From assembly GCA_900315545.1 (NCBI GenBank), contig OMZM01000023.1, positions 1 to 43,140 of the forward strand: 43,140 nucleotides of DNA, read 5' to 3'. The stretch's first letter is position 1. Each line of letters opens with the position of its first letter. The position numbers and the translations under genes are program-made. Below, piece after piece: positions 1 to 43,140 of this stretch. The notes beneath the pieces are model-generated. The model was not told the DNA's origin, did no database searches, and worked only from the letters and a program-made list of their open reading frames with translations. This stretch comes from an uncultured Prevotella sp. (GTDB lineage: Bacteria; Bacteroidota; Bacteroidia; Bacteroidales; Bacteroidaceae).

Positions 1-160
1 TTAGCAATTTCCACATTGCTGATTGTTGGATGTTCAAACACAAACGAGGATTTTTCTGTTTACCGTTTGTAATTTCTTCGACTGCATGGATTGGGCAGAT
101 ATCCGCATAGAAGAGCGATTACAAGAAATAACAGGTATTGATTTTAAATTTAGAAATTGA
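1..160 (+). pseudogene. Lipoprotein fragment, apparently frameshifted
   Basis: From base 1 the first frame reads a lipoprotein-type signal end (LAISTLLIVGC, lipobox IVGC) and then stops at 70-72. Another frame (codons from 68) continues with a protein-like tail ending in GIDFKFRN and a stop at 158-160. That stop overlaps the ATG of the next gene (TGATG). Either one frameshift separates the two halves, or a short lipoprotein is followed by an unrelated frame. The 5' end lies outside the window, so the true start and length are unknown. No function can be assigned. Confidence 0.35.
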
Positions 161-450
161 TGTTAATGAAACTGATAAAAAAGATTATAGAAAATGACTA
201 TGATAATATTATCTGCTCTATTTTCTATTTCATGATTTTATTTTTCATGCCATTCAGCAGTATCCGCTGGTTTTACATAATGATTGCCATATCGGTAGTA
301 TCATTTATTCTTGCCTGTGCACATCTTTATTTTGATATTAAAAGCAAGAAAAAGCGAAGGATATTATATTGGCTGTTTACTATTTTAATACATATAGTTT
401 TTTACATCAGTTTATTGTTTGCACCAGTTGACGAGTTGTATCGTCAATAA
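160..450 (+). CDS. Small integral membrane protein (tandem paralogue 1)
   Basis: About 96 residues if started at the ATG at 160, which overlaps the preceding stop; a TTG three bases upstream or the ATG at 169 are alternatives. After a basic N-terminus (KLIKKIIEN) there are three hydrophobic stretches, at roughly residues 20-36, 40-57 and 70-88. A KSKKKRR cytoplasmic loop lies between the second and third. The C-terminus LLFAPVDELYRQ matches the end of the next gene (GIFAPAEVLYK), and the hydrophobic layout is the same, so the two look like diverged duplicates. I do not recognise the family. The region is AT-rich and codon use is AT-biased compared with the rhamnosidase downstream. Confidence 0.6.
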   Translation: MLMKLIKKIIENDYDNIICSIFYFMILFFMPFSSIRWFYIMIAISVVSFILACAHLYFDIKSKKKRRILYWLFTILIHIVFYISLLFAPVDELYRQ

Positions 451-504
451 CAAACAGCATCTAATAAATTGTCATATTGATTTGGATTTATAAAAAACAC
501 GAAT

Positions 505-792
505 ATGGAAAATAATAAAACACAAAGGTATGTAAAGAATGTTAGTGGAACGGAGCCATTCATTGTGGGCTTTCTCTATTATGCTTTTAGCCGGTCAGAA
601 CTGAGTTTCTATGTTTTCATGCTGCTCGTAGCGTTCAGCATCATGGATTTAAGCATAGAGCTGTTTTTGTTTATAAAGAAAAACAAAACCTTGAAAGGTG
701 CGCTGACTATCTATAAATGGATTTGTTTGGCACTGTGTCTGACACTTTTCCTCGTCGGAATATTTGCTCCAGCAGAGGTTTTATATAAATAG
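505..792 (+). CDS. Small integral membrane protein (tandem paralogue 2)
   Basis: This 95-residue protein has a polar N-terminus and three hydrophobic segments. They cover approximately residues 20-36, 38-58 and 70-90, with a lysine-rich loop (KKNKTLKG) between the last two. It shares spacing and the C-terminal FAPxxxLY pattern with the gene ending at 450, which suggests local duplication. It is followed at once by a strong hairpin terminator. Function is unknown; no enzymatic motif or cysteine pattern is visible. A small membrane subunit or an immunity-type protein would both fit, but nothing in the sequence chooses between them. Confidence 0.6.
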   Translation: MENNKTQRYVKNVSGTEPFIVGFLYYAFSRSELSFYVFMLLVAFSIMDLSIELFLFIKKNKTLKGALTIYKWICLALCLTLFLVGIFAPAEVLYK

Positions 793-830
793 AAAAATCG
801 GATGTGTCTTTACAGGCACATCCGATTTTT
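793..830 (+). terminator. Intrinsic terminator, possibly bidirectional
   Basis: Perfect inverted repeat: AAAAATCGGATGTG (793-806) pairs with CACATCCGATTTTT (817-830) around a 10-base loop. The A-run before and T-run after make it terminator-like on both strands. It starts directly after the stop codon at 792. Confidence 0.85.
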
Positions 831-876
831 GATTTACTTATAATCCGCAAAACGAAAAGTTCTTTTTCGAGGGATA

Positions 877-906
877 CTTTAACGGGAGCGATAACCTTAA
901 CGGGAA
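877..906 (-). repeat. Hexanucleotide array (TTCCCG/TTAAGG/TTATCG type)
   Basis: On the minus strand the bases read as five hexamers in register: TTCCCG, TTAAGG, TTATCG, CTCCCG, TTAAAG. The same hexamers make up the longer plus-strand array at 39465-39522, so this is a short, inverted relative of that repeat. Confidence 0.55.
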
Positions 907-1042
907 CTGACTTACGCGGATGGCGCTTAGCGGAAAGGAGCTTTACATAAGTTACTCTCGCTCGGGAATAAACAAATAAATTTGGTATTCCGCTCGCTTA
1001 TTGCATAAAATCCTCACGCTCTGCAAAATAAAAAGTATTTAT

Positions 1043-1077
1043 TTTGTCATCACTTAATCGGATTTTTCGTAACTTTG
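1043..1077 (+). promoter_or_regulatory. Bacteroidota-type promoter for the rhamnosidase gene
   Basis: The -7 element TAACTTTG lies at 1070-1077. A TTTG at 1043-1046 is a possible -33 element, although the 23-base gap is longer than the usual 19-21. The start codon is 26 bases downstream. Confidence 0.5.
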
Positions 1078-1102
1078 TCGCTGGGATTTTAAGATAACTG
1101 TT

Positions 1103-3679
1103 ATGAATGATAAGACTGAACATGCACGTCTGTTGACTGTATTGCTTGTGCTGCTGGCTGCGGTGCAACAACTCTTTGCGCAACCTTATGACTTGACTTG
1201 CGAACAGATGGACAACCCTTTGGGAATCAATACAGTAGTGCCCCGTTTCTCTTGGAAGAACACGGGCATGGCGAGGCAGACGGCTTATCAGTTGCAGGTG
1301 GCAGCCGACTCAGCCCTGCTGGCACGCGGAAAGGCTGACCGATGGGACTCTGGACGAGTATCTTCAGACGAACAGGTCATGGTGGCATACGGCGGAGCAC
1401 CCCTCTCGGCACGCGACTACTGCTATTGGCGCGTGCGTGCCTTCGACGAGAATGGACAGCCGACGGCATGGAGCGCCATAAGGCATTTCAGCATAGGACT
1501 CGACGAGACCGCCATCAAGGGCAGTTACATCATGCTCCCGGCATCGGCAGGATGTCAGGAGGCGCCAATATTCCGCAAGCAGATAACGCTGCGACGCAGG
1601 CAGCAGACGCTGATACATGTTAACTCGCTGGGTTACCATGAACTGTACGTCAACGGACAGCGCATCGGCGACCGCGTGCTCGAGCCGGCTATGACGCAGC
1701 TCGACCGTCGCTCTGCCATCGTAGCCTACGACATTACTTCCGCAGTCAGGAAAGGAAAGAACGACATAGTCATTGCTCTCGGGCAGGGATGGTATAAGCC
1801 TGTGTATTTCCATTCGGAACATCCAGGTCCGTTGGTGAAAGCCGAAATAGACGTCAGAAACGGCAGCGGCTGGCAGGTCGTGGCATCTACCGACGCCTCG
1901 TGGCTCGCTGTCGCCAGCGGCTACAGCGGCATAGGAACGTGGGAACCATTGCAGTTTGGAGGCGAGAGACTCGACGGGCGCCGGCAGCCTAAGGACATGA
2001 CGGCTGCATCGCTCGACACCCTCGCATGGACACAGGCAGAGACGGTCAGCATAAGTGTAGGCAAGGCGACGCCGGAAATGTTTGCCGGCAACCGCATAGC
2101 GAAGATATATCGTCCCAAGACCATCACGCGACAGTCCGACGGCACGTGGCTCGTAGACATGGGCGTATGCCTGTCGGGATGGTTTGCCATTCGCTTCCAC
2201 AATCTCAGAGAGGGGCAGACCGTCGTAATGCGGTATTCCGACAATATAGTTGACGGAAAGCCCAACGACTATAACGAGTATGACGAATACACGGCGCGCG
2301 GCGAAGACGGCGAACGCTTCTGCAACCGCTTCCACAGCCATGCCTACCAGTATGTTACCATCAGCGGACTTGAGGAAAAGCCTGAGGTTGAAGATATAGA
2401 GGGACTGCTCATTACAGCCACCAGCGAGCCGCGCACTTCCTTCCGCTGTTCCGACAACGACATCAATGCCATACACGACATGATACAGTACACCATGCGG
2501 TGTCTGACATATAGCGGATATATGGTAGACTGTGCCCACCTTGAGCGCATGGGCTACGGAGGCGACGGCAACTCGTCGACACGCTCGCTGCAAACCATGT
2601 TCGACGTGGCACCGACATACTACAACTGGCTACAGGCTTGGGACGACGTGCAGGACGACAACGGCTCGCTGCCTTACGTGGCTCCAGCCGGAATACGTTG
2701 CGGTGGCGGTCCCTATTGGTGCGCATTCATAGTAATGGCAGCATGGCGCACCTATCAGGCGTATGGCGACGCTCGTCCGCTGGAAGAACACTATGAGGCA
2801 ATGAAGAAGTGGCTTGGCTACGTCAGGGAATATTCGCCGGAAGGACTGCTGCGTGCCTGGCACGACACTCACAACCGCTACTGGTATCTGGGCGACTGGC
2901 TTGCACCCGACGGCATCGACGTGAGAAACGAACGGTCGGTAGACTTTGTAAATAATGCCTGCATCAGCGTGTGTCTTGGCAACATGGCTGACATGGCAAG
3001 ACTGCTCGGAAAGCAAGACGACGCGCAACGCTTTGCTGACTGGCAGCAGAGTCTCAGACAGTGGCTTGTCGACGATTTCTGGCATCCTGCTGACAGTACC
3101 TTTGCTTCTGCATCGCCACTCGACATGGCAATGGCTGTAGAGAGCGGAATAGCCACTGGCAGCATGGCAGAAGCCGTAAGCGAAAAACTAATTAAACTTT
3201 CGAGAGGAAAATATAACAGTCATATCGCCGTCGGGCTTGTCGGCGTGCCGGTGTTCACGGAATGGGCAACGCGTCAGCGACAGACGGAACTGATGTACGA
3301 CATACTGAAGCAGCCAGACTATCCCGGCTATCTGAATATGATAAGGCAGGGCGCTACTACAACATGGGAATCGTGGGACCATAGCCGCAGCAGCATACAC
3401 AACTGCTACAACGGCATCGGAACATGGTTCTATGAGGCGCTTGGCGGAATAGTAGCCACAGAGCCTGCCTACCGGCGCGTGAGCATCAGTCCGCAATACG
3501 CCAGACACATCGACTGGGTGGACGTAAGGAAAGAATGTCCATATGGTACTATCGTCGTGAAGTGGCAACGCAATGCCGGCGGCATCACTCTCGACGTTAC
3601 GCTGCCTGTCGGCGTAACAGCCGATGTGGCAGGCAAAACCGTAGGAGCAGGACGCCATGAGTTTTTGATGAATCAGTGA
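1103..3679 (+). CDS. Secreted alpha-L-rhamnosidase, GH78 family
   Basis: This 858-residue protein has a signal peptide (hydrophobic stretch ending VQQLFAQ, about residue 27) and the order typical of bacterial GH78 enzymes. First is an Fn3-like start (NPLGINTVVPRFSWK), then beta-sandwich modules to about residue 440, an (alpha/alpha)6 barrel, and a C-terminal beta domain. The barrel motif DCAHLERMGYGGD (D476-D488) corresponds to the conserved DCxxREKxGWxGD motif holding the acid and substrate-binding residues. TTTWESWDH places E756 where the family's general base Glu sits. It should release terminal alpha-L-rhamnose from glycans in the periplasm or at the cell surface. It stands alone here, with no SusC/SusD pair beside it. 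The substrate cannot be told from sequence. Confidence 0.9.
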   Translation: MNDKTEHARLLTVLLVLLAAVQQLFAQPYDLTCEQMDNPLGINTVVPRFSWKNTGMARQTAYQLQVAADSALLARGKADRWDSGRVSSDEQVMVAYGGAPLSARDYCYWRVRAFDENGQPTAWSAIRHFSIGLDETAIKGSYIMLPASAGCQEAPIFRKQITLRRRQQTLIHVNSLGYHELYVNGQRIGDRVLEPAMTQLDRRSAIVAYDITSAVRKGKNDIVIALGQGWYKPVYFHSEHPGPLVKAEIDVRNGSGWQVVASTDASWLAVASGYSGIGTWEPLQFGGERLDGRRQPKDMTAASLDTLAWTQAETVSISVGKATPEMFAGNRIAKIYRPKTITRQSDGTWLVDMGVCLSGWFAIRFHNLREGQTVVMRYSDNIVDGKPNDYNEYDEYTARGEDGERFCNRFHSHAYQYVTISGLEEKPEVEDIEGLLITATSEPRTSFRCSDNDINAIHDMIQYTMRCLTYSGYMVDCAHLERMGYGGDGNSSTRSLQTMFDVAPTYYNWLQAWDDVQDDNGSLPYVAPAGIRCGGGPYWCAFIVMAAWRTYQAYGDARPLEEHYEAMKKWLGYVREYSPEGLLRAWHDTHNRYWYLGDWLAPDGIDVRNERSVDFVNNACISVCLGNMADMARLLGKQDDAQRFADWQQSLRQWLVDDFWHPADSTFASASPLDMAMAVESGIATGSMAEAVSEKLIKLSRGKYNSHIAVGLVGVPVFTEWATRQRQTELMYDILKQPDYPGYLNMIRQGATTTWESWDHSRSSIHNCYNGIGTWFYEALGGIVATEPAYRRVSISPQYARHIDWVDVRKECPYGTIVVKWQRNAGGITLDVTLPVGVTADVAGKTVGAGRHEFLMNQ

Positions 3680-3736
3680 TGGCTTTATCCTTTGGAGCTA
3701 TCGTAGTGCACACTGCTATAATTATTTGCGGAAAAA

Positions 3737-3768
3737 TTTGGAATAAGAATATATATTATGTATATTTG
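3737..3768 (+). promoter_or_regulatory. Bacteroidota-type promoter
   Basis: A -33 TTTG (3737-3740) and -7 TATATTTG (3761-3768) are separated by exactly 20 bases, the preferred spacing. It drives the lipoprotein gene at 3811. Confidence 0.75.
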
Positions 3769-3810
3769 CAGGGACAAATTATATACTTAACTATTTAAAA
3801 ACAATTCATT

Positions 3811-4548
3811 ATGAAGAAAATCTTGATGTTATTGGGATGCATGGCAGTGTGCTGTGCAATGTTCGTAGGTTGCGACAATGGTGGCGGCATCGCAACTGAC
3901 GGTCCTTTCGGCAAGCTACCGCAGATATTCGACACAGGCTATCAGAAGGCTATGGAACTGCGCGAGAAAGGTTTCTCGCTGACAAACACAGAGGAAGCTG
4001 ATAAGATGGCAGAGGAACTGCTGGCGCTGAAAGATCAGATAGACAAGGACGTGGAGGCAGAAAAGGCTGTCTTGCAAGACAAAGAGCTGACTACAGAGGT
4101 TGCTGAAGGCATACCATTCAAACTCGAGGGACAGGCGAAGATAGTAAAAGTAGCCGACCTCGACCGCGTGGACCTGGAGTGCGCAGGTGAGCTTACGGAA
4201 GGCGGCGACCTGAGCAAGGCAGACGAGTTTGACTACACGAAACTCGTTGTTGTGGCTTATGACAAGGAAGGCAAACCTATACATGCAGGTGGCAGCTTCA
4301 AGTATGATGTCAGCACGTATAAGGCTAAGGGCACATGGGCTTATGAGGCTGGTGTCAAAGGCAAGATGGAATATGCTGCGCGACTTGAGAACTACAACTA
4401 CAAGCAGTGGGCAAACTTCGGAAAACTTGTCATCATGTCGAAAAGCTCTGAGGCTTACAAGCAGGCTGTGGAGCAACTGAAAAATGCCGAAAAGGCACAG
4501 GAGGAACTGGAAAAGGCGGCTGACGAAAAGGCTGCCGAGAAGAAATAG
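3811..4548 (+). CDS. Lipoprotein of unknown function with charged helical C-terminus
   Basis: This 245-residue protein starts with a lipoprotein signal peptide whose lipobox is FVGC (Cys about residue 21), so it should be anchored in the membrane. Residues 45-80 and 215-245 are rich in Glu, Lys and Ala with heptad-like hydrophobics (EEADKMAEELLALKDQIDKD; EQLKNAEKAQEELEKAADEK), suggesting coiled coils flanking a compact middle domain. The middle domain has beta-rich stretches such as IVKVADLDRVDLEC and KLVVVAYDKEGKPIHAGG. It has its own good promoter and a 250-base gap to guaB, so it is probably a single-gene unit. I do not recognise the family. Confidence 0.75.
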   Translation: MKKILMLLGCMAVCCAMFVGCDNGGGIATDGPFGKLPQIFDTGYQKAMELREKGFSLTNTEEADKMAEELLALKDQIDKDVEAEKAVLQDKELTTEVAEGIPFKLEGQAKIVKVADLDRVDLECAGELTEGGDLSKADEFDYTKLVVVAYDKEGKPIHAGGSFKYDVSTYKAKGTWAYEAGVKGKMEYAARLENYNYKQWANFGKLVIMSKSSEAYKQAVEQLKNAEKAQEELEKAADEKAAEKK

Positions 4549-4768
4549 AATAGTTTTTCTTTTCATAAATAAGAAAGACAAAACAAGGAACGGAGTGCCG
4601 TACACGACATGTGTATTGCACTCTGCTTTTCTGTGTGCAGATATGTTGCGACAAGTATTCCGGCTCACGACAATGCCAGATACCGCCAGCAAAATCAGGC
4701 AAGCACAGCAATGAAACACCACAAAGCATACAGCAGCAGGACATAAGCCGTTAATAAAAGAAAATAAA

Positions 4769-6309
<1,541 letters not shown>

Positions 6310-6350
6310 GACAACAATAATAAACGAAATAACAAAGAAAACATAAAGCA

Positions 6351-7775
6351 ATGAAACGAATGTTTATACTTGCAGCCATGATGATAGGCTGCACAATGGC
6401 ATGGGCACAGGACGACCCAGTGATAATGAAGATAAACGGCAAGCCTATAACGCGTTCGGAATTTGAATACTCATATAACAAGAACAACTCCGACGGCGTG
6501 GTAGACAAGAAAGATGTGAGAAACTATGTCGACCTTTTCGTCAACTATAAACTAAAGGTGGAAGCCGCATACGAGGCAGGACTTGATACCACAGAGACAT
6601 TCAAACAGGAATTTCTGTCGTACCGCAACCAGCAGGTGCGCCCAACGTTTATAAACGACAGCGATGTGGAAAAAGAGGCACAGCGCATCTATAACGAAAC
6701 ACGCGAACGCATAGACGGCAACGGTGGTATGGTAAAGGCTGCACACATACTGATAGCAACCAAGCAGAAAGCATCGGACAACGAAGTGGATGTTGCACGT
6801 CTGCGTGCCGACTCGATATACAACGTGATAAGAAACGGCGGCGACTTTGCCGAACTCGCAAAACAGTTCTCTGACGACAAGCGCTCTGGCATGAACGGTG
6901 GTGAACTCGGATGGATTCAGAAAGGCGTAACGGTAAAGGAATTTGAAGACGTGCTTTTCGCCCAGAAAGACGGTGAGATAAGTAAACCGGTGGAATCGCC
7001 GTTTGGTTTCCACATCATACGCTCAGAAGCAAGAGGCAACTTTTTCCCATACGACAGCGTACGCACAGATATCCTGAGATTTATTGACCAGCGTGGACTG
7101 CGTGAACGCATCATAGACGAGAAACTGAAGACATTGGCAGAGGCAAGCAACGGCAAGACTGTGGAACAGTTGCTCAACGAACGTACGGCAGAATTGGAAG
7201 CAAAGGACATGGAACTGAAATATCTGAACAAGGAATACTACGAAGGTCCGCTGCTCTTTGAAATCAGCAGCCGCACCGTTTGGGACAAGGCTTCGAAGGA
7301 CGAACAGGCTCTGGCAAACTATTTCAAGAAGAACAAGAAGAAATATAAGTGGGACGAACCACGTTTCAAGGGTATGGTATACCATGTGCGTGATGCTGCT
7401 GACGTTAAGGCAGTGAAGAAGAGTGTGAAGGGACTTGCCTTCGGAAAATGGGCGGAACGTCTGCGCACGACATTCAACAACGACTCGATTCACCGCATAA
7501 GAGTGGAGAAGGGACTGTTTAAGAAAGGCGACAACGCTTTCGTAGACAAGATGGTATTCAAGATGGCTGACGCACAGCCTAAACAACTCGACGAATATCC
7601 TATAGACTCGTTCTACGGCAAAGTGCTGAAAGCACCAGAAGATTTCACCGACGTGCGTCCGCTCGTTACAGCTGACTATCAGGAAGAATTGGAGAAGGCA
7701 TGGGTGGAAGAACTGCGCAAGAAATATAGCGTGGAAGTGTATGAAGACGTACTTTCTACGGTAAACAACCATTGA
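6351..7775 (+). CDS. Periplasmic peptidyl-prolyl isomerase, parvulin type, one PpiC domain
   Basis: 474 residues with a cleavable signal peptide (ending MAWAQD). A PpiC rotamase domain spans about residues 123-225: it starts VKAAHILIATK, contains FAELAKQFSDD and GGELGWI, and ends in PFGFHIIRSE. The N-terminal part (NGKPITRSEFEYSYNKNN) resembles the SurA/PrsA chaperone region, and the long C-terminal half is a charged second module that looks rotamase-like but degenerate. It probably helps fold outer-membrane proteins in the periplasm. It is followed after 29 bases by a second parvulin gene and then an OstA-like gene, an arrangement consistent with envelope assembly. Confidence 0.88.
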   Translation: MKRMFILAAMMIGCTMAWAQDDPVIMKINGKPITRSEFEYSYNKNNSDGVVDKKDVRNYVDLFVNYKLKVEAAYEAGLDTTETFKQEFLSYRNQQVRPTFINDSDVEKEAQRIYNETRERIDGNGGMVKAAHILIATKQKASDNEVDVARLRADSIYNVIRNGGDFAELAKQFSDDKRSGMNGGELGWIQKGVTVKEFEDVLFAQKDGEISKPVESPFGFHIIRSEARGNFFPYDSVRTDILRFIDQRGLRERIIDEKLKTLAEASNGKTVEQLLNERTAELEAKDMELKYLNKEYYEGPLLFEISSRTVWDKASKDEQALANYFKKNKKKYKWDEPRFKGMVYHVRDAADVKAVKKSVKGLAFGKWAERLRTTFNNDSIHRIRVEKGLFKKGDNAFVDKMVFKMADAQPKQLDEYPIDSFYGKVLKAPEDFTDVRPLVTADYQEELEKAWVEELRKKYSVEVYEDVLSTVNNH

Positions 7776-7804
7776 TAAAGCAAGAAAACAGATAAAACGC
7801 AAAG

Positions 7805-9211
7805 ATGAAACATATTAGTGCAAACAGACTGATACTGTCAATCGCAGCAGTAATGCTGTCGCTCGCAGTGCAGGCACAGGATGATAAAGCCACTACAGAA
7901 AAGAGTTTCGCTGCCAGCGGCAACGTTGTTGACGAAGTGATATGGGTTGTCGGCGACGAACCTATACTGCGTTCAGACGTAGAGATAGCCCGCTATCAGG
8001 CAATGAGAGACGGCTACCGCTGGGATCGAGACCCAGACTGTGCCATACCAGAGCAGATAGCTGTGCAGAAACTGTTTCTGCATCAGGCAGCGCTCGACAG
8101 TATAGAGGTAACGGAAGCAGAAGTAACGCAGGAAGTAGACGAAAGGCTCAACTATCTGATGAACCAGGTGGGAGGACGTGAGAAACTGGAAGAATATCAG
8201 GGTAAGAGTCTTACTGAGATGCGAATGGAAATGCACGATGACTTGAAAAACCAACTCATAGTGCAGCAGATGAGACGCGAACTCGTGAAAGATATTGATG
8301 TTACACCAGCTGAAGTGCGCCGCTACTTTAAGGATTTGCCACAAGACAGCATACCGTTTGTGCCTACAACGGTTGAAGTAGAGATAATAACTAAACAACC
8401 GAAGATAGCAGAAGACGAGATCAACCGCATAAAGAACGATCTCCGTGAATATACCGAGCGCGTAACAAGTGGACAGACATCGTTCGCAACGCTTGCCCGA
8501 TTGTATTCGGAAGACGGTTCGTCGCGCAATGGTGGTGAGCTCGGTTTCACGCCGCGTGCAGCATTAGACCCTGCGTTTGCAAGCGTGGCATTCAATCTGA
8601 CGGACCCCAACAAGATTTCAAAGATAGTGGAAACAGAATTCGGATATCACATAATTCAACTGATTGAGAAACGTGGCGAGCGCATAAACGTAAGACACAT
8701 ACTGCGCAAACCGAAGATAAGCGATGAAGCCATAACTGACGGCAAGATGAGACTTGACTCGCTGGCAACAGATATAAGAAACGGAAAGTTTACATTTGAG
8801 GATGCAGCAACATTCATTTCTGACGATAAAGACACACGCAACAATCATGGTCTGATGGCATTCTTTGACCAGACAACAGGCAGCAGAACATCGAAATTCC
8901 GCATGCAGGACCTGCCGACAGAAGTGGCAGTACAAGTGGAGAAATTGCAGGTTGGCGATGTGTCGGCACCGTTCACTATGACTGACAGCAGAATGAAGAC
9001 AGTTTGCGCAATAGTAAAACTGAAAAACCGTACGGAAAGCCACCGCGCTACAATGGCAGACGATTTCCAAGTGATGAAGGAAGTGGTGCTGAACAAAAAG
9101 CGTGAGGAACATATACACAAATGGATAGTGGAGAAAATTAAAAACACTTATGTCCGCGTGAACGACAGATACAAGGACTGCGACTATGAGTTTGAAGGTT
9201 GGATAAAATAA
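7805..9211 (+). CDS. SurA-like periplasmic chaperone/isomerase
   Basis: 468 residues, with a signal peptide ending LAVQAQD. An N-terminal chaperone segment begins VVDEVIWVVGDEPILRSDVE, the SurA-type opening (vNdevI..SDv). Two PpiC-like domains follow. The first covers about residues 180-300 (FATLARLYSEDGSSRNGGEL, FGYHIIQLIEKRG); the second, at about 300-405 (INVRHILRKPKI, FEDAATFISDD), is more diverged. The two-rotamase layout is that of SurA, which chaperones beta-barrel proteins to the BAM complex. The stop codon overlaps the ATG of the following OstA-like gene (TAATG), indicating translational coupling. I withhold the symbol surA because Bacteroidota carry several such paralogues. Confidence 0.88.
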   Translation: MKHISANRLILSIAAVMLSLAVQAQDDKATTEKSFAASGNVVDEVIWVVGDEPILRSDVEIARYQAMRDGYRWDRDPDCAIPEQIAVQKLFLHQAALDSIEVTEAEVTQEVDERLNYLMNQVGGREKLEEYQGKSLTEMRMEMHDDLKNQLIVQQMRRELVKDIDVTPAEVRRYFKDLPQDSIPFVPTTVEVEIITKQPKIAEDEINRIKNDLREYTERVTSGQTSFATLARLYSEDGSSRNGGELGFTPRAALDPAFASVAFNLTDPNKISKIVETEFGYHIIQLIEKRGERINVRHILRKPKISDEAITDGKMRLDSLATDIRNGKFTFEDAATFISDDKDTRNNHGLMAFFDQTTGSRTSKFRMQDLPTEVAVQVEKLQVGDVSAPFTMTDSRMKTVCAIVKLKNRTESHRATMADDFQVMKEVVLNKKREEHIHKWIVEKIKNTYVRVNDRYKDCDYEFEGWIK

Positions 9212-10869
9212 TGCAATTATATAGACAGCATAATAGAAAAGCAAAATACGAATGGCATAGAATCGTCGGCATGATGATTCTATGCTTGTTTGGTATATAT
9301 ATAATTGATGCTGTGGCTGCGCCCTATGATAAACGCAAAAGACGCAGGCACAGCGACGAGCGTATATATCTGGAACAGTCGAGAGAACTGTTTGCTGACG
9401 AAGCAACACGTCCAGGCGTGCAGGTGGTAAAGGGAAATGTAAGATTTCGCCACAGAGGCGCATTGCTGTTTTGCGACAGTGCATACTTCAGGCAGGAAGA
9501 CAACACCTTCGAGGCTTTTGGACATGTGAGGATGACACAGGGTGATACGCTCTCTCTGAAAAGCGATTATGCTTACTACGACGGTCGCGACGAAATGATA
9601 AGGGCAAGAAAGAATGTTGTGCTGCGACACAGGAAGTCGGTACTGTATACAGACAGTCTTGATTTCGACCGAATGTATAACTTTGGATATTTCTTTGAGG
9701 GTGGAAGGATGAACGACGGAGTGAACCAGCTCGTCAGCGACTGGGGCGAATACAATACTCAAACTCGGGAAGCTGTTTTCTATTATGGCGTAAAACTGAA
9801 AAGCCCGGACTACACGATAGAGACAGACACGCTGCACTATGATACGCGAAGACGCACGGCACACGTCTTGGGGCAGTCGACGATAGTGTCTGAAGGCAAT
9901 ACGGTGAATACTACCGACGGCATATACAATACAAACAGCAAGGGCATGCAGCTGTTCAGTCGTTCGACGGTGGTGAACGGAAACAAGACCATCACTGGCG
10001 ACAGTCTATACTATAACAGCAAGACTGGTGAGGGCGAGGGATTTGGAAGAGTGGAATATAAAGACAAGGAGAACAAGAACGAACTGTATGCCGACTATTG
10101 CCGATACAACGACATAGAAGGTACGGCACTGGCAACGCGCAACGCTCTTGTCGTAGACTACTCTCAGCCCGATACGCTGTGGATGCATGCCGACACGATT
10201 AGGCTCGAATCGTTCAACCTAAATACAGACTCGCTTTACCGCAAAGTGCATGGCTACTATCACGTCAGGGCATACAGAAACGACGTACAAGCAGTGTGCG
10301 ACTCACTCGTGCTATGCTCGCAAGACAGCTCTGCCGTGATGCATATAGACCCAATAGTGTGGAATGGTAACCGTCAGTTGCTTGGAGAGAAAATTACAGT
10401 ATATGCAGCTGACAGCACCATACGTTTTGCTCGCGTGGAAGGACAAGCACTGTCGATAGAGCTGATGGATGACAGTACTCATTACAATCAGGTTGCGTCG
10501 CGGGATATGAATGCATATTTCAACGATGGCATATTAAGGAAAACAGAAGCCATTGGCAATGTACAGACGGTGTATTTCCCAATCGACGACAAAGACAGTA
10601 CCATCATAGGACTGAACTATCTGGAAACCGATACCATGCGCATGTTTCTGAGTGAGAAACGACAACTGCAAAAGATTTGGACATCGAAATATAATGCGAC
10701 AACCTATCCGATGCATCAGGTGCCACCTGGAAAAGACAGGTTGCCTGCATTTGCGTGGTTTGATAATATCAGACCAGTAAGCAAGGATGACATCTTTGTG
10801 TGGCGAGGGAAGTCTGACGGCAAAAAGCTGAAACAGCAGAAAAGACGCGAGCCGCCGAGAGTGGAATGA
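9211..10869 (+). CDS. OstA-like (LptA/LptD-N domain) protein
   Basis: Started at the ATG at 9211 that overlaps the previous stop; the in-frame TTG at 9199 lies inside the upstream gene. About 552 residues, with an N-terminal hydrophobic segment (MILCLFGIYIIDAVAA) acting as signal peptide or anchor. Repeated short beta-strand units of the OstA/LptA jelly-roll follow: GVQVVKGNVRFRHRGALLFC, SAYFRQEDNTFEAFGHVRM, GDTLSLKSDYAYYDG. LptA-type domains bridge lipopolysaccharide transport across the periplasm. Here the fold is extended over most of the protein, and no LptD beta-barrel follows within it. It sits between SurA-like chaperones and mutL; only the former fit its likely envelope role. Confidence 0.85.
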   Translation: MQLYRQHNRKAKYEWHRIVGMMILCLFGIYIIDAVAAPYDKRKRRRHSDERIYLEQSRELFADEATRPGVQVVKGNVRFRHRGALLFCDSAYFRQEDNTFEAFGHVRMTQGDTLSLKSDYAYYDGRDEMIRARKNVVLRHRKSVLYTDSLDFDRMYNFGYFFEGGRMNDGVNQLVSDWGEYNTQTREAVFYYGVKLKSPDYTIETDTLHYDTRRRTAHVLGQSTIVSEGNTVNTTDGIYNTNSKGMQLFSRSTVVNGNKTITGDSLYYNSKTGEGEGFGRVEYKDKENKNELYADYCRYNDIEGTALATRNALVVDYSQPDTLWMHADTIRLESFNLNTDSLYRKVHGYYHVRAYRNDVQAVCDSLVLCSQDSSAVMHIDPIVWNGNRQLLGEKITVYAADSTIRFARVEGQALSIELMDDSTHYNQVASRDMNAYFNDGILRKTEAIGNVQTVYFPIDDKDSTIIGLNYLETDTMRMFLSEKRQLQKIWTSKYNATTYPMHQVPPGKDRLPAFAWFDNIRPVSKDDIFVWRGKSDGKKLKQQKRREPPRVE

Positions 10870-10905
10870 GTCCGACAGTGGAAATGAACAAGAAAAGGAA
10901 AAGTT

Positions 10906-12732
10906 ATGAGCGACATTATACAGCTATTACCCGATGCAGTAGCCAACCAGATAGCAGCAGGTGAGGTTATACAGCGCCCGGCGTCGGTAATAAAGGAACT
11001 CGTTGAAAATGCCGTAGACGCTGGTGCGAAAACAATAAACGTGCTTGTTGTGGATGCCGGACGCACATCGATACAGGTTATTGATGATGGTTGCGGCATG
11101 TCTGACACCGATGCGCGACTGTCGTTTGAACGACATGCTACGTCGAAGATACGCAAGGCAGAAGACCTTTTCTCACTTCACACTATGGGATTCAGGGGCG
11201 AGGCGTTGGCGTCAATCGCTGCTGTGGCGCAGGTGGAACTGAAAACAAGACAGGCTAACAGCGATTTGGGTGTGGCAATATCTATTTCTGGCTCGCGAAT
11301 TACTGGGCAGGAACCAACAGCATGTCCTGTTGGAAGCAACTTCACAATAAAGAATCTGTTTTATAATGTTCCTGTACGACGAAAGTTTTTGAAGTCGAAT
11401 GCTACGGAATTGAACAACATACTGGCTGCCTTTGAGAGAATAGCACTGGTATATCCAAACATACATTTCACATTTCACAGCAACGGTACGGAACTATATA
11501 ATCTGCGACCGACAGTCCAGAAACAGAGAATAGTAGACATATTCGGCAAGCGTATGAGTCAGGACCTGCTGTCGGTTGACGCAGATACGGCAATATGCAA
11601 GATAACGGGCTTTGTCGGCAAGCCGGAGAGCGCTAAGAAAAAAGGTGCGCAGCAGTTCTTCTTCGTAAACGGCAGATTTATGAAGCATCCATACTTCCAT
11701 AAGGCTGTGCAGACTGCATTCGACAGACTGATACCAACGGGGGAACAAGTACCTTATTTTATTTATATGGAAGTGGATGCGGAGAATATTGATGTTAATA
11801 TACATCCCGTCAAAACCGAGATAAAGTTTGAGAACGAACAGGCAATATGGCAGATATTGGCTGCTGTCGTAAAGGAAGCCGTTGGCAGGTATCATGAAGT
11901 GCCGTCGATAGAATTCGACACGGTAGGTCGTCCTGATATCCCTGCTTACAATAAACAGCACAATGACAATCCGATGATGCCGCGCATATCGGTAGATGGT
12001 CAGTATAATCCCTTTACTGAAGGCAACAGAAAGAACACAGCTGTTCAGAAAGACTGGGAGCAGTTGTATGAGAATATTCAGCCGCATGGCATCGGTAGTC
12101 AGGAAACTACGCTTTTCGACTTCGAGAACGAGTCTCGGGACACTGAAGATATTTCTGTGGAAGACAAGTCGCCGATGCACTATCAGTATAAGGGACAGTA
12201 TATAATGACTGTCGTGAAGTCCGGACTGATGATAATAGACCAGCACCGTGCACATATACGCATTCTGTATGAAGAATATATTGCCCGCATGAACAGGCAC
12301 AAGCCTAATGTTCAGAAGGTTTTGTTTCCGGAAATCGTACAGTTCAGTGCTTCTGAAGAAACTATATTGCAGCTTCTGATGCCGAGTCTGACGGATATGG
12401 GCTTCGACCTTACTGACTTGGGTGGTTGCTCCTATGCTGTAAACGGAATACCTGACGGACTGGATGGCTTGAATATCACAACTGTGCTGCATGATATCAT
12501 AGAGACCGCTGCCGAGCATGATGGCAAGACGTCAGCAGACATGGCGTCGCCGTTGGCAATCAGTCTGGCTCAGCATGCTGCCATTCCGTATGGACAGGTG
12601 TTGTCTAATGAGGAGATGGAGAATATTGTCGACCGCCTGTTTGCTTGTTTCGACATAAAAAGAACGCCCGATGGTCACACTGTGTTGGCTATATTGCCGC
12701 AGAATGACATCGAGCGTATGTTTGGTAGTTAG
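10906..12732 (+). CDS. mutL: DNA mismatch repair protein MutL
   Basis: 608 residues. The N-terminal GHKL ATPase is intact: IAAGEVIQRPASVIKELVEN, ENAVDAGA, DDGCGM and GFRGEALASI. The middle transducer domain contains FFVNGRFMKHPYFHKAV and the conserved VDVNIHPxKxE-type stretch (ENIDVNIHPVKTEIKF). A weakly conserved linker (about 345-425) precedes the C-terminal dimerisation domain. The endonuclease motif DQHA(x)2E(x)4E is altered to DQHRAHIRILYE starting at D445, and the zinc-site cysteines of nuclease-type MutL are absent near the end (AQHAAIPYGQ, KRTPDGHTV). MutL couples MutS mismatch recognition to strand removal. It ends four bases from the convergent trpS stop, with no terminator between. 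Confidence 0.96.
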   Translation: MSDIIQLLPDAVANQIAAGEVIQRPASVIKELVENAVDAGAKTINVLVVDAGRTSIQVIDDGCGMSDTDARLSFERHATSKIRKAEDLFSLHTMGFRGEALASIAAVAQVELKTRQANSDLGVAISISGSRITGQEPTACPVGSNFTIKNLFYNVPVRRKFLKSNATELNNILAAFERIALVYPNIHFTFHSNGTELYNLRPTVQKQRIVDIFGKRMSQDLLSVDADTAICKITGFVGKPESAKKKGAQQFFFVNGRFMKHPYFHKAVQTAFDRLIPTGEQVPYFIYMEVDAENIDVNIHPVKTEIKFENEQAIWQILAAVVKEAVGRYHEVPSIEFDTVGRPDIPAYNKQHNDNPMMPRISVDGQYNPFTEGNRKNTAVQKDWEQLYENIQPHGIGSQETTLFDFENESRDTEDISVEDKSPMHYQYKGQYIMTVVKSGLMIIDQHRAHIRILYEEYIARMNRHKPNVQKVLFPEIVQFSASEETILQLLMPSLTDMGFDLTDLGGCSYAVNGIPDGLDGLNITTVLHDIIETAAEHDGKTSADMASPLAISLAQHAAIPYGQVLSNEEMENIVDRLFACFDIKRTPDGHTVLAILPQNDIERMFGS

Positions 12733-12736
12733 ATAA

Positions 12737-13726
12737 TTATCCAACTCTGAATCCTATCGTTTTTCTCACTTCGCGCAGGGTTGCCGTTGCGCTCTCGCGT
12801 GCTTTTTCTGCCCCTTCGCGGGCAATCTTGTCCAGCAGTTCGGTGTTGGCTGAGTATTCGTCTATGCGTTCGCGTATAGGCGATATCACTTTCACGAGGT
12901 CGGCAGCTATCTGTTTTTTCAAGTCTCCATACCTGAGAGTGCAGTTGTTCCACTGTTCGTCGAAATAGTCGTATGTTTCCTTTGTGGAACAAATTTTCAG
13001 GAAAGTAAACAGGTTTTCTATCACTTCCGGTCGTTGGCTGTTCATTTCCTGCGGTCCCATGTCGGTTACTGCTCGCATGACCTTCTTTGTTATCGTCTTG
13101 TCATCGTCGCGCAGGTATATGCAGTTGCCTTCGCTCTTTCCCATCTTGCCGCTGCCGTCGAGTCCCGGCACTTTCACAGCCTGTGAGTTGAAGTAGAAGT
13201 TCTGTGGCTCTGGAAACAGTTCCACGCCGTAGATATGGTTGAAGCGCCGTGCACATTTGCGAGCCATCTCCATGTTTTGCTCCTGGTCTTTGCCTACCGG
13301 AACCTTTGTCGCACGGTGCTGAAGAATGTCGGCAGCCATCAGTGTGGGGTAGGTGAACAGTCCTGCGTTGACGTTGTCGGGCTGCTGGCGTGCTTTCTCC
13401 TTGAACGTCGTAACGCGTCCAAGCTCGCCTATATACATGTTCATGTTGAAAAACAAATACAACTCCAGCGTTTCCTTTACGTCGCTTTGCACATATATGG
13501 GTGCCTTTGCCGGGTCGAGCCCGCAGGCAAGATATTCTGCAAGTATTGTGCGTGCACTCTGTTGTATGTCGCCCGGTTTCGGATGAGTTGTCAGACTGTG
13601 CCAGTCGGCTATAAAGAACAGACAATCATACTCATCTTGCATCTTCACGAAACTCTTTACCGCACCGAAATAGTTGCCCAAGTGCAGGTTGCCCGTCGGA
13701 CGGATACCGCTAACTACTTTTTCCAT
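12737..13726 (-). CDS. trpS: Tryptophanyl-tRNA synthetase
   Basis: Charges tRNA-Trp with tryptophan. 329 residues, the usual length for the bacterial class I enzyme. The HIGH-type motif is NLHLGNYFGA near the N-terminus (SGIRPTGNLHLGN), and the KMSKS loop is KMGKSEGN (about residues 197-204). It ends in KTIGFRVG. Transcribed leftward from a Bacteroidota-type promoter (-7 at 13776-13783). A sigma-54-like promoter at the end of repeat element copy 1 also points at it from about 210 bases upstream. It converges with mutL. Confidence 0.96.
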   Translation of the reverse strand: MEKVVSGIRPTGNLHLGNYFGAVKSFVKMQDEYDCLFFIADWHSLTTHPKPGDIQQSARTILAEYLACGLDPAKAPIYVQSDVKETLELYLFFNMNMYIGELGRVTTFKEKARQQPDNVNAGLFTYPTLMAADILQHRATKVPVGKDQEQNMEMARKCARRFNHIYGVELFPEPQNFYFNSQAVKVPGLDGSGKMGKSEGNCIYLRDDDKTITKKVMRAVTDMGPQEMNSQRPEVIENLFTFLKICSTKETYDYFDEQWNNCTLRYGDLKKQIAADLVKVISPIRERIDEYSANTELLDKIAREGAEKARESATATLREVRKTIGFRVG

Positions 13727-13775
13727 TTACTTCTGTGTATTCTTTTTTATATTGTAAGTCAAGTATTATAATTTG

Positions 13776-13808
13776 CAAAAATACAAAAAACTTGCAATAT
13801 ATTAGCAA
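13776..13808 (-). promoter_or_regulatory. Bacteroidota-type promoter for trpS
   Basis: On the minus strand, TATTTTTG lies at 13783-13776. A TTGC 21 bases upstream (about 13808-13805) is a weak -33 element. The trpS start codon is about 50 bases downstream. Confidence 0.6.
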
Positions 13809-13933
13809 CAAAGGTTTATTTTTTGCCTTAAACCGCAAAAAGAACGTAAAAAAGAGAGTCGCAGACACCCTTCCTACACCTATATTATATATCTATCTAT
13901 TGTCGATGAGACTATCGTCAGGATTAGATTTCC

Positions 13934-13949
13934 TGCAAAAACCGTGCCA
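13934..13949 (-). promoter_or_regulatory. Sigma-54-like -24/-12 promoter, end of element copy 1
   Basis: On the minus strand the bases read TGGCAC-GGTTT-TTGCA, a full match to the -24 GG and -12 GC pairs at the required 10-base separation. It lies 139 bp from the sixth palindrome of the array and points toward trpS. Confidence 0.6.
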
Positions 13950-14386
13950 AAGTGAACAAGGCTTCGCCTCCGGCGGTGGAAAATATGAAAATTTTTGACA
14001 GGGAAAAAGTCTCCAAATAGATGCGGAACAGTCGTTGAAATTGTGAAAATATGTAAAAATCCGAGTCGGCAACAACTGTTAAAATTGTCAAAGACCATCT
14101 TTGAGGCACCTGTTTCGACTATTTTGCCCTGCAAAACATAGTGCCCGACCCTCCCAAACACTATGTCTGACCTCCTCAAACACACTGTTTGACAATCTCA
14201 AACATGCTCTTTGACATTTTTAACATATACAATTCGTGCACAAAACACAAATACTTCGCGTTAACAAACTGACATCCAGATAATTACAGATGCATGCGAA
14301 TTTTGGGCATATTTTGCCCCTCAGATTTCCGAAACGACTTTCGAGGGCACTCACGCGACAGTAAAACAGCCCAAAATTGATTAGCT
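13934..14386 (-). repeat. Intergenic element copy 1: six 22-bp-phased palindromes plus promoter core
   Basis: A 453-bp element read on the minus strand. It begins AGCTAATCAA (14386 leftward), passes a conserved block with GTCGCGTGAGTGCCCTCG, and then has the palindrome array. In this orientation the units are 14214-14198, 14192-14176, 14170-14154, 14148-14132, 14126-14110 and 14104-14088. Each is 17 bp with 5-bp spacers, flanked by TTAAAAATG- and -CAATTTTAA. After a moderately conserved stretch containing GTCAAAAATTTTC it ends at the sigma-54-like promoter. Outside the element, the flanks (trpS on one side, tRNA-Val on the other) share nothing with the flanks of the other copies. Confidence 0.85.
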
Positions 14387-14452
14387 CTTCATGTCTGTTT
14401 ACTTTTAAACGACCCGAAAAATGACAATAATTTGAAAAAAGACAGCAAAAAG

Positions 14453-14484
14453 TTTGGAGGTTTCAATAATAGTTTTTACCTTTG
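14453..14484 (+). promoter_or_regulatory. Promoter of tRNA-Val
   Basis: A -33 TTTG (14453-14456), a 20-base gap and -7 TACCTTTG (14477-14484), both in ideal form. The tRNA starts 20 bases further on, so the locus looks transcribed. Confidence 0.8.
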
Positions 14485-14504
14485 CAACCGCTTTTAGAAA
14501 GTAC

Positions 14505-14579
14505 GGGCGTTTAGCTCAGCTGGTTTAGAGCATCTGCCTTACAAGCAGAGGGTCGGCGGTTCGAATCCGTCAACGTGTT
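14505..14579 (+). tRNA. tRNA-Val (anticodon UAC), irregular acceptor stem
   Basis: The cloverleaf has D stem GCTC/GAGC, anticodon stem TCTGC/GCAGA with loop CTTACAA (anticodon TAC at 14540-14542), a 5-base variable loop, and T arm GGCGG-TTCGAAT-CCGTC. The 5' acceptor strand is GGGCGTT but the 3' strand is AACGTGT. Four pairs near the base are normal, the next is G-T, then G-G, then G-T at the end. No CCA follows (TTACA instead). A regular gene would read AACGCCC. This is either a tRNA with an altered 3' end or a decaying copy, though its promoter is intact. Confidence 0.8.
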
Positions 14580-14706
14580 TACACTCCGCTTTTTCTATTT
14601 GACACGAAAAAACATAAAACAGACAAATTACATGGGTAAAAGTTTAACGTAAACATAATATATAAACAAATAACAGGTTAACTATCTGCAAAAAATACAT
14701 ACATTT

Positions 14707-14737
14707 TTTGTGGAATTAAAAAAAAGTTGTATTTTTG
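14707..14737 (+). promoter_or_regulatory. Bacteroidota-type promoter
   Basis: TTTG (14707-14710), a 19-base gap and TATTTTTG (14730-14737). It precedes the three-gene run of secreted and OmpA-like proteins by 38 bases. Confidence 0.75.
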
Positions 14738-14774
14738 CACGCAAAATTAATGTATAATTGATATCACGTTTAAA

Positions 14775-15338
14775 ATGAAAAAAATTATTAGCATGATGAT
14801 TGTGCTCTTCGCAGCAGCAACGATTACGTATGCGCAAGACACAACTAAGGACTTCCATTTTAAGACATTTATTGAGTTGATGAATTTCTCATTTCAAGGA
14901 AAGGATTTTAGCTATTACGAAAAATTAGCTTCAAACGCTGGTCTTACCAAGATTCATGAAGAAAAAGACAAATCTGAGGTTTATTATGTATGGGGCGAGA
15001 ATGTATCTTACAAGAAAGGACACATGACCGAAACCTACACTAAGCTCGGCGACAACCCTTCTTGTCTGAACTTCGACCTGATAAGAAATGAAAAAGGTCT
15101 GTATGTGCCGATGGCAATCAGCATTATTTTCCCAGACGCTAAGGCGCAGGAACGCTTCTACAACGAAGGAATCAAGATGGGAGCTGTGGTAAACGACAAG
15201 ATTTATTCTACAGACGTAGACCCCACATGGAAAAATGTTAAGGGCATCAAGTATGTGAAACACCGTGCAAACACAAGCTGGAGATACATCTTCTTCTACG
15301 AGAAAGACGGTATGAATATGTGTACATTCTTATTCTAA
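14775..15338 (+). CDS. Small secreted protein of unknown function
   Basis: 187 residues with a clear signal peptide (MKKIISMMIVLFAAATITYAQ), so it is exported. The mature part mixes beta-prone stretches (VYYVWGENVSYKKGH, WRYIFFYEKDGMNMCTFLF) with charged loops and has only two cysteines. It is the first gene after a strong promoter and lies 27 bases ahead of an OmpA-like gene, so it is probably cotranscribed with two outer-membrane proteins. I do not recognise the family; a periplasmic or outer-membrane accessory role is only inferred from position. Confidence 0.75.
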   Translation: MKKIISMMIVLFAAATITYAQDTTKDFHFKTFIELMNFSFQGKDFSYYEKLASNAGLTKIHEEKDKSEVYYVWGENVSYKKGHMTETYTKLGDNPSCLNFDLIRNEKGLYVPMAISIIFPDAKAQERFYNEGIKMGAVVNDKIYSTDVDPTWKNVKGIKYVKHRANTSWRYIFFYEKDGMNMCTFLF

Positions 15339-15365
15339 TACATTATTAATAATAACATAAAACAG

Positions 15366-16556
15366 ATGAATACAATAAAAATACTCACAGTAGCAGCCCT
15401 TTTAGCTGTTCCAGCATTAACTGTCAGTGCGCAGGACGACACTGTGAACACAAGTGATAATAATACTTCTTACTGGCTCGACAGCGAACAGGAAGGAAGC
15501 GACAAGATGATACTGCACCGCTATCATATCCTCGACAACTGGTATATAGGCTTACAGATGGGCGGACTCTATAACTGGGGAACAAATCAGGGAGAATACA
15601 ATTTCTTCCGTCATCTTCGCCCCTCAGCAGCCTTGCAGATAGGTAAGTGGTGGTCTCCGTCAGTAGGAATGAGAGCACAGCTGATATATGGACACAACCG
15701 TGGTGTTTCAAACACAACTGACTACAAGACATACCACTGGCAGTCATTGTCATTGTACGGCGACGGTATGCTCAACATAACAAACATGTGGGCAGGCTAT
15801 AAGGAAAGCCGCTTCTTCAACCTTATATTGTTCGCAGGTATCGGTGGAGAACAGACATTCCGATTCAGCCGCAGAGACTGGCGCGCAAACGACGAGGTAT
15901 ATAACCGCGAGCACAACACACTGCTTGGAATACGTGCCGGTCTGATAACAACATTCCGCCTGTCAGAAGTATTTGACCTGTCTTTCGAAGTCTCAAACAC
16001 ATGGACTGACGACACATTCGACGGAGTTATCTCTCATAACCGCTGGGATGGACATGCAAATGCATTCTTGGGACTTAACTACCGCTTTGCCAACCCATCA
16101 GACGGTGGACACCACCAGTTTACATATGCACGTCGCGACATGTCAAGATTCGACGACTTGAACAACGAGCTCAACCGTCTGCGCGCAGACGTTGCAGATG
16201 CTCGAAAGAACGTCCCAATTAACATGATGGAAAGCAAGCAGGTAAACGTCATCGTATCATTTGGAGATAACGAGTCAGACATCGACAAGATGCAGGAAGT
16301 AAACGTTTATACAGCAGCAGAAAAGATGCGCCAGCTCAACAATCAGGCTAACCTTTACATCACGGTGCTTGAAGGAAAGACAGCTAACGAAGAACTTTTC
16401 ACAAAGCGTGCAAACACTTTGAAGCAAACACTTGTTAAAGAATATAACCTGCCGGCAGGACGCATATTTATAGAGAAAGATGCTAAGAAAGTAGAAGCAG
16501 TAGATAAAGCAATAAACTGCATAATCCTTTACATTAACGAAAACGGAAACAAATAA
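15366..16556 (+). CDS. OmpA-family outer-membrane protein with degenerate C-terminal domain
   Basis: 396 residues, signal peptide ending LTVSAQ. An N-terminal eight-stranded-barrel-like region covers about residues 45-250; alternating aromatic strands include WYIGLQMGGLYNWG, FFNLILFAGIGGEQTF and HANAFLGLNYRF. A short coiled coil follows (DLNNELNRLRADVADARKN). The last 120 residues sit where the OmpA peptidoglycan-binding domain belongs (VNVIVSFGDNESDI...) but lack the usual NxxLSxxRAxxV core. It is the middle gene of a three-gene run, 13 bases before a full OmpA-type paralogue. The pair resembles the heteromeric OmpA-like major proteins of other Bacteroidales. Confidence 0.8.
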   Translation: MNTIKILTVAALLAVPALTVSAQDDTVNTSDNNTSYWLDSEQEGSDKMILHRYHILDNWYIGLQMGGLYNWGTNQGEYNFFRHLRPSAALQIGKWWSPSVGMRAQLIYGHNRGVSNTTDYKTYHWQSLSLYGDGMLNITNMWAGYKESRFFNLILFAGIGGEQTFRFSRRDWRANDEVYNREHNTLLGIRAGLITTFRLSEVFDLSFEVSNTWTDDTFDGVISHNRWDGHANAFLGLNYRFANPSDGGHHQFTYARRDMSRFDDLNNELNRLRADVADARKNVPINMMESKQVNVIVSFGDNESDIDKMQEVNVYTAAEKMRQLNNQANLYITVLEGKTANEELFTKRANTLKQTLVKEYNLPAGRIFIEKDAKKVEAVDKAINCIILYINENGNK

Positions 16557-16569
16557 AAAAGAAGTAGCT

Positions 16570-17826
16570 ATGAATAAGATAAAAACAACGCTGTTTGCAG
16601 CTTTACTTACTGTGTCTGCCGGAGTCTTTGCAGGCAACAACGGAAAGGTAGAAGCAGATTCTATCGTGGCATTAAAGCACTATAAGTTTTTTGACAATAC
16701 ATACGTAGGACTCTATGTCGGAGACTTTGTAACTCTCGGCGAAAACATGCGTCCTCGCGAATTCTTCCGTCCAAGTGCACAGCGCTTGGGAGGTGGACTC
16801 ACAATAGGAAAGAACTTCTCACCAGCACTTGGAGTGCGTATGGGCGGATATATCTCTGGCTTGGTAGGCGTACCTAACAGAGAAGTAGTAATGAAGTCGC
16901 GTGCAGGTGGCTACGACGGATGGGGATTTTATGGATACAAGCAGGTAAGCGGATACGTAGATGTAGTTCCAAACCTCACAAATATAATACTTCCATACCG
17001 CGAAAATCGCAGACTTAACGTAATGGGATATTTCGGACTCGGATTCCTCCATCGTTTCGACATGAACTTCGATGAACTCCACGAAATGGATAAGACAATA
17101 GGCAAAAATGGTTCATTAGGCTCTGAAGGCTGGGAAAGTGTAGTTAGTGATAAAAACCGTACATTCTTTGCAGCTCGCGCAGGACTCGGACTCAGCTACA
17201 TGCTGACAAAGGAACTTGATATCGACCTTGACGTTATGGTTCACGCTACAGACGATAAACTCGACGGATTCCGTTACGACGACAAGTACGATGGATACAT
17301 CTCAGCAATGCTTGGTGTCAAATATCACTTCCGCGACCACTATGGCGATCACCGCTTCAAGTATCGTACGATAACAGATGCTGACGAACTCAATAATCTC
17401 AACCTCCAAATCAACAAGGCACGTCAGGACCTTGCAGATGCAAGAAACCAGCGCCAGAATATGCTGAAGCAGCAGCGTGTACTCGACATGACAGTTCAGT
17501 TCCCGATAGACAAGTTCTACATTACAGAAATTCAGGAACGCAACGTCGAGGCAGTAGCAAAATACATAAAGGCACATCCTGATCTTGATGTTGTAATATG
17601 TGGTTTCGCCGATGTTGAGACAGCTTATCCTTCATACAACATGCGCTTGTCTAAGCGTCGTGTAACAAGTGTTTTCCGCATGCTTGTTGACAAGTATGGA
17701 GTAGATCCTAACCATCTGAGCATAGACTATAAGGGTGATACCGTGCAGCCTTATGACCGCAAGAACGAATGGAACCGTGTAGTTGTATTCGTACTGCAGC
17801 CACATGAAGAGATAATTACTAACTAA
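16570..17826 (+). CDS. OmpA-family outer-membrane protein
   Basis: 418 residues, signal peptide ending AGVFAGN. The N-terminal barrel region runs to about residue 260 (YVGLYVGDFVTLG, GLSYMLTKELDIDLDVMVHA). A coiled-coil linker (LNNLNLQINKARQDLADARN) leads to a C-terminal OmpA domain at about 305-415: VQFPIDKFYITEIQERNVEAV, GFADVETAYPSYNMRLSKRR and WNRVVVFVL. This keeps the peptidoglycan-binding signature better than its upstream paralogue. It should link the outer membrane to the cell wall and probably pairs with the preceding gene product. A long hairpin follows at 17887. Confidence 0.87.
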   Translation: MNKIKTTLFAALLTVSAGVFAGNNGKVEADSIVALKHYKFFDNTYVGLYVGDFVTLGENMRPREFFRPSAQRLGGGLTIGKNFSPALGVRMGGYISGLVGVPNREVVMKSRAGGYDGWGFYGYKQVSGYVDVVPNLTNIILPYRENRRLNVMGYFGLGFLHRFDMNFDELHEMDKTIGKNGSLGSEGWESVVSDKNRTFFAARAGLGLSYMLTKELDIDLDVMVHATDDKLDGFRYDDKYDGYISAMLGVKYHFRDHYGDHRFKYRTITDADELNNLNLQINKARQDLADARNQRQNMLKQQRVLDMTVQFPIDKFYITEIQERNVEAVAKYIKAHPDLDVVICGFADVETAYPSYNMRLSKRRVTSVFRMLVDKYGVDPNHLSIDYKGDTVQPYDRKNEWNRVVVFVLQPHEEIITN

Positions 17827-17886
17827 TAAGTATAGAAAAGCTGTAAGGCTTGAAGTTATAAAATTAGTAAGAAAAATATATAGACA

Positions 17887-17938
17887 GAAATTGCGGATTG
17901 TAAACCTTAACCAATAAGGAAAGACAATCTGCAATTTC
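17887..17938 (+). terminator. Long hairpin after the OmpA genes
   Basis: GAAATTGCGGATTGT (17887-17901) pairs with ACAATCTGCAATTTC (17924-17938), 14 of 15 bases, and an inner CCTTA/TAAGG stem extends it. No clear T-run follows, so it may be a weak terminator or an RNA-stabilising 3' hairpin. Confidence 0.55.
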
Positions 17939-18021
17939 CGTTCAAAATAACAGGTAGCGAAACAGTGCTAAACTATTTGTTGACATTAAAGCATTAAAGA
18001 TTATAAAACATATTCTACTTT

Positions 18022-19368
18022 ATGAAACTTGATGAACTGACAGCAATTTCGCCGATAGACGGACGTTATAGAAACAAGACTGTCGCTTTGGCAGACTATT
18101 TCTCTGAATATGCACTGATAAGGTACAGGGTAAGAGTAGAAATAGAATATTTCATATCTCTCTGCGAGCTGCCGTTGCCACAGTTGGCTGATTTCAACAA
18201 GAGCCTTTTCGCTCGTCTGCGCGACATCTACATGCAATTCTCAGAAGCTGACGCACAGAGAGTGAAGGACATAGAGAAGATTACCAATCACGATGTTAAG
18301 GCTGTAGAATATTTCATCAAGGAAGAGATAGACAAAATAGGAAGCCTTGACAAATACAAGGAGTTTATCCATTTCGGCTTAACCTCGCAGGATATCAACA
18401 ACACCAGCGTGCCTATGTCTATAGCAGAAGCCATGCGCGATGTTGTCATTCCGCAAATAGAAGAACTCATAGACCAGTTGTCGCAGTATGCAGAGGAATG
18501 GAAGAATGTCCCTATGCTTGCAAAAACACATGGACAGCCTGCTTCGCCAACACGCTTGGGCAAGGAGGTGATGGTTTATGTGTACAGGCTTGGCGAGCAG
18601 TTAAGACAGCTGAAAGAATGCAAGATGTCAGGAAAATTTGGTGGAGCAACAGGTAACTTCAATGCCCATCACGTAGCTTACCCGGACATAGACTGGGTGT
18701 CTTTCGCAAATAAGTTCCTGTCGGAAAAGTTGTCGCTGCAACGCGAACAATTCACAACGCAAATCAGCAACTACGACAATATGGGTGCGCTCTTTGATGC
18801 GTTGCGCCGTATAAATACTATTGTCATCGACCTCGACCGCGATTTCTGGATGTATATCTCAATGGACTATTTCAAGCAGAAGATAAAGGCAGGCGAGGTT
18901 GGCTCGAGTGCGATGCCGCACAAAGTTAATCCGATTGATTTTGAAAACAGCGAAGGCAATCTCGGAATATCCAATGCCGTGTTGCAGTTCCTTGCACAGA
19001 AGCTGCCAGTCAGCCGTTTGCAGCGCGACCTGACAGACTCTACTGTGTTGCGCAACGTTGGTGTGCCTGTCGGTCATACTGTGATTGCTTTGCAGAGCAC
19101 GCTCAAGGGATTAAGAAAACTCATACTTAATGAGCAGAAACTCAACAGCGACCTTGAGGATACTTGGGCTGTTGTGGCTGAAGCCATACAGACAATACTG
19201 CGTCGTGAGGCATATCCTAATCCGTATGAAGCATTGAAGTCGCTGACTCGTACAAACGAGAAAATGACAGCCGAGACTATAAGCAGGTTTATCAATCAAC
19301 TTGATGTTGATGAGAATATAAAAGCAGAATTAAGAAAAGTAACACCACAAAACTATACTGGTATTTAA
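18022..19368 (+). CDS. purB: Adenylosuccinate lyase
   Basis: 448 residues, starting MKLDELTAISPIDGRY. Cleaves adenylosuccinate to AMP and fumarate, and SAICAR to AICAR, in purine synthesis. Fumarase/aspartase superfamily signatures are intact: the TSQDINNTS segment, KTHGQPASPTRLGKE with the catalytic-region His, and the signature loop GSSAMPHKVNPIDFENSEGN (about residues 294-313). The length (448) and the MKLDELTAISPIDGRY opening suit the longer E. coli-type PurB. It is transcribed alone or with the rluB-type gene 50 bases downstream. Confidence 0.96.
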   Translation: MKLDELTAISPIDGRYRNKTVALADYFSEYALIRYRVRVEIEYFISLCELPLPQLADFNKSLFARLRDIYMQFSEADAQRVKDIEKITNHDVKAVEYFIKEEIDKIGSLDKYKEFIHFGLTSQDINNTSVPMSIAEAMRDVVIPQIEELIDQLSQYAEEWKNVPMLAKTHGQPASPTRLGKEVMVYVYRLGEQLRQLKECKMSGKFGGATGNFNAHHVAYPDIDWVSFANKFLSEKLSLQREQFTTQISNYDNMGALFDALRRINTIVIDLDRDFWMYISMDYFKQKIKAGEVGSSAMPHKVNPIDFENSEGNLGISNAVLQFLAQKLPVSRLQRDLTDSTVLRNVGVPVGHTVIALQSTLKGLRKLILNEQKLNSDLEDTWAVVAEAIQTILRREAYPNPYEALKSLTRTNEKMTAETISRFINQLDVDENIKAELRKVTPQNYTGI

Positions 19369-19418
19369 TATTCTTATTTATTTACGCCGTGAGGCATTTA
19401 TAAAATTAACGTAAAGCT

Positions 19419-20762
19419 ATGGATTTTGAAAAAGAAAACAGAACAGAAGGTAGTTCTACAGAACAGAGAAACAACAGTCATGAGGGTTATGAACAGGTAG
19501 GTTATAACCGAAATTTCAACAAGGGTAATGCAGGCGAGCGTCCGCAGCGCCCTCGTATCAGAATGCAGCGCCCGTATACGGCAGCGCGCAGTAATGTGAA
19601 AGACGAAGGGGCATTCCGTCCTGACGGTTTCGGTGCTGGATTAGAGAATAATTCACAGTACCGTCAGCAGTACCGTCCGCGTAATAACTATCAGCAGGGT
19701 GGATACCGTCCGCAAGGCAACTATAAGTCTCGCTATGGCCGTCAGGGCGATAGGGAAGGCTATCAGCCCCGCAAGCAGAACGAGTATGGTGCTCCTCAGG
19801 GTTACAACAGGGGCGGATATCAGCAACGTGGCGGCTATCAGCAGCGCGGTGGCTATCAGCAGCGCGGTGGATTCCAGCCTCAATATGGTTTCAACCAGCA
19901 TGGTGGCGGCTATCAGCAGCGTGGTTATCAGCAGCACGGACCCCAGCAACATGGATACAAGCAGCGTCAGGGTGGATACAATCCTGCTGCCAAATACAAT
20001 ATGAAGAAACGTATCGAGTACAAGGAACTGCATATTGATCCTAACGAGCCGATACGTCTGAACAAGTATCTTGCCAATGCCGGTGTATGCAGTCGTCGTG
20101 AGGCTGACGAATTCATACAGGCAGGTGTAGTAAAGGTTAATGGCGAGGTTGTAACGGAACTCGGAACAAAGGTTCTTCGCACAGACACCGTTTTGTTCCA
20201 CGACCAGAACGTTTCGCTTGAGAAGAAGGTATATGTGCTTCTCAACAAACCGAAGGATTACGTAACAACGAGCGACGACCCGCAGCAGAGGAAGACCGTA
20301 ATGGAGCTTGTAAAGGATGCATGTCCTGAGCGAATCTACCCGGTAGGGCGCCTCGACCGTAACACTACGGGTGTGCTGCTGCTCACCAACGACGGCGACT
20401 TGGCAAGCAAACTGACACATCCTAAGTTCCTCAAGAAAAAAGTATATCACGTATATCTCGACAAGAACGTTACTGCCCACGACCTTCATCAGATAGCCGA
20501 AGGCATAACGCTTGACGACGGCGAAATACGTGCAGATGCAATCGACTATGCTCATCCTACTGACAAGAGCCAGGTGGGCATTGAGATACACAGCGGACGT
20601 AACCGCATCGTGCGTCGCATCTTTGAAAGTCTGGGCTATCGCGTAGTCAAGCTCGACCGCGTGCAGTTTGCCGGACTGACAAAGAAGAATGTCCGTCGCG
20701 GCGACTGGCGATTCCTGACAGAAAAGGAAGTCGACATGCTGCGTATGGGTGCATTTGAGTAA
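19419..20762 (+). CDS. RluB/RsuA-family pseudouridine synthase with long Arg/Gly/Gln-rich N-terminus
   Basis: 447 residues, far longer than the roughly 240-residue catalytic unit. Residues 1 to about 195 are low-complexity, built from repeats such as GGYQQRGGYQQRGG, with no predicted fold. The S4 RNA-binding domain starts at about 207 (IRLNKYLANAGVCSRREADEFI) and the synthase domain at about 265 (KVYVLLNKPKDYVTT). The catalytic Asp is D313 in GRLDRNTTGVLLLTNDG. It probably modifies 23S rRNA. RG-rich tails in RNA enzymes of this phylum often add nonspecific RNA contacts; that role is inferred here. It lies between purB and asnS with short gaps. Confidence 0.92.
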   Translation: MDFEKENRTEGSSTEQRNNSHEGYEQVGYNRNFNKGNAGERPQRPRIRMQRPYTAARSNVKDEGAFRPDGFGAGLENNSQYRQQYRPRNNYQQGGYRPQGNYKSRYGRQGDREGYQPRKQNEYGAPQGYNRGGYQQRGGYQQRGGYQQRGGFQPQYGFNQHGGGYQQRGYQQHGPQQHGYKQRQGGYNPAAKYNMKKRIEYKELHIDPNEPIRLNKYLANAGVCSRREADEFIQAGVVKVNGEVVTELGTKVLRTDTVLFHDQNVSLEKKVYVLLNKPKDYVTTSDDPQQRKTVMELVKDACPERIYPVGRLDRNTTGVLLLTNDGDLASKLTHPKFLKKKVYHVYLDKNVTAHDLHQIAEGITLDDGEIRADAIDYAHPTDKSQVGIEIHSGRNRIVRRIFESLGYRVVKLDRVQFAGLTKKNVRRGDWRFLTEKEVDMLRMGAFE

Positions 20763-20792
20763 GAAAACAATATAATTGGGAGATAATAATAA

Positions 20793-22187
20793 GTGAAAAG
20801 AACAAAAGTTGTAGATGTACTGAAGCTAAACGACTTTGGCACAGAAGTAAATGTAAAGGGTTGGGTCCGTACTCATCGCAGCAGCAAGGCAGTTGATTTC
20901 ATTGCGCTCAACGATGGCTCAACAATCAAGAACGTGCAAATTGTTGTCGACCCGACAAAGATTGACGAGAATACGCTGAAGCAGGTAACGACAGGTGCAT
21001 GTATAAGCGTTGTCGGCGAACTGGTTGAAAGTCAGGGCGCAGGACAGTCCGTCGAGATACAGTGCCGCTCGCTCGAACTCTATGGCACTTGTGGCAGCGA
21101 CTATCCAATGCAGAAGAAGGGACAGAGCTTCGAGGCAATGCGAAAGAATGCCCATCTCCGTCTGCGTACAAACACTTTCGGGGCAGTTATGCGCATACGC
21201 CACAACATGGCGATAGCCATACACAAATATTTCCACGAGCATGGATTCTTCTATTTCCACTCTCCGCTCATCACGGCAAGCGACTGCGAGGGAGCAGGAC
21301 AGATGTTTCAGGTTACGACGAAGAATCTCTACGACCTGAAGAAGGACGAGCAGGGAAAGATTATCTACGACGATGACTTCTTCGGACAGCCTACGTCGCT
21401 CACCGTCAGCGGACAGCTTGAGGGCGAACTGGGTGCGACGGCGCTCGGAGCAATATATACGTTCGGACCGACCTTCCGTGCTGAAAACTCCAACACGCCG
21501 CGACACTTGGCTGAGTTCTGGATGATAGAGCCTGAGGTGGCATTCATCGACCTCAACGACCTTATGGACTTGGAGGAAGATTTCATTAAATACTGCGTTC
21601 AGTGGGCTTTGGACAACTGCCAGGACGACCTCGAATTCCTCAACAAGATGATAGACAAGACGCTCATCGAGCGCTTGCAGTCGGTGGTAAAGGGCTCTTT
21701 CGAGCGCCTGACATACACTCGCGGAATAGAGATATTGCAGGATGCTGTCAAGAACGGACACAAGTTCGAGTTCCCTGTAAGCTGGGGTATGGACCTCGCG
21801 AGCGAGCACGAGCGCTATCTCGTAGAGGAATACTTCAAGAGACCAGTCATCATGACCGACTATCCAAAGGAGATAAAGGCGTTCTACATGAAGCTGAACG
21901 AAGACGGCAAGACAGTGCAGGGCACCGACGTGCTGTTCCCTCAGATAGGCGAAATCATCGGCGGCAGCGTGCGCGAAGAGAGCTACGACAAGCTGATGAA
22001 AGAGATAAAAGACCGCAATATTCCTGAGAAAGACATGTGGTGGTATGTCGACACACGCCGCTACGGAACGTGTCCTCACGGCGGATTTGGTCTTGGTTTC
22101 GAGCGCCTGATACTCTTTGTTACGGGCATGCAGAACATCCGCGACGTCATACCATTCCCGCGTACACCAAAATCGGCTGAGTTCTAA
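20793..22187 (+). CDS. asnS: Asparaginyl-tRNA synthetase
   Basis: 464 residues with a GTG start at 20793, preceded by a GGGAG-like stretch; no in-frame ATG gives a complete N-terminus. The OB-fold anticodon-binding domain opens with [22 protein letters not shown]. The class II core keeps motif 2 ([21 protein letters not shown], split over residues about 228-248) and motif 3 ([21 protein letters not shown]). The C-terminus [10 protein letters not shown] is the standard AsnRS ending. It charges tRNA-Asn. A strong terminator follows. Confidence 0.96.
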
Positions 22188-22211
22188 ACCGGCAGATGAA
22201 CAAATACCAAC

Positions 22212-22250
22212 AAGCGGTGGCAGCCATCAGTTCTGCCACCGCTTTTGTTT
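22212..22250 (+). terminator. Intrinsic terminator after asnS
   Basis: AAGCGGTGGCAG (22212-22223) pairs perfectly with CTGCCACCGCTT (22233-22244) and is followed by TTGTTTTG. Confidence 0.85.
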
Positions 22251-22386
22251 TGCCCTTTCAGTCTTGTGAAAGAAACGTGTAGCCTCCCCGTCAGTCGTAT
22301 GCCGGCACTGCCATACAGTTGTCTCCACAGGTTTTTCGTGGCAGAGAGCACACTGCTGTCCTGCCGTGCTTGCACTGCAATTCTGC

Positions 22387-22449
22387 CGATGAAACCTTTA
22401 TTTTTGCACTTCAGCAGGCAAAGATTCTCGATGAAACCTTTGTTTTTTG
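22387..22449 (-). repeat. Direct repeat with 42-base period (CGATGAAACCTTT)
   Basis: CGATGAAACCTTTATTTTTG (22387-22406) recurs as CGATGAAACCTTTG followed by TTTTTTG (22429-22449), 42 bases on; a decayed third unit (GAAATCCTTTC) may follow. Because 42 is a multiple of three, the minus strand shows a repeating NKGFI peptide, but no gene structure supports translation. The remainder of 22251-22503 shows nothing else I can name. Confidence 0.6.
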
Positions 22450-22503
22450 AAATCCTTTCAAGCACGTTCTGCTGTAAGCGACATTATGACACCGCATAGA
22501 AAT

Positions 22504-22954
22504 AGCTAATCAAATATCGCTATTTTACTGTCGCGTGAGTGCCCTCGAAAGTCGTTTCTGAAATCAAAGGGGCAAAATACGCGAGTATTTTGCGTGCAAT
22601 TATAAACGCCAGACAGTCAGGACGTTAGCGCGAAACACAAGCCTTATGTGCAAGAAATACATATGTTAAAATTGTCAAAGAGCATGTTTGACATTGTCAA
22701 ACACACTGTTTGAGACAGTGAAACATAGTGTTTGGTAGTGTCGGGCACAATGTTTTGCATGGCAAAATAGTCGAAACAGGTGCCTCAAAGATACTCTTTG
22801 ACAATTTTAACAATTATGTCTGGCCGGATTATTAACAAATCTTTGCACTTTCAACGCCAGTTCCGCATCTATTTTGCGACTTTTTCTCTGTCAAAATTTT
22901 TCAGAAAAAATCGTCCCGAAAGAAAAACCATATAAGTTTGGCACACTTTTTGCT
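22504..22954 (+). repeat. Intergenic element copy 2: six 22-bp-phased palindromes plus promoter core
   Basis: A 451-bp element. It starts AGCTAATCAA, then the conserved block GTCGCGTGAGTGCCCTCG and GAAAGTCGTTTCTGAAATC. The array units are 22675-22691, 22697-22713, 22719-22735, 22741-22757, 22763-22779 and 22785-22801, with arms TTAAAATTG (22666-22674) and CAATTTTAA (22802-22810). Unit 1 is TCAAAGAGCATGTTTGA, and units 2, 3 and 6 follow the same TCAAA-N7-TTTGA plan. Unit 4 is degenerate and unit 5 is not palindromic. It ends at the sigma-54-like promoter facing the restriction-modification genes. Confidence 0.87.
22939..22954 (+). promoter_or_regulatory. Sigma-54-like -24/-12 promoter, end of element copy 2
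   Basis: TGGCAC-ACTTT-TTGCT: GG and GC are 10 bases apart, as sigma-54 requires. It lies 138 bp after the sixth palindrome and about 256 bases before the methyltransferase start. Confidence 0.6.
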
Positions 22955-23110
22955 GCAACTGCATTTCCCTCATTCTAAGTTCTCATTAATAAGAAATAAT
23001 GTTGAAATAATGTTGTAAAAAACTTTCTGTAATGTCATGGAAATAGTATTAAAATCTAACTATTTTCAAAATATATGAATATTTTATGTGTTCATTTTAG
23101 AGAAAATGAG

Positions 23111-23118
23111 TAACTTTG
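23111..23118 (+). promoter_or_regulatory. Bacteroidota -7 element before the methyltransferase
   Basis: TAACTTTG at 23111-23118, with TGTG 20 bases upstream as a poor -33 element. It gives a ~90-base leader, so the restriction-modification pair probably has a housekeeping promoter in addition to the sigma-54-like one. Confidence 0.5.
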
Positions 23119-23210
23119 TACCAAGAACTATAGAAGTTTATTATAGACAGGAAATAGTCAAACGGAACATTGTACCTTTTGAGTTCGTGGCTATGTAAAT
23201 TGTAATATAA

Positions 23211-24554
23211 ATGACAAGAGAAAAAGATAAATATAGTTTAAGTCTTGAAGCCTTCCCTGAGGAAATAACCGAGGACGGTACCAAGATTTATGGTGAGACA
23301 TCATATGAGAACCAAATGGCAGTATTGAGCCAATTCTTGCATAGTGGTGGAATTGGCGGAAACGGTTTGGAATCTCGAGCCAAACGTGAAGTTATCGTGC
23401 AGGCTATTCAAGATTTTTTGGATAGTAAGAAGGCTGTAAAAGAGATTGATGATTATGAAGAATATGCATGGTGTGTGGCTGAAAACCCATTGGAATATTC
23501 GCTCTTTGCAGACTTCTTTAATGTTCCTTTCCCAGACCCACAGCCCTCACTTTTTACTTTTATCGACCTTTTTGCGGGAATGGGCGGTTTCCGCTTGGCA
23601 ATGCAAGCGCAAGGTGGTAAATGTGTTTTTTCATCGGAATGGAACAAATACGCCCAGAAGACTTACTTTGCCAATTTTGGTGAAATGCCCTTTGGAGATA
23701 TAACTAAGGAATCTACCAAAGGATATATTCCAAAGCATTTTGACATATTATGCGCAGGTTTCCCCTGTCAGCCATTTTCAATCGCTGGTGTGTCAAAGAA
23801 AAAAAGCCTCGGACGTGAGACGGGATTCAAGGACAAAACACAAGGAACGCTTTTTTTCGATGTGGCTGACATCATTAGTCGTCATCGTCCAAAGGCTTTC
23901 TATCTTGAAAATGTGAAGAATCTGGTTTCACACGACAAGGGTAACACCTTCCGGATAATATGCGAAACATTGGAAGAGTTAAATTACTCTATACATTACC
24001 AAGTGATGGATGGTCAGACATACGTTCCTCAGCATAGAGAACGTATTATGATTGTCGGCTTCGATAGAGAACGATACCATGGCAAGGAATGCTTCAACTT
24101 CCCAGAACAGCACAAGTCCACTAGAACTATCCGTGAAATCCTTGACCCAAATATAGACTCGAAATATACTCTGAGTGACAAGTTATGGAATTATCTGCAA
24201 GCATATGCTGAGAAACATAAGTCCAAAGGTAATGGCTTTGGTTTTGGTCTCGTAGACCTTGATGGAATCAGTCGAACACTCAGTGCGCGTTATTATAAAG
24301 ACGGCTCAGAAATTCTTATCCCCCAAGGAGAAGGAATCAATCCCCGTAAATTGTCGCCACGTGAGTGTGCTCGGCTGATGGGTTACCCAGACAATTACCG
24401 TCTTGACCAAGTTTCAGATGTCCAAGCATATCGCCAGTGTGGAAACTCTGTTATAGTACCTCTTGTCACTGCAGTCTCCGAACAAATTATCCAAACAATC
24501 AACGACTATGAGCGAAATATTGAACTCCGCAATCCGCAGCGTGCAGCAATCTAA
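23211..24554 (+). CDS. DNA (cytosine-5) methyltransferase of a type II restriction-modification system
   Basis: 447 residues. Motif order is that of C5-methyltransferases: I TFIDLFAGMGGFRLAM (about residue 118), IV GFPCQPFS with catalytic C186, VI ENVKNL, VIII QHRERIMIVGF, IX-X CARLMGYPDNY and QCGNSVIVPLV. A 115-residue N-terminal extension precedes motif I, as in Dcm/M.EcoRII-type enzymes. It protects host sites from the nuclease encoded by the next gene, whose start lies inside this one (47-base overlap). Given that nuclease's family, the target is probably CCWGG or CCNGG (inference). The coding sequence is more AT-rich than neighbouring housekeeping genes, a sign of transfer. Confidence 0.93.
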   Translation: MTREKDKYSLSLEAFPEEITEDGTKIYGETSYENQMAVLSQFLHSGGIGGNGLESRAKREVIVQAIQDFLDSKKAVKEIDDYEEYAWCVAENPLEYSLFADFFNVPFPDPQPSLFTFIDLFAGMGGFRLAMQAQGGKCVFSSEWNKYAQKTYFANFGEMPFGDITKESTKGYIPKHFDILCAGFPCQPFSIAGVSKKKSLGRETGFKDKTQGTLFFDVADIISRHRPKAFYLENVKNLVSHDKGNTFRIICETLEELNYSIHYQVMDGQTYVPQHRERIMIVGFDRERYHGKECFNFPEQHKSTRTIREILDPNIDSKYTLSDKLWNYLQAYAEKHKSKGNGFGFGLVDLDGISRTLSARYYKDGSEILIPQGEGINPRKLSPRECARLMGYPDNYRLDQVSDVQAYRQCGNSVIVPLVTAVSEQIIQTINDYERNIELRNPQRAAI

Positions 24555-25704
24555 AGCAGCATGGTGTCGTTTCATCACTGGAAATGACACGGGTAAGACA
24601 GGTAGCCATCAGGCAGGTTTCTATATCCCAAAGTGTGCATCGACTCTGCTATTTGATAAGCCAGGGCATAAAGGGGAATTCAAAGAAAAAACCGTAAAAG
24701 TTAAGTGGCAGGATGACTTTATAACTGAGAGTTGCATGAAATACTATGGTCAAAAGACGCGTAATGAATATAGAATTACTCGTTTTGGACATGGATTTCC
24801 TTTCTTACAGGATGATAATGTTGGAGACTTGCTTATACTTGCTAAATTCACAGAAGAAGATTATGCAGGTTACATTCTCAGTAGAGACGAAGATATTGAC
24901 GCATTTTTTGCATTTTTTAATCTTGCTACAGGTGTAACCAATCAACTTATCAATGTAGATGGGAACGTGAAAGCCAATGTCAAGATAGACCAACTGTTGA
25001 AAGAATTTTCCGACCGTTTTACGTATTTCCCAGAAACAAGAATAATGGCTGCTGGAGCGCAAGAATGTTATAATAAGGCATATAGGGTAAACGATGGTAT
25101 GTTGCAGAAAATGCCAGATAAGATATTGTCTGATTGGATTGATACGGAAACGGCTCTCTTCAAATGCATGGAAGAAAAAGTATATGCAGACATGCTGACA
25201 CAACGTTTTGATAGTGTTGAGGCTTTCACAGAAAAAGCGAACCAAGTTCTGAACCGTCGCAAGTCTCGTGCAGGCAAATCTTTAGAACATCATCTCTCAA
25301 CTATTTTTACAAGGAACGGTCTGATATTCGAAGAACAAGCTGTAACAGAGGACAATAAGAAACCCGATTTCCTATTCCCAAACGCAGAGTGCTATCATAA
25401 CTTCCAATTTCCAGCCGAAGAATTGACAATGCTTGGTGCCAAAACGACATGTAAAGACAGGTGGCGTCAGGTTATCAATGAAGCTGACCGAATTGAGATA
25501 AAGCACTTGTTTACATTGCAACCTGGAATATCCAAGAATCAGTTAAAGGAAATGTCCGATAATGGAGTGAAACTTGTTGTGCCACAAAAGAATATTTCAA
25601 CATTTCCTATTGAATATCAATCTTCGCTAAGTAATTTGACGGAATTTATACATATGGTTAGAAATAAGCAGGATAGTCTTCCGAAATACTATAATTTGAT
25701 TTAG
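24508..25704 (+). CDS. EcoRII-like type II restriction endonuclease
   Basis: Taking the ATG at 24508 gives 398 residues, close to EcoRII (about 404). The C-terminal half carries the EcoRII/PspGI-type catalytic block: KPDFLFPNAECY with D287 and Y296, then LGAKTTCKDRWRQVINE with K312, K316, R318 and E325, then HLFTLQPGIS. From memory, the spacings match EcoRII residues D299, Y308, K324, K328, R330 and E337 with a constant offset of 12. The N-terminal half (AAWCRFITGNDTGKTGSHQAGFYIP) matches the B3-like EcoRII effector-binding domain, suggesting activation by a second site. Overlap with the methyltransferase implies coupled expression. Confidence 0.9.
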   Translation: MSEILNSAIRSVQQSKAAWCRFITGNDTGKTGSHQAGFYIPKCASTLLFDKPGHKGEFKEKTVKVKWQDDFITESCMKYYGQKTRNEYRITRFGHGFPFLQDDNVGDLLILAKFTEEDYAGYILSRDEDIDAFFAFFNLATGVTNQLINVDGNVKANVKIDQLLKEFSDRFTYFPETRIMAAGAQECYNKAYRVNDGMLQKMPDKILSDWIDTETALFKCMEEKVYADMLTQRFDSVEAFTEKANQVLNRRKSRAGKSLEHHLSTIFTRNGLIFEEQAVTEDNKKPDFLFPNAECYHNFQFPAEELTMLGAKTTCKDRWRQVINEADRIEIKHLFTLQPGISKNQLKEMSDNGVKLVVPQKNISTFPIEYQSSLSNLTEFIHMVRNKQDSLPKYYNLI

Positions 25705-25800
25705 TTATTAAATTGATAAGTACGATTTTTATATATATCATTATAGACATTTATTAAAAATACTGCGTAATGGTAAAGTCGTATTAAAAAAGTTCTCTTA

Positions 25801-26547
25801 CTAAATCTTGCACAGGTCTTTTACTACTTCCGCTGCTATTACGAGCCCTGCTGCCGCAGGTACAAAAGCGTTGCTTGCCGGTGTTTGTCGCTTGCCGGCA
25901 GTCGTGTTGCCGTCTGCTGGCGTGTCGTTTATAGTCGATAAATCTTCAATTTTATAAGGTTTCATCGGTGTTTCTTCGCTGTAAACCACCTTTATATGGT
26001 TTATGCCTTCCTTTCTGAGTTGCTTCCTTATGACCTTAGCCAGCGGGTCTGTCTGTGTCTTCTGTATGTCGGCAACTCGAAATCCCGTAGCGTCCATTTT
26101 GTTTGCAGCGCCCATCGAACTGATGAACGGCACGCTCAGACGATGGCATCTGCGTGCCAGTTCGAGCTTAGCCTTTACGGTGTCGATGCAGTCAATCACG
26201 TAGTCGTATTGCGAGAGGTCTATGTCGTCAGCATTTTCAGGCAGGTAGAACATCTTTCTTGCCTCTACGCAGCATTCTGGATTTATGTCGCCTATGCGCT
26301 GTTGAGCCACGTCGACCTTGTACATGCCTATCGTAGAGTGCAGTGCGAGAATCTGTCGGTTGATGTTGGTAATGCTCACCGTGTCCTTGTCTACAAGCGT
26401 CAGCCTTCCTATGCCGCTTCTTGCGAGAGCCTCGCAGGTATATCCGCCCACGCCTCCAACGCCAAAGATTATGACATTTGCACGCTTCAGCCGTTCGAGG
26501 GCATCGGTGCCAATCAGCATTTCCGTTCTTGTGAACTCGTGTTCCAT
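25801..26547 (-). CDS. tcdA: tRNA threonylcarbamoyladenosine dehydratase (ThiF/E1-like)
   Basis: 248 residues. Converts t6A37 of tRNA to its cyclic form with ATP. The Rossmann nucleotide site is IIFGVGGVGGYTCEALARSG (residues about 26-45), followed by LVDKDTVSITNINRQ with the E1-family NxxR contact, and DCIDTVKAKLELA. AAAGLVIAAEVVKDL at the end is typical of the TcdA/CsdL group. It lacks a ubiquitin-like partner nearby, which favours TcdA over MoeB/ThiF. Its start overlaps the end of the upstream RNA-binding gene by 34 bases, and it is the last gene of a four-gene minus-strand unit. Confidence 0.9.
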   Translation of the reverse strand: MEHEFTRTEMLIGTDALERLKRANVIIFGVGGVGGYTCEALARSGIGRLTLVDKDTVSITNINRQILALHSTIGMYKVDVAQQRIGDINPECCVEARKMFYLPENADDIDLSQYDYVIDCIDTVKAKLELARRCHRLSVPFISSMGAANKMDATGFRVADIQKTQTDPLAKVIRKQLRKEGINHIKVVYSEETPMKPYKIEDLSTINDTPADGNTTAGKRQTPASNAFVPAAAGLVIAAEVVKDLCKI

Positions 26548-27377
26548 CTTAGTCCGTCTTCCTCTATAGTTATCAGTTTCTTCTTGTACAGGTCGCCTAC
26601 AGCGCGCTTGAAAGTCTTTTTGCTCACGTGGAAAGTCTGCTTTATTGCCTCTGGACTGCTGTTGTCGTTGAAGTAGCAGAACCCGTCGTGATTCTTTATG
26701 TACTGCAAGAGCACCTCAGCAAAGTCCTCCGTGTTTTTTCTTCCTGTCGGCTGCAGCGCCACGTCAATCTTTCCGTCAGGTCTGACAGCCTTTATGTATC
26801 CCTTCAGCCTGTCGCCCGTGTGCAGTATGCGGTAGATGTCCTTGTCGTAGACCAGTCCGGCGTATCGGTTGTCTACGATGACCTTGAAACCGAGTTCCGT
26901 TTTCTGCCATACGAGCAAGTCCACCTCGTCGTTATTCTTGTATTCCGGTCTTTTCGCGTCGAAAAACCTTTCCACCTTAGCCGAAGCCATGATGCGGTAG
27001 CTTTCGCGGTCGATGTCTACGTAAACGATGTAGCTGTTTCCAATCTCCATGCGCTTTTTCTGCTCTCTGAACGGACAGAACAAGTCCTTCATCAGTCCCC
27101 AGTCTAGGAAAGCCCCATACTCGTTTACCCACGACACCTTCAGGTATGCGAAGTCGCCCACCTGTGCCAGCGGCTCCTCCGTAGTGGCAATGAGTCTCTC
27201 TTCCTGGTCGAGATATAGGAAAACATCAATCTCGTCGCCCACTTCCACGCCCTCAGGAACATATCTTTTGGGCAGCAGTATTCTTCCTTCCCTTCCTCCG
27301 TCGAGATAGAAACCGAAGTCAGCGTATCTGACAACCTTCAGTCGGTTCCATCGTCCCAAGTATAATTGTTTGTCCAT
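26514..27377 (-). CDS. S1-like RNA-binding protein, CvfB/YitL family
   Basis: 287 residues. Tandem S1-type OB folds: residues 1-60 (RLKVVRYADFGFYLDGGREGR), about 65-130 (DFAYLKVSWVNEYGAFLDWG) and about 150-215 (AGLVYDKDIYRILHTGDRLK). A C-terminal winged-helix-like segment follows (SPEAIKQTFHVSKKTFKRAV). This is the CvfB arrangement. In Firmicutes the family affects virulence gene expression through RNA; in Bacteroidota its role is open. It lies 6 bases after lolD and overlaps tcdA. Confidence 0.88.
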   Translation of the reverse strand: MDKQLYLGRWNRLKVVRYADFGFYLDGGREGRILLPKRYVPEGVEVGDEIDVFLYLDQEERLIATTEEPLAQVGDFAYLKVSWVNEYGAFLDWGLMKDLFCPFREQKKRMEIGNSYIVYVDIDRESYRIMASAKVERFFDAKRPEYKNNDEVDLLVWQKTELGFKVIVDNRYAGLVYDKDIYRILHTGDRLKGYIKAVRPDGKIDVALQPTGRKNTEDFAEVLLQYIKNHDGFCYFNDNSSPEAIKQTFHVSKKTFKRAVGDLYKKKLITIEEDGLRWNTSSQERKC

Positions 27378-27383
27378 ATTCGT

Positions 27384-28034
27384 TTATTCTAAAAGTCCGT
27401 CTTTCATCTTTATCGTCCTGTCAGTTATGCTTGCGAGCTGCTCGTCGTGCGTAACGATGACGAAAGTCTGTCCGAGTTCATCCCTCAGCTTGAAGAACAG
27501 CTGATGCAGTTCCTCCTTGTTGTTAGAGTCGAGGCTTCCCGACGGCTCGTCAGCCAATATGACCGACGGCTTGTTCATCAGTGCCCTCGCAACGGCAACC
27601 CTCTGCTTTTCGCCTCCCGACAGTTCGTTAGGCTTGTGTGCGGCGCGGTCGCTCAGGCTCATAAATTCCAGCAGTTGCATAGCCCTGCTTCTGGCTTCGC
27701 TTTTCGATACGCCGGCAATGAAAGCAGGAATCATTATATTCTCAAGCGCCGTAAACTCCGGCAGCAACTGATGGAACTGGAATACGAAGCCCAGATGTCT
27801 GTTGCGGAAATCGGCAATCTTCTTTCCCGACAGACTATTTACGTCAATGCCTTCTATTATCACCTGTCCAGAGTCAGGCTTGTCGAGTGTACCTATTATC
27901 TGCAAGAGAGTTGTCTTTCCTGCACCGCTCGGTCCCACGATGCTTACAATCTCGCCCTTCCCTATGTGCAAGTCGATGCCTTTGAGCACCTGCAACTGCC
28001 CGAACGATTTTGTTATACCTTTTATCTCTATCAT
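27384..28034 (-). CDS. LolD/MacB-type ABC transporter ATP-binding protein
   Basis: 216 residues, a single ATPase domain. Walker [13 protein letters not shown]-loop [17 protein letters not shown] (the FQxxxLLpxxTaxEN form of the LolD/FtsE/MacB group), signature [15 protein letters not shown], Walker [13 protein letters not shown], and the switch His in VIVTHD. LolD-type proteins power release of lipoproteins from the inner membrane, but no LolC/E permease is adjacent, so MacB-type export remains possible. It lies 21 bases downstream of the antiporter gene. Confidence 0.88.
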
Positions 28035-28055
28035 TATTGAAATGTATTATAGTCG

Positions 28056-30209
28056 TTAAAACTTTCTTCTTATCCACTCCGTCAGCATCTGGTATGCGCT
28101 CATTTCCTCCTGATGCTGCGACTCTGCAAACGTCATCGAGTCCATCTGCTTGCCGTTCTGGTCGGGGAACAGTATCATTATCGTCTTTCCGCTGAAGTGC
28201 CTTTCTATCTCGTCGGGCAGCCTTTCCAGTGCCGACTTGTATGACACCGTGCCCTTGCGAGCCGTAACGACCACGAACATGTGGTCTTCGCTAATCGTAG
28301 ATGCCAGTCGCGGAAGTTCGTTCCAATGGCTCATAAACGTGTATTCGGCACGTACGGCAGGATGACGGTTGTTGATGTATTCGCGTATCAGTTGCAGCGA
28401 CTCGTTCCGTCCGTGAAACTGTATTCTGCAATCGGTATTCTCAGCCAGTCTCGCCAGTCGCTCCACCCATCGGTAGAACCCCTGTTCGTATTCCGCTCTT
28501 GACGGCACCGCCACCTGGATGCGACGCAGTGTGTTGAGTGGCTGCTTCAGTCTGACAAACGTAATCTGCCGCGACAGTCCGTTGTACAGACTCTGTGCAA
28601 ACTCTCCCCAGAACTTCGGCGATATGTTTCTGTGTATGTGCATGCCCATGATGATTTCCGAAGCATTATACTCCTTGAATGCATGCTTTATTCCGTTGGC
28701 AATGTTTGCCGCCACGCGCACCTGTGTCTCCACGTTGATGTCGGCGGCGCTTGCCTTCCTGCGCAGGTTTTCGAGCAGGATGTGCCCTTTAGCCTGATTG
28801 TCCTTTCGTTTCTCATCGTCGTAGACGACATTAACAGCCACGACCTCCCTGTTCAGTTTCGTATTGCGCATCATGGCAGCAAGGCTTATCAGCCCATCTG
28901 CTATTTCCTGATATTTCACGGGCAGCAGTATGCGCTCGTCGTCGCCTTTGGCAGTGTCGTCACGCGACGTGATGCCGCCTTTCAGTATTATTCGCTTCGC
29001 TGCAAACTCCGTAACCATCGAGCTGATGATACATGTGAACAGTATCATTGTTACTACTCCGTTGAGCATAGTGTCGTCAACCAGCGGTGTGCCGGGAGCA
29101 GTTTCAATCTTCATACCCACCAACAGCATGGCAATGGCACCGGCAGCATGAGCCGATGTCAGACCGAACATCATGTGTCCGGAATTCAGTGGCAGTCGGA
29201 AGAAGAAGCATGCCAAGTATGCTGCCACAGCCTTGCCGAGTGTTCCGATAAGCACAATCCACAGCACAATCCACAGTGTTTCGCTGCTTTGGAACAGTAC
29301 CCTGATATTGATAAGCATGCCTACACCGATGAGGAAATATGGTATGAACAGCGCATTGCCGATAAACTCAATCCTGTTCATAAGTGCAGACACTCGCGGT
29401 ATATATCGGCTGAGAATCAGTCCCGACAGGAATGCACCGAGAATACCCTCAAAACCTGCTGCCTCAGACATTGCCGCCGACATGAAAAGCATCGAGAGTA
29501 TGAAGATAAACTGCATGATAGCATCGGAGTAGCGTCGCAGGAACCAGCGCGAAATGCGTGGAATGAAGAATATGAGAGCAGCATATAGCAATACCAGTCT
29601 CAGCACAAACCAAACCCAGTAGAGCGTGTTGCTATCGCCATCCCCATACGAACCGACGACGGCTCCCAAGATTACCAGTGCAGTAAAGAGGGCAATCATC
29701 GACGAACCGACACTGAGCGAAACGCTGCGCTCGCGCTGCAAGCCATAGCGACCGACTACAGGATAGGCTATAAGGGTATTCGCACCCATGATGCAACCAA
29801 GTATGAGTGAGGCTATCTCGGAATAGCCGAGCAGCCATTGGGAAATGAAATATGTAAGTACAAACGGTATGCCAAAGGTCAGCAGACCGAAGATGATAAA
29901 CCTGGCGCTGTTGCGCTTCATGCCCTCCATGTCCATCTCCAAGCCGGCAAGAAACATGATGTAATACAGACCTACCTTGCCAAACAACTCAAAACTGTCG
30001 TCGCGTGCAAGAATATTCAGACCATACTGTCCTATAAACACGCCAGCAAGCACCATGCCTATGATGTGCGGAATGCGCAACTTGCCCATGATGATAGGCG
30101 CAAACAGTATAATACAAAGCACAGTGAAGAATATCAGAGTGGGGTCTGATATAGGAAAATATTTCGACAGATTATATAGCGAAACAGCCAATATATGGTT
30201 TGTTATCAT
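28056..30209 (-). CDS. CPA2-family cation:proton antiporter with large cytoplasmic C-terminus
   Basis: 717 residues. Residues about 20-420 form a polytopic membrane domain of about 12 segments with CPA2 features: IPHIIGMVLAGVFIGQYGL, FLAGLEMDME, GAFLSGLILSR and LTSAHAAGAIAMLLVG. The C-terminal 290 residues are soluble and contain two Usp-like stretches (KYQEIADGLISLAAMMRNTK; RRIQVAVPSRAEYEQGFYRW). Such proteins exchange Na+ or K+ for protons. No KefC-type RCK domain is recognisable. It is the first gene of the minus-strand unit, with a -7 element just upstream. Confidence 0.87.
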   Translation of the reverse strand: MITNHILAVSLYNLSKYFPISDPTLIFFTVLCIILFAPIIMGKLRIPHIIGMVLAGVFIGQYGLNILARDDSFELFGKVGLYYIMFLAGLEMDMEGMKRNSARFIIFGLLTFGIPFVLTYFISQWLLGYSEIASLILGCIMGANTLIAYPVVGRYGLQRERSVSLSVGSSMIALFTALVILGAVVGSYGDGDSNTLYWVWFVLRLVLLYAALIFFIPRISRWFLRRYSDAIMQFIFILSMLFMSAAMSEAAGFEGILGAFLSGLILSRYIPRVSALMNRIEFIGNALFIPYFLIGVGMLINIRVLFQSSETLWIVLWIVLIGTLGKAVAAYLACFFFRLPLNSGHMMFGLTSAHAAGAIAMLLVGMKIETAPGTPLVDDTMLNGVVTMILFTCIISSMVTEFAAKRIILKGGITSRDDTAKGDDERILLPVKYQEIADGLISLAAMMRNTKLNREVVAVNVVYDDEKRKDNQAKGHILLENLRRKASAADINVETQVRVAANIANGIKHAFKEYNASEIIMGMHIHRNISPKFWGEFAQSLYNGLSRQITFVRLKQPLNTLRRIQVAVPSRAEYEQGFYRWVERLARLAENTDCRIQFHGRNESLQLIREYINNRHPAVRAEYTFMSHWNELPRLASTISEDHMFVVVTARKGTVSYKSALERLPDEIERHFSGKTIMILFPDQNGKQMDSMTFAESQHQEEMSAYQMLTEWIRRKF

Positions 30210-30219
30210 ATTCTGACTG

Positions 30220-30227
30220 CAAAATTA
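30220..30227 (-). promoter_or_regulatory. Bacteroidota -7 element for the antiporter operon
   Basis: TAATTTTG on the minus strand at 30227-30220. The start codon is only about 10 bases downstream, so the leader would be very short. Confidence 0.5.
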
Positions 30228-30457
30228 CGAAAAATCGTGCGTAGAAAAAAATAAACTGTTATTTTTTATGCAGAGACATGTTAACTTGTCGAGAGTCATT
30301 AGGAAAATATTGATATATATGAATATTGGTTTTATATTATGCAAATAACAGCCATGATTTATAGTTAAAATGTAACAATCCTGTTAAAAATGTAATAAAA
30401 ATGTTGTTGTCGAGAGGAATTTTATTGCAAAAATAAGTCATATTTAGATGAATTTGT

Positions 30458-30465
30458 TATTTTTG
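30458..30465 (+). promoter_or_regulatory. Bacteroidota -7 element for the asd operon
   Basis: TATTTTTG at 30458-30465, 56 bases before the asd start. No good -33 TTTG is visible at the expected distance. Confidence 0.55.
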
Positions 30466-30521
30466 CAACTCTATTTACACAGTGAGAAACTGATAAAAAC
30501 ATAAGTAAAGAAAGGTGTAAA

Positions 30522-31529
30522 ATGAATATAGCAATAGTAGGAATAAGCGGCGCAGTAGGTCAGGAACTGCTGAAAGTTTTGAAGGAAAGACAGTTTCCGG
30601 TCGACAATCTGCGCCTGTTTGGCTCGGCACGCAGTGCTGGAAACATTTACGAATATGACGGAAAGAATATAGAGGTGGAACTTCTCAGTCGTGAAAGCAA
30701 TTTCAGCGACGTTGACATCGCATTCGTATCGGCAGGAGGAAGCGTGTCGAAGGAATACGCAGACGTAATAACCAGGCACGGCACAGTGATGATAGACAAC
30801 TCAAATGCTTTCCGCATGGACGATGACGTGCCGCTCGTAGTACCCGAGTGCAATGCAGCAGATGCCCTGAACCATCCGCGCAACATCATCGCAAATCCTA
30901 ACTGTACGACAATAATGATGCTCGTAGCACTTGCACCTATAGAAAAACTGTCGCACATACGCCGAATACGTGTGTCGTCATACCAGAGTGCGAGCGGTGC
31001 GGGAGCCACAGCAATGAAGGAACTGCAAGAGCAATATCGCCAGATAGTGATGCAGGAACCAGTAGTGGTAAGTAAGTTCCCATATCAGTTGGCATACAAC
31101 GTAATACCACAGATAGACGTCTTTACAGACAACGGATATACCAAGGAAGAGATGAAGATGTTTAACGAGACGCGCAAGATTATGCACTCAGATGTGCGTT
31201 GTTCGGCTACCTGCGTGCGTGTTGGCACACTTAGGGCTCATTCGGAAAGCATCTGGATAGAGACGGAACGCCCTCTGGAAGTAGAAGAAGTACGCAAAGC
31301 TATAGCTGAGGCGCCTGGATGCAGACTCGTAGACGAGCCCGAAAAGCAGCGCTACCCGATGCCTCTGGAAACGGCGGGCGTCGACGATGTCTTCGTAGGA
31401 CGTATACGTAAGGACATAAGCGAAGACAACAGCATCACGCTGTGGCTCAGTGGTGATCAGATACGCAAGGGTGCTGCGCTGAATGCAGTACAGATAGCAG
31501 AATATCTTGTCGCAGAACGAAATGTATAA
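30522..31529 (+). CDS. asd: Aspartate-semialdehyde dehydrogenase
   Basis: 335 residues. Reduces aspartyl phosphate to aspartate semialdehyde for lysine/diaminopimelate, threonine and methionine synthesis. The NADP-binding start is [18 protein letters not shown], the active-site Cys is C128 in NPNCTT, and [10 protein letters not shown] and [13 protein letters not shown] are conserved substrate-region motifs. It is 15 bases ahead of the VTC-domain gene and seems to lead that transcript, although nothing links its metabolism with polyphosphate. Confidence 0.95.
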
Positions 31530-31544
31530 TGGTAAATATAATAA

Positions 31545-32306
31545 ATGATATTGGATAGAAGCATCGACAAAAGACTTCGTCTGTACGAGACAATTTCTCT
31601 TGAACAGATGAAAGATGTCAGGCTGATGAATAGAATAGACACAAAGTTTGTAACTACTCGTCAGCGCCTTCTCTCATTGCTCGAAATGGCAGCAAGCGAC
31701 TATTATGTACAGAATGTTAACGAAAAACTGTCGTCGCAATATCAAACATTATATTTCGACACGCCTGATTTCAAAATGTTCTATACCCATCAGGCAGGGT
31801 ATGCCAACAGGCAGAAACTCAGGTTCAGGACATACGTAGACAGCAATCTTTCGTTTCTTGAGGTAAAGACAAAGAACAATCATCGTCGCACCAAGAAGAA
31901 ACGCATGGCAGTCGACGACATGGAACTGGATGACAGAGAGAAACAGGACTTTGCTGCGCGACATCTGAGGTATGACGTAACGACGCTACATCCTGCCCTT
32001 GAAAACAACTTCAGCCGCATCACGCTTGTCAATAGGCAGAAAACAGAACGGCTGACTATAGATGTCGATTTGCATTTCCATAATATCGACAGCGACAAGG
32101 TTTCCGATTTGCACGACATAGCAGTCATAGAGCTGAAGCGAGACGGACTTTCTCCTTCACCAGTGCTGCAGATGCTCCGACAGTTGCGTATACATCCGCA
32201 CGGATTCAGCAAGTACTGCATGGGGCAGACGTTGACGTCAGACTCGTTGAGGATAAATCGATTCAAGGAAAAGCTGCGCGAGGTAAATATAATAATGAAA
32301 CAATAA
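31545..32306 (+). CDS. VTC-domain polyphosphate polymerase
   Basis: 253 residues covering a single VTC catalytic domain. The tunnel-lining motifs are in order: NRIDTKFVTT, QKLRFRTYVDS, LSFLEVKTKNNHRRTKKKRM, LVNRQKTERLTIDVDLHF, IAVIELKRDG and FSKYCMGQTL. The spaced Arg/Lys and Glu residues are those that bind nucleotide, polyphosphate and metal in the yeast Vtc4 fold. It should polymerise phosphate from ATP in the cytoplasm. It is followed after 26 bases by a DUF4956 membrane protein, its usual partner in bacteria. Confidence 0.88.
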   Translation: MILDRSIDKRLRLYETISLEQMKDVRLMNRIDTKFVTTRQRLLSLLEMAASDYYVQNVNEKLSSQYQTLYFDTPDFKMFYTHQAGYANRQKLRFRTYVDSNLSFLEVKTKNNHRRTKKKRMAVDDMELDDREKQDFAARHLRYDVTTLHPALENNFSRITLVNRQKTERLTIDVDLHFHNIDSDKVSDLHDIAVIELKRDGLSPSPVLQMLRQLRIHPHGFSKYCMGQTLTSDSLRINRFKEKLREVNIIMKQ

Positions 32307-32332
32307 TAACGAAAACTACACTTATAACTATT

Positions 32333-33007
32333 ATGACTCAATTAATGGATTTTACATTGTCAGAAACCTTCATGGACATGTTGCTGCATTTTTGCATTTT
32401 CATGCTGTTCAACTGGTTTATAACTGACAGGCTTTACTATAGCAAAAGCCACCGTTCAGATTTCTATTTCACGTTCATCCTGTCGAGCATGGCAGTCTTT
32501 TTTATAGTCTTCTTCATGATATTTGTCCTTGAAGACATGAAGGCTAAGACGAGCATAGGTATTGGAATAGGACTCTTTGGCATTTTCTCTATCATGCGAT
32601 ACCGGACAGACAGTATACATGTGAGGGAGATGACCTATATGTTTGTTATCATAGCCTTAGCCGTAGTCAACGCCATAGCAACATCAGTGTCGATTGCGGA
32701 ACTGTTGCTGACAAACGTATTGTTTGTCGTTGCCATCTATCTTGTGGAAAAGGTGTTGCGGCAATATCCCGTAAAACTTGTACAGTACGACCGCATAGAA
32801 CTTATTACGCCGGAAAGACGCGGGGAACTGAGAGACGATTTGCATAAGCGTCTTGGTGTAGAGATTGTAGACGTTCAGGTGGGTGCTGTCGATTTCCTCC
32901 GCGATATGGCAATGTTGAAAGTAACTTATAAAGATAATGAAAAGTCAGATGCTGACGTAAACGGCAAAATAAAGCTGCGAAATGATGATCTGGCAGAAAT
33001 AAATTAA
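32333..33007 (+). CDS. DUF4956 membrane protein
   Basis: 224 residues. Three or four membrane segments at about residues 15-32, 45-68, 77-85 and 100-140. The family hallmark GIGLFGIFSIMRYRTDSIHVREMTYMF lies at about 82-108 (given in parts: GLFGIFSIMRYRT, then VREMTYMF). The last 80 residues are cytoplasmic (RIELITPERRGELRDDLHKR, AMLKVTYKD). DUF4956 proteins regularly sit next to VTC polymerases, so it may carry or sense the polymer at the membrane; this is inference. Confidence 0.87.
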   Translation: MTQLMDFTLSETFMDMLLHFCIFMLFNWFITDRLYYSKSHRSDFYFTFILSSMAVFFIVFFMIFVLEDMKAKTSIGIGIGLFGIFSIMRYRTDSIHVREMTYMFVIIALAVVNAIATSVSIAELLLTNVLFVVAIYLVEKVLRQYPVKLVQYDRIELITPERRGELRDDLHKRLGVEIVDVQVGAVDFLRDMAMLKVTYKDNEKSDADVNGKIKLRNDDLAEIN

Positions 33008-33019
33008 AATAATTAAACC

Positions 33020-33748
33020 ATGAAGAAGCAATTACATACACTGCTGTTTATGATGCTCATGCCGCTCGCCGTCATGGCACAGGACAACGATTTCGGCATG
33101 AATTACAGTGCCGGGATAACTAAGAAGATTGATAAGAAATGGAGCGTTGGTGGCGAGTTGGAGATGCGTACCTGCAACAACACGCAAACGTTCAGCCGTT
33201 TCAGTGGTGCTGTAGAGGGACAATACAAGTTTACTAAATGGCTGAAGGCGTCGGCGGAGTATAAGTTCCTGTATGACCGACGTAATGAGAAGCTTAATGA
33301 AATGTCAACGTACAGACCTTCGTATTTCACGCCTCGCCACAGAGTAAGTGTTTCGCTCACAGCCGATGCAACGAAAGGACGTTTCAAGTTCTCGCTGCGT
33401 GAGCGTTGGCAATATACATATAGACCCGAGAAAACCACCGAAAGATATGATTTTGCAGAAGAGATGTGGGAAGAAACGGTAGTAAGGAGCAAGGCTCACA
33501 ATGTCATGCGAAGTCGCTTTCAGGTAGAATACGACATTGCGAAGTGCAAATTCGACCCATACGTAAGCGTCGAACTGTTCAACAGTATGCGGCTTGAGAA
33601 AACAAGACTGACCGTAGGAGTAGAGTACAAATACAAGAAACAGCATGTTGTCAATGCCTTCTATCGCTACGAGAATTCCAATGAAGCAAACGACGAAGAA
33701 GATGCAAACATGCATATTATAGGATTAGGCTACCAGTATAAATTTTAA
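33020..33748 (+). CDS. DUF2490 outer-membrane beta-barrel protein
   Basis: 242 residues. Signal peptide ending LAVMAQD, then alternating strands typical of a small barrel: FGMNYSAGITKKIDKKWSVG, VEGQYKFTKWLKASAEYKF, HRVSVSLTADA and FDPYVSVELFNSM. The final strand MHIIGLGYQYKF ends in Phe, as BAM substrates do. Function is unknown; it probably sits in the outer membrane. It is 12 bases after DUF4956 and 12 before a surface lipoprotein gene, so it shares their transcript. Confidence 0.85.
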   Translation: MKKQLHTLLFMMLMPLAVMAQDNDFGMNYSAGITKKIDKKWSVGGELEMRTCNNTQTFSRFSGAVEGQYKFTKWLKASAEYKFLYDRRNEKLNEMSTYRPSYFTPRHRVSVSLTADATKGRFKFSLRERWQYTYRPEKTTERYDFAEEMWEETVVRSKAHNVMRSRFQVEYDIAKCKFDPYVSVELFNSMRLEKTRLTVGVEYKYKKQHVVNAFYRYENSNEANDEEDANMHIIGLGYQYKF

Positions 33749-33760
33749 AACGAAAGAGAA

Positions 33761-34981
33761 ATGAAAAAGTTATCATATATTTTCCTGCTGTCGATAGCAA
33801 TGCTGACAGCTTGCAACGATGGCGACAGCGACCTCAGCCAGCTCATTGCCGACTATGACGAGATGTCGGGAGGCAACATTGTTCCAGTGTCGATAGCATT
33901 CGACCGTAGTGCAATAGACGAAGATGCGGAAGTTGTGCCGACCATAGCCGACGACCCGGAATATTACAACGACTATATTGAAAACTCCAATTTCCGACGC
34001 ACGGTAACTGTTACTTATGATGGCGAGACTGCCACAGTATCTGGCGATACCGGTGGACTGACGGTGTCGGTCGACGGTGCTCACGTAGTGATAAACTCAA
34101 CCAACACCAGCATGTGCTATGTCTTGACAGGACAGTCAGCCAACGGCTCGTTCAAGATATACAGCGATCATCGTTTCCAGCTTTATGCCGACAACCTTAA
34201 TCTTACCAACCAGACGGGTGCCGCCATAAACTCGCAGTCGGGCAAGACAATGTATTTTGTCGTTGGAACAAACAACGTAACCCTTGCCGATGCAGGAGAA
34301 TACACCTCAACGCCAGTCGGTGAGGACGAAAAGGCTACTCTTTTCAGTGAAGGACAGATAGTCTTCAGCGGCATGGGACAGTTGACCGTTACGTCGAATA
34401 GCAAGAATGCCGTAACGTCTGACGACTATGTTCGCTTCCGTGTCGGTACAAATGTCTACCTGACAAGTATGTCCGGACATGGGCTGAAGACCAACGATGG
34501 CGTGTTTATCAATGGCGGCGTACTCAATATTGACGTGCATGCCGACGGAATGAAAGGTATCAGCAGCGACGATGATATAATAATTGACGGTGGCAGGCTG
34601 ACAGTCATCACAGAAGGCAACACCTTAGTGCAAGCCAACGATACTTCGTCGGCAGCTGCCATCAAGTGCGACAGCACGCTGACAATCAATGGCGGCGAAC
34701 TGCGACTGCTGACAAAAGGCGCAGGTTCAAAGGGCATCAACGTCAATGGAAATGTCTATATCAATGGTGGCGACATCTATATCGTCAACACGGGAGCCAA
34801 TGGAGTGTCAAAGGCAAAAGGTCTGAAAACCGATGCAAGCCTTACCGTCAGCAGTGGACATCTGTACATATACAGCCTCATGGCAAATGTGCTTGATGCT
34901 GTGGAATACAATTTCAGCGAGGGATACACGAAATACGAGTTTAAGCCAAAGTTCCTTGAGTACATAAAACTGCGGGAATAA
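33761..34981 (+). CDS. Lipoprotein with Cthe_2159-type (DUF4353) carbohydrate-binding beta-helix
   Basis: 406 residues. The lipobox LTAC places the lipid-modified Cys at residue 18. After an Asp/Glu-rich stretch, repeated beta-helix rungs run to the end: GHGLKTNDGVFINGGVLNID, HADGMKGISSDDDIIIDGG, IKCDSTLTINGGELRLLTKG and GSKGINVNGNVYINGG. The regular INGG steps are those of the Cthe_2159 family, whose founding member binds pectic polysaccharide with calcium. It ends the asd-VTC transcript. CotH kinase-like proteins often accompany such genes in VTC clusters but none is present here. Confidence 0.85.
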   Translation: MKKLSYIFLLSIAMLTACNDGDSDLSQLIADYDEMSGGNIVPVSIAFDRSAIDEDAEVVPTIADDPEYYNDYIENSNFRRTVTVTYDGETATVSGDTGGLTVSVDGAHVVINSTNTSMCYVLTGQSANGSFKIYSDHRFQLYADNLNLTNQTGAAINSQSGKTMYFVVGTNNVTLADAGEYTSTPVGEDEKATLFSEGQIVFSGMGQLTVTSNSKNAVTSDDYVRFRVGTNVYLTSMSGHGLKTNDGVFINGGVLNIDVHADGMKGISSDDDIIIDGGRLTVITEGNTLVQANDTSSAAAIKCDSTLTINGGELRLLTKGAGSKGINVNGNVYINGGDIYIVNTGANGVSKAKGLKTDASLTVSSGHLYIYSLMANVLDAVEYNFSEGYTKYEFKPKFLEYIKLRE

Positions 34982-35039
34982 TGGCAGAAGTACAAAATAG
35001 TGTAAACAAATTATAAAAAAGAGCGAAAATGCGAGAAAA

Positions 35040-35061
35040 AGTAAGGAAATACTTACTTTTG
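35040..35061 (+). promoter_or_regulatory. -7 element overlapped by an inverted repeat
   Basis: TACTTTTG (35054-35061) precedes the small secreted protein gene. AGTAAG (35040-35045) and CTTACT (35052-35057) form a 6-bp inverted repeat that overlaps it, a possible operator. Confidence 0.4.
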
Positions 35062-35108
35062 CATAGATGAAAAGATAGATGTATATACCCAAAGGGAAGG
35101 ATGATAAC

Positions 35109-35522
35109 ATGAGAAAACTACTTTTAGTGTTCCTGTTCTTATCAGGAATTATGACGGTCAGCGCAGACGATTTCAACTATCTGACGTTTGCGCGTAATGA
35201 CGGGACAATGAAGTCAATATCCATTGACAATCTGAAACTGTCGTTTGCAGGTGGCAACGTCGTTGCTGCGACAGGCGACGAGACTCTTACGATGCCACTG
35301 TCAGACCTTGCAAAGATGTTTTTTGCTGCAACGGCGGCAGAAGAGGGCGAGGTTGACGGCATAAGTGAATTGACAGAGACAAGCGGAACAGTCAGTGTCT
35401 ACACAGTCTCCGGCACTTTCGCAGGCTCTTTTGCCAATGCCTCTAAAGCCCACAGCCAGTTGGCTAAGGGACTGTATGTTGTGAAAACAAATGGTAGGAC
35501 GTATAAAATGACGGTACGATGA
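35109..35522 (+). CDS. Small secreted protein with sorting-domain-like C-terminus
   Basis: 137 residues from the ATG at 35109, which gives a signal peptide at once (MRKLLLVFLFLSGIMTVSA); the in-frame ATG at 35079 adds a charged stretch. The C-terminal 40 residues (VYTVSGTFAGSF, LAKGLYVVKTNGRTYKMTVR) resemble the beta-sandwich tail used for type IX secretion sorting, or a shortened relative. Its stop overlaps the ATG of the next gene (ATGA), so the two are translationally coupled and probably work together at the surface. Confidence 0.7.
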   Translation: MRKLLLVFLFLSGIMTVSADDFNYLTFARNDGTMKSISIDNLKLSFAGGNVVAATGDETLTMPLSDLAKMFFAATAAEEGEVDGISELTETSGTVSVYTVSGTFAGSFANASKAHSQLAKGLYVVKTNGRTYKMTVR

Positions 35523-37459
35523 AAAAGATTATATTATCATTGCTCATGTTTGCGGCATGGCTGTCTGTCAGTGCGCAGACCATGAACGTTGTAGTAGGCA
35601 ACGTAACGTATCAGATACCGGCAGCAAAAGCCGGCGAGATGATTTATTCCGATGCTACCACGCTGACTGTTCTCGACAAGACTTTCACTATTTCCGATAT
35701 AGCCAACATCTATATCGACGGCTCTACGGTAACTGAGAATGCCGTGTCTGTAGTATGGCAGGGCACATCGGCTAAGGCTACTGTGCCATACAATATCATG
35801 TCGCTTGTAGACATTGAGATTGATGGTGCCGATGTCGAAATAGAGCAGGACGATGCTGTAGTGGAAGAGATAACATACACGCTGAGCGGAAATTCTACGG
35901 CTGGCTCGCTGTATATGGACGGCAGCTACAAGGCTACGTTTGTACTCAACGGACTGTCGCTGACCAATCCGAATGGCGCAGCTGTCAACATCCGCGACGG
36001 AAAGCGCATAAACATACAGCTCGCCGACGGAACGACAAACACGTTTGTCGACGGTGCTAACGGCGACCAGAAGGCTTGCTTTGCCGTAAAGGGACACACT
36101 GAGTTCTCTGGAGCAGGAGTATTAAACCTCACAGGCAATACCAAGCACGCGTTCTGGGGCAAGGAGTATGTGGAAGTGAAGAAGACCGCAGGCACGATAA
36201 ACGTACTGAAGGCTGTGGGCGACGGTTTCAATGTCAACCAGTATTTCAAGATGAACGGCGGTACTATTAATATTAATAATGTAGGCGACGATGGCATCCA
36301 GGTGTCATTCAAGACCGACGACTACGACAATAAGATTCCTCTCACAGAGGATGCAGACAATACGGGCGAACTGCTCATACAGGGCGGTACGCTCAGCATT
36401 GCCACTACGGCAGAGGCTTCTAAGGGACTGAAGTCGGAAGGACTCATGAATATCAACGAGTCGAAGGCTGCTGTCAGCATCACGATAACCAACCATGGCG
36501 GCGTGAAGCAGGAAACGGTTGATAATACGACCGAATACACAAGCAGTGCCTGCATCAAGTGCGACTCTATACTCACCATCGGCGGCGGCACGCTCAAGCT
36601 GACCAATACAGGTCAGGGCGGCAGGGCTATAAACTGTGAGTACGACATCAACATCAACGGCGGCAATATCAATGCTGCTGCCAAAGGTCAGAACCTCGCC
36701 GGCAGCGGCGGCGGTGGCGGCTGGTGGGCTCCCGGCGGAGGACCAGGCGGTGGCGGTGGTCATGGTGGCGGCTCTTCCAATCTGAAGAATGCCAAGTGCA
36801 TAAAGACTAAGCGAAACCTGACGGTAACAGGCGGCACGATAACGGCTTCGTCAAACTACCACGAGTGTATAGAGAGCAAGCAGCTCATGAATATCAGTGG
36901 CGGTGTCATCAATGCTACAGGCTCCGACGATGCCATCAATGCAGGCGGCAACATGACGATAGAAGGCGGCAGCATATATGCCTATGCAGCCAGCAACGAC
37001 GCTCTCGACTCTAACGGAAACATGATTATTAAGGGCGGCGTAGTCATTGCCTTTGGCGGCGGTGGCGCAGAGTCGGGCATCGACATCGACGAGAGCCACA
37101 ACCTGCAAATCAGCGGTGGATATATCTTTGGTGCGGGCGGACGCGTGGATGCACGTTTCGGCACATGCACGCAGGCTTACGGCTACACTTCCAACACCTT
37201 ATCTCTGCAAGGCAATTATGCCGTTGTTGCCGACGAGAGCGGAAACCTGCTCTTTGCAGTTGAGATGCCAAAGACATCCTACAGCGGAGTAGTGCTGTGC
37301 AGTGCGCCGACAATGGAAAAGAACACCAAGTACAAGGTGGGCTATGTTTCGGCAGTAGGCGGTACCAACGAAAACGGATTTGTTGCTGCGCCGACAGCAT
37401 CCAACGTAACCTATCCTACGTCATACTACGGCAGTGGAGGCACGTTTACGGCTAAATAG
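35519..37459 (+). CDS. Secreted Cthe_2159-type carbohydrate-binding beta-helix protein
   Basis: 646 residues, signal peptide ending LSVSAQT; no lipobox. An N-terminal beta domain (1-120) is followed by beta-helix rungs: INIQLADGTTNTFVDG, VNQYFKMNGGTININN and IKCDSILTIGGGTLKLTNTG. Late rungs include ISGGVINATGSDDAINAGGN and ASNDALDSNGNMIIKGG. At about residues 395-420 a Gly-rich insert (GGGGGWWAPGGGPGGGGG) interrupts the helix. It is a longer paralogue of the lipoprotein ending at 34981. Ligand unknown; glycan binding is inferred from the family. Confidence 0.85.
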   Translation: MKKIILSLLMFAAWLSVSAQTMNVVVGNVTYQIPAAKAGEMIYSDATTLTVLDKTFTISDIANIYIDGSTVTENAVSVVWQGTSAKATVPYNIMSLVDIEIDGADVEIEQDDAVVEEITYTLSGNSTAGSLYMDGSYKATFVLNGLSLTNPNGAAVNIRDGKRINIQLADGTTNTFVDGANGDQKACFAVKGHTEFSGAGVLNLTGNTKHAFWGKEYVEVKKTAGTINVLKAVGDGFNVNQYFKMNGGTININNVGDDGIQVSFKTDDYDNKIPLTEDADNTGELLIQGGTLSIATTAEASKGLKSEGLMNINESKAAVSITITNHGGVKQETVDNTTEYTSSACIKCDSILTIGGGTLKLTNTGQGGRAINCEYDININGGNINAAAKGQNLAGSGGGGGWWAPGGGPGGGGGHGGGSSNLKNAKCIKTKRNLTVTGGTITASSNYHECIESKQLMNISGGVINATGSDDAINAGGNMTIEGGSIYAYAASNDALDSNGNMIIKGGVVIAFGGGGAESGIDIDESHNLQISGGYIFGAGGRVDARFGTCTQAYGYTSNTLSLQGNYAVVADESGNLLFAVEMPKTSYSGVVLCSAPTMEKNTKYKVGYVSAVGGTNENGFVAAPTASNVTYPTSYYGSGGTFTAK

Positions 37460-37564
37460 AATATAAACCGACGGGGAGACCGACAGCAGCCGGACATTTC
37501 GGAAATACCAGAAGTATCTGGTTGCGGTTAGCCCTAAAAACAATAAAAACATACATAAAGAAAA

Positions 37565-38203
37565 ATGGAGACATCGAAAAAAGCATTGGCAGAGAAGCTG
37601 CTGGCTATCAAGGCTATCAAGCTGCAGCCCAACGACCCGTTCACATGGGCTTCGGGATGGAAGTCGCCTTTCTATTGCGACAATCGTAAGACATTATCGT
37701 TTGCAGACCTGCGCACATACGTCAAGCAGAAGCTGGCAAACGCCGTATTAGATTCGTTCCCAGAGGCTGAGGCTGTAGCTGGCGTGGCTACAGGCGCCAT
37801 AGCGCAGGGCGCTTTGGTTGCCGATGCTCTCAACATGCCTTTCGTCTATGTGCGCTCTAAGGCTAAGGATCACGGCATGCAGAACCTCATCGAAGGCGAA
37901 CTGAAAGAGGGCACTAAGGTTGTCGTTGTCGAAGACCTTATCTCCACCGGCGGCAGCTCGCTGAAGGCTGTCGAGGCACTCCGACAGGCTGGCATGCAGG
38001 TCGTGGGCATGGTGGCATCATATACATACGGCTTCGACGTTGCCGAAAAGGCTTTCAGCGATGCAAAGGTGCGCCTGGTTACGCTGACCGACTACGAGAG
38101 CGTTGTGGCTAAGGCAGTAGAGAGCGGCTACATCTCTGAGGCTGACGTTGCCGTGCTCAACGAGTGGCGCAAAGATCCGTCAAACTGGAAAAAGGACAAC
38201 TGA
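37565..38203 (+). CDS. pyrE: Orotate phosphoribosyltransferase
   Basis: 212 residues. Transfers phosphoribose from PRPP to orotate in UMP synthesis. Conserved elements are FTWASGWKSPFYCDNRKTLS near the N-terminus, the catalytic loop VRSKAKDHGMQNLIEGEL, and the PRPP-binding motif VVVVEDLISTGGSSLKAVEA. It has a 105-base upstream gap and is followed by an SRPBCC gene after 37 bases. Confidence 0.96.
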   Translation: METSKKALAEKLLAIKAIKLQPNDPFTWASGWKSPFYCDNRKTLSFADLRTYVKQKLANAVLDSFPEAEAVAGVATGAIAQGALVADALNMPFVYVRSKAKDHGMQNLIEGELKEGTKVVVVEDLISTGGSSLKAVEALRQAGMQVVGMVASYTYGFDVAEKAFSDAKVRLVTLTDYESVVAKAVESGYISEADVAVLNEWRKDPSNWKKDN

Positions 38204-38240
38204 CAGGCTGATATTGTTCAACATCTACAAATAATATAAT

Positions 38241-38675
38241 ATGGAAAGTAAGTTCGAAAGCAGTGTCAAGATGATTGAAGCGCCGCAGCAGAAGGTCTAC
38301 GAAACGCTCAGCGACCTCAGTCGCCTGGAGCAGATGAAAGACAAGCTGCGCGACCATGTAGGCAGCGACAAGCTCGACGGATTCAGCTTCGACCACGACA
38401 CGATGACGGCGCAGGTGCCGCCGGTAGGCTCTATCACGCTCCGCATAGTAGACCGCGAGGAGCCCAAGACTATCAAGTTTGAAACCGAGCAGTCGCCTAT
38501 GGCATTCAATTTCTGGATACAGCTGTTGCCGCTGAGCGACACGTCATGCAAGATGAAACTGACAATAAAGGCATCGCTCAACCCTTTCATAAAGGGAATG
38601 ATAAGCAAGCCGCTGTCGGAAGCATTGGAAAAGATGGCTGACACGATAGCGCAGATAAACTATAACAATTTGTAG
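38241..38675 (+). CDS. SRPBCC (START-like) family protein
   Basis: 144 residues, no signal peptide, so cytoplasmic. The N-terminal strand-helix FESSVKMIEAPQQKVYETLSDLSRLEQM and the final helix LSEALEKMADTIAQINY are the ends of an SRPBCC helix-grip fold, which holds a hydrophobic ligand. The ligand is unknown. It lies after pyrE and ends just before a terminator. Confidence 0.8.
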   Translation: MESKFESSVKMIEAPQQKVYETLSDLSRLEQMKDKLRDHVGSDKLDGFSFDHDTMTAQVPPVGSITLRIVDREEPKTIKFETEQSPMAFNFWIQLLPLSDTSCKMKLTIKASLNPFIKGMISKPLSEALEKMADTIAQINYNNL

Positions 38676-38685
38676 AAAACCAATA

Positions 38686-38722
38686 CAATCGGGCAGTCTG
38701 CATGTGGCGGACTGTCCGATTG
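38686..38722 (+). terminator. Hairpin terminator after the SRPBCC gene
   Basis: CAATCGGGCAGTC (38686-38698) pairs with GACTGTCCGATTG (38710-38722) with one G-U pair. An in-frame GTG at 38704 lies in its loop, which argues against that codon as the start of the next gene. Confidence 0.75.
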
Positions 38723-38739
38723 TCGTAAATAGCAACATC

Positions 38740-39339
38740 ATGTTTCGTATTATGTTCAGCGCCTGTAAGGTGCGCCTGTGCAGGGTGGTGTGTCTCCTGG
38801 CTGGTTTGTTGTCGCTGTCGGCGTGCAACAACGTAGAGACCGAGTTCGTCAACAGTCCATGCTGGGTAGTCATCGACAACAGCATACACCAGAACCACGT
38901 GCTCGCCTCGTCGATGAATGCCAGTGCGCCGGGACTATTCTGCATCGTGCGCCGCGCGATGCAGAACGGTGCCAACTGTTTCCGTTTCGACAGTGCCGAC
39001 GGCAACAGTTCAACGTCAGTGTTCACAGCCATCGACGAGCGACGCACGCTGGTCTTCGGTTTCAACAACGGACTGATAGTAGGTTTCGGCTCGCTCAGCA
39101 GTCCCATGACGTTCTATGCCTACGACCTCGAGTGTCCCAACTGTTTCGACCCCAACTATATACCCGTGCGCAGCAAGCCGCTCTCGATATCCGTAAACGG
39201 ACTTGCCACATGCAACCTCTGCAAGCGCCAGTACGACATGAACAACGGCGGCATCGTGTCTAAAGGCGAAGGCGGCAAGAAGATGACGCGCTACCGCGCC
39301 GCCACCACCGGACCACTCGGCGTCATGAGCGTAAACTGA
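38740..39339 (+). CDS. Lipoprotein with Rieske-like layout but two CxxC pairs
   Basis: Started at the ATG at 38740 (199 residues), because upstream in-frame starts fall in a terminator. The signal peptide ends LLSLSAC, a lipobox. The middle is a beta-rich domain (TLVFGFNNGLIVGFGSLS). AYDLECPNCFDPN and, about 26 residues later, CNLCKRQYDMNNGGIVSKG follow the spacing and the xYDxxxG-type ending of Rieske domains. The Rieske CxH/CxxH ligands are replaced by CxxC/CxxC, which would suit zinc or a rubredoxin-like iron site. Function unknown; anchored in the membrane facing the periplasm. Confidence 0.7.
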   Translation: MFRIMFSACKVRLCRVVCLLAGLLSLSACNNVETEFVNSPCWVVIDNSIHQNHVLASSMNASAPGLFCIVRRAMQNGANCFRFDSADGNSSTSVFTAIDERRTLVFGFNNGLIVGFGSLSSPMTFYAYDLECPNCFDPNYIPVRSKPLSISVNGLATCNLCKRQYDMNNGGIVSKGEGGKKMTRYRAATTGPLGVMSVN

Positions 39340-39344
39340 GAAGC

Positions 39345-39454
39345 AAGCGCCAGTCATAAGCAAGAGTTATCGAGCAACAATCCCGATGCGCCAGCCGCTC
39401 TCCGCTGGCGCATCGGGTATATTACCCACAAATACTTGCTTGCGGCTGGCGCTT
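39345..39454 (+). terminator. Strong terminator inside a larger inverted repeat
   Basis: CCCGATGCGCCAG (39382-39394) pairs perfectly with CTGGCGCATCGGG (39405-39417). Around it, AAGCGCCAGTCATAAGCAAG (39345-39364) pairs with CTTGCTTGCGGCTGGCGCTT (39435-39454) with few mismatches, making a nested hairpin. Confidence 0.75.
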
Positions 39455-39464
39455 TGCGCGAAAC

Positions 39465-39522
39465 TTCCCGTTATCGTTCCCATTCCCGTTCCCGTTATCG
39501 TTCCCGTTAAGGTTAAGGTTAG
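39465..39522 (+). repeat. Hexanucleotide tandem array (TTCCCG/TTATCG/TTAAGG)
   Basis: Nine full hexamers and a partial one in perfect register: TTCCCG, TTATCG, TTCCCA, TTCCCG, TTCCCG, TTATCG, TTCCCG, TTAAGG, TTAAGG, TTAG. It ends six bases before element copy 3. Related to the inverted short array at 877-906. Confidence 0.75.
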
Positions 39523-39527
39523 AAAAC

Positions 39528-39978
39528 GTCTAATCAATTTTCGCCTGTTTACAGTCGCGTGAATGCCCGCGAAAGTCGTTTCTGAAATCTCAGGGGCAAA
39601 ATACGCCCAAAATCTGCGTATGGCTGTAATCGTCTGACAGTCAGGTTGTTATCACAAAATAAAGGCGTTCTGCGCAAGAAATACAAGTGTTAAAATTGTC
39701 AAAGAGCATGTTTGACATTGTCAAACACACTGTTTGAGGAGGTCAGACATAGTGTTTGGGACTATCGGACGCTGTGTCTGACATGGCAAAACAGACGAAA
39801 TAGCCGTCTCAAACATACTCTTTGACAATTTTAACAGTTATCACCGACTCGAAATTTTACATATTTTCACACTTTCAGACACAATATAATTTCTATTTTG
39901 CAACTTTTCTCCTGTCAAAAATTTTCATACATTTTCGTGCCGAAAGAAAATTCTGACAACTTTGGCACAGTTTTTGTA
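39528..39978 (+). repeat. Intergenic element copy 3: six 22-bp-phased palindromes plus promoter core
   Basis: 451 bp, the same length as copy 2. It starts GTCTAATCAA, with the conserved block GTCGCGTGAATGCCCGCG and GAAAGTCGTTTCTGAAATC. Units are 39699-39715, 39721-39737, 39743-39759, 39765-39781, 39787-39803 and 39809-39825; arms TTAAAATTG (39690-39698) and CAATTTTAA (39826-39834). Unit 4 here is TCGGACGCTGTGTCTGA, better paired than in copies 1 and 2, so symmetry is kept while bases change. It ends at a sigma-54-like promoter facing the YhcG nuclease. Confidence 0.87.
39963..39978 (+). promoter_or_regulatory. Sigma-54-like -24/-12 promoter, end of element copy 3
   Basis: TGGCAC-AGTTT-TTGTA, with GG at -24 and GT instead of GC at -12. 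138 bp after the sixth palindrome. Confidence 0.5.
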
Positions 39979-40022
39979 GGAAAAGATTCATTCATAATAA
40001 TTGTTTTCTCCGATTTTATTCG

Positions 40023-40030
40023 TACCTTTG
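40023..40030 (+). promoter_or_regulatory. Bacteroidota -7 element before the YhcG nuclease
   Basis: TACCTTTG at 40023-40030, about 45 bases downstream of the sigma-54-like promoter. The leader to the start at 40204 would be about 165 bases, with no supported gene inside. Confidence 0.5.
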
Positions 40031-40203
40031 CCATGATATCAGATGATTTCGCACGCCTTTAGGTGCTGTGCTAAGGTCAGTGGAGGTCTCAGTGTGGCAG
40101 AATGTCTCACAACTTCTTGTTGCTCGGCTACTTATGAAACAATATACACTAAAGTGCTGTGGAAATCAGGTGATGACTGTCAAGACAACGATGAAAATGC
40201 TGT

Positions 40204-41334
40204 ATGAAAATGGAACAGAAACAAATAACATCCGCATACGCAGATGCCGTAAAGGCTATAAAGGAAGCGATATTGGAAAGCCGATATCGTGCTGCGCGAT
40301 TGGTAAACAAGGAATTGTTGGCTCTCTACTATGCCATAGGCGGGTATATATCCGTTCAGAGCCGGGCTGCAAGATGGGGCAGTAATGCTATAGGCACTAT
40401 CTCCGAGTCGCTGCAGCGAGAACTGCCCGGACTAAGAGGCTTTTCTGAAACCAGCATCAAGCGAATGCGTATCTTCTACGAGGCATGGTGCAGCATGTTT
40501 GAGAATCGTCCGTCGCCAGCGGACGATTTACAGAACAGCATCATTCCTGTAGGCGACGAAGGACATATCGTAATTCGTCCATTGACAACGGACGAATTAC
40601 CACCGGAGACTTTGGAAGCCTTTCTTGCCGTCGGCTTTACTAACCATTATGAAATTCTTGCGCGTAAAAAGGACGTGGAGCAACGATTGTTCTACATCGT
40701 GAACTGTGCCACTGGCTTCTGGAATGGCGACAAGTTGAAATACTATATGAAGGACGACTTGTTTGGTAAGCGTGGCAGCATGCCTAATAATTTTTCAGCA
40801 ACCATCGCAAACGTAGACTTGCGCAGTAAGGCTTTGCGCTCGTTCAAGGATGAATATCTGCTTGATTTCGTAAATATCGAGGACCCTGACGAAACGGATG
40901 AACGCGTAATAGAGCAGCAGATAGTCCACAATATAAAGAACTTCATTATGGCTTTGGGCAGCGATTTCTCGTTTATGGGCAATCAGTATCGGCTCGTAGT
41001 GTCAGAAAAAGAATACTTCATAGATTTATTGTTCTACAATCGCCGACTTCAGGCGCTAATAGCAATCGAGTTGAAGCGGGGAGAATTCAAACCCGAATAT
41101 GCAGGAAAACTGAACTTTTACCTGTCAGCACTCGACGAGTATATGAAACTGCCTCACGAGAATCCATCCATCGGAATCATTCTTTGTAAGGACAGGGACT
41201 CAAAAACTGTAGAGTTCGCATTCCGAGACATCAACAAGCCAATGGGAGTGGCAACCTACCGCACATCGTCAGAACTTCCTAAGGAATATCAAGGAATACT
41301 TCCTGAGCCTGAAGAATTAAGAAAACTCATGTGA
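40204..41334 (+). CDS. YhcG/DUF1016-family PDDEXK nuclease
   Basis: 376 residues. The DUF1016 N-terminal helical domain (about 10-165) shows RAARLVNKELLALYYAIGGYI and GFSETSIKRMRIFYEAW, likely for DNA binding or dimerisation. The C-terminal PDDEXK nuclease has D274 in YFIDLLFYNRR and E289/K291 in ALIAIELKRGEF, with KPEYAGKLNFYLSALDE after it. Relatives are linked to restriction-modification and other defence islands, but the precise role is not settled. It stands alone behind element copy 3. ATG at 40204 or 40210 are both possible starts. Confidence 0.9.
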   Translation: MKMEQKQITSAYADAVKAIKEAILESRYRAARLVNKELLALYYAIGGYISVQSRAARWGSNAIGTISESLQRELPGLRGFSETSIKRMRIFYEAWCSMFENRPSPADDLQNSIIPVGDEGHIVIRPLTTDELPPETLEAFLAVGFTNHYEILARKKDVEQRLFYIVNCATGFWNGDKLKYYMKDDLFGKRGSMPNNFSATIANVDLRSKALRSFKDEYLLDFVNIEDPDETDERVIEQQIVHNIKNFIMALGSDFSFMGNQYRLVVSEKEYFIDLLFYNRRLQALIAIELKRGEFKPEYAGKLNFYLSALDEYMKLPHENPSIGIILCKDRDSKTVEFAFRDINKPMGVATYRTSSELPKEYQGILPEPEELRKLM

Positions 41335-41391
41335 ACATTCACAATATATGCGACATGCCATAATCGCAAAAAACAAAAAACAGCACAACTT

Positions 41392-41407
41392 TGGCACAGT
41401 TTTTGTA
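41392..41407 (+). promoter_or_regulatory. Solo sigma-54-like promoter before the WG-repeat gene
   Basis: TGGCAC-AGTTT-TTGTA. It is part of a 29-bp stretch (41385-41413) identical to 39956-39984 in element copy 3, but the palindrome array is absent upstream. Confidence 0.5.
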
Positions 41408-41437
41408 GGAAAATTATGTCAATTCGCCAAAAAGAAT

Positions 41438-41445
41438 TATTTTTG
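41438..41445 (+). promoter_or_regulatory. Bacteroidota -7 element before the WG-repeat gene
   Basis: TATTTTTG at 41438-41445, 23 bases from the start codon. No -33 TTTG at the usual distance. Confidence 0.5.
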
Positions 41446-41468
41446 CATCTGTAGAAAAAGAATATGGC

Positions 41469-42623
41469 ATGAATTTCCGACATTTCAAGACAATCACCAT
41501 CGCCCTCATGCTGCTGCCGTCGCTCGGCAGCATGGCTCAGGGCAGCGACAGCGACATCAGAGAGTGGGACGACCGACGGCTGCTGCATGAGACGGCGTGG
41601 CGCATGGCGTCGGCAGACAAGGCTGACGACAAGAGCATCGGCATGTTGCGCAGCGAGCTCAGCCGCAGGATGGGCGAAGAGAAAGCCGTCATGGCGCTGA
41701 GCGAGGTGTTCGAGCGAGGCGACGGCGTGAGCGAGCAGCCAAAGATGGCGTTCACACTGCTCAAGGACATCGCCAACAAAAAGACTTTCTACAAGAATGC
41801 CACCTACGAGTATGCCTGCATGCTGCTCGACGGCTACGGCTGTCAGCCAGACGTAGGCACTGCCGTGCAGCTGCTCATAAAGTGTGCGGAGGCTGGGCAC
41901 AAGCCTGCCCTGCGCGAGTTGTCGCTCGCACTCAAGGAGAACGGGCTGACCGTCAGCGACGGATACTTGCAGATGCTCATACGCGAGAGCAACCACTACG
42001 ACAGCTTCCGACGCATGCCTAACGGCTACATTCAGGTGGAACGCGACGCCAGACACGGCATCATCGACCGCGACGGCAAGTGCATCATACGCCCGATATA
42101 CGACGAGCCGATACACTACAAGACCGAAGGACTGACTAAGGTGGAGCGCAACGGCAGGTACGGATTCGTCAGCGCCTACGGCACGGAAATCATCTCGCCG
42201 CGCTACGCCAGTGCAGGCGAGTTCAGCGAGGGAGTGGCAATAGTCTACGACGACGACGGATGGGCTATTCTCAGCGCCGACGGCAGCGAGAGGCTCATCG
42301 ACGCCTTCGACGCTGTGGGAGACTTCAGCGACGGGCTCGCAGTTGTGAAGCGCGACGGAAAGCAGGGAGCAATAGACCACAACGGAAACGTAGTCATACC
42401 TCCGCACTTCGAGGAGATAACACCATTTGCCTGCGGACTGGCTGCCGTCAGAAGCGGAAAACACTGGGGATACATCGACCACAAGGGAGAAGTAGTCATA
42501 CCTTTCAGATACGACAGCGCAAAACCGTTTGTCAATCCGCAGAAACCATTTGCGCTCGTAGCCTACAAGGGAAAGGAGATGTGCATCGACAGAAAAGGCA
42601 AGAAAACAAAGGTAAAACTGTAA
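41469..42623 (+). CDS. Secreted Sel1-like and WG-repeat protein
   Basis: 384 residues, signal peptide ending LGSMAQG. Two Sel1-like helical repeats lie at about 65-165 (AVMALSEVFERGDGVSEQPK; YACMLLDGYGCQPDVGTAVQ). From about 178 there are WG-type beta repeats: GYIQVERDARHGIIDRDGK, LTKVERNGRYGFVSAYGTEI, AVVKRDGKQGAIDHNGNVVI and AAVRSGKHWGYIDHKGEVVI. WG repeats are protein-binding beta units. It is exported, and its partner is unknown. It is more GC-rich than its surroundings. A terminator follows directly. Confidence 0.83.
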   Translation: MNFRHFKTITIALMLLPSLGSMAQGSDSDIREWDDRRLLHETAWRMASADKADDKSIGMLRSELSRRMGEEKAVMALSEVFERGDGVSEQPKMAFTLLKDIANKKTFYKNATYEYACMLLDGYGCQPDVGTAVQLLIKCAEAGHKPALRELSLALKENGLTVSDGYLQMLIRESNHYDSFRRMPNGYIQVERDARHGIIDRDGKCIIRPIYDEPIHYKTEGLTKVERNGRYGFVSAYGTEIISPRYASAGEFSEGVAIVYDDDGWAILSADGSERLIDAFDAVGDFSDGLAVVKRDGKQGAIDHNGNVVIPPHFEEITPFACGLAAVRSGKHWGYIDHKGEVVIPFRYDSAKPFVNPQKPFALVAYKGKEMCIDRKGKKTKVKL

Positions 42624-42641
42624 CACACACAGACATACAAC

Positions 42642-42680
42642 CATAGTCCCACGCCAGACAAGCGTGGAACTATGCCTTTT
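42642..42680 (+). terminator. Intrinsic terminator after the WG-repeat gene
   Basis: CATAGTCCCACGC (42642-42654) pairs with GCGTGGAACTATG (42662-42674) with one mismatch, followed by CCTTTTT. Confidence 0.8.
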
Positions 42681-42788
42681 TCAATGACAAAAACGCTCGT
42701 TTTTCTCCATTTTTTACACCTAAAAATGTATCTTTAAGTTAAAAACGCCCTCCTGTAGTTAACGATTATTAAATTTAAGACGAAAAAC

Positions 42789-42819
42789 TTTATAAATAAT
42801 AAATATGTTCGTATGTTTG
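42789..42819 (+). promoter_or_regulatory. Bacteroidota-type promoter with no clear gene behind it
   Basis: TTTA (42789-42792), a 19-base gap and TATGTTTG (42812-42819). Only very short open frames follow before the minus-strand terminator near 43012, so its product is unclear. Confidence 0.5.
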
Positions 42820-42968
42820 CAGCGGAGAAAATAAAAGGGCGTCATGAAAAGAAATACTTCAAAATTATTTCTTTAAACGAAGCAGAAAAGTATGCCGGCA
42901 TGAGTGAATTCTCTCTCTCTACGCCAAAGGCATACGTCTGCAACAGCCCCCAAAAACTTGAATTGTGA
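42813..42968 (+). CDS. Possible small protein of 51 residues
   Basis: An open frame from ATG 42813 to TGA 42968 reads MFAAEKIKGRHEKKYFKIIS and ends STPKAYVCNSPQKLEL. The first ATG lies within the -7 element and would not be on the transcript, so only the internal ATG at 42900 (22 residues) or a non-coding RNA would be compatible with that promoter. I do not recognise it. Confidence 0.2.
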   Translation: MFAAEKIKGRHEKKYFKIISLNEAEKYAGMSEFSLSTPKAYVCNSPQKLEL

Positions 42969-43011
42969 ATAACGCGCGGAAGCACTTCCTGCGATGTGTG
43001 GCGCTTATCTG

Positions 43012-43050
43012 CAAACAAAAACAGGTAGAAAAATTAAAAAATAACCTGTT
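43012..43050 (-). terminator. Terminator of the minus-strand gene at the window edge
   Basis: On the minus strand AACAGGT (43050-43044) pairs with ACCTGTT (43026-43020) around an AT-rich loop and is followed by TTTG, just downstream of the stop at 43058. Confidence 0.6.
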
Positions 43051-43057
43051 GGCGGAA

Positions 43058-43140
43058 TTAATTTAGTGCATACTTAATTCTGCCAATGGGCTTGTCGTTA
43101 ATGAAGTTTACGTATTGCAGAATGGTAAGTGCACTAATTT
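43058..43140 (-). CDS. 3' end of a minus-strand gene (partial)
   Basis: The minus strand is open from the window edge to a TAA at 43060-43058. The last residues are YVNFINDKPIGRIKYALN, protein-like in composition, and a terminator hairpin follows. Only about 26 residues are visible. The basic, short-helix ending would suit a transposase or integrase, but too little is present to decide. Confidence 0.5.
   Translation of the reverse strand, partial: ISALTILQYVNFINDKPIGRIKYALN

Follow-up and report, generated by a model that had tools for sequence, protein, structure and literature searches.

Three intergenic regions of a 43,140-bp stretch of DNA from an uncultured rumen Prevotella sp. (hereafter the window, meaning the whole stretch that was analysed) each contain a row of six 17-bp units built on TCAAA-N7-TTTGA and repeated every 22 bp. 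This raises the question of what such an array is, and whether it is kept for its sequence or for its phase. The first-pass annotation of the window had described three six-unit arrays, bounded by matching arms and containing a fifth unit that departs from the palindrome. Direct reading located all three of them (Table 1). The arms TTAAAATTG/CAATTTTAA stand at both sides of the array (in the minus-strand copy A the left arm is TTAAAAATG) and unit 5 is a non-palindromic, AAA-rich unit.

Table 1. Copies of the repeated element in the window, their parts and the neighbouring synthetase gene
Feature	Position	Strand	Basis or remark
Element copy A, 450 bp	13935..14384	-	nhmmer E 6.1e-134; upstream of class I tRNA synthetase gene
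Copy A, array	14079-14223	-	
Copy A, six units	14088..14214 (unit 1 14198-14214, unit 6 14088-14104)	-	
Copy A, predicted sigma54-type end TTTGGCACGGTTTTTGC	13935..13951	-	
Class I tRNA synthetase gene (TrpRS-like)	12737-13726	-	next to copy A
Element copy B, 448 bp	22506..22953	+	nhmmer E 8e-137 against a 30-copy profile; sharp ends in copy alignment
Copy B, head	22506-22665	+	
Copy B, array	22666-22810	+	
Copy B, tail	22811-22953	+	
Copy B, six 17-bp units at 22-bp period	22675..22801 (starts 22675, 22697, 22719, 22741, 22763, 22785)	+	direct reading
Copy B, 3' end with predicted sigma54-type -24/-12 signature TTTGGCACACTTTTTGC, outward-reading	22937..22953	+	134 sites of this kind genome-wide, control 0
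Element copy C, 448 bp	39530..39977	+	nhmmer E 9.7e-138; upstream of YhcG-type gene (Pfam)
Copy C, array	39690-39834	+	
Copy C, six units	39699..39825	+	
Copy C, predicted sigma54-type end TTTGGCACAGTTTTTGT	39961..39977	+	

Copy number and anatomy of the element in the source genome

The array is the middle of a conserved, non-coding, intergenic element of approximately 448 bp. In the alignment of copies the element has a sharp start (CTAATCAATTTT..) and, about 448 bp further, a sharp end (..TTTGGCACNNTTTTTGC), with little in common outside. The conserved blocks are the 5' end, a segment around positions 21-60, the array units with the outer arms, the tail motif TGTCAAA and the 3' end, and less conserved stretches separate them. 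Copies sit between called ORFs, although the calls are mechanical and some short ORFs overlap copies. Within the window only a tRNA matched Rfam at the gathering score, and the element found no match in plasmid and phage records. Eighteen IMG/VR contigs matched one array-end pattern, none of which carries the element by nhmmer.

The three copies that had been annotated are a small part of a much larger set. In the source genome (2.29 Mb, 92% complete) the 3' end signature TTTGGCACNNTTTTTGC is present, with at most one mismatch, at 134 places and the reversed pattern at none, so the arrays are not limited to three recent duplicates. The signature does not always mark a full copy, since among 30 loci read one (L034) lacked an array upstream and two (L039 and L044) were cut by a contig end. 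A DNA search of the same genome gave 166 first-look candidates, and all 40 that were scored proved to be copies; numerous contigs terminate within the element, which is usual for repeats in assemblies. Pairs of neighbouring TCAAA-N7-TTTGA units in 22-bp phase (two mismatches or fewer) occur at 275 places, with 0 in the reversed control.

One hundred distinct copies bearing the right end were collected, matches lacking that end being excluded. Six units at 22 bp were found in 87 of them, with a span from unit 1 to unit 6 of 129 bp in 72 copies and 128 bp in 15, and unit numbers and spacings are not random. The other 13 comprise two copies with insertions (L173 and L036), seven of a second type (type II, see below) and four cut by a contig end. 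The annotated absence of any length deviation therefore holds for the copies in the window but not genome-wide, where 15% of the collected copies are 1 bp shorter and the two insertions occur. In units 2, 3 and 4 the centre is found in both orientations (e.g. CACACTG and CAGTGTG), which means that inversion of a unit leaves the phase intact. Diverged subfamily copies are also present in this genome, and in six of ten additional loci that have array units, similarity to the element is lost ahead of the sigma54-type end; two of those six were read, and the array was disrupted in one (L353).

Two features of the surroundings may be added. Immediately downstream of copy B lie genes for a C5 methylase and then an EcoRII-type restriction enzyme (window 23211-25704). 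Degenerate hexamer tracts of the GTTCCC/GTTATC/GTTAAG type adjoin several element copies in the source genome and in that of a related species, L065, considered below (window 39465-39521; flanks of L180, L191, L196 and L150; L371 downstream of the copy at 11852-12170).

Motif replacement at constant geometry

In all seven type II copies the units lie at 0/22/44/66/88/110. Units 1-4 (starts 0, 22, 44 and 66) are built on TTACA..TGTAA, some imperfectly, and unit 6 is kept at exactly +110. Identity to the type I consensus is 70-81% in the tail and over the initial 80 bp of the head, and 82-93% in unit 6 with its arm, but falls to only 50-65% in the second half of the head and only 45-55% in units 1-5.

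A similar replacement is seen between species. The nearest of 80 loci of relatives by its TrpRS-like protein (94% identity, in a search that may omit near-identical records) is that of the L065 genome, Prevotella sp. RGIG8412. It harbours a homologous dispersed element (nhmmer profile E 2.9e-11 to 1.6e-10), of which stretches totalling 274 kb yielded 21 matching pieces; many of these lie at contig ends, and some may be two halves of a single copy. Its array units, e.g. TCAAAGGGCATCTTTCG and CAATATGCCACATATCG, have a motif different from that of the window at the same 22-bp period. Among ten L065 arrays, seven span 88 bp from the first to the last unit (five units), two span 66 bp, which fits four units, and one has no end in reach. 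The AATCAATTTT block near the 5' end lies on the opposite strand in the L065 element, as if inverted (L299-L301 and L369-L375 compared with the window heads).

The motif is thus replaced at constant geometry both between species and between types I and II within the source genome. This supports the earlier suggestion that selection acts on a constant phase with changing bases, and the pattern recurs in the further genomes described below.

Distribution of the element and of the 22-bp period

DNA searches for the window element miss diverged homologues, as the L065 case shows, and their counts should be read with this in mind: among 40 relatives including the source genome (up to 16 candidates scored in each) a truncated copy is present in one other, G005; among 399 genomes of the genus, again including the source (two candidates scored in each), six have any match; and among the genomes of 46 named relatives one gave short matches, which led to the L065 element. 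Short matches were also noted in G145 and G151, those of the latter in apparently coding DNA.

Arrays were also sought irrespective of motif. The first motif-blind search for dyad chains, in 1.327 Mb around the TrpRS-like gene of the 80 named relatives, gave 12 hits against 1 in a Markov control. A strict scan (four exactly periodic units, 20 or more of the 24 arm pairs, periods 16 to 45) of the same sequences found nine loci at period 22, the others being at 24 (1), 33 (3) and 45 (1). The fixed period that the annotation had proposed to look for in relatives was thus recovered in this set, whereas 0.8 Mb of sequence (40 stretches from six genus genomes) contained one such locus among others at 16 (1), 33 (3), 41 (6) and 44 (1), and would not by itself single out period 22; at 19 of 24 arm pairs it gave five loci at 22. 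Of the six period-33 loci, four correspond to 22-bp arrays in half phase and the remaining two to AT-rich DNA, and all six period-41 loci come from a single genome, G016, and are palindromes with long spacers. The strict scan misses imperfect arrays, such as those of G016. Looser settings on the named set were not peaked at 22 (a loose chain scan found 6 at 22, 8 at 21 and 12 at 23), nor was a three-unit exact scan, which gave 5 at 22 and 6 at 33, with no peak at unit length 17; a four-unit exact scan favours 22 (3 loci, with 1 each at 20 and 30). Another family, used as a control, had 0 loci at 22 and 1 at 36 in 400 kb, a sample too small to prove absence.

The array motifs of relatives are unrelated to each other (CAAAATAGGCTATTTTA, GTACAAAGCCCATGTAC, CTATCAAGCACAGATAG, GGAAAGCATTGCTTTCC and others), and one genome (L103) has two different ones. 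An array is also present in the cultivable species Hoylesella saccharolytica (L099). G016 has 155+138 pairs of neighbouring TNANNTGAYGCANNTNA units in 22-bp phase (up to three mismatches allowed, control 0); among eight other genomes, seven have no such pair and one (G187) has a single pair. The G016 arrays that were read contain 3-6 units each, and 67 counted arrays, a figure that includes duplicates, all lie clear of ORFs of at least 90 aa. In 200 kb of this genome, neighbouring centres no more than 70 bp apart are separated by 22 bp (16 cases), 44 bp (8), 66 bp (2) or one of five other distances seen once each. The RUG733 genome (L144) contains 124 adjacent GAGCGCTC unit pairs at 22 bp, with a control of 0 and no such pair in seven other genomes. 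What the genomes compared have in common is therefore the spacing (a 17-bp dyad and a 5-bp spacer, usually in 4-6 units) and not the sequence.

Arrays of other periods were encountered as well. In G016 (L257 2770-3300 and L259 32-300) 17-bp palindromes recur every 41 bp with a conserved 24-bp spacer, the palindrome varying by block, and L124 has at position 35 a palindrome array of ATACTATTGCTATAGTG units at a 24-bp period. A strand polarity along the G016 chromosome, hinted at among the matches listed, was dismissed, as arrays in the sampled stretches show both orientations.

A proposed multi-operator model of the array

Five of the six sites are dyad-symmetric, and 22 bp is about two helical turns, which would place bound dimers on nearly one face of the DNA. 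We propose, with moderate confidence, that the array is a multi-operator, i.e. six 17-bp sites at 22 bp for dimers of one DNA-binding protein, bound cooperatively, at the core of an interspersed intergenic element. The operators of lambda CI are likewise 17-bp sites, with approximately 23-24 bp between centres. By this analogy, a sequence-specific dimeric protein, presumably of the HTH type, would bind the sites, and neighbouring dimers would contact each other and bind cooperatively as CI does, nucleating a compact nucleoprotein patch between genes. Such a patch could insulate the neighbouring genes, block read-through or tune their transcription. In most copies it would lie ~130 bp upstream of the predicted outward sigma54-type promoter, of which it may be an enhancer or a silencer. 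The binder is a putative dimeric protein, and the non-palindromic unit 5 counts against the model.

It is possible, though we stop short of calling it probable, that Prevotella and its close relatives share a hitherto undescribed chromosome-wide DNA-binding system. It would consist of tens to hundreds of intergenic arrays of ~4-6 dyad sites in 22-bp phase and a rapidly evolving dimeric protein, the whole set of sites being rewritten from species to species, or at times from one subfamily to another of the same genome, with the geometry kept. The conserved feature in the genomes compared is a spacing rule, as unrelated palindromes of different species follow the same phase of 17+5 bp. The model predicts that the recognition code of a dimeric DNA-binding protein changes along with at least 100 sites per genome, and the spacing rule thereby offers a testable handle on the function of such repeats, as well as a motif-free route to such arrays throughout a genus that is important in gut and rumen.

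Pairing of the arms: DNA sites or RNA stems

The annotation had left it between a protein-bound array and an RNA structure. Were the units stems, changes in one arm would be compensated in the other. In G016, 183 units of 42 de-duplicated arrays contain 943 Watson-Crick cells against 963.4 +- 13.1 after shuffling; two of nine positions exceed the shuffled value in the full set (109 vs 100.3 +- 4.4 and 142 vs 134.8 +- 3.1), an excess that vanishes when only the 119 units whose centre is exact are taken (644 vs 651.7 +- 10.0). In the source genome, units 2, 3 and 4 are below shuffled, units 1 and 6 barely vary and unit 5 gives 215 vs 212.9, and for the 35 units of RUG733 one of six pair positions covaries (23 vs 17.7 +- 2.5), the other five being at or below shuffled. 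The kinship of copies weakens all these shuffle tests. The arms thus show no overall covariation in three genomes, which favours dyad half-sites for a dimeric protein over an array of RNA hairpins; independent half-sites around a symmetric consensus are what the sites of a dimeric protein look like.

An array of RNA or single-strand hairpins, similar to REP/BIME, nevertheless has several observations on its side. The fold of a single array as RNA is strong (z -7.9), and in the source genome units 3 and 4 pair mutually above shuffled (1293 vs 1279.8 +- 4.8, 0/300). Units 3, 4 and 6 of that genome have far more G-T than A-C arm mismatches on the plus strand, and the unit centres in both orientations recall hairpin loops, which invert. 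The G-T excess is unexpected under symmetric binding, but shared descent of the copies could produce it, and may likewise be the cause of the strong fold and of the pairing between units 3 and 4; hypermutation of the adenine type was rejected as a cause (A/G 46 vs C/T 32 two-allele columns). The excess is absent from 22 arrays of other genomes (G-T 30 vs A-C 37), no conserved RNA fold was found in the head and tail of the element, and hairpins do not need an exact 22-bp phase. The source genome gave no match to the Y1 transposase (PF01797), a count that is not final at 92% completeness, although the family is present in 22 of 30 genomes searched. Together with the absence of overall covariation, these points make a hairpin array quite improbable. 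Of the two possibilities annotated at first, the protein is favoured, and the RNA retains the fold and the G-T excess.

A predicted sigma54-type promoter at the 3' end

The sigma54 consensus is YTGGCACG-N4-TTGC, with the GG-N10-GC pattern, and the 3' end of the element fits it. The source genome has one clear and one weak match to rpoN, as well as one clear enhancer-binding protein with a Fis-type HTH. Thirteen sigma54-type sites of genus relatives were chosen from a longer list. Eight of them precede htpG (five, assigned by reading, with one confirmed by family search), groES, grpE or thioredoxin genes (one each), and five lie before other or no clear genes. Judged from these sequences, the signature very likely marks a genuine class of promoters in the genus, and the end of the element is a predicted sigma54-type promoter. 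In G009 a second RpoN-like gene was noted ~20 kb from an exact sigma54-type site (C25:17936 and C25:37680), the ORF downstream of which encodes a DUF6717 protein.

The array might accordingly be read as the upstream activating sequence for an enhancer-binding protein, each copy of a mobile promoter putting its neighbour under sigma54 (chaperone-type) control. We consider this improbable. It would account for the end signature with its many sites, for the rpoN and Fis-type genes and for the genes that follow the relatives' sites, and the distance from array to promoter suits an enhancer. The downstream gene is moreover co-oriented with the element in 60 of 97 copies (p 0.025). However, the other 37 face the opposite way, on which account strict promoter delivery was rejected, and when the 400 bp upstream of each of the 13 relatives' sites were examined for perfect 17-bp palindromes of any kind, a single site had one, and its sequence is a different one. 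At seven places where other species have arrays, no sigma54-like site lies within 1.5 kb, and none with up to one mismatch occurs in the four L065 tails that are long enough. To this may be added the six of ten further loci of the source genome where the match stops short of the promoter-like end, and a single conserved activator would not explain species-specific motifs. Copy A, in turn, leaves in place the promoter-like box of the synthetase gene, situated between the copy and the gene (a -7-like box, judged by the consensus), and so is not simply the promoter of that gene.

Possible mobility of the element

The main rival to the multi-operator reading regards the element as a non-autonomous mobile element and the array as the assembly site of a transposase or recombinase acting in trans, the geometry being kept by an enzyme family of diverging specificity. 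Its copy number and sharp ends, the diverged subfamily copies, the dispersed homologue in the nearest species found (L065) and the single truncated copy in G005 are all in agreement with transposition. So is the synthetase locus, where L065 has 124 bp in place of the 705 bp of the window and where the element profile found no match at the corresponding loci of the 80 relatives. Yet a target duplication signal is absent (longest word shared by the flanks, 5.40 vs 5.32 shuffled in 85 copies), no autonomous copy was seen among the copies read, and many G016 arrays have, as judged by eye, no mutually shared flank. The missing Y1 match in the source genome also counts against this reading, as regards the Y1 family only, and mobilisation of the Y1/REP type was rejected on the same ground. 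Terminal inverted repeats are lacking, since the ends CTAATCAA.. and ..TTTTTGC are not inverted repeats of each other. On balance, a transposition core is unlikely.

Comparison with known systems

The multi-operator has its closest geometric counterpart in operator clusters of the lambda type, in which 17-bp dyad sites stand at about two-turn spacing, with few sites at one switch. REP/BIME elements consist of many intergenic palindromic units, also in arrays, as does the element described here, and they go with a Y1 transposase and pairing arms. The element differs from them in its arms without overall covariation and in the lack of a Y1 match in its own, 92% complete genome. The REP/BIME elements meant are those associated with RAYT transposases (PMC2817692).

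The stoperators of mycobacteriophages (PMC9283540) resemble the arrays in that many repressor sites are distributed over a genome but are single asymmetric sites in a phage. Neither these nor the lambda-type clusters form many six-site arrays on a chromosome, and the likeness to lambda is one of geometry only. Searches of a body of literature largely without subscription papers gave no description of a conserved phase combined with a changed recognition sequence.

As an interspersed intergenic repeat the element belongs to a known kind, represented by PINSR and BrickBuilt. PINSR is a 188-bp intergenic repeat of Prevotella intermedia/nigrescens with 177 and 184 copies in two strains (Naito 2015, PMC4755523). 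According to the accessible part of that source, it shares with our element the non-coding and intergenic character, the limitation to a lineage, the lack of terminal inverted repeats, the unknown source and, in a broad sense, the genus; with its 134 end signatures the element, too, exceeds 100 intergenic, non-coding copies. PINSR is shorter, and the same part of the source describes no array, promoter or motif change, the comparison being one of descriptions and not of sequences. The apparent restriction of PINSR and similar repeats to single lineages may be explained in part by the spacing rule.

The element has neither the terminal inverted repeats nor the target duplication that characterise a MITE. 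BrickBuilt, a MITE of Porphyromonas gingivalis with 19 copies in ATCC 33277 (Klein 2015, PMC4596501), is similarly intergenic and composed of a leader, short tandem units and a tail, with reported promoter activity. In the accessible part of that report its units are 23-nt direct repeats of variable number and its ends small inverted repeats, as opposed to the 22-bp period and the ends without inverted repeats found here. The unit consensus printed for BrickBuilt is only weakly palindromic (7 of 9 pairs, at the best of 46 phases).
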